Below, piece by piece: positions 1-36,038 of a DNA stretch of 36,038 nucleotides. This DNA is from Candidatus Poseidonia sp. (GTDB lineage: Archaea > Thermoplasmatota > Poseidoniia > Poseidoniales > Poseidoniaceae). Made by a program: the position numbers and the translations under genes. The stretch's first letter is position 1, and every line of letters starts with the position of its first letter. The notes below the pieces were generated by a model. It was not told the DNA's origin, ran no database searches, and saw only the letters and a program-made list of their open reading frames with translations. The stretch lies in NCBI GenBank assembly GCA_030741355.1, contig JASLVM010000014.1:1-36038 (forward strand), written 5' to 3'.

Positions 1-468
1 GTACATTTCGTCAGCCACACGCTGTTCGGAGTTGATGGCGGTCTTGACGATGTAGAGGAAAGAACCGACGCTACCGTACATCTCTCGGAAGAGGCCGTGC
101 GCGTTTTCCATGTCAAGGTCGGAGAAAATGCAGTTGTAATCCTTGATGGTACCGGGGTCGACCCATTCGGCACGAGTGTAGATGCCGGAGGGGGTGACTT
201 CGTTGCTCTTGGCAACGACGAGAATGGGCATGACGTCAACGAGGTTGCGACCCATGTCGATACCGCGCTCGGGGCCGGTGGCGTGGTAGTGAAGGTCGTC
301 GACGGGGATACCGGTGGACTGGGCGACACGGTCGAGGACTTCCTCAGGGGTGTCAGCAACGCCCCAAACACCGTCCCAAAGGTCGGGGAAGTGCTCGGTA
401 GAACTGTTGCGCTTGAGCAACAGCAATTTCTCTTCAAAGCGAACAAAGGCCACAAATGCTTCCGTCAT
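1..468 (-). CDS. spt5: Partial (3' end beyond window): degenerate Nudix-like domain fused to the start of a Spt5/NusG NGN domain
   Basis: Open frame from ATG at 468 to the window edge, absent from the ORF track because no stop is reached. Hand translation MTEAFVAFVRFEEKLLLLKRNSSTEHFPDLWDGVWGVADTPEEVLDRVAQSTGI...AEWVDPGTIKDY...GSFLYIVKTAINSEQRVADEMY. N-terminal half is Nudix-like; the tail resembles the archaeal Spt5 N-terminus (IFAVxTxxGQExxxAxL). Lies 18 bp downstream of secE, the usual archaeal secE-spt5 order. Confidence 0.7.
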   Translation of the reverse strand, partial: MTEAFVAFVRFEEKLLLLKRNSSTEHFPDLWDGVWGVADTPEEVLDRVAQSTGIPVDDLHYHATGPERGIDMGRNLVDVMPILVVAKSNEVTPSGIYTRAEWVDPGTIKDYNCIFSDLDMENAHGLFREMYGSVGSFLYIVKTAINSEQRVADEMY

Positions 469-486
469 TATTCATCACGCTCCGAT

Positions 487-759
487 TCAGTTGCCGATGC
501 CAAAGACATCGTGAATCAACCAAGGCAGGAAGTTGTCCATGAGCACCAAAATGGCGAACCCAATGGCTCCCAACACAAAGAGACCGATGCCACAGATGAT
601 GGCCGTTTGACGGAACTCTTGCTTCGAAGGCTTTCGCGCCATGCGGATGATACGGGCCCAGGAGCCACGGGTAATCTTGCGGAACTGCGCCTCAATCTTA
701 TCCTGCTGCTCTTGAACCTTCATCTCGAAGGACTTGTTAGCGTTCGATTCGTCAGACAT
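487..759 (-). CDS. secE: Protein translocase subunit SecE / Sec61-gamma
   Basis: 90 aa; FRKITRGSWARIIRMARKPSKQEF followed by a single C-terminal TM helix, typical of SecE/Sec61g. Confidence 0.85.
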   Translation of the reverse strand: MSDESNANKSFEMKVQEQQDKIEAQFRKITRGSWARIIRMARKPSKQEFRQTAIICGIGLFVLGAIGFAILVLMDNFLPWLIHDVFGIGN

Positions 760-885
760 GGTCTAACCTCAGCCTTCCGAGCCACCAACCCCCTCATTAT
801 AACGGCTCCGCATCCCATACCGGAGGGTTCTGCCCTCGCTTCTTCATGGGAGGGTTGATGTGGGGTGAAGGTTCCATTCAAGGCG

Positions 886-1791
886 ATGGCGGAACGAAAC
901 CCGTACGAGGTGTTGGGTGTCAGCCGACAGGCCAGCGACGGTGAAATCAAGCGAGCCTTCCGTAAATTGGCCCGTCAATACCACCCTGATCGCAACCAAG
1001 GCGACGCCGGTGCTGAAGCCAAATTCAAGGAAGTTCAAGCGGCCTACGATGCCATCGGCACCTCCGAGGCTCGCCGTGAATTTGACCAGCAGGAGCAGAT
1101 GCGCCACATGTTTGGTGGTGGCGGCCGAGGCCGTGGCGGCCCTTCGATGAATTTTGGCGGCATGGGCGGCGGAGGTCTTGACGATCTTCTCGGTCAGATG
1201 TTCGGTGGCGGCGGCATGGGCGGTATGCCTCGACAGCCTCCCCGCCAAAACCCGCGTCAACAACCCAAGGCAGCGACCATCAACGTGGGCCTTGACATCA
1301 CCATGGCACAGGCCGAAGAAGGCGGCGAATTCACCTTTTCTTACAAGCGATTCAAGCGGCAAGGAACGAGCATGGAGACCAAACGCACGACCCTCAAACT
1401 TCGGTTGGACGCCGGCGTGGTCCACGGCACGACCAAGACCCTCAAAGGCCAAGGCCACGATCATCCCGAAGGTGAGCGAGGCGACGTGGTCGTGACCGTG
1501 CGCATTGACGCCGGTGAAGCCTATCGGTGGGAAGGCGACCAGTTGGTGCAAGAGGTCCCGGTTCCGTACTCGGTGATGATGCTGGGTGGCAAGGTCGGCG
1601 TGCAACTCCTCTCTGGCAAAACGGGCAACCTCTCGGTGGACGCCATGACCCAAGTCGGTGACCGCCGACGAATGGCCAAGGCTGGCTACAACGGCGGCGA
1701 TTTGACCTTGGAATTCGTACTGGCTGAACCTGAAGAACTGTCGAAAGCCCAACGTAAAGCACTCGAGGACCTCGGTTCCACCGGATTGTGA
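886..1791 (+). CDS. J-domain co-chaperone (DnaJ/CbpA-like, no zinc-finger domain)
   Basis: NPYEVLGVSRQASDGEIKRAFRKLARQYHPDRNQGD with HPD motif, G/F-rich linker, C-terminal DnaJ beta domains; CxxCxGxG zinc repeats absent. ORF is open from 865; MAERNPYEV start at 886 preferred. Confidence 0.92.
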   Translation: MAERNPYEVLGVSRQASDGEIKRAFRKLARQYHPDRNQGDAGAEAKFKEVQAAYDAIGTSEARREFDQQEQMRHMFGGGGRGRGGPSMNFGGMGGGGLDDLLGQMFGGGGMGGMPRQPPRQNPRQQPKAATINVGLDITMAQAEEGGEFTFSYKRFKRQGTSMETKRTTLKLRLDAGVVHGTTKTLKGQGHDHPEGERGDVVVTVRIDAGEAYRWEGDQLVQEVPVPYSVMMLGGKVGVQLLSGKTGNLSVDAMTQVGDRRRMAKAGYNGGDLTLEFVLAEPEELSKAQRKALEDLGSTGL

Positions 1792-1829
1792 ATCGTTGAC
1801 TTCATGAAACCTCAACCAAACCCTTCGCC

Positions 1830-4187
1830 ATGGCGGGAGGGCGACACCGTGGACGCGGACGGAAAAACAACCGTCAACGGGGCGGCAAGAAGGGGCCGCA
1901 GTCTCCGCCCGACGAGCGCTTGTGGCGCCGAGTCACCCAACACTTTGACGACGACCAGTGGCAGCGAGCATGGACCGCTGAATCCATCACGGCATGGATC
2001 ACCGACAAGGAAGGCCTTGCTGTTCAATTCCAAAGCGATTCGAAAGCCGAACGCGCCCTGCTCAGCAAGGTGAACGAAGCGTTGGCCCACGGCCGAAACG
2101 AAGGCACCTACATCCTTGCAGGTGAGGAAAAAGCCGTCCGTTTTCGTAGCCCGGCCTCCATCGACGGCCTCATCTCGGCCACGAGCCGCTGGAAGGATTT
2201 CTTCAGCCGACACGGAGGAAAAGGCCAGACACCTTTGCACGGCCGGTCGCCGCTCACCACCGAAGACGCCAGCGAAGAAGACGTGGCCATGTACGCCCTG
2301 CTCGAAGACGTTTGGGAAGCCATGTTACGAGGCCAGCCGCTGCCGGAGGCCTATGCGCTTGACGACCAAGGTTGCACCGCCATGCAGGGCTTTGACCTGG
2401 TGAAGGAAGCCCGGAAATGTGCGGCACGACGTTCAGGTCTACGGTTCAGAGAAGATGAACCCGCCATGGCGCTGTTGATGATGATGGCCGGTCGCTGGAC
2501 CACCCGTGAATTGCTCGACGCACGGCTGGAAGCCCGCCGAAAAGACGGCCACAACCCCTTCCCACGCACCTACGACACCTCGCTGGTGGACCACGCTGAC
2601 CGGCTCGGCGAAGTGGACGGGGACGGTGAAGTCGCCGCAGGACGCACCGATTTACGCCATCTCCCGCTGGTGACCATCGACCCTCCCGACGCCAAGGATT
2701 TCGATGATGCGGTCTGTCTGGTCGAAGAAAACGGGAAGCGAACCCTCTGGGTGGCCATCGCCGATGTGGCTCATTACGTGCAGGCTGGCACGGCGCTCGA
2801 CCGTTCTGCAGCCGCACGTGCCACCTCGGTGTACCTACCTCACACGGTGCTCCCGATGCTCCCTCCCAAACTGGCCGACGACCTGTGTTCGCTGCGAGCC
2901 GGCGTTGACCGACTGGCCATGGTCGTTGGCATGGACCTTGACGACGAGAACAACGTCGTGAACACCCACGCTTACGAGGCCGTCATCCACGTCAAGGCCA
3001 ACATCGCCTACGGTGATGTGTTTGATACAGATGCTTACGACGAAATGCTGGCGCTCGCAGCCGTTTGGCAGAGCCGTGAAATCCGCTTGAACCTCAACAA
3101 TCCCGAACTTCGACCCCGTCTGCACGGTGAGGATGAACTGCGCGTGGAGGTGAAGTGGCCCAACGAAGCCACGCGGATGATCGAGTCCTTCATGGTCGCC
3201 ACCAACGCTGCGGTTGGCCACCTGCTGGGCGCAGCGGGCGCTCCACTCCCTTGGCGCTGCCACGCTCCGCCGGACCGTCCCGAAGTCGAAGGGTTGAACG
3301 CCAAGTTGGCGGCGTTGGACATCGGGATTCAACTGCCCATGCCCAGCCTGCGCAAACACGGGGAAAGCGAAACCGACGAGCTCTCGAACCTCCTCGGGGA
3401 CTGGGCGAGTCTGGGGGGCGGTGGAATCGACCTCTCGGGCATGGACGCTCCCGAAGAAACGGATGAAGCGGTGCTGCCCTACCTCAGTGGCGTGATTGAC
3501 CCCGAGGCCCGAAACGGTATCTTGGCCTCACTGCAAGACGCGCAGGCCGCCGCCAGCGACTTGACCGAAACGACCCGCCGCATTGTCGACCAGGGGCTGT
3601 TCCAACTCATGCAGCGCGCCCGGTACGACGAGGAAAACGGCGGACACTTTGGGTTGAATCTGGACGCTTACGTCCATTTCACCTCACCCATCCGTCGCTA
3701 CCCCGACCTGATGACACATCGCCAACTGAAGGCGCACATCCACGGTCGTGAATGGGTTCACGACACGGCTGAGACTGCGAAGTTGGCCGTCCATTGCAGC
3801 GAGCAAGGGCTGACTGCGAAGCGCATGGAATGGGAACTGGTCGCCAACGCCTACCATGTGCATCTGCTTCGTGGCGGTCGCCTTGGTGAGGAGGCGCCCT
3901 CGGAAGAAGGGGCAGCGACCACCTACAACGCTCGGGTAACAGGCCTGCGAGGGCCGTGGGTCTTCCTTGACTTGGCCGACGATGGGGCGGTTTCAGGACG
4001 TATGCACCTGCGTCAACTCGGTGGTAAACGCCGGCTGGTCGTGGACGAGTACGGTCTCGAAGCCAGTGTGGCCGAACCGGACCACAACGGAGAACATCCC
4101 ATCGTGCTGCGCCTTGGTCAGCGCTTCCCATGTCGCCTGCGAGGGCTCGATATCTGGTCGGGCAGCCTTGACCTCGCCCCAAATTAA
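1830..4187 (+). CDS. RNase II/RNase R family exoribonuclease (RNB domain)
   Basis: 785 aa with RNB signature TIDPPDAKDFDDAVCLVEENGKRTLWVAIADVAHYV...AAARATSVYLPHTVLPMLPPKLADDLCSL and FTSPIRRYPDLMTHRQL; Arg/Gly/Lys-rich N-terminus. Confidence 0.93.
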   Translation: MAGGRHRGRGRKNNRQRGGKKGPQSPPDERLWRRVTQHFDDDQWQRAWTAESITAWITDKEGLAVQFQSDSKAERALLSKVNEALAHGRNEGTYILAGEEKAVRFRSPASIDGLISATSRWKDFFSRHGGKGQTPLHGRSPLTTEDASEEDVAMYALLEDVWEAMLRGQPLPEAYALDDQGCTAMQGFDLVKEARKCAARRSGLRFREDEPAMALLMMMAGRWTTRELLDARLEARRKDGHNPFPRTYDTSLVDHADRLGEVDGDGEVAAGRTDLRHLPLVTIDPPDAKDFDDAVCLVEENGKRTLWVAIADVAHYVQAGTALDRSAAARATSVYLPHTVLPMLPPKLADDLCSLRAGVDRLAMVVGMDLDDENNVVNTHAYEAVIHVKANIAYGDVFDTDAYDEMLALAAVWQSREIRLNLNNPELRPRLHGEDELRVEVKWPNEATRMIESFMVATNAAVGHLLGAAGAPLPWRCHAPPDRPEVEGLNAKLAALDIGIQLPMPSLRKHGESETDELSNLLGDWASLGGGGIDLSGMDAPEETDEAVLPYLSGVIDPEARNGILASLQDAQAAASDLTETTRRIVDQGLFQLMQRARYDEENGGHFGLNLDAYVHFTSPIRRYPDLMTHRQLKAHIHGREWVHDTAETAKLAVHCSEQGLTAKRMEWELVANAYHVHLLRGGRLGEEAPSEEGAATTYNARVTGLRGPWVFLDLADDGAVSGRMHLRQLGGKRRLVVDEYGLEASVAEPDHNGEHPIVLRLGQRFPCRLRGLDIWSGSLDLAPN

Positions 4188-5512
4188 TCGGACGGGCCCC
4201 CGTCTTCCGTTGTTGATTTGGAGCTCGTGCGGATAAGGCGCCACGTTCCAAACGCCAAAACCAAGAAACCAAGCGGAAGGAAAAGGTAGGCCGCCAAGTC
4301 TTCGAGGAAATCAACGCCACCGATGACAAACCAAACAAACGCCATCACAAAAAAGATGCCACCGTAATTTGAGCGAGGTTCGCTTAGCGAAGATTTGGTG
4401 AGGGCATCGCTGGGATTCCAATCGAAGGCCTGCATGCCCATGAACACGTGAATGATGAAGGCGTAAACCCAGAACAAATGGAGATCAAAACCTGCGATAT
4501 CGATGTCATCCGGACCAAAATTATCCGCAATTTGCAAGCCGGTGTAAAGCGGCAGACCGGTGAAAAACACCAGGACGAGAAGAATGGGGAGCCACCCTTT
4601 GTTTCCGCCGTTCGGGTAGAAGCGTGCCCATCGCTCGTGCTTGGACAGTTCGGCGACGACGACCCAACCAACGAGAAGGAGCACTGGATAGACGTAGTCG
4701 TTGTCCAGCCAATCCTCGTAAGCAAAAAGTGAGATCCAAGCGATGATGCCGAGCATCATGCCCTGCATCGCCGCCTGCACGCCGGACGAACTTGGCCTCG
4801 TGTCGGACAACCACTCCAAAACCATCTCTGCAACCAACGCTGCCATGATGATGCTCAAGGAGAAGGCGGTGCCGAAATCCGAGTCAGAGAAGGCAGAAAT
4901 CAGTGCAAAAAACCACAAAACCCAACTCAAAGCGTGTGAAACATAAGCGTCCATTTGCCGTGCGAAATGGGAAGCAAACAGGGCGACACCAACGATCGGC
5001 AGCATGGTGAGAAGGTTGTCCGGGAAGCCGTAAGTATCACCCCAATCAAGAATTTCAAAGAGGAGCCACATCATAGAGATGAGCAAGCCAACAGCGAACA
5101 AGATGGAACGCGCTTCACTGACGAAATCTTTAGCACGACCTTCCAAATGCGAGAAGGGGGCGAAAAAGGCAGCGAGCGCAATGGCGCCGAACAGGGGGGT
5201 GACCAACTCATCGATGTCGATCAGCGCACACAACAAAGCCGTCCCGACAAGAATCAATGTTGCGCCAAGCGTGGCGGCAACACCAAGACCGAACTTCAGG
5301 TTGTACGCTTTCCCGAACAAACGGGGTACATCATCGACGTGGTCAGACTTCCAACTCTCGATCATGACGGGTTTGAGAGCCTCGGGATTACTGTCGTACG
5401 CAGCGATGGTAGCGTTGGATTCGTGTTCGAGGATACGAGCATAACTTGTCTCGTCCAGTCGGCCTGCAGCTCGGTGAAAAGCCAATCGAGACAAGAAGGC
5501 TGTCAAGTCCAT
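4184..5512 (-). CDS. Multi-pass membrane protein, unknown function
   Basis: 442 aa with many hydrophobic helices; soluble N-terminal about 90 aa; ATG at 5512; stop overlaps the RNB gene stop convergently. Confidence 0.8.
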   Translation of the reverse strand: MDLTAFLSRLAFHRAAGRLDETSYARILEHESNATIAAYDSNPEALKPVMIESWKSDHVDDVPRLFGKAYNLKFGLGVAATLGATLILVGTALLCALIDIDELVTPLFGAIALAAFFAPFSHLEGRAKDFVSEARSILFAVGLLISMMWLLFEILDWGDTYGFPDNLLTMLPIVGVALFASHFARQMDAYVSHALSWVLWFFALISAFSDSDFGTAFSLSIIMAALVAEMVLEWLSDTRPSSSGVQAAMQGMMLGIIAWISLFAYEDWLDNDYVYPVLLLVGWVVVAELSKHERWARFYPNGGNKGWLPILLVLVFFTGLPLYTGLQIADNFGPDDIDIAGFDLHLFWVYAFIIHVFMGMQAFDWNPSDALTKSSLSEPRSNYGGIFFVMAFVWFVIGGVDFLEDLAAYLFLPLGFLVLAFGTWRLIRTSSKSTTEDGGPSD

Positions 5513-5607
5513 GTTTGAAAATCAATGCCGAATGATAAAAAACGGTTTCCCCTGCGTTTATTGTAGTTAAAACGACGCCTTGGGCCAGCCCCAATCAAAA
5601 GGTTCCG

Positions 5608-6204
5608 TCAAAATTCAGTGGCCATGCCAAGAAGGGCGAGAACAAAGAAGCAAGCGCATATCATTCCCAAAATGACCTCGATCACCAAACTGGCTGTCGA
5701 CCCTGTGTTTGACATCCCGTTGGCTGATTCCCAGTCTGCCTTTCCTTTGTAGTAAGCAGCATCGAGGAAAATTACAGCCGTAAACGAACCGCAGCAAAGC
5801 ACTGAGGAGAGGTTTGAAAGAGCATAAAACCCGGTTGCTTCGGCCAAAATATTTCCAAGGAAAGAGCCGAGGATACCGATGGCAAGCACGAGGTAGGAAA
5901 TGGTACGATAGTTGGTCGTCGGCTGATACTTCACCGGAATATAGACGACCTGTTGCGGTGCGGCACCCATTCCCGCACCCATTCCCGCACCCATTCCCAT
6001 GTTCATGGGCTGCATTTGACCCTGGATGAATTGAGGTTGTGGCGGTGAAGTGGGATTCTGTGGCGGGGTTTGGTCCGTTGCAGACCCCGCTGCATCGGGC
6101 TGTGCTGTTTGAACGATGACTTGGGTTGGCGGCGGAGCGTCGACCTGAGGTTGTGTGGATTGTTCTTCCCAAATAGGGTCCATCTTTGGTAAGTCTTCAT
6201 CCAT
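5608..6204 (-). CDS. Small membrane protein with Pro/Gln-rich and (MGMGAG)n N-terminal region
   Basis: 198 aa; low-complexity N-terminus (QPQFIQGQMQPMNMGMGAGMGAGMGAAPQQ) then about three TM helices. Confidence 0.75.
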   Translation of the reverse strand: MDEDLPKMDPIWEEQSTQPQVDAPPPTQVIVQTAQPDAAGSATDQTPPQNPTSPPQPQFIQGQMQPMNMGMGAGMGAGMGAAPQQVVYIPVKYQPTTNYRTISYLVLAIGILGSFLGNILAEATGFYALSNLSSVLCCGSFTAVIFLDAAYYKGKADWESANGMSNTGSTASLVIEVILGMICACFFVLALLGMATEF

Positions 6205-6247
6205 GGTTGAGGGGAGACGCTCGGATATCTAATCGTTTTTCCTTTTT

Positions 6248-6280
6248 TGTAGTCAAAACGACGAGTTTATATTGACTACA
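6248..6280. repeat. Perfect 9-bp inverted repeat TGTAGTCAA-N15-TTGACTACA bracketing the TATA box (putative operator)
   Basis: Left arm 6248-6256, right arm 6272-6280, read directly from the sequence. Confidence 0.6.
6266..6273 (+). promoter_or_regulatory. Putative archaeal TATA box (TTTATATT) for the copper module
   Basis: 22-29 nt upstream of ATG 6295, consistent with a leaderless or near-leaderless transcript. Confidence 0.55.
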
Positions 6281-6294
6281 TAAGAGGGTAAACC

Positions 6295-6474
6295 ATGCCG
6301 CGAGTGGTCGCCGAACAATGCGGGTGCGGATGCAAAATGAAACGCCTTTACACCCGTGCTGAAGGCGGCAAAGGATGGGACAGCGTTGGATGGTTGTGCA
6401 CCTGCGGTTGCGGTTGCGTGACGCTGGACGACGGGCAATGGCAACTCACGGATTGTTGCGTTAAAGAGGAATGA
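6295..6474 (+). CDS. 59-aa Cys-rich putative metal-binding small protein
   Basis: Not in the ORF track (about 60 aa cutoff). Translation MPRVVAEQCGCGCKMKRLYTRAEGGKGWDSVGWLCTCGCGCVTLDDGQWQLTDCCVKEE: CxCxC and CxCxCxC clusters plus CC. Stop TGA overlaps the copA start as ATGA; promoter-like element directly upstream. Confidence 0.7.
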   Translation: MPRVVAEQCGCGCKMKRLYTRAEGGKGWDSVGWLCTCGCGCVTLDDGQWQLTDCCVKEE

Positions 6475-8762
6475 AGCACATGGACGAAACGACCCTCTCC
6501 CTGAGCGTGACAGGCATGACCTGTGCAGCCTGTGTCGCTTCGGTTGAGCGGGTGCTCAGCGGCGTAGAGGGCGTCGCCAACGTGAGCGTGAACCTGCCCC
6601 TTGAGAAGGCAACGATTCACCTCACCCACCCTGTTTCCGCCACCGACCGAAGAGCCTGCGTAGCCGTGGTGGAAGGAGCCGGTTTTGGTGCCACCGAACT
6701 TCTTCCTGCGCTGGAAGTGCGGCAACGCAACGTCAAGAAGGTCGCTGGGCAACGCCGTCAGGTCGCCCTTGCCTTCGCCCTGGCGCTTCCCGTGTTTGTC
6801 CTCTCCATGGTTTTGGATGACCTCGGCGCACTGGGACCGCTCGACCTTCGATTGACCCTCGCCATGCTCGCCGCTCTTCCAGTGTACCTCTATTCCGGTG
6901 CAGATTTTCATCGCCAAGCCTGGTTGGCCCTGCGCCGAGGAACTGCCAACATGGACGTCTTGGTTCATTTAGGCACCACCGTGGCCATGACCTGGTCGTG
7001 CCTCGTCACCCTTTCGCCCGTGCTCGGGTTCCTCCCGGCTTTTGTGGGCGAAGCCGAGCATGTCTTCTTTGACGGAGCTGCCTTCATCATCGCCTTTGTA
7101 CTGCTGGGCAACCTTCTCGAGGCCAACGCCAAACTCAAGGCGACCGATGCCGTTCACAGCCTTATGCGTCTGCAACCCAAGGAAGCGTGGGTGGTGGTTG
7201 ACCAAGGCACGGTTGGCACGCCGGTAGACGAGATTCCGCGCGGAACCTTGCTCAAGGTACGAGCGGGGGAAACCGTACCGCTTGACGGTGAAGTGGAAGA
7301 CGGTACGGCCCTCCTGGATGAATCCATGATGACGGGCGAGTCCTTTCCGGTTCGGAAAAACGAGGGGGGCCGCGTTTCTGCGGGAACCATCGTGTTGGAC
7401 AGCACCCTCTTCGTACGGACCACGACCCTCGTGAGCGACACCATGTTGGCCAACGTGATTCGCTTGGTCGAGGAGGCCCAAACGGGCAAAGCACCCATCC
7501 AACGGCTCGTCGACCGTATCGCCAGCGTCTTTGTTCCCGTGGTCGTATTCGCCGCTCTTGTTGCTGCTGGCGTCTGGTGGTTCATGGCCGAAACCTTGGC
7601 ACCAAACAGCACCATGGGTTCCACCGAAATGGCCGTCATGGTGCTGGTGAGCACCCTGGTGATCGCCTGCCCTTGCGCCTTGGGTTTAGCCACGCCAACC
7701 GCCCTCGTGGTCGGCACCGGACGAGGAGCCCGATTCGGCCTGCTCATCAAAGGCATCGAAGCGCTTGAACAAGCCCACGCCACCTCCACCGTGGTCCTTG
7801 ATAAAACGGGCACCATCACCGCCGGTGCGCCTCGGGTCAGCCACATGGAACTGCTTGACAGCGACGTGCAGGAAATGCTCTGCCTCGCCTCGGCTCTTGA
7901 AGCAGAATCGAACCATCCTCTGGCGGGTGCTGTTCACACGGCTTGGGAAAACATTGGCTACGCTCGTCCTGAAGTGGCCGATGTTCGTACCTTTCCCGGT
8001 TTGGGACTCGTGGGCTCGCTGGACGGCGAGGCCGTGGCCGTGGGCAACCTTGACCTGATGGAGGAATTGCTCACCGACCTGCCCGATGACCTGGAAGAAA
8101 AAGTCGCCCTTCGCGCCCGTCGCGGCACGACCGTCGTGCTGGTGGCCAAAGGTCAGCGTATGCTTGGGTGGATCGAATTCAGCGACCGCATCCGAGAGAC
8201 GTCCGAAGCCGCCGTCAAGCGACTCAAGCAGGTGGGCATCAACGTCATCATGCTCACCGGTGACCGAGAAGAAGTCGCCCGGACCGTCGCCGACGCTGTG
8301 GGCATCACCACCATCGTAGCGGGTGTCAAACCCGATGAAAAGGCAGAACACATTCGTCGTTTACAAGAAGACGGTACCGTGGCGATGATCGGCGACGGTA
8401 TCAACGACGCTGCGGCCCTCACACTGGCCGATGTTGGCATCGCCATGGGCGCTGGCAGCGAGATTGCGCTGGAAAGCGCCGACATCGTGCTGGTACGAAA
8501 CGACCTCGCTGACGCCGTAGCGGCGCTCGAACTGGGACGAGCGACGATGACCCGTATACGCACCAACCTTGCTTGGGCGTTTGTCTACAACCTCATCGGT
8601 CTGCCTCTCGCCATGGGGCTGCTGTTCCCTTGGACAGGCTGGCTCCTTCCTCCGGCCTTTGCGGCCGCTGCGATGTCGTTGTCATCGGTCAGCGTGGTCA
8701 GCAACTCACTGGTGCTTCGCTGGTGGCAACCCTCTGCAAAACTGCGCTCAGGCGATGTTTGA
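6471..8762 (+). CDS. copA: Copper-translocating P1B-type ATPase (CopA-like)
   Basis: 763 aa; N-terminal HMA domain GMTCAACVASVERVL, TGES, IACPCALGLATP, DKTGTIT, GDGINDAAALTLADVGIAMG. Confidence 0.95.
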   Translation: MKHMDETTLSLSVTGMTCAACVASVERVLSGVEGVANVSVNLPLEKATIHLTHPVSATDRRACVAVVEGAGFGATELLPALEVRQRNVKKVAGQRRQVALAFALALPVFVLSMVLDDLGALGPLDLRLTLAMLAALPVYLYSGADFHRQAWLALRRGTANMDVLVHLGTTVAMTWSCLVTLSPVLGFLPAFVGEAEHVFFDGAAFIIAFVLLGNLLEANAKLKATDAVHSLMRLQPKEAWVVVDQGTVGTPVDEIPRGTLLKVRAGETVPLDGEVEDGTALLDESMMTGESFPVRKNEGGRVSAGTIVLDSTLFVRTTTLVSDTMLANVIRLVEEAQTGKAPIQRLVDRIASVFVPVVVFAALVAAGVWWFMAETLAPNSTMGSTEMAVMVLVSTLVIACPCALGLATPTALVVGTGRGARFGLLIKGIEALEQAHATSTVVLDKTGTITAGAPRVSHMELLDSDVQEMLCLASALEAESNHPLAGAVHTAWENIGYARPEVADVRTFPGLGLVGSLDGEAVAVGNLDLMEELLTDLPDDLEEKVALRARRGTTVVLVAKGQRMLGWIEFSDRIRETSEAAVKRLKQVGINVIMLTGDREEVARTVADAVGITTIVAGVKPDEKAEHIRRLQEDGTVAMIGDGINDAAALTLADVGIAMGAGSEIALESADIVLVRNDLADAVAALELGRATMTRIRTNLAWAFVYNLIGLPLAMGLLFPWTGWLLPPAFAAAAMSLSSVSVVSNSLVLRWWQPSAKLRSGDV

Positions 8763-8787
8763 TAGAGTGGCAGGCAGAGGTTGAGGC

Positions 8788-9000
8788 ATGAGCCAGCGAG
8801 TGCATCAACTGGTCATCACCGGCATGACATGCGGCGGTTGTTCGGGGAGGGTTGCAAAGGTTCTCAACGCCACACCGGGCGTTCTTCAAACCACCATTTC
8901 CCATGAAACCGATTCCGGCGTGGTCGTCACCACCGACGCCTTGTCCACCCAAGATGTGGTGGACATCGTCGCTAGCACCGGATTCGCAGTGTCGGCTTGA
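8788..9000 (+). CDS. Heavy-metal-associated (HMA) copper chaperone, CopZ-like
   Basis: 70 aa; GMTCGGCSGRVAKVLNATPGV matches the GMTCxxC HMA motif; directly downstream of copA. Confidence 0.9.
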   Translation: MSQRVHQLVITGMTCGGCSGRVAKVLNATPGVLQTTISHETDSGVVVTTDALSTQDVVDIVASTGFAVSA

Positions 9001-9051
9001 CCGTTACCCCATCGGCGGTTTGAAATCCAACAGGGCCTGCCAACGGTTTGC

Positions 9052-9135
9052 GCGGGGGTCGCCCAGCTTGGTCAACGGCGGTGGGTTTAGGTCCCATTCC
9101 TTATCGGTTCGCAGGTTCGAATCCTGCCCCCCGCA
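9052..9135 (+). tRNA. tRNA-Leu (anticodon UAG)
   Basis: Acceptor GCGGGGG/CCCCCGC with discriminator A; anticodon arm GTGGG-TTTAGGT-CCCAT; long variable arm; T-arm GCAGG-TTCGAAT-CCTGC; no encoded CCA. Confidence 0.92.
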
Positions 9136-9210
9136 TCTTCGCAGTACTGCGTTTTTCAACCGAATGGTCCGGCGCTGAGGTTTCAAATACATGTCCGGAA
9201 ACGTGGCCTC

Positions 9211-9546
9211 ATGAGAACCTGGTTGCTCCTCGGCCTTGCCATCGCTTCAGAAGTCACGGCAACGGCATCGCTCAAAGCCAGCGAGGGATTCACCAAACTC
9301 GTCCCTTCCATCGTCGTACTGGCTGGTTATTCAGCGGCGTTTTACTTCCTCTCTTTGACCCTCGAAGACATTTCAATCGGCGTTGCTTACGCCGTGTGGT
9401 CGGGCGTCGGTGTCGCCGCCATCACCCTGATTTCGGTGTTTTACATGGACCAAAAAATCGACCTCGCCGGGGTTGTGGGCATCAGCCTGATCGTCGTTGG
9501 TGTCATCGTCTTACGGCTGTTTAGCGAGAGCGCTGTTGAAGCCTGA
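9211..9546 (+). CDS. Small multidrug resistance (SMR/EmrE-type) transporter
   Basis: 111 aa, four TM helices; MRTWLLLGLAIASEVTATASLKASEGFTKL... with the conserved TM1 Glu and AYAVWSGVGVAAIT motif. Confidence 0.92.
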   Translation: MRTWLLLGLAIASEVTATASLKASEGFTKLVPSIVVLAGYSAAFYFLSLTLEDISIGVAYAVWSGVGVAAITLISVFYMDQKIDLAGVVGISLIVVGVIVLRLFSESAVEA

Positions 9547-9596
9547 ACCCCCCCTCGCAGTGTTTGATAAAGGGGGACGAGGAGGCGGATTTATCC

Positions 9597-9680
9597 GCGG
9601 GGGTCGCCCAGCTTGGTCAACGGCGCTGCGTTCAGGTCGCAGTCCTTATCGGTTCGCAGGTTCGAATCCTGCCTCCCGCA
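9597..9680 (+). tRNA. tRNA-Leu (anticodon CAG)
   Basis: Same body as the UAG tRNA; anticodon arm CTGCG-TTCAGGT-CGCAG; long variable arm; GCAGG-TTCGAAT-CCTGC; no encoded CCA. Confidence 0.92.
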
Positions 9681-9800
9681 TCACGACCTTCGCCGTCCAA
9701 AACTACACCTTGAAAACATCAACTTAGAGAATGTAGGATAGGTTTTCGCAAAACGCTTGTATCGAACGTAGAGCGCAGGACTCCTCAACGTCAATGAAGT

Positions 9801-9809
9801 GATATATTT
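9801..9809 (+). promoter_or_regulatory. Putative TATA box (GATATATTT)
   Basis: About 19-27 nt upstream of ATG 9828. Confidence 0.5.
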
Positions 9810-9827
9810 CCACAGCCAGCCTTCGGC

Positions 9828-11165
9828 ATGGCGACCGAATCCCTCGCACCGGTCGCCGCCATCACGGATTTGATTCTGGGGACGCTCACCATCATCCTTG
9901 CGAACCGAGCGGTCAACCACGACCCTCACAAGCGATTCACAGCCTTGCTCTTCGGATGGACGTTCATCTTCATCGGTGCGTATTACATGATCATCTCGGT
10001 GATTGAACTACGCTACCCTGACGGTGTTTTCGGTTGGTCCCTGATTCAATTTGGGACCTATGCACCGACGGGCAATGGAACGTTTGACGCTCTGGTGTTC
10101 ATGCTCTACGGGCTCCAAGCGGGCATCAACATTCTCACCTTGGCCTTAGCGCTCCATCTACCGTTCGATTTGGGTTCAGGCCGAGGCTGGACCGCAGCTA
10201 TCATCGGAGGGGTCGGCGTGTATGCTATCACCATGCCCATCGTCGTCATCTTTGGGGGTTTTTCCATCACCGTCGTTCAAAGTATCATGATTTTTGCCAC
10301 CTCGGCCATTTGGACCATGATTTACATTCGAGGCATTGTCGCAGAACTGGTCCACGGCGACGAAGAGGCTCGCTCCGCTTCAAAAGGCGCCGGTTTACTC
10401 CTCATCGCCTTCTATTCGGGGACGATGATTTGGTGGCTTTCGACGGTCATGTTGGCCAACAACGCGTGGTTTTCTGGCGTCATTTCACAAATGTCAGAAT
10501 CCTCGTCCATCTTTTACCTCTTGGGCGTAGAAACACTGTGGCTTTCGGGTCTCATGCCGCTGGTGGTGGTGTTCCTCGGCGAAGGCTACAGGACGTTCAA
10601 GAAAGGCGCCTCCCTCCTCTCCGTGGTTATTTTCGTGGTCGCCGTCATCGGCTTCATCAACTACTTCATCGACATCGCCGTCACGGACATTCTGGTCAGT
10701 TGCTACGAAACGGAATGCAAGGAATTACCGGCTGCTTACAGGGTTTGGGAGACACTCACCACCGGCGTACTCTCCTTCCTCTTCGTCCCCATGCTCTTCG
10801 TCTACATCTTGATTCAGTATCGGCTGATCGACACCAGCTCGGACGAAAACCGCAACCTGTTGCGCATCATGATTCTCCTGCTCCTCCTCATCGTTTCCTC
10901 CAGCTTCATCGAGATGATCCAGTCGTTGATTCCCGTTCCCCAAATGGTCACTGCCTCGCTGCTGGCCATTGCTGTCGCCTTTTTCATCGGGTGGGAAGAG
11001 CGAATCACCGGGTGGTTTGTTGATGAAAGCACCGATGGGGAGACCGTTGTCGGAGACACCATCCTCGCCCAATCCTTCAGTAAATTCTCAGTCATGATGT
11101 CGGTCGTCTTGGTTTACATCATTACCATCAGTTGGCTCTTCGCCGCCATGGGGGTGGGTGCATGA
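9828..11165 (+). CDS. Polytopic membrane protein, unknown function
   Basis: 445 aa, about ten hydrophobic segments; no family recognised. Confidence 0.8.
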   Translation: MATESLAPVAAITDLILGTLTIILANRAVNHDPHKRFTALLFGWTFIFIGAYYMIISVIELRYPDGVFGWSLIQFGTYAPTGNGTFDALVFMLYGLQAGINILTLALALHLPFDLGSGRGWTAAIIGGVGVYAITMPIVVIFGGFSITVVQSIMIFATSAIWTMIYIRGIVAELVHGDEEARSASKGAGLLLIAFYSGTMIWWLSTVMLANNAWFSGVISQMSESSSIFYLLGVETLWLSGLMPLVVVFLGEGYRTFKKGASLLSVVIFVVAVIGFINYFIDIAVTDILVSCYETECKELPAAYRVWETLTTGVLSFLFVPMLFVYILIQYRLIDTSSDENRNLLRIMILLLLLIVSSSFIEMIQSLIPVPQMVTASLLAIAVAFFIGWEERITGWFVDESTDGETVVGDTILAQSFSKFSVMMSVVLVYIITISWLFAAMGVGA

Positions 11166-11860
11166 GCAATGAGGAAAGCGAAGCGGAGTTTGATTTCTCA
11201 GGCTTCACCGAACTGCTTGACGACCGAACAAGCAACATCGTCATGGTCGTGGCGTTGGCCCTCTCGGTGGTCGTTCTCGCCTACACGACCCTCGATTTGG
11301 CCAACCTCAACGAAGAGGTCCGTGGACTGGTGGAAGGCGACAACAACTGGGATGTTTCGTTTGAACTTCAATCAATGACCTTCCAAGAAACCGTGGTCAT
11401 GGTGGACGGTGAACAACGCCAACTGGATTTTGATGTTGACCCCAGTGATGTCCCCGATGGGTTCAGAGTCGGTGAAATCAGAGCCATCATCACCTATGGT
11501 GAAACATCGGGTCTTCCAGCCGACCCTGCAGATTCGGTGGCCGCCAACGTGCCCCAGACGGGCATGCAGGCACAATGGGGCGACGACAACAACACCCTTT
11601 CCGGCTCCTCAAACGATGCAAGTGACATCGAACTGCTTCTGCGCACCCATCCTGGCTTCACGGGCCAATCGGTCAATGCCAGCGGCCTCAATGAGTATCA
11701 AGTGCTCCAACCTTGGTTGGTTGAAGGGTTCGGCACGGGGACCTTCTCGGTCGTCTTGGAATTGAACACACAATCCCCGCCGTTCCTCAACGACTCGGAT
11801 GAAGAAATCGTGGTCAACGTGGAAGTCGTCCTGTTCAAGCCGTCGGCGACGCCTGTTTGA
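11162..11860 (+). CDS. Single-TM, mainly non-cytoplasmic protein, unknown function
   Basis: 232 aa starting MSNEESEAEFDFSG; ATGA overlap with the upstream gene; one TM (NIVMVVALALSVVVLAYTTLDL) then a beta-like domain. Confidence 0.78.
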   Translation: MSNEESEAEFDFSGFTELLDDRTSNIVMVVALALSVVVLAYTTLDLANLNEEVRGLVEGDNNWDVSFELQSMTFQETVVMVDGEQRQLDFDVDPSDVPDGFRVGEIRAIITYGETSGLPADPADSVAANVPQTGMQAQWGDDNNTLSGSSNDASDIELLLRTHPGFTGQSVNASGLNEYQVLQPWLVEGFGTGTFSVVLELNTQSPPFLNDSDEEIVVNVEVVLFKPSATPV

Positions 11861-11871
11861 GCCCCAACGCA

Positions 11872-12390
11872 TCACAGCACTGGTTTCCAATCTTTGTGAA
11901 GGATGTTGGCGGGAATGGGTGGCGTGTCGTCTTCCAAATCCATCACGCGTTCTGCGAGCCACTGCATCCACTCAAAATAGGAAGGGCGGTTGTTCTTCTC
12001 TCGCCAATCCTCAATCACGCGCTTCGTTTTTTGAAACGTAACCACGATGGCACCTGCAAAATAATCGTACATCAACTCCCAATCCAGTTCGTTTCGATAG
12101 ATCATCGCCCCAATCGATTCCCAGGTCGTCATCAACGTGACAATTTCGCCCATATATTCGCTGTGCAAGGACTCAAACTCATCAGCGCTCAGGTTGTCGG
12201 GGGAATTGAACACGATGTGCATGCCGTGAGCGAAGGTGATGGAATGGTAGATTTCGGTCAACTTGAAAGCAGCAGCGCTTCGACGGTCGCGTTTGAGTTG
12301 GTGGATTTGGTACCAACTGAAAATGACTGCTCCGATGATGGTCAAAACACCGAAGACTTCTGCATACTGGGAAGCAGTCTCAAGATTCAT
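11872..12390 (-). CDS. Conserved-type hypothetical protein with N-terminal TM helix (DUF4760-like)
   Basis: 172 aa; TM followed by WYQIHQLKRDRRSAAAFKLTEIYHS; opposite orientation to its neighbours, with an ATG start. Confidence 0.65.
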   Translation of the reverse strand: MNLETASQYAEVFGVLTIIGAVIFSWYQIHQLKRDRRSAAAFKLTEIYHSITFAHGMHIVFNSPDNLSADEFESLHSEYMGEIVTLMTTWESIGAMIYRNELDWELMYDYFAGAIVVTFQKTKRVIEDWREKNNRPSYFEWMQWLAERVMDLEDDTPPIPANILHKDWKPVL

Positions 12391-12464
12391 GGCATCCCAT
12401 TCGTGAACAATCCATAGCCGTTTCTGCCACTAAGTTCAATAAAAAACACATTTCACTCTTGTAT

Positions 12465-13676
12465 ATGGACAAGCCGAGTAGGAGCGACCATGCACGCTTG
12501 TGGGGGCTGGAGAACGGTCGGATTTTCCTCAACCACGGGTCGTTCGGTGCCACGCCAACCGCTGTGCGAAAAGAGCAGCGGACGTGGCAGGATTTGATGG
12601 AAAACGAGCCGGTACGGTTTTTTGAGGACCTTATGCCCGGCGTCCTCGAGCAAACTCGAGTTGCACTGGCTAAGCAACTTTCCTGCCAGGCTGACGACCT
12701 CGCCCTCGTGGAAAACGCCACCTCCGGCGTGAACACGGTGCTTCGCTCGCTGGTGTTTGAAGAAGGCGATGAAATTCTCGTCCCGGACCACGCCTACCAA
12801 GCCTGTAGAAACACCATCGATTTCGTTGCCGAACGCTGGGGTGCAACGGTGGTCACCGTGAATATTCCATTCCCAATTGACCACGCCGACCAGGCCGTGG
12901 ACGCCATCATGGGTGGTGTCACAGAACGAACCCGCCTGGCAATGATTGACACAGTCACGAGTCCAACTGGCCTGCTGATGCCGTTTGAGCGGTTGGTTAC
13001 TCAACTTGAGGGACGCGGAGTCCACGTGCTACTGGACGCCGCTCACGGCATCGGAATGGTTCCACTCTGCCTCGATGAACTCGGGGCATCCTACACCACC
13101 AGTAACTGTCACAAGTGGCTGTGCGCCCCGAAAGGTTCGGCCTTCCTTCATGTTCGGAAGGACCGGCAAGCCGACATTCATCCATTGACCATCAGCCACG
13201 GCATGACCTTCCCCCTCGGCGACACCACGCGTTTCCGGCACGAGTTTGACTGGACGGGGACCCGAGACATGTCAGCCCACTGTGCACTGCCGTTTGCTAT
13301 CGACCACCTCGCTACCGAGATCGAGGGGGGTTGGTCCGCCATCATGGAGCATAACCACGACCTCGCCGTTCAAGGGCGGAACATCTTGTGTGATGCCCTT
13401 GGACTCACACCACCCTGTCCCAATGAAATGATCGCCTGTATCGCTACACTGATTCTGCCCGAAAATCAAAGCAGTGGTGGCATCCCTCTTCACGAACCAG
13501 ACCCACTGCATGTGACGCTCAGCGAGAAATACGATATTCAAATTCCTGTATGGTCATGGCCTTCTCCGCGGGGACGCTACTTCCGCATCTCGGCTCAACT
13601 CTACAACAGCGAAGAGGAGTACCGCTACCTCGCTTGGGCATTGGAGCAAGAGGGTTTTGGGCCATCCCCCCCCTGA
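12465..13676 (+). CDS. PLP-dependent aminotransferase class V (isopenicillin-N epimerase/CefD-like)
   Basis: FLNHGSFGATP...LVENATSGVNTVLRSL...LLDAAHGIGMVPLCLDELGASYTTSNCHKWLCAPKGSAFL. The track start at 12459 is TTG; ATG 12465 preferred. Confidence 0.88.
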   Translation: MDKPSRSDHARLWGLENGRIFLNHGSFGATPTAVRKEQRTWQDLMENEPVRFFEDLMPGVLEQTRVALAKQLSCQADDLALVENATSGVNTVLRSLVFEEGDEILVPDHAYQACRNTIDFVAERWGATVVTVNIPFPIDHADQAVDAIMGGVTERTRLAMIDTVTSPTGLLMPFERLVTQLEGRGVHVLLDAAHGIGMVPLCLDELGASYTTSNCHKWLCAPKGSAFLHVRKDRQADIHPLTISHGMTFPLGDTTRFRHEFDWTGTRDMSAHCALPFAIDHLATEIEGGWSAIMEHNHDLAVQGRNILCDALGLTPPCPNEMIACIATLILPENQSSGGIPLHEPDPLHVTLSEKYDIQIPVWSWPSPRGRYFRISAQLYNSEEEYRYLAWALEQEGFGPSPP

Positions 13677-13716
13677 GAACCAAAGCCTTCAAGGACGACC
13701 ATGCCGAGACGCTTTC

Positions 13717-14073
13717 ATGACCTTGGTTTCAGCGCTGGCGAAAATTATCTTCAGTGGATTGATCGTGTTCACGGCCAGTGAAGTCGCCGAAAAATCAACC
13801 CTCATGGGAGCGCTCATCGTCTCCATCCCGTTTACGAGTATTCTTGCTCTGTGGTTTCTTTACGCTGACACCAACGACACCGCTCAAGTTGCTGAAATGG
13901 CGCAAAACATCCTGTGGTTGGTCCTGCCCTCTGTGGCCTTATTTGTCCTGCTCCCTGTGCTGCTCAACAGAGGATGGGATTTCGTTCCGGCCATGTCGGC
14001 AGGGGTGGTCGCCACCGTCGTTGCCTACCTTGCCTTTCTCGCCTTGACGAACCAAGTAGGCTCCACGAACTGA
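13717..14073 (+). CDS. Small membrane protein, DUF3147-like
   Basis: 118 aa; GALIVSIPFTSILALWFLYADTNDTAQVAEMAQNILWLVLPSVALFVLLPVLL. Confidence 0.75.
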   Translation: MTLVSALAKIIFSGLIVFTASEVAEKSTLMGALIVSIPFTSILALWFLYADTNDTAQVAEMAQNILWLVLPSVALFVLLPVLLNRGWDFVPAMSAGVVATVVAYLAFLALTNQVGSTN

Positions 14074-14118
14074 TGAGGAAACAAGAACAATGAAGGAGGT
14101 GGCCTCAAACCTCCCCGT

Positions 14119-14742
14119 ATGGATACCGTGGCGCTGGGAGAACTGCTCACCCTGCTCGCCATCGGCCTCATCACCCCCGGACCCAACGCACTGACCTGTT
14201 TTGCCCACAGCGGCATGTTCGGGCCCAAAGCCAACGTGAAGCTCATCGCCGGCATGGTCATCGGTTTTGTTACGGTTGAACTCACCGTTGGGTTGCTGGT
14301 CGATGCCGTGAGCGATTCAAGCACGGCCATGACGGTGCTGCACTGGATTGGCATGGCCTTCCTCGGCGCCATGGTGGTCGCTATGTTTCGATTTGACCCT
14401 ACGTCGGTCGAGGTGGAGAAAAACATCGAAGGGGTCCTCGGGATCAAAGTCGGCATCGGCATGCAGTTCGTCAACGGCAAGGAGTGGGCCTTTGTCATCA
14501 TCATGATGAGCCAGTTCATCGAACCACTGGGTGGCGGCATGACGGGCATCGCCACCATCATCTTCGTCACCTTGACCGTGTGCCTTGGCGCCATGATTCT
14601 CTGGACGGTGGCGGGCGCTCGCTTGAACCACCTTTTCACGGAAGGGCCTGCGGGAAAGCGCATCTTCCAAGTCTGCGGCCTCTTGCTTGGACTCTTGTGG
14701 GTCGCGTTCTTGGTGCAAGGGCCAGCAACCATAACTTCGTAA
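14119..14742 (+). CDS. LysE/RhtB family exporter
   Basis: 207 aa; ELLTLLAIGLITPGPNALTCFAHSGMFGPKANVKLIAGMVIGF, six-TM pattern. Confidence 0.88.
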   Translation: MDTVALGELLTLLAIGLITPGPNALTCFAHSGMFGPKANVKLIAGMVIGFVTVELTVGLLVDAVSDSSTAMTVLHWIGMAFLGAMVVAMFRFDPTSVEVEKNIEGVLGIKVGIGMQFVNGKEWAFVIIMMSQFIEPLGGGMTGIATIIFVTLTVCLGAMILWTVAGARLNHLFTEGPAGKRIFQVCGLLLGLLWVAFLVQGPATITS

Positions 14743-14783
14743 TACCACGAAGAGGCTAAATCCTACATGTCAATTCCAAAGTC

Positions 14784-17700
14784 ATGGGACAGCGAACACT
14801 TCTAGTCACGCTTTTGTTACTCTCTGCCTTCCTCTTGCCGCTCATGGTCGAAGATTCGCTGGTGAACAGGACGGTTTCTTTGGATGAGCCAGCTCAGCCC
14901 GCTTTCTCATCATCCAACTACAGCGTCTCGCCCAGCGAAGGCTGGACTACGGGCGGACAAACGCTCACCATCACCGGAACAGGGTTTCTGGACATGGCCT
15001 TCCAAAACGTCACCAGCGACGGTGAAGCCTACACGTGGACCACCACGACCGCCAATTATGTCACCAAGAGCGGTTTGTCGCCAACCGTGGCGGTTGACAG
15101 TAACGGCACCGTTCACATCGTCCACGTGAATTGGGATACGGACCAGTTGTGGCATTCAACCCTCACCGGTGGGTCTTGGAACCATGATTTCATCGCCAAC
15201 TGTTACGGTTGCCGACATACCGACATGGTCGTTGATAGCAACGACAACCTGCACGTAGCGTACTACCTGAAGCAAGAGAGTACGACGGGCTACCTCTACT
15301 ACGCCTTCTACAACGGAACGGACTGGACCACGCAATCCCTTCAAAACAACATCCAAAACGACCAAGTTCGCATCGCCCTCGACGCCAACGACCGCCCTCA
15401 CATTTCCTATTCAAGATCAGGTTACTTGTGCAACGGTGCGATGCTGAAATACCACGACGGTTCTTCGTGGGCCACGCAAACATTGGACACCTCAAGCACC
15501 TACGTTGGTTGCGATTCATCCATCGCCATTGACAGCCAAGGCTACGTCCACGTCACCTACCGAAACCACAACAACATGGACCAGATGATCGTCTCCAACG
15601 TCTCTGGCCAGTGGCAAAAATACACCGTGGACGGTGGGAGCAGCGTGGGTTACTACAGCGGTATGACCGTGGACCACGACGACAACTTGCACATCCTTTA
15701 CCGTACCAATTCAGCGGGTGGGCAGTACAAGTACGCCACCGGTTATTCCGGAACGGCTTGGAGCAAGACGGCTTCCTCAGGAGGCAACACCAATTTCCGA
15801 ATGATGACCGACGACCTTGGCAACATTCACGCCTCGCTCTATGACGGGTCCAATGTGCGTCATCAGATGATGATGCCCGGGCAATCTTGGCAACCCTCCA
15901 CCGTGGACAGTGCTGGTGATGTGGGGCGCTACAACGACATCTTTGTGGACCACAACAACATGATTCACATCGCCTACTACGACAGCACCAACGAGCTCCT
16001 CAAGTACGCCAATAAATCCACGGGCATGTACCTCAAGAAGGAGATCACCGTTGACTTTGGCGCTTACGGCATGGTCACAGGAACGGTGGTTGACGACACC
16101 ACCATCCTGGTGGAGACCCCTTCAGCCGGTAGCGTCGCAGAGACGGTCAACCTCAGCCTCTGGGGGGTTGATGGCACCCAAACAGACCTCGGTCTCTCCT
16201 TCCTGTTCATTGCGCCTGACGATTTGGACATGGACGGTTTCCTCAATCCCGACGATGATTGCCCGAACGTTGCAGGCACCTCCACCATCGACCGTGATGG
16301 TTGTCCTGACGCCGACGGCGACGGGTACAGCGACGAGAACGATGACTTCCCCAACAACCCTTCCGAATGGCAGGACACCGACGGGGATGGAGTGGGCGAC
16401 AACAGCGACCTGTTCCCCAACGACAGCGGTGAATGGTTGGATTCGGACGGCGACGGTGTTGGCGACAACGGTGACGCCTTCCCCTACGACGCCAGCGAAA
16501 CCATGGATTCCGACAACGATGGGGTCGGCGATAACGCTGACATGTTTCCCTACAACCCCTTCGAGTACCTCGACAGCGACGGGGACGGAGTCGGCGACAA
16601 CAGCGACGCCTTCCCCTTTGACGCCAACGAAACCATGGATTCCGACGGGGATGGATACGGCGACAACACCGATGTATTTCCAAACGACAGCAGCGAATGG
16701 TTGGATTCGGACGGTGACGGTATCGGGGACAACAGCGACCCCTATCCGTTCATCAACAACTTCCTGGACAGCGACGGAGATAGCATTCCCGACCTCCAGG
16801 ACGCCTTCCCCAACGACATGACGCAGTGGATGGACAGCGACGGGGACGGGTACGGCGACAACGCCACCGGCAACTCGCCCGATGCCTTCGTGAACCTCGC
16901 CAGCCAATGGTCGGACGTTGACGGTGATGGCTACGGGGACAACTGGGGCAACGCATCGTGGAACGACCTGCGAAGCCCGTCCAGCGTTGGCGAGTACGCG
17001 GAAGGAGCCTTGATGGCTGATTTCTGCCCGCAAGTCGCAGGCAATTCCACCGCTGGTGGGTTCTTCGGATGCGCCGATGACGACGGCGACGGTGTTCCGA
17101 ACATGTTTGAAATCGATGACATGCCTCTGGACAGCGACGGAGACGGCATTCCTGACGAATTCGATGAGTGCCCCGATACCCCACTGGGAACACTCATCAA
17201 CATCAACGGTTGTGAATTGGTCATCAACGACGACGGCACCGTTGACCTGCCCGAAGACTCATTCTTCTCCGGAGAGTTGGCTCAAACGGTGGGTTGGGGC
17301 GCCATCATCCTCGCCCTGCTCACTCTGCTCCAAACGAACGCAGCGGCGGCCGTTTTACCCGATGCCTTGCGTTGGGTCCAGGTGTTCCGTCGAAACACCA
17401 ACCTCTCCAGGGAGGAGATCAACGAGTTGACCTACCTGCAATCGCTGGTCCAGGCCTATTTCCAAGAACCGGAGAACCTCCACCACGAGCTCCGTTCACT
17501 CAAGGCTGACTTGACGGCTCGGTTCACCAACAACGAAATCAAAGCCGACACCCGCGAGAAAATCAACGTGCTCATCAACGACCTGTTGACCAGCAGCGAC
17601 GAGGATTTGGTTTTCATCGCTCACAACGACGCCTATTTCGGTTTGGTCGACACCGTCGGTGCAGAAGAGCGGACGGAACTGCTCAACGAAAAGATCGCTA

Positions 17701-17906
17701 TGGGCCAAACGGGCGCCACACCCTCCACCCCCTCGGCAGACGACGCCACGCCCTCTCCCAAAGGCCCACCAAAAGGCCCTTCCGCCAATCTGAACGGTGA
17801 AATCAATCCTGAAGACGGATTTGAGTGGCTCGAACATCCTGCCGGTAGCGGCACGTGGTACATGCGCCAACAGCAAGGCCAAGCATGGACAAAGTGGGAC
17901 AACTGA
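14784..17906 (+). CDS. Secreted/membrane-anchored surface protein: IPT/TIG-like region, repeated propeller-like region, TSP type-3 calcium-binding repeats, TM and C-terminal intracellular tail
   Basis: 1040 aa; signal peptide; repeated AxDxxxxxHIxYxxxxxxxLxY units; about ten DSDGDGVGDNSDxFPxD repeats; TM GWGAIILALLTLLQ; C-terminal GFEWLEHPAGSGTWYMRQQQGQAWTKWDN. Confidence 0.88.
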   Translation: MGQRTLLVTLLLLSAFLLPLMVEDSLVNRTVSLDEPAQPAFSSSNYSVSPSEGWTTGGQTLTITGTGFLDMAFQNVTSDGEAYTWTTTTANYVTKSGLSPTVAVDSNGTVHIVHVNWDTDQLWHSTLTGGSWNHDFIANCYGCRHTDMVVDSNDNLHVAYYLKQESTTGYLYYAFYNGTDWTTQSLQNNIQNDQVRIALDANDRPHISYSRSGYLCNGAMLKYHDGSSWATQTLDTSSTYVGCDSSIAIDSQGYVHVTYRNHNNMDQMIVSNVSGQWQKYTVDGGSSVGYYSGMTVDHDDNLHILYRTNSAGGQYKYATGYSGTAWSKTASSGGNTNFRMMTDDLGNIHASLYDGSNVRHQMMMPGQSWQPSTVDSAGDVGRYNDIFVDHNNMIHIAYYDSTNELLKYANKSTGMYLKKEITVDFGAYGMVTGTVVDDTTILVETPSAGSVAETVNLSLWGVDGTQTDLGLSFLFIAPDDLDMDGFLNPDDDCPNVAGTSTIDRDGCPDADGDGYSDENDDFPNNPSEWQDTDGDGVGDNSDLFPNDSGEWLDSDGDGVGDNGDAFPYDASETMDSDNDGVGDNADMFPYNPFEYLDSDGDGVGDNSDAFPFDANETMDSDGDGYGDNTDVFPNDSSEWLDSDGDGIGDNSDPYPFINNFLDSDGDSIPDLQDAFPNDMTQWMDSDGDGYGDNATGNSPDAFVNLASQWSDVDGDGYGDNWGNASWNDLRSPSSVGEYAEGALMADFCPQVAGNSTAGGFFGCADDDGDGVPNMFEIDDMPLDSDGDGIPDEFDECPDTPLGTLININGCELVINDDGTVDLPEDSFFSGELAQTVGWGAIILALLTLLQTNAAAAVLPDALRWVQVFRRNTNLSREEINELTYLQSLVQAYFQEPENLHHELRSLKADLTARFTNNEIKADTREKINVLINDLLTSSDEDLVFIAHNDAYFGLVDTVGAEERTELLNEKIAMGQTGATPSTPSADDATPSPKGPPKGPSANLNGEINPEDGFEWLEHPAGSGTWYMRQQQGQAWTKWDN

Positions 17907-17948
17907 ATCCCCACGAGGTTGAAGAAGGCCCCCCGCTCAGGGCTCTGT

Positions 17949-19487
17949 GTGAGCAACGCATCACTTGAGGCCCTGTCGTGGCACGCCCGCTTCTTGGGCG
18001 AGACGCCCGGAGATGAGGCCGTAGGCGGTCGACCACGTCAAGTTCCGGGCAAGTGTTGGTCGAAAGTTGCGCCCACGCCTGCCCCTGAACCCCGACTCTC
18101 CCTCTGGTCGACCGAAATGGCCGAGGTATTGGGACTGGAACGAACCGACGAAGCCGGCGTCGTCCTCGGCGGCGGTGCTCCTGTCGTCGGCATGCAACCC
18201 TACGCTCAGCGCTACGGCGGTCACCAATTCGGAAACTGGGCCGGACAGTTGGGCGATGGACGAGCCATCACCTTGGGCGAGGTCGAAACCGAAAACGGCT
18301 TCCTCGAATTGCAACTCAAAGGCGCCGGCCTCACGCCCTATTCGCGCACCGCCGACGGCAAAGCCGTGTTGCGTTCCTCCATCCGTGAATTCCTCTGCAG
18401 TGAAGCGATGCATCACCTCGGCGTGCCCACCACCCGCGCCCTGTCGCTGGTGACCACCGGCGAAGCGGTCGTGCGGGACGTGCTCTACAACGGCAATCCT
18501 GCTCCTGAACCGGGAGCGGTCGTGTGCCGTGTAGCGCCCAGTTTCATCCGCTTCGGCAGCTTCCAAATCCACGTTTCTGACGGCCATCATCAAACGCTGC
18601 GCACCCTTGTTGACCACACCGTGCGCCATCATTTCCCCCATCATGATTCGAGCACGGACGAAGGGCTCATCGCCTGGTTGACCGAAGTCGCTGAACGAAC
18701 CGCCGTCATGATCGCTCACTGGATGCGAGTCGGCTTTGTACACGGCGTCATGAACACCGACAACATGTCCATCCACGGGCTGACCATTGACTACGGCCCC
18801 TACGGCTGGTTGGAGCCTTACGATGTGGACTGGACGCCCAACACGACCGACGCCGGTCGCCGGCGCTATCGCTACGGTCAGCAACAGCACATCGGGGCGT
18901 GGAACGTGGCTCGTCTGCTCGAGGCCATGGCACCGCTGATGGAGGATGTGAGCCGTCTCCAACCTGTCTTGGACCATTACATGGAATTCGCCATGAACGA
19001 GCAGAGCGAAACATGGGCCAAGAAGTTGGGCCTCGGCACGTTGCAGGAATCTGACGAACCGCTCGTGAACGACTTGTTGGCCCTGCTCGGAGCAACCGAG
19101 GTTGACATGACCCTCTTCTTCCGTCACCTCTGCACCATCACCGAACCGAACATCAACCACCTCAGCGAGGCGTTCTACGAAGGCAGCGAACCGGACAGCA
19201 GTTCGTGGAACCGGTGGTTAGGACGCTGGTGGGAACGGGTGAACGGTGAACCCGACCGTGACACGATGCGGACGTCGAATCCAAAGTACGTGTTGCGCAA
19301 TTGGATGGCACAATTGGCCATCGACGCCGCCGAAGAGAAGGGCGATTTTTCCGTCGCCGAAGAACTCCACGAACTTCTGAAGCGCCCCTACGACGAACAG
19401 CCGGAACACGAAGCGAAGTGGTTCCAAAAGCGTCCGGAGTGGGCTCGACACCGCGTGGGTTGCTCGATGCTTTCATGCTCGAGTTAA
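17949..19487 (+). CDS. selO: SelO/YdiU family pseudokinase (protein adenylyltransferase)
   Basis: YAQRYGGHQFGNWAGQLGDGRAITLGE, LKGAGLTPYSRTADGKAVLRSSIREFLCSEAM, VHGVMNTDNMSIHGLTIDYGPYGW, C-terminal CSMLSCSS. Start uncertain: GTG 17949 or TTG 17919. Confidence 0.93.
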   Translation: MSNASLEALSWHARFLGETPGDEAVGGRPRQVPGKCWSKVAPTPAPEPRLSLWSTEMAEVLGLERTDEAGVVLGGGAPVVGMQPYAQRYGGHQFGNWAGQLGDGRAITLGEVETENGFLELQLKGAGLTPYSRTADGKAVLRSSIREFLCSEAMHHLGVPTTRALSLVTTGEAVVRDVLYNGNPAPEPGAVVCRVAPSFIRFGSFQIHVSDGHHQTLRTLVDHTVRHHFPHHDSSTDEGLIAWLTEVAERTAVMIAHWMRVGFVHGVMNTDNMSIHGLTIDYGPYGWLEPYDVDWTPNTTDAGRRRYRYGQQQHIGAWNVARLLEAMAPLMEDVSRLQPVLDHYMEFAMNEQSETWAKKLGLGTLQESDEPLVNDLLALLGATEVDMTLFFRHLCTITEPNINHLSEAFYEGSEPDSSSWNRWLGRWWERVNGEPDRDTMRTSNPKYVLRNWMAQLAIDAAEEKGDFSVAEELHELLKRPYDEQPEHEAKWFQKRPEWARHRVGCSMLSCSS

Positions 19488-19726
19488 TCCAAGGTTTGGG
19501 GGTCGTATCGTAAGCCCAAACCCAAAGCAAAGCCCACGGTGTTCACGACCAGGTCAGAGATTTTGTTATCCCACGTCTCCTCTACAAACTCAAAGGGCAA
19601 GTAGAGCTCAAGGATTTCCCACCCGATGGAGAGGGCGAAGAAGATCCACCAGTTTCGCAAGAGATAACGGCCCACGACGGTCCACTGGACAAAATGCCCC
19701 AGCGACCAAAGATTCAGCAGCACCAT
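19484..19726 (-). CDS. Small membrane protein (VanZ-like topology)
   Basis: 80 aa; GRYLLRNWWIFFALSIGWEILELYLPFEFVEETWDNKISDLVVNTVGFALG; convergent with selO. Confidence 0.7.
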   Translation of the reverse strand: MVLLNLWSLGHFVQWTVVGRYLLRNWWIFFALSIGWEILELYLPFEFVEETWDNKISDLVVNTVGFALGLGLRYDPQTLD

Positions 19727-19824
19727 GCCTTGACCTCAAGCACAGAGAGGGTGAATCGGGGTATAATCTCAACGAAGAACGGTGAAAGGAAAGTCGTAAA
19801 TCCAAGACTCACCTGAAGAGACCA

Positions 19825-20412
19825 ATGAGCAGGCAACACACCTTGCTGGGGAAGGTGTTCCACTGGGGTTTTGTGTTGCTCTATGCCTACGGTATTTTCA
19901 AGCAAATCAACGACCTTTCTGAATTAGAAGACGCAGCGTTGTTGAGGTTTGAGATTCTTTTTGCCAGCGTTTTTCTGCTGTTGGTCGTGATTCGCTATGG
20001 CTACATGCGTCGATTTGAAACGTTCCAAGGGTCGGTTGTGCCCGTGCATCGCTATCACAAGCGCTTTGCTCGTTTGATGCACGTGGCGATGTATCTCTGC
20101 CTCGTTCTTCTTCCGCTCACCGGACTCGCCATCGCCGGACTTTACACCCAAGGCATTGGCGAAGAGGAACTGGCCATGGATGTCGCCATTGGTCTGCACG
20201 GCTTCTCAGCGGACCTGAGCTATGCCCTCATCGCCATTCACGTGGTCGCAGCGCTCTATTCCCGAATCAAAGGTGAAGGCGTGTGGACATCCATGGTACC
20301 GCTGTTCACCGAAAAAGGTCCGAGCACCAACACCTACGTCGAAAAGGCGGTTGCTCTGGAACACAAAGCCTTGCAAAAGGTCGAATCGTTCGTCGCCTCA
20401 AGAAAGGAATGA
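19825..20412 (+). CDS. Cytochrome b561-like membrane protein
   Basis: 195 aa; HWGFVLLYAYGIFKQI, VHRYHKRFARLMHVAMYLCLVLLPLTG, GLHGFSADLSYALIAIHVVAALY: spaced His residues in four TM helices. Confidence 0.82.
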   Translation: MSRQHTLLGKVFHWGFVLLYAYGIFKQINDLSELEDAALLRFEILFASVFLLLVVIRYGYMRRFETFQGSVVPVHRYHKRFARLMHVAMYLCLVLLPLTGLAIAGLYTQGIGEEELAMDVAIGLHGFSADLSYALIAIHVVAALYSRIKGEGVWTSMVPLFTEKGPSTNTYVEKAVALEHKALQKVESFVASRKE

Positions 20413-20419
20413 ACGGGCT

Positions 20420-21664
20420 TCAAAGAGCGGCTTTGAAGGCCTTGATGACCGCTTCATCGAGCATCTCCCAAGGGAAGGTCGGGCCGTTGGGCTGGCGTCC
20501 AAAGTGGCCACCGGCAGCGGTGATTCCGTAGATGGGGGCAGCAAGGCCAAGGTCGCGGATGATATGACCGGGCTTGAAGGAGAAATGAGCATCGACGAGG
20601 TCAGCAATGGCTTCGTCGGCAAGCTTGCCAGTACCGAAGGTGTCCACACGAATGCTGACAGGGTCGGCCACGCCGATGGCGTAGGCGAGTTGAATTTCAC
20701 ACTCGGTTGACAAACCTGCTGCGACCACGTGCTTGGCGGCCCAGCGAGATGCGTAAGCAGCGGAACGGTCGACCTTGGTCGGGTCCTTGCCAGAGAAGGC
20801 ACCGCCGCCGTGTCGTCCACGACCGCCGTAGGTGTCGACGATGATTTTGCGTCCGGTCAAACCAGCGTCGGCGTAGGGGCCACCTGGGTCGGCAAAGCGC
20901 CCGGTGGAATTGACGTGAATGGTGGTCTTGTCGGTCATCAACGCCGCTGGAACAACGGGGCGAATAACGTGTTCAATGATCTGCTCTCGAACGAAGGCCT
21001 GCTCGGCTTCTTCGGAGCCGTGGTCAGCGATCATGTCCTTGTGTTGAACGGCGATGACGACGTTGTCGGCGTACATGGGTTGGCCGTCGGCGCCGTGCAT
21101 GAGGGTGACTTGAGATTTGGCGTCGGGTCGAGCCCATGGGAGCGTACCGTCCAGACCGAGTTTGCTCACTTGGCGGGTCAGGGCTTGCGAAAGGGCGATG
21201 GCCAAGGGCATCCAGCGACCTTGATGCTCAGGGTAAGCTTCGGTCTCGTCGCAGGCATAGCCGAACATGAGGCCTTGGTCACCCGCACCCTGGTCGTCGA
21301 CGGATTGCACCACGCCGCGGTTGATGTGAGCGGACTGGCTGGTGATGAGTTCGGTGACTTCGCACAATTCCTCGGAGGTGGCGTCCATACCGATGCCGTG
21401 CGAGGTGTAGCCGATGTCGGCGGCGGTCTTTCGTGCGATGGCAATGTAATCGGGAGTGCCAACACCCGCAGCGAGTTTGACCTCACCGGCCAGAACGATG
21501 TGGGAGCGGTCTTCACGGCCTTTCACGAGGGTCTCAACGGCGACCTTGGCCTTGGGGTCAAGGGCGAGGCACGCATCAACGATGGCGTCAGAAATCGCAT
21601 CGCACAATTTGTCAGGATGGCCTGCAGCCACCGATTCAGAGGTGAACAACCACGCTTGGGTCAT
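20420..21664 (-). CDS. metK: S-adenosylmethionine synthetase, bacterial/eukaryotic MetK type
   Basis: MTQAWLFTSESVAAGHPDKLCD, DDQGAGDQGLMFGYA, DTYGGRGRHGGGAFSGKDPTKVDRSAAY. Track ORF over-extends upstream; ATG at 21664 preferred. Confidence 0.96.
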   Translation of the reverse strand: MTQAWLFTSESVAAGHPDKLCDAISDAIVDACLALDPKAKVAVETLVKGREDRSHIVLAGEVKLAAGVGTPDYIAIARKTAADIGYTSHGIGMDATSEELCEVTELITSQSAHINRGVVQSVDDQGAGDQGLMFGYACDETEAYPEHQGRWMPLAIALSQALTRQVSKLGLDGTLPWARPDAKSQVTLMHGADGQPMYADNVVIAVQHKDMIADHGSEEAEQAFVREQIIEHVIRPVVPAALMTDKTTIHVNSTGRFADPGGPYADAGLTGRKIIVDTYGGRGRHGGGAFSGKDPTKVDRSAAYASRWAAKHVVAAGLSTECEIQLAYAIGVADPVSIRVDTFGTGKLADEAIADLVDAHFSFKPGHIIRDLGLAAPIYGITAAGGHFGRQPNGPTFPWEMLDEAVIKAFKAAL

Positions 21665-21789
21665 GGCCGCCCCTCTTCGCCCCTGTATATCAAGAATTGC
21701 CGTATAAAAATCACCATCAATTTGACGACCCAATTCTGGTCTATGGCCGTGGTGTGAATAGGTTGAAGTGATGTGATGAAAGGCCAAGG

Positions 21790-22692
21790 ATGAGGGACAT
21801 GGGACTGAAGGACTCGTTTCCCTACCGTGCCGTGCGCTACGCGGTACGGCTTCCTGGCCGTTTGTACTCAACGTACATCACGGAACCAATCGTCAAGCGT
21901 TGGATCAAAAAATCCGAGTTGATGGTTTACGTTCACGACCCTAAGCGGGGGCTGCTTCGTCCAGTTTTGGAAGGACAGCGGCTCAAGTGGACACTCAACG
22001 AAAACCTGTCCGTCGACGCCACGCATTGGCTGGATGTGGTGGAACCGTTACTGACCAAAGACGACGTCGTTTTTGATGTCGGCACAAACATCGGGACCAT
22101 CTCCAACTGGTTCGCAAACCGAACTCAGCACGTGCATGGCTTCGAGCCTCATCCCGACAACCTTCGAATGACAAACGACCAAATCGTGCTCCGAAAAACC
22201 ACGAACATCACGCTGTCACAACTCGCCTTGGGGAGTGAACCAGGCACCCTTCAACTTCATGTGAAAAGTTTCCACGGCCACCATTCTCTCGGTGATACCT
22301 CAGTCAGTCCCACGGTGGAGAAAATTGACGTGGAAGTGGAAACGGTGGACCGGTATTGCGCCTCCAACGGCATTGAGCGCATTGATTTCCTCAAAATTGA
22401 TGTTGAAGGGTTTGAGGAAGATGTCCTCAGGGGGGCCACGACCATGTTGAGGAACAAGAACGTCGGTCTTGTGCTGTTTGAAGTGCGACGAACCATCCTG
22501 GAATCCATCGGAAAGAACGGCGAGGACATCTTCGTATTGTTGTTGGAACATGGCTACAACATCTTCACGCTGGACGGGCGAGAACTAACGGCCGAGGAAC
22601 TTGAACACGCTGCTGACGCCGATTATTTGGCGGCGGTCAATCCAGAGGCGTACATCCCGCATTTGGGTGCATCAACTGCACCGGTCATCTGA
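21790..22692 (+). CDS. FkbM family methyltransferase
   Basis: 300 aa; VVFDVGTNIGTISNWFANRTQHVHGFEPHPDNLRM...IDFLKIDVEGFEEDVLRGA. Confidence 0.9.
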   Translation: MRDMGLKDSFPYRAVRYAVRLPGRLYSTYITEPIVKRWIKKSELMVYVHDPKRGLLRPVLEGQRLKWTLNENLSVDATHWLDVVEPLLTKDDVVFDVGTNIGTISNWFANRTQHVHGFEPHPDNLRMTNDQIVLRKTTNITLSQLALGSEPGTLQLHVKSFHGHHSLGDTSVSPTVEKIDVEVETVDRYCASNGIERIDFLKIDVEGFEEDVLRGATTMLRNKNVGLVLFEVRRTILESIGKNGEDIFVLLLEHGYNIFTLDGRELTAEELEHAADADYLAAVNPEAYIPHLGASTAPVI

Positions 22693-22751
22693 GATGCGCT
22701 GAGACGAGCGAATGGGTCCTCGTGAGCAGGTCATCGCCCAATGATGGAGGC

Positions 22752-24026
22752 TCAAGTTCCGACGGTGTAATCGTCCAAGTACGCCAGTTGGGCGTCGGTG
22801 AGCTTGTCAATGGCGAAGCCAAGGGTGCCGAGTTTGGTGGTGGCCAGGTCCTGGTCTTGTTCCGTGGTGATGTCGTAGACCTGCTTGCCCATGGAGCCGC
22901 CTTCCTTGGCCAAGCGAACCAGGGAAAGGAACTGGTTGGCAAAGGACATGTCCATGACTTCCGAGGGATGGCCTTCAGCCGCAGCGAGGTTGACCAAACG
23001 GCCTCGAGCAAGCAAGAAGATACGGCGGCCGTCGGGCATGAGGAATTCCTCGTTGTCCTGACGGATGGTACGCACCGACTTGGCTTGAGCTTCAAGGTCT
23101 GTGATCTTGATTTCGCAATCGTAGTGGCCGGTGTTGCAGACGATGGCCCCGTCTTTCATGGATGCAAAGTGGCGTCCAACGATGACATCTTCCATACCGG
23201 TAGCGGTGCAGAAAATATCGCCGAGTTTGGCCGCTTCGTCCATCGGCATGACACGGTAGCCTTCCATGACAGCACGAAGGGCTGGGAGCGGGTCAACTTC
23301 GGTGATGATGACGTTGGCGCCCATACCGCGGGCACGCATGGCCACGCCGCTTCCGCAGTGGCCGAAGCCTGCGACGACGAAGGTTTTGCCAGCGAGCAGG
23401 ACGCTGGTGGCTCGCAGAATACCGTCAAGGGTGGATTGGCCCGTCCCGTAGACGTTGTCAAAGTCCCACTTGGTCACGGCGTCGTTGACGGCAATGACGG
23501 GGTAGCGCAGGTCGCCAGCGGCGGCCATGGCTCGCAGTCGGTGGACGCCGGTGGTCGTTTCTTCGGTGCCACCAATGACGCCTTCAGCGTATTCGGACTT
23601 GTCGCCGTGGACACGAACGATGAGGTCGGCGCCGTCGTCGAGAGTGAGCGTGGGCTTGAACTCGAGCGTTTTGTCAATGCACCAATAGAAGTCCTCAGTG
23701 GACTGACCGTGCCAAGCGTGAACAGAATAGCCCTCGCTTGCCAGCCAAGCAGCGACTTCGTCTTGGGTTGACAACGGGTTGCAGCCCGACCAGGAGATTT
23801 CAGCACCAGCGGCTCGGATGGCTTCGATGAGCACTGCGGTTTCCTTGGTCACGTGAAGACAACCGGCCACGCGCATCCCTGCAAGCGGCTTGGTTTTCTC
23901 GGCCTCTTGCTTGAGTTTGGCCAGCACCGGCATGCGAGCACGAGCCCAATCAACGAGCAAAGATCCGTTTTCTGCAAGTCCCATGTCGCGAACGGTGTAA
24001 TTGTCACCTTTGTCCAAGTCGTCCAT
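22752..24026 (-). CDS. ahcY: Adenosylhomocysteinase
   Basis: MAGCLHVTKETAVLIE-type motif (AGMRVAGCLHVTKETAVLIEAI), NDAVTKWDFDNVYGTGQSTLDGILRATSVLLAGKTFVVAGFGHCGSGVAMRARGMGA, C-terminal YLDDYTVGT. ATG 24026 preferred over the track start 24128. Confidence 0.95.
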   Translation of the reverse strand: MDDLDKGDNYTVRDMGLAENGSLLVDWARARMPVLAKLKQEAEKTKPLAGMRVAGCLHVTKETAVLIEAIRAAGAEISWSGCNPLSTQDEVAAWLASEGYSVHAWHGQSTEDFYWCIDKTLEFKPTLTLDDGADLIVRVHGDKSEYAEGVIGGTEETTTGVHRLRAMAAAGDLRYPVIAVNDAVTKWDFDNVYGTGQSTLDGILRATSVLLAGKTFVVAGFGHCGSGVAMRARGMGANVIITEVDPLPALRAVMEGYRVMPMDEAAKLGDIFCTATGMEDVIVGRHFASMKDGAIVCNTGHYDCEIKITDLEAQAKSVRTIRQDNEEFLMPDGRRIFLLARGRLVNLAAAEGHPSEVMDMSFANQFLSLVRLAKEGGSMGKQVYDITTEQDQDLATTKLGTLGFAIDKLTDAQLAYLDDYTVGT

Positions 24027-24124
24027 GGTGCGCCGACTTGTCCGCCCCTCTTGAAGTCTATCGCCAACCCACAACCAAGATTCAACGTGGTTCCACAAAG
24101 GCGCAAGCGCAGATTTCCGTGGAC

Positions 24125-24877
24125 TCAACGGTAGGCGTGGAAGGACATGCGTCCCTGATTGATGGTCTGACGGAAGGGACCTCGACGCTCAAGCACGCCC
24201 TTGATGGCCGAAAGGAAGCGGACAGGCCAAGCGTAGCGCAGCCAAGGTCGCTTTGGGTAAACCACTTCGACACGAGAGAAACCGAGGTCCTTCAGCATGC
24301 CACGCATGGCGGCGACGTTGGGGGCCCAGTAATTGGTATCGTCGTTGTTCAATGAATCTCCGGGGAAATAGACCATCGACGGCTTCCAGCGGTGAAGGTC
24401 GTCCACGTGGGTCTCGATGATGAGCAATTCATCGCACACATCGGCAGCAACTCGAAGCCCGCCCATGGGGTCTTGGAGATGATAGAGGACGCCGAGGAAA
24501 AGGACGACGTCGAACTTGCCCACGTTTTCTGGCGTGATGGCCATGGCGTCAATTTCCATCGATTCAACCTTCGAGTTGAGCACCTCATGAGCGAGGTTGA
24601 AACCGTCTTTCGTGCCCCAACCCGGGCCGCTCCAAGAGAAGTGGTCGGTGGCCAGCACCCGCTTGGCGCCGTTTTTCTCTGCCTGGAAGGAAAAGAATCC
24701 ATCCCATGCACCGATGTCCAACACCGTCTTTCCGGTGAGGTCCTCGGGGAGGCAGACCTGCCCCAATTTGTCCATGGAGTTGTCCTGGCCCGGCGTCACA
24801 AGACCGTCCCGAAGGGGAATGGAATGGAACCAATTGACGTCGTTCACTCGACCCAGAAGTTCATCGTTGTCGCCCAT
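24125..24877 (-). CDS. Class I SAM-dependent methyltransferase, CmoB/DUF1698-like
   Basis: 250 aa; WFHSIPLRDGLVTPGQD, GKTVLDIGAWDGFFSFQAEKNGAKRVLATD, FDVVLFLGVLYHLQDPMGGL. Confidence 0.88.
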   Translation of the reverse strand: MGDNDELLGRVNDVNWFHSIPLRDGLVTPGQDNSMDKLGQVCLPEDLTGKTVLDIGAWDGFFSFQAEKNGAKRVLATDHFSWSGPGWGTKDGFNLAHEVLNSKVESMEIDAMAITPENVGKFDVVLFLGVLYHLQDPMGGLRVAADVCDELLIIETHVDDLHRWKPSMVYFPGDSLNNDDTNYWAPNVAAMRGMLKDLGFSRVEVVYPKRPWLRYAWPVRFLSAIKGVLERRGPFRQTINQGRMSFHAYR

Positions 24878-24898
24878 GCGGTCTCCTCAACCTCTCTG

Positions 24899-24907
24899 CA
24901 TATATCG
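24899..24907 (-). promoter_or_regulatory. Putative TATA box (minus strand CGATATATG)
   Basis: About 22-30 nt upstream of ATG 24877 on the minus strand. Confidence 0.45.
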
Positions 24908-24939
24908 CTTCTCATCGAAGGCTCAGTCAAGCAAGAGGC

Positions 24940-27900
24940 TCACTTCTTGTCCTTGTGCAACTGCTTGGCCTGCTTGGCCCACTCGTCGCGCTTGACACGT
25001 CCGGGGAAGAACTCGATGGCGATGTTGACCTCTTCTTCGATCTTCGCGGTCATCTTGCTGATCTGCTCAAAGGTGAAAATACCCAGAGCGTTGAGCTTCT
25101 CTTCGATGAACGGTCCGATACCCTTGATGGTTTGAAGGTCGTCTTTGTCCGAAACAGAAGCCACACCGATCGTTGCAAAGTCAATCTTCTCGGCCTTAGC
25201 GGCAACCCGCTCGAGTTCCTCAGCCTGCTTGAGCGCCTTTTCATCCAACTTGACGTTCTCACCGAGCAAAATCTTGGCTTGGTTCGCCCACTGGTCGCGC
25301 TTGACACGACCGGGGAAGAACTCGATGGCTTCGTTGACTTGCTCCTCAAGTTTGGCGTTCATGTTGGCGATTTGCCGGTAGGTGGTGATGCCCAAGGCGT
25401 TCAACTTCTCTTCGATGAACGGTCCGATGCCCTTGATGACTTGGAGGTCGTCCTTGGTGGTCACAACAGCGGCTTTGCCGAAGACTCGGGTGATTCCAGA
25501 AACACCGGTCAGGGCATTTCCTTCTTTACCGGTCCAGGAAATCACCGTACTACCGCCATCATCCACCAGTGCGGCGGAACCAGCGTCAGCAAATTCAGAT
25601 GCGTCAGCCACTTCGAGGCTTGTAGCACCCTTCTTGACTTCGCTCTTCAGTTCGGTGGATGTGGCCTTCCCAAGCACCTTGAAGTCGATGGTCTCAGCAC
25701 GAGATTTCACACGCTCAAGTTCTGCTTCTTTCTTGGCTTCCTTGGTGACTGGCTTGGCTTTCTTGGCTTCCTCTGCCTTCTTCTTAGCGGCGGCTTCTTC
25801 CTCTGCCTTCTTCTTAGCAGCGGCTTCTTCCTCTGCCTTCTTCTTGGCAGCGGCTTCTTCCTCTGCCTTCTTCTTGGCAGCGGCTTCTTCCTCTGCCTTC
25901 TTCTTAGCGGCGGCTTCTTCCTTGGCCTTCTTGTCAGCCTCGTCCTTGGCCTTCTTCTCAGCGTCCTTGGCAGCCTTCTCTTCGTCAGCCTTCTTCTTAG
26001 CAGCGGTTGCAGCGGCGGCGGCAGCGGCAGCGGCAGCGGCTTCTTCCTTGGCCTTCTTGTCAGCCTCAGCCTTCGCCTTCTTCTCCGCTTCCTTAGCAGC
26101 CTTTTCTTCGGCAGCCTTGGCTTCCTTAGCAGCCTTTTCTTCGGCAGCCTTGGCTTCCTTAGCAGCCTTTTCTTCGGCAGCCTTGGCTTCCGCTTCGGCT
26201 TGTTCGTCGCCTTCGTTTGACAGGTTCACGATTCCATCATCTTCCAGGTCTTCAACGATGGACTCCACCGAACGACCGGTGGCCTCTGCAATGATCTGGG
26301 CCTTGGCCATGTCGTCATCCTCAGCAGCGGCCTCCTTGGCTTCCGCAGCCGCTTTTTCTTCGGCTTCCTTCTGCTTGCGGATTTGATTCATCTTTTTCTT
26401 GTCCTGCTTGACCTCAACCGACCAAGAGAAGTAGACAGAGGCTTTGCCCAATTTGATCAAGCCCTCGTATTCTGCCCCTGCATAGGTTGGGTCTTCAGCG
26501 TCGTCAAAGACGAAACGAACTCGGAGTTTTCCTTCTTCGTCGGCTTCAAGCAGGAAGCCAGGTTCCTTCGATTGGCCACCGATTTCAACCATGCTGAATC
26601 GCTTGGCGTTGCTTTCCTCATCCAAATCGAGGAGATTGACGCCGATCTCTGGTGTCATGTCGGTGATGCTGATGGCTTCCTTGGTCTTCACCGAACTTCC
26701 GGGCGCCAAGGCCTTTACTGGCTTGAGAACAAACGGCTCTTCCTTCGTTCCTGCACCTGAAACAAACTTCGGTTGAGAAGTGGTGTGTTCCGGTTCTGGA
26801 CCCACGAGGAGCACCTTGTCTCGGTTTCGCAGGAAGAGGAACAACAGCAGGAGGAGCAACAGCAAGAGGAGCCAGCAGCACCATGCTCCAAAGCCACCAT
26901 CGTCCTCGTCGTCTTTGCTATCGAGTGAATCTTCAATGCAAGCTCCGCTTTCATCAACCTTGGCGATGTCTGAATTATCACTCGGGTTGCTTCCGCACTC
27001 GATTTCCTTCTCGTCAAGAACACCGTCATTGTCGTCGTCAAGGTCCACTTCGAGGCCGGTCACCGAGTCGTTGTCGGGCAAGCCGTCACCGTCGGTGTCG
27101 GCAAGAACAGCCATGGAAAAGGTGAACTGGGTGCCCGTCTGACTGTTGTTGGCATACACCGTGTATTCGGTCATTGGAGAGACCTCAGTTGGCGTACCCG
27201 TGATAACACCGGTTTCGCCGGAACGTGCCATGGTGCCGCTGAATTCGAGTCCAGCAGGCAGGGCCGGGTAGATTGACCATGTTCCTGGTTCCATGCCACT
27301 CAAGTTGGGGTTGATGGTGAAGCCCGATTGGCCGAACACGGCCTCAAAGATTTCACCCTCGGTTCCATTCTTGGAGTAGCCAAGCACCTTTTCGTCCAGC
27401 GCATCACAAATGCCGTCAACGTCGCCGTCAAGCGGTCGGCTTACACCGTTCTTCGGGTTGGTTCCACATGCGACTTCTTCGGCATCCGTCCACTGGTCGC
27501 CGTCATCATCGGAGTCCGCTACCAAATCGGTATCCACGCCTTCTGCGAGTTCATCGGGCAGGCCGTCGCCATCGGTGTCGACCGATGCTGCAGCGTCGTG
27601 CGGGAAGGCGTCTGGGCCAGCGGAACACACACCGCCAACAGCGTTTGGACCGTCGCAGACACCGTCGCCATCGGAATCGGCGTTGGTGGCGTTGGTTCCT
27701 GGGTTTTCAGCAGAGGTGTAGTTGCCGCTGTTGTCTTCAGCGGTGTTGAGCAATCCATCACCGTCAATGTCCTCATCCAACGCATCACAGATGGAATCGC
27801 CGTCAAGGTCTTGCGGCGTCGAGTCAGCAGATTGCGGGTCGGAGAGACACGCGGCCTCGTCAGCGTCGGACGCTCCATCGCCGTCATCGTCTGCATCTTC

Positions 27901-30900
27901 GGTCAAATCGCCTTGGTAATCCTCAGGCAATTCGTTTGGTTCGCCGTCGCCGTCCGTATCGCCGAGAACACCGAGTTGGATGGTGAAACTGGTGTTGAAC
28001 AAACTCGAGTTTGAGTAAACCGTGTAGTTCGTGAGCGGCACAGCCTCACTTGGGACGCCGTAGATCGTACCGTTGGTCGCACCCAGCATCAGTCCCTCGG
28101 GGAGGTCGGGGTGAATCTCGTACTGAGCACCGCTGATGGTCGAAACCGGTGCAACCGGCTCAATGGCCGTACCGTTCACGGCATACAGAGGACCCTGCGT
28201 GGTGTCATAGACCACGTCTTCCACGGTGATGTTGACCAAGGCGGTGGTGAAGCCGTCGTTGTTCGAAGCCGTGATGGTGTAGAGGGTTCGACCCGCCATT
28301 TCCGTAGGCGTTCCGCTGATGTGTCCCGTGGAGTTGTCAAAGACAAGTCCAGCAGGCAGTTCAGGCGCAATTGACCAAGTCAACACCGGTCCACCGGTGG
28401 AGACCGGGAGCAGGTCGACGACGCTGGAGTTGTTGAGCAGTTGAACATCGCTCGGGATGTACTCCACAACGGGGAGGCTGTCAAGAACGGTGATGTAGAT
28501 GGACGTCGAAACCGTACCGCCAGAGTTGACACCTTCAACGGTGAACATGGTGCGGCTGAGGATCTCGGACGGTGTACCGCTGATTTCTCCCGTGGTGGTG
28601 TTGAAGGTCAAACCTGCAGGCAGGCTTGGACTGATGGTCCAGGACAGAATCTCACCTTCGCCGGCGACCGTTGGCAAAAGCGGAAGGTCGCTGCTGACCG
28701 TGTTGTTGGTGAGGCTCAAATCATCTGGGCTGTAAGAGATGGTCGAGAGTTCGTCAACGACGGTCAAGTTCAGGTAGGCCGTGGTGGCTCCACCCGTGTT
28801 CGTTGCATTGATGGTGAACATGGTGCGGGCGAGCAATTCAGTGGCTGTACCGCTGATGACACCGGTCGACGAATCGAACGCAAGACCGGCCGGTAGGTCG
28901 GGGCTGATGGTCCAAGAGACGAAAGCGCCCGAGCCGGTCAGTGTTGGTGAAAGTGGGAGGTCGGAGCTGGCGGTGTTCTTCGTCAGGCTCAGGTCATCAG
29001 GGGTGTAGGATACCGTTGGGACTTCATCGACGATGGTGATGTTCACGTAAGCGATGGCGCTTCCTCCGGAGTTGGTTCCCGTGATGGTGAACATGGTTCG
29101 TGAGAGAAGTTCCGTCGGTGTTCCGCTGATGGTTCCGTCAGCTGTATTGAACGCCAGACCGCTTGGCAGGCTCGGAGTGATGGACCAAGAGACGACCGCA
29201 CCTGAACCCGAGACCGTTGGTGCAAGCGGCAAATCACTGCTGACCGTGTTGTTGGTCATTTGCAAATCGTCGGGCGTGTAGGTCATCACAGGGGCCACAT
29301 CGTTGACCTCAAGGGTCAACGTGGCTGAAGCGCTACCGCCAGCGTTGGTGGCGGTGATGGTGTAGGTTGTTGACGGGGAAACGGCCGTCGGCGTTCCGTT
29401 GATTTCACCGGTGGTGGTGTTGAAGGAAAGACCAGCAGGCAAGGCTGGCGAGATCGACCACGACGCCACCGGTCCACCGCTGGCCGTTGGGGTGAGCGGG
29501 GTGATGGCGGTGCCCTTTTCTGCCGTCAAGGAACTCGGGCTGAACGTGATGCCCGATGGAGCAGCAACCTCCACCTCGATGGTGATGGTGGTGGTCGCAT
29601 TGCCACCGGTGTTGGTGGCCGTAACCGTGTACGCAGTGGATGAGCTGAGCGTGCTTGGCGTTCCAGAAATCGCACCGGTTGCCGTGTCGAAGGAGAGACC
29701 GGCCGGGAGCGTGGGGGTAATCGACCAAGAGATGACCGCGCCACCGCTTGAGGTTGGTGTGGTCGTCGTCATGGTGGCGTCCTTCGTCAGCGTGAGCGTA
29801 CTTGGGTTGTAGGTGACGGACGATGGAGCGATGTCGTTGACCTGAATGCTCAGTGTCACCGATGCACTTCCTCCGGCGTTCGTCGCTGTCACGGTGTAGT
29901 TGGTGAACGAGGAAACGGCAGTCGGCGTTCCACTGAGAGCACCGGTTGAGGTGTCAAACGAGAGACCGGCTGGGAGCGTTGGCGTGATCGACCAAGAAGT
30001 GACCGTACCGCCGCTGGAGGTCGGTGTGACCGATGTCATGGCGACGCCCTTCGTGAGGGTCCACGAACTTGGGCTGTAGGTGATGGCGGAAGGAGCAGCA
30101 TCGGTGACGAGAATGGTCACTGTGGCCGTTGCGCTACCACCGGTGTTGGTGGCCGTGATGGTGTAGGTGGTCGAGGTTGAAGTGACCGTTGGTGTACCGC
30201 TGATGGCGCCCGTAGAGGTGTCCAAGGACAGACCTGCTGGCAACGACGGGGAAATCGACCAGGAAACGACGGCGCCGCCGCTGGAGGTCGGTGTTGCCGT
30301 GGTCATGGCGGAATCCTTTGCCAACGTGAAGGAGTTCGGTGTGTAGGTGATGGTTGACGGGGCAATGTCGTTCACGGCAAGGGACACGACGGTTGAGTTG
30401 CTACCTCCGGCGTTCGTGGCCGTGATGGTGTAGTTGGCGTCAGCCGAGACCACCGTCGGTGTACCGCTGATGGCACCGGTGGAGGTGTCGAAGGACAGAC
30501 CGGTTGGGAGCGACGGGGAAATCGACCAACTGACGACGGTGCCGCCACTGACGGACGGGGTTGCCGAGGTCATGGTCGTGCCCTTGGTCAGGGTGAACGG
30601 ACTGCCGCTGTAGGTGACACCGGACGGTGGAGCATCGTTCACCAGGATGGAGATGGTTGTGGTGTCGCTGCCACCCGTGTTGCTCGCTGTGACGGTGTAA
30701 GTCGTGGATGATGTGATGGTCGTTGGCGTTCCGCTGATGGCACCGGTGGAGGTGTTGAAGGTAAGACCACTGGGGAGCGACGGGGAAATCGACCACGAGG
30801 TGACTGTTCCACCGCTGGCGCTTGGGGTTGAGGTGGTCATGGCCGAGTCCTTCGTGAGCGTGAACGGGTTTCCACTGTAGACGATGGAGGATGGGGCGAT

Positions 30901-33900
30901 GTCGTTGACGGTGATGGTGACGGTGGCGGTTGAACTACCACCGGTGTTGCTCGCAGTGACCGTGTATTGTGTGACGGACGACACCGCTGTTGGTGTTCCG
31001 CTGATGGCACCGGTTGAACTCGAGAACAGGAGACCTGCAGGCAGAGTTGGCGAAATGGACCACGAGATGACCGCACCTCCGCCGGCGCTTGGGGTGGCGG
31101 CGGTCATGGCCGTGCCCTTGGTCAAGGTGAACGGACTTCCGGTGTAGAGGATGGAGTACGGGGAAACATCGTTGACTTGGATGGTGACCGTGGCCGTACC
31201 GGTACCGCCGAGGTTGGTAGCGGTGACCGTGTAGTTGTTCGAAGCGGACACCGCAGTCGGTGTTCCACTGAGGACGCCCGTCGAGGTGTTGAAGCTAAGA
31301 CCGGCTGGGAGCGACGGGGAAATCGACCAGGAGGTGACCGTTCCGCCGCTGGACGACGGTGTCAGCGTTGCCATGGCCGAGCCCTTGGTCAAGGTGAGTG
31401 AACTCGGGCTGTAGGCGATGACTGGAGCAGCGTCGTTGACGAGGATGGTGACCGTGGTGGTTGCACTGCCACCGGTGTTGCTCGCAGTGACGGTGTAGGT
31501 TGCTGCGGAGGTGATGGCCGTTGGTGTTCCGCTGATGGCACCGGTCGAGGTGTCAAAGGAGAGGCCGGCTGGGAGCGTAGCAGAAATTGACCATGAGGTT
31601 ACTGCACCACCGCTTGAGGTCGGTGTGACCGTGGTCATGGCTGAGTCTTTGGTCAAGGAGAGGGTGCTCGGGGTGTAGGTGACGCCGGACGGTGCGATGT
31701 CGTTGACGGCGATGGTAACGGTGGCTGTACCGCTGCCTCCGGCGTTGGTCGCCGTGACCGTGTAGGAGGTAGAGGAGGAGACAGCTGTTGGTGTACCGCC
31801 GATTGCACCGGTGGACGTGTTGAAGGAAAGACCGGCTGGGAGCGTTGGCGTGATGGACCATGAGGAAACCGCACCGCCGCTTGCCGTCGGTGTGACCGTT
31901 GACATCGAGACGCCCTTGGCCAAAGTAAGTGAACTTGGACTGTAGGTGATCGACGATGGTGCGGCCATGTTGACCTGAATGGTCACAATGGCCGTTGCAC
32001 TACCACCGGTGTTGCTGGCTGTAACCGTGAAGGACGTCGAAGAGGTGATGGCCGTTGGCGTTCCACTGATGGTTCCGGTCGACGTGTCAAAGGAAAGACC
32101 AGCGGGCAGCGCCGCAGAGATCGACCACGACGTGACAGCTCCACCGCTTGAGGTTGGGGTGATGGCCGACATGGTGACATCCTTCGTCAATGAAAGCGAA
32201 CTCGGGGTGTAGGTGATGGAAGACGGGGCCACGTCATTGACGACAATGGACACGACCGTTGAGTTGCTACCGCCACCGTTCGTTGCGGTAACGGTGTAGT
32301 TGGCAACGGAGGTGATGGCCGTTGGTGTACCACTGATGGCACCGGTGGAGGAGTCAAGTGAAAGACCAGCGGGCAGCGACGGGGAAACCGACCACGTCGT
32401 GACCGTTCCACCGCTTACCGACGGCGTGGCGGTGGTCATGGCCACACCCTTCGTCAGGGTGAACGGACTGCCGCTGTAAGCAACACCAGAAGGTGGCGCA
32501 TCGTTGACGGTGATGGAGATGGTTGCGGTTGCACTGCCACCGGTGTTGGTAGCGGTCACGGTGTACGAGGTGGAGGACGAGGTGGCTGTTGGCGTTCCTG
32601 AAATCGCACCGGTTGACGTCGAGAAGGAAAGACCGGCTGGGAGCGTCGGGGAAATCGACCAGGAGGTGACCGTTCCACCGCTGGAGGTGGGGGTAGCCGT
32701 GGTCATGGCCGTGCCCTTGTTGAGGGAGAATGGACTTCCACTGTAGGCGATGGTGTTTGGTGCTTCATCGTTGACCGTGATGCTGAGTGTAGCGGTATCG
32801 GTACCGCCGGTGTTGCTCGCAGTGACCGTGTATTGAGTGGTGGACGTGATGGCGGTTGGTGTTCCTGAAATCTCACCGTTGGTGGTGGAGAACGAAAGGC
32901 CAGCAGGCAGCGACGGGGAAATCGACCAAGAGGTGACCGTACCGCCGCTCACGGTTGGAGTGGCCGTGGTCATGGCCGTGCCCTTCGTCAACGTGAACGG
33001 AGTTCCGCTGTAGACGAGGGAGTAGGGAGAAACATCGTTGACCTGAATGGTCACCGTAGCCGTTCCGCTACCGCCGAGGTTGGTCGCCGTGACCGTGTAG
33101 GACGTTGAAGAGGAAACCGCCGTCGGGGTTCCGCTGATCGCACCGGTGGACGTGTTGAACGAGAGACCGGATGGAAGCGATGGAGAAACGGACCACGATG
33201 TCGCGGTTCCACCGGACGTGGTGGGCGTGTTGTTGGTCATCGCAACACCCTTGGTCAAGGTGATTGAACTCGGGCTGTAGGTGATGGACGACGGGGCTTC
33301 ATCGTAAACAACAACGGTGACGGTGGTGGTTGCACTGCCTCCCGTGTTACTCGCAGTCACGGTGTACGTGGTGGCCGAGGTGACCGCCGTTGGAGTTCCT
33401 GAAATGGCACCGCTGGAGGTGTCGAAGGTAAGACCGGATGGGAGGGTCGCAGAGATGGACCATGAGGTGACGGCCCCGCCGCTGGACGTCGGTGTGACCG
33501 TGGTCATGGCCGTGTTCTTGGTCAGGGTCAGGGTGCTCGGACTGTAGGTGACAGAGGACGGGGCAATGTCGTTCACCGCGATGGTGACCGTGGCTGTACC
33601 GCTGCCTCCGGCGTTGGTTGCCGTGACCGTGTAAGCGGTTGAGGAGGAAACTGCTGTTGGTGTTCCGCTGATCGCTCCGGTGGACGTGTCAAAGGTAAGG
33701 CCCGCAGGGAGCGTAGGTGAAATGGACCATGAGGAAACGGGACCTCCGCTTGCACTGGGCGTCACCGTGGTCATGGCGACACCTTTCGCCAAGGTAAGGG
33801 AACTCGGACTGTAGGTAATGGACGACGGGGCGGCGATGTTGACTTGGATGGTCACAATGGCCGTTGCACTGCCACCGGTGTTGCTGGCGGTCACCGTGTA

Positions 33901-36038
33901 CGAAGTGGATGAACTGGTGACGGTTGGCGTACCAGAGATCGCACCGGTTGAGGTCGAGAAGGCAAGGCCGGACGGCAACGACGGGGAAATCGACCATTGA
34001 GTAACGGCCCCCCCGCTGGTGGTTGGTGTTACGGTCGACATGGTCGTGCCCTTGGTCAACGAGAACGAGTTGGGGGTGTAGGTGATGGACGATGGAGCAA
34101 CATCGTTCACCTGGACCGTAACCGTGGTCGTACCACTTCCACCGGCGTTGGATGCCGTGACCGTGTAGGACGTTGATGAGGTCACTGCGGTTGGGGTTCC
34201 GCTGATGACACCGGTGGAGGTGTCCATGGAAAGACCGGATGGCAAGGACGGAGAGACCGACCAGGATGTGGCAGCGCCACCGGTTGAAGTGGGTGTTACA
34301 TTGGTCATGGCGACGCCCTTGGTCAACGTGAGTGAACTCGGACTGTAGCTGATGGAAGGTGCCTCGTCGTTCACCAAGATGGTGACGGTAGCGGTTGCAC
34401 TTCCTCCGGTGTTGCTGGCAGTGACCGTGTAGGTTGCAGAGGAGGTGATGGCGGTCGGTGTTCCACTGATGGCACCGGTCGACGAGTCAATCGAGAGACC
34501 CGATGGGAGAGCAGGTGAGACGCTCCAAGATGTCACTGCACCACCGCTGGACGTTGGAGTGACAGCGGTCATGGCCGTGTTCTTGACCAGGGAGAGCGAA
34601 CTCGGAGTGTAGGTGATGGAGGATGGAGCGATGTCGTTGACTACGATGGTGACCGAGGCGGTCGTGTTTCCACCGGTGTTGCTGGCGGTGATGGTGTAGG
34701 AAGCAGACGATGTGATGGCCGTTGGTGTACCTGAAATGGCACCGGTTGACGAGTCCATTGAGAGGCCGGCGGGAAGCGACGGCGAAACCGACCAAGAGGT
34801 CACAGGACCGCCGCTGGCGGTGGGCGTCACCGTCGTCATGGCCGTACCCTTGGTCAGCGTGAACGAGTTTGGACTGAAGGTCAAGGAGGAAGGCGCAACA
34901 TCGTTGACCTCAATCGTGACATCTGCGGTGTCGGTACCGCCGGTGTTGCTGACCGTGATCGTGTAGGTTGCAGAGGACGTGATGGCCGTTGGCGTTCCAC
35001 TGATGGCACCGTTTGAGGTCGAGAAGGTGAGGCCGGACGGCAACGTCGGGTAAATCGACCATTGGGTGACAACCCCGCCGCTGGAGGTTGGCGTCGCTGT
35101 TGTCATGCTTGTTCCTTTGGTCAGCGTAAACGAATTTGGGCTGTAAGCAATGACTGGAGCAGCGTCGTTCACGATGATGGTGACCGAGGCGGTCGTGCTA
35201 CCACCGGTGTTGCTCGCCGTAATGGTGTAGGAAACAAACGACATAATGGCCGTTGGTGTGCCTGAAATGGCACCGGTGGACGAGTCAAGGGCCAATCCTG
35301 CTGATAGCGATGGAGAGACGGACCACGTGGTGATGGTTCCACCGCTTGACGTTGGAGTCACCGTCGTCATGGCCGTGCCCTTGGTCAAAGTGAACGAGTT
35401 CGGACTGTAGGTCAAGGAGGAAGGGGCGATGTCGTTGACCGTGATGGTCACCGTTGCCGTGGTGCTTCCACCGGTGTTGCTTCCGGTAATCGTGTAGCTG
35501 GAAAAAGAGGAGACGACCGAAGGCGTCCCGCTGATCGCACCTGTGGAGGAGTCAATCGAAAGCCCGTTTGGCAGAGAAGGAGAGATGGACCAGGTGGTGA
35601 TGGTTCCACCGCTTGACGTTGGAGTCACTGTTGTCATCGCCGTGCCCTTGGTCAGGGTGAACGCGTTCGGGCTGTAGGAAATCGTAGTTGGTGCGATATC
35701 GTTGACCACGATGGTAACGTCATCGGTCGTGCTGCCACCGGTGTTGGAGGCGGTGACCGTGTAGGTCGCAGAAGAGGTAACCGCTGTTGGGGTTCCACTG
35801 ATGGCACCGGTGGACGAGTCCAACGTGAGTCCAGCAGGAAGGGTCGGGGAAACCGACCAGGTGGTGATCGCGCCACCGCTGGCGGTGGGTGTCACCGTCG
35901 TCATGGCCGTCCCCTTGGTCAAGGTAAACGAGTCCGGGCTGTAGGTCAGTGAAGAAGGAGCGATGTCGTCAACCACGATGGTAACGTCATCGGTCGTGCT
36001 GCCACCGGTGTTGGAGGCGGTGACCGTGTAGGTCGCCG
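24940..36038 (-). CDS. Giant membrane-anchored surface protein (partial, N-terminus beyond window): He_PIG Ig repeats, TSP3 repeats, TM, cytosolic beta domain, TolA-like charged helix, two HhH units
   Basis: More than 3678 aa open frame running off the right edge; the track start at 35976 is an internal ATG. Repeats SWSISPSLPAGLSFDTSTGAISGTPTAxxSxTxYTVTASNTGGSATxTVTIxVND; DxDGDG repeats; L-rich TM; (AAAKKKAEEE)n; KDDLQxIKGIGPFIEEKLNALGI x2. Confidence 0.93.
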   Translation of the reverse strand, partial: ATYTVTASNTGGSTTDDVTIVVDDIAPSSLTYSPDSFTLTKGTAMTTVTPTASGGAITTWSVSPTLPAGLTLDSSTGAISGTPTAVTSSATYTVTASNTGGSTTDDVTIVVNDIAPTTISYSPNAFTLTKGTAMTTVTPTSSGGTITTWSISPSLPNGLSIDSSTGAISGTPSVVSSFSSYTITGSNTGGSTTATVTITVNDIAPSSLTYSPNSFTLTKGTAMTTVTPTSSGGTITTWSVSPSLSAGLALDSSTGAISGTPTAIMSFVSYTITASNTGGSTTASVTIIVNDAAPVIAYSPNSFTLTKGTSMTTATPTSSGGVVTQWSIYPTLPSGLTFSTSNGAISGTPTAITSSATYTITVSNTGGTDTADVTIEVNDVAPSSLTFSPNSFTLTKGTAMTTVTPTASGGPVTSWSVSPSLPAGLSMDSSTGAISGTPTAITSSASYTITASNTGGNTTASVTIVVNDIAPSSITYTPSSLSLVKNTAMTAVTPTSSGGAVTSWSVSPALPSGLSIDSSTGAISGTPTAITSSATYTVTASNTGGSATATVTILVNDEAPSISYSPSSLTLTKGVAMTNVTPTSTGGAATSWSVSPSLPSGLSMDTSTGVISGTPTAVTSSTSYTVTASNAGGSGTTTVTVQVNDVAPSSITYTPNSFSLTKGTTMSTVTPTTSGGAVTQWSISPSLPSGLAFSTSTGAISGTPTVTSSSTSYTVTASNTGGSATAIVTIQVNIAAPSSITYSPSSLTLAKGVAMTTVTPSASGGPVSSWSISPTLPAGLTFDTSTGAISGTPTAVSSSTAYTVTATNAGGSGTATVTIAVNDIAPSSVTYSPSTLTLTKNTAMTTVTPTSSGGAVTSWSISATLPSGLTFDTSSGAISGTPTAVTSATTYTVTASNTGGSATTTVTVVVYDEAPSSITYSPSSITLTKGVAMTNNTPTTSGGTATSWSVSPSLPSGLSFNTSTGAISGTPTAVSSSTSYTVTATNLGGSGTATVTIQVNDVSPYSLVYSGTPFTLTKGTAMTTATPTVSGGTVTSWSISPSLPAGLSFSTTNGEISGTPTAITSTTQYTVTASNTGGTDTATLSITVNDEAPNTIAYSGSPFSLNKGTAMTTATPTSSGGTVTSWSISPTLPAGLSFSTSTGAISGTPTATSSSTSYTVTATNTGGSATATISITVNDAPPSGVAYSGSPFTLTKGVAMTTATPSVSGGTVTTWSVSPSLPAGLSLDSSTGAISGTPTAITSVANYTVTATNGGGSNSTVVSIVVNDVAPSSITYTPSSLSLTKDVTMSAITPTSSGGAVTSWSISAALPAGLSFDTSTGTISGTPTAITSSTSFTVTASNTGGSATAIVTIQVNMAAPSSITYSPSSLTLAKGVSMSTVTPTASGGAVSSWSITPTLPAGLSFNTSTGAIGGTPTAVSSSTSYTVTATNAGGSGTATVTIAVNDIAPSGVTYTPSTLSLTKDSAMTTVTPTSSGGAVTSWSISATLPAGLSFDTSTGAISGTPTAITSAATYTVTASNTGGSATTTVTILVNDAAPVIAYSPSSLTLTKGSAMATLTPSSSGGTVTSWSISPSLPAGLSFNTSTGVLSGTPTAVSASNNYTVTATNLGGTGTATVTIQVNDVSPYSILYTGSPFTLTKGTAMTAATPSAGGGAVISWSISPTLPAGLLFSSSTGAISGTPTAVSSVTQYTVTASNTGGSSTATVTITVNDIAPSSIVYSGNPFTLTKDSAMTTSTPSASGGTVTSWSISPSLPSGLTFNTSTGAISGTPTTITSSTTYTVTASNTGGSDTTTISILVNDAPPSGVTYSGSPFTLTKGTTMTSATPSVSGGTVVSWSISPSLPTGLSFDTSTGAISGTPTVVSADANYTITATNAGGSNSTVVSLAVNDIAPSTITYTPNSFTLAKDSAMTTATPTSSGGAVVSWSISPSLPAGLSLDTSTGAISGTPTVTSTSTTYTITATNTGGSATATVTILVTDAAPSAITYSPSSWTLTKGVAMTSVTPTSSGGTVTSWSITPTLPAGLSFDTSTGALSGTPTAVSSFTNYTVTATNAGGSASVTLSIQVNDIAPSSVTYNPSTLTLTKDATMTTTTPTSSGGAVISWSITPTLPAGLSFDTATGAISGTPSTLSSSTAYTVTATNTGGNATTTITIEVEVAAPSGITFSPSSLTAEKGTAITPLTPTASGGPVASWSISPALPAGLSFNTTTGEINGTPTAVSPSTTYTITATNAGGSASATLTLEVNDVAPVMTYTPDDLQMTNNTVSSDLPLAPTVSGSGAVVSWSITPSLPSGLAFNTADGTISGTPTELLSRTMFTITGTNSGGSAIAYVNITIVDEVPTVSYTPDDLSLTKNTASSDLPLSPTLTGSGAFVSWTISPDLPAGLAFDSSTGVISGTATELLARTMFTINATNTGGATTAYLNLTVVDELSTISYSPDDLSLTNNTVSSDLPLLPTVAGEGEILSWTISPSLPAGLTFNTTTGEISGTPSEILSRTMFTVEGVNSGGTVSTSIYITVLDSLPVVEYIPSDVQLLNNSSVVDLLPVSTGGPVLTWSIAPELPAGLVFDNSTGHISGTPTEMAGRTLYTITASNNDGFTTALVNITVEDVVYDTTQGPLYAVNGTAIEPVAPVSTISGAQYEIHPDLPEGLMLGATNGTIYGVPSEAVPLTNYTVYSNSSLFNTSFTIQLGVLGDTDGDGEPNELPEDYQGDLTEDADDDGDGASDADEAACLSDPQSADSTPQDLDGDSICDALDEDIDGDGLLNTAEDNSGNYTSAENPGTNATNADSDGDGVCDGPNAVGGVCSAGPDAFPHDAAASVDTDGDGLPDELAEGVDTDLVADSDDDGDQWTDAEEVACGTNPKNGVSRPLDGDVDGICDALDEKVLGYSKNGTEGEIFEAVFGQSGFTINPNLSGMEPGTWSIYPALPAGLEFSGTMARSGETGVITGTPTEVSPMTEYTVYANNSQTGTQFTFSMAVLADTDGDGLPDNDSVTGLEVDLDDDNDGVLDEKEIECGSNPSDNSDIAKVDESGACIEDSLDSKDDEDDGGFGAWCCWLLLLLLLLLLFLFLRNRDKVLLVGPEPEHTTSQPKFVSGAGTKEEPFVLKPVKALAPGSSVKTKEAISITDMTPEIGVNLLDLDEESNAKRFSMVEIGGQSKEPGFLLEADEEGKLRVRFVFDDAEDPTYAGAEYEGLIKLGKASVYFSWSVEVKQDKKKMNQIRKQKEAEEKAAAEAKEAAAEDDDMAKAQIIAEATGRSVESIVEDLEDDGIVNLSNEGDEQAEAEAKAAEEKAAKEAKAAEEKAAKEAKAAEEKAAKEAEKKAKAEADKKAKEEAAAAAAAAAAATAAKKKADEEKAAKDAEKKAKDEADKKAKEEAAAKKKAEEEAAAKKKAEEEAAAKKKAEEEAAAKKKAEEEAAAKKKAEEAKKAKPVTKEAKKEAELERVKSRAETIDFKVLGKATSTELKSEVKKGATSLEVADASEFADAGSAALVDDGGSTVISWTGKEGNALTGVSGITRVFGKAAVVTTKDDLQVIKGIGPFIEEKLNALGITTYRQIANMNAKLEEQVNEAIEFFPGRVKRDQWANQAKILLGENVKLDEKALKQAEELERVAAKAEKIDFATIGVASVSDKDDLQTIKGIGPFIEEKLNALGIFTFEQISKMTAKIEEEVNIAIEFFPGRVKRDEWAKQAKQLHKDKK
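25787..25920 (-). repeat. 30-bp tandem repeat encoding (AAAKKKAEEE)n, about 4.5-5 copies
   Basis: Direct reading: tcctctgccttcttcttagcggcggcttct with A/G third-position variants. Confidence 0.9.
26092..26190 (-). repeat. 33-bp tandem repeat encoding (AAEEKAAKEAK)n, about 3 copies
   Basis: Direct reading: ttagcagccttttcttcggcagccttggcttcc repeated. Confidence 0.88.
27965..29280 (-). repeat. About five divergent membrane-proximal He_PIG-like modules
   Basis: YTPDDLxLTNNTVSSDLPLxPTVxGxGxxxSWxIxPxLPAGLxF...GTPTE repeats, four clear and one weaker. Confidence 0.75.
29280..36038 (-). repeat. About 25 tandem 267-nt (89-aa) He_PIG-type Ig modules
   Basis: Hand count of the motif (N)D(I/V)AP..YSP..LTLTKG.AMT..TP..SGG..SWSISP.LPAGL....TGAISGTPT in the translation. 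Confidence 0.92.

Follow-up and report, generated by a model that had tools for sequence, protein, structure and literature searches.

The window analyzed here, a stretch of 36,038 nucleotides from Candidatus Poseidonia, opens with a reading frame that raises two questions: does it encode the universal elongation factor Spt5 preceded by a degenerate Nudix domain, as an earlier note on this DNA proposed, and what might such a domain do there?

A truncated spt5 gene next to secE

The window starts at base 1 of its contig (C33, in a 127-contig assembly of 1.97 Mb), so that the spt5 reading frame is left open at the contig edge (table 1). The architecture of the whole protein, about 305 residues long, was therefore taken from relatives that are 98% identical: a Nudix-fold region from residue 1 to about 112, a linker with a helix, an NGN domain at 138–199 and a KOW domain at 252–279. 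The relatives of the window protein carry the names Poseidoniales or Poseidonia. The frame had been placed directly downstream of secE, and the match of the secE product to TIGR00327 bears this out; the two genes lie 18 bases apart. Locus L064 has secE, Spt5, L11, L1, L10 and P1 in this order. The end of the open frame had been read as the start of an NGN domain, to be followed by KOW and then by rpl11, and this is indeed what is seen, since full-length relatives run on as NGN and KOW and L11 comes next in L064. On the opposite strand, a DnaJ-like gene (865–1791, forward) and an RNase R-like gene (1830–4187, forward) adjoin the secE-spt5 pair, and L064 is arranged likewise.

Table 1. Features of the spt5 locus in the window and, in the last line, of a sister-order locus with an intact Nudix gene
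Feature	Coordinates	Strand	Evidence
Spt5 gene, 5' part, 156 of ~305 codons	1..468	-	Cut at base 1; full-length 98%-identical L002/L003; TIGR00405 above cut-off in L002
NGN domain start, residues 137-156	1..60	-	PF03439 at 138-199 in L002, E 7.6e-10
Helix, residues 123-134, joining the Nudix domain to NGN	67..102	-	AlphaFold helix 123-134; MAFFT alignment
Nudix-fold domain, residues 1-112	133..468	-	AlphaFold models, Foldseek Nudix matches, profile-profile match 99.2%, E 3e-19
Degenerate Nudix box, residues 36-54, GVADTPEEVLDRVAQSTGI	307..363	-	REVEEE of relatives changed to DRVAQS; loop short by 4 residues
Shine-Dalgarno-like GGAG before the Nudix start codon	480..483	-	Sequence
secE, protein translocase SEC61 gamma subunit, directly upstream of spt5	487..759	-	TIGR00327 E 5.8e-12, above cut-off
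Intact Nudix and isopentenyl phosphate kinase pair in L137	2..766 and 1866..1456	+ and -	Neighbourhood; also L158, L159, L160

Spt5 consists of NGN and one or more KOW domains, and is accompanied by Spt4 in archaea and eukaryotes (PMC3382729). PF03439 (Spt5-NGN) was found above its Pfam cut-off in all eight sequences searched, while KOW exceeded its cut-off of 22.3 bits in L002 and L024 and scored between 18.5 and 21.8 bits in the remainder of the eight. The archaeal Spt5 equivalog TIGR00405 of NCBIfam covers residues 139–302 of L002 at 95.4 bits (cut-off 69.95; E 3e-27), its scores ranging from 94.2 to 116.6 bits in L002, L023, L025 and L029. Spt4 is encoded away from the spt5 cluster and is present in 20 of 21 genomes, including that of the window. 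A search with the NGN family found no second NGN domain elsewhere in the window's genome, which is 88.7% complete; most genomes have one Spt5 match and a handful have two. Given the TIGR00405 match, the position in the secE-L11 cluster and the presence of Spt4, the sequence evidence indicates that the Nudix-NGN-KOW protein is the cell's own Spt5, not a stray paralog. Because NGN and KOW are intact, binding to the polymerase clamp and to Spt4 would be expected by analogy with established Spt5 biology.

Known archaeal Spt5 proteins, such as those of Pyrococcus (3p8b), M. jannaschii (4zn1/4zn3) and T. kodakarensis (9bct), likewise have NGN and a single KOW, with 30–34% identity in Foldseek alignments, and the archaeal Spt5 defined by TIGR00405 shares the Spt4 partner and the operon position. 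Their chains, however, comprise 138–147 residues of NGN and KOW, to which Poseidoniales add about 130 N-terminal residues of Nudix fold.

The fusion might be dismissed as an artefact of assembly or annotation, a chimeric contig or two adjacent genes merged, all the more as the window's gene is cut by the contig end. Yet the same fusion is present in 66 distinct reading frames spread over many independent assemblies, including a genome in a single contig, which refutes a contig chimera and leaves an artefact of any kind with a negligible chance. An internal start at Met130, which would produce a plain Spt5, was also rejected. Since a Shine-Dalgarno-like motif precedes Met1 in 60 of the 66 sequences and Met130 in none, the fusion appears to be the translated product.

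A Nudix fold that has lost its box

The N-terminal region remains below the Pfam cut-off of PF00293 (21.1 bits), with 13.6 bits in the window (E 0.068) and 18.4 bits in L064 (E 0.0023). In a profile-profile comparison, the fused domain matches intact thermoplasmatal Nudix proteins with a probability of 99.2% (E 3e-19, 109 columns), versus 73% for a generic Nudix group from these organisms. An AlphaFold model built from an alignment of 41 rows reached a mean pLDDT of 83, with ten-residue means of 80–97 for residues 1–110, and resolved the NGN domain, which an earlier model had left mostly below 50. PDB matches retrieved by Foldseek are Spt5/NusG and many Nudix proteins, the alpha/beta/alpha fold being recognizable, and the best target-normalized TM values among the Nudix matches rise to 0.78. 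Because the profile match to intact relatives and the predicted structure agree, we regard the assignment of the N-terminal domain to the Nudix fold as firm. The claim of a Nudix fold in residues 1–120 is thus upheld, even if it is sub-threshold by Pfam; neither a downstream sequence other than NGN and KOW nor a lack of Nudix similarity was encountered. Identity with type I IPP isomerase is ruled out, TIGR02150 giving 18.7 bits in L025 versus a cut-off of 105.8. In the model, the first NGN strand (137–143) comes almost straight after the linker helix, with which the C-terminal helix of stand-alone Nudix relatives (PWLPEMVAELL) aligns in MAFFT.

The Nudix box was then compared between the 66 distinct fused sequences and 15 intact relatives. 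The canonical pattern GX5EX7REUXEEXGU is not present in the fused domains and REUxEE is retained in 0 of 66. Position 47, the first Glu of REUxEE and a metal-binding residue, is occupied by Arg in 64 sequences and by Lys in two; Glu at position 51 is replaced by Ser or Ala in 63 of 66; at position 50, 44 sequences have Glu and 15 have Gln, as does the window. Compared with the nearest intact relatives, the box lacks four residues in 60 sequences and two in the other six, and the DWEH motif that is conserved in the intact relatives is absent. The degenerate box of the earlier note therefore stands with respect to glutamates 47 and 51, but the deletion is of two to four residues instead of one and residue 50 is still Glu in most sequences. 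From these sequence changes, Nudix hydrolysis has almost certainly been lost in the fused domain. An enzyme with a rebuilt active site, working for example on RNA 5' ends at the polymerase, would fit the structural match to the RNA pyrophosphohydrolase BdRppH (TM 0.74–0.78, normalized by target) and the persistence of acidic residues 42, 43 and often 50; nevertheless, we consider it very improbable in view of the disappearance of REUxEE from all 66 sequences, the basic residue at 47 throughout and the missing DWEH.

Distribution and conservation of the fusion

Searching 293 genomes of the class, we found an Spt5 match in all 38 genomes that are at least 90% complete. In both Poseidoniales families every intact copy among the matches listed spans the whole fusion (model positions 1–304), and the only Spt5 of the single-contig genome (G060) is the fusion. 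The sister order (family f3) has Spt5 in 14 of 15 re-searched genomes as NGN-KOW alone, the match running from residue 134–138 onward. Outside Poseidoniales, all matches listed among 245 genomes of the phylum start at residue 113 or later, although a rare fusion elsewhere is possible. The Nudix-Spt5 fusion is thus a fixed trait of the whole order Poseidoniales, not a one-off.

The Nudix domain is also under strong purifying selection, its median dN/dS being 0.068, compared with 0.018 for NGN and approximately 0 for KOW (184 pairs, which are not independent; Nei-Gojobori counting with Jukes-Cantor correction, median dS 0.4–0.9 depending on the domain). Among the 66 fused sequences, drawn from both families, 28 positions each keep a single residue in at least 97% of cases. 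Some of them, namely L16, R20, W31, G36 and W102, are shared with the intact relatives, whereas D32, V44, R68-G69, D78, Y97, D104 and G106 are among those specific to the clade. These data bear on the possibility that the domain is a structural relic, a frozen fusion that merely stabilizes NGN/Spt4 or gene expression, having neither partner nor ligand. The faster evolution of the Nudix part in comparison with NGN and KOW would be in line with this, but selection on it is still strong and several of the positions fixed in both families differ from those of intact relatives, making a relic quite improbable.

Possible origin from intact thermoplasmatal Nudix proteins

Two genera of the sister order possess a separate gene whose product resembles the Nudix part, with E values from 2e-9 to 3e-12 and an intact box (GFVEPGEEPLETSQREVEEETGI in L137). 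This stand-alone gene lies near that of isopentenyl phosphate kinase (IPK; NF040647 above cut-off), on the opposite strand. Clear Nudix relatives (E < 1e-18) occur in 12 of the 14 other Thermoplasmatota genomes searched, and several of the intact domains are fused behind the aconitase-X swivel domain PF01989 (L161, L163, L165, L167, L169 and L172), for which the two tested, L161 and L169, gave E values of 5e-31 and 2e-28. In ten Poseidoniales genomes no clear ortholog of the intact family was found, and the best matches (E 1e-7 to 3e-6) came from the domain within Spt5 or from Nudix proteins of the generic kind.

The intact family is the closest Nudix sub-family by profile and shares with the fused domain an Arg followed by W-x-G-[VI]-x-G and, later, W-[VI]-x-P. 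It differs in having an intact box and DWEH, in lacking a link to transcription and in not being joined to NGN/KOW. In the Nudix tree the fused domains form a single clade (100/100), and the generic Nudix group is separate from them (96/90). A long branch (2.7) leads to the fused clade, whose placement among the intact relatives is weakly supported (58/93). Descent from the intact family therefore relies on profile scores and shared motifs, and capture of the fused domain from the swivel- and IPK-linked thermoplasmatal Nudix family is our best reading of the sequences, not a proven one.

The small subunit of phosphomevalonate dehydratase is one of the archaeal swivel proteins of the AcnX type, and this enzyme and IPK both work in the archaeal mevalonate pathway. 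We take the swivel-Nudix fusions to be the likely small subunit of archaeal phosphomevalonate dehydratase. A connection of the intact Nudix family with isoprenoids is accordingly inferred from gene fusion and neighbourhood. The swivel-Nudix fusions themselves suggest a so far unassigned Nudix step in the archaeal mevalonate pathway; the literature searched holds no paper joining phosphomevalonate dehydratase, Nudix and archaea.

Possible functions of the fused domain

With catalysis gone, any action of the domain would have to be through binding. The regulatory or ligand-sensing appendage that the earlier note proposed is still a conjecture. CFIm25/NUDT21 is an example of a Nudix fold employed for binding rather than hydrolysis, and it acts in gene expression. 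What we consider the best explanation, at about an even chance of being right, is that the fixed, dead Nudix domain of Poseidoniales Spt5 serves the elongation complex as a docking module without catalytic activity. A thermoplasmatal Nudix hydrolase, intact by its sequence, would have been captured upstream of NGN in the ancestor of Poseidoniales. The NGN domain would still clamp RNA polymerase together with Spt4, and the short helix preceding it would keep the Nudix domain next to the clamp of the polymerase. There a partner, protein or RNA, could dock on the surface of the domain (for instance a ribosomal, termination or RNA-processing factor), and elongation would thereby be linked to another step. 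The clade-specific residues D32, R68-G69, D78, Y97, D104 and G106 might represent such a docking surface, or else a remodelled pocket.

A pocket is central to a possible though doubtful alternative, drawn by analogy, according to which the domain is a ligand sensor that binds a nucleotide, a compound resembling NAD or ADP-ribose, or an isoprenoid diphosphate, and thereby alters the activity or recruitment of Spt5, in the manner of the Nudix domain of NrtR. R20, W31 and W102 are invariant in the 66 fused and 15 intact sequences, purifying selection on the domain fits this too, and regulators with non-hydrolysing Nudix domains provide precedents: the ADP-ribose-activated human channel TRPM2 has a catalytically inactive NUDT9-H domain (PMC6461439) and NrtR is a regulator containing a Nudix domain (PMC6800001). 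The NrtR Nudix domain crystallized with ADP-ribose (3gz8) is among the Foldseek matches. Against a sensor speak the loss of the metal-binding Glu at 47 and 51, the deleted loop of the box and the Arg or Lys at 47. An unlikely extension of the sensor idea combines it with the proposed ancestry: a dead Nudix domain derived from an isoprenoid-related family would let Spt5 sense a nucleotide or prenyl diphosphate, tuning elongation or its coupling with translation genome-wide.

NrtR, TRPM2 NUDT9-H and CFIm25/NUDT21, compared here by fold alone, would have in common with the Spt5 domain the use of a Nudix fold for binding. NrtR and CFIm25 act in gene expression, but none of the three belongs to an elongation factor. 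The literature searched, which misses most subscription journals, contains no account of Nudix joined to Spt5. An extra Spt5 domain strongly conserved throughout a lineage of abundant surface-ocean archaea suggests that transcription in this clade is under a layer of control of its own.

Other N-terminal additions to Spt5

The docking role is favoured over sensing because, in other Thermoplasmatota, this spot is taken by unrelated domains. Spt5 reading frames of 270–390 codons occur in families f14, f20, f25, f30, f31, f32, f34 and others, and those that were read (L140-L143, L146-L148, L150, L151, L154 and L155) have about 100–130 residues before NGN which look beta-rich and unlike Nudix. None of these N-terminal domains gave a Pfam match above cut-off; that they might be beta-sandwiches is an idea suggested by their sequences. 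Judging from the same sequences, Spt5 seems to have gained a domain a second time, independently, at the position used in Poseidoniales. The notion that archaeal Spt5 normally begins with NGN consequently does not hold for much of the phylum, several families of which have a different N-terminal domain.

Because this domain is different and apparently unrelated to that of Poseidoniales, archaeal Spt5 seems to offer its N-terminus as a site at which lineages add modules. An added domain is known also in the NusG of Thermotoga maritima, namely DII (PMC7819879), a comparable gain even if the domain is different and the protein is a bacterial NusG. In the sister order, Spt5 (L123-L132) has a short acidic leader within the first 20–40 residues or so, ahead of NGN (for example MAKFIEEEEEVASEDG), which recalls eukaryotic Spt5 with its acidic N-terminus.
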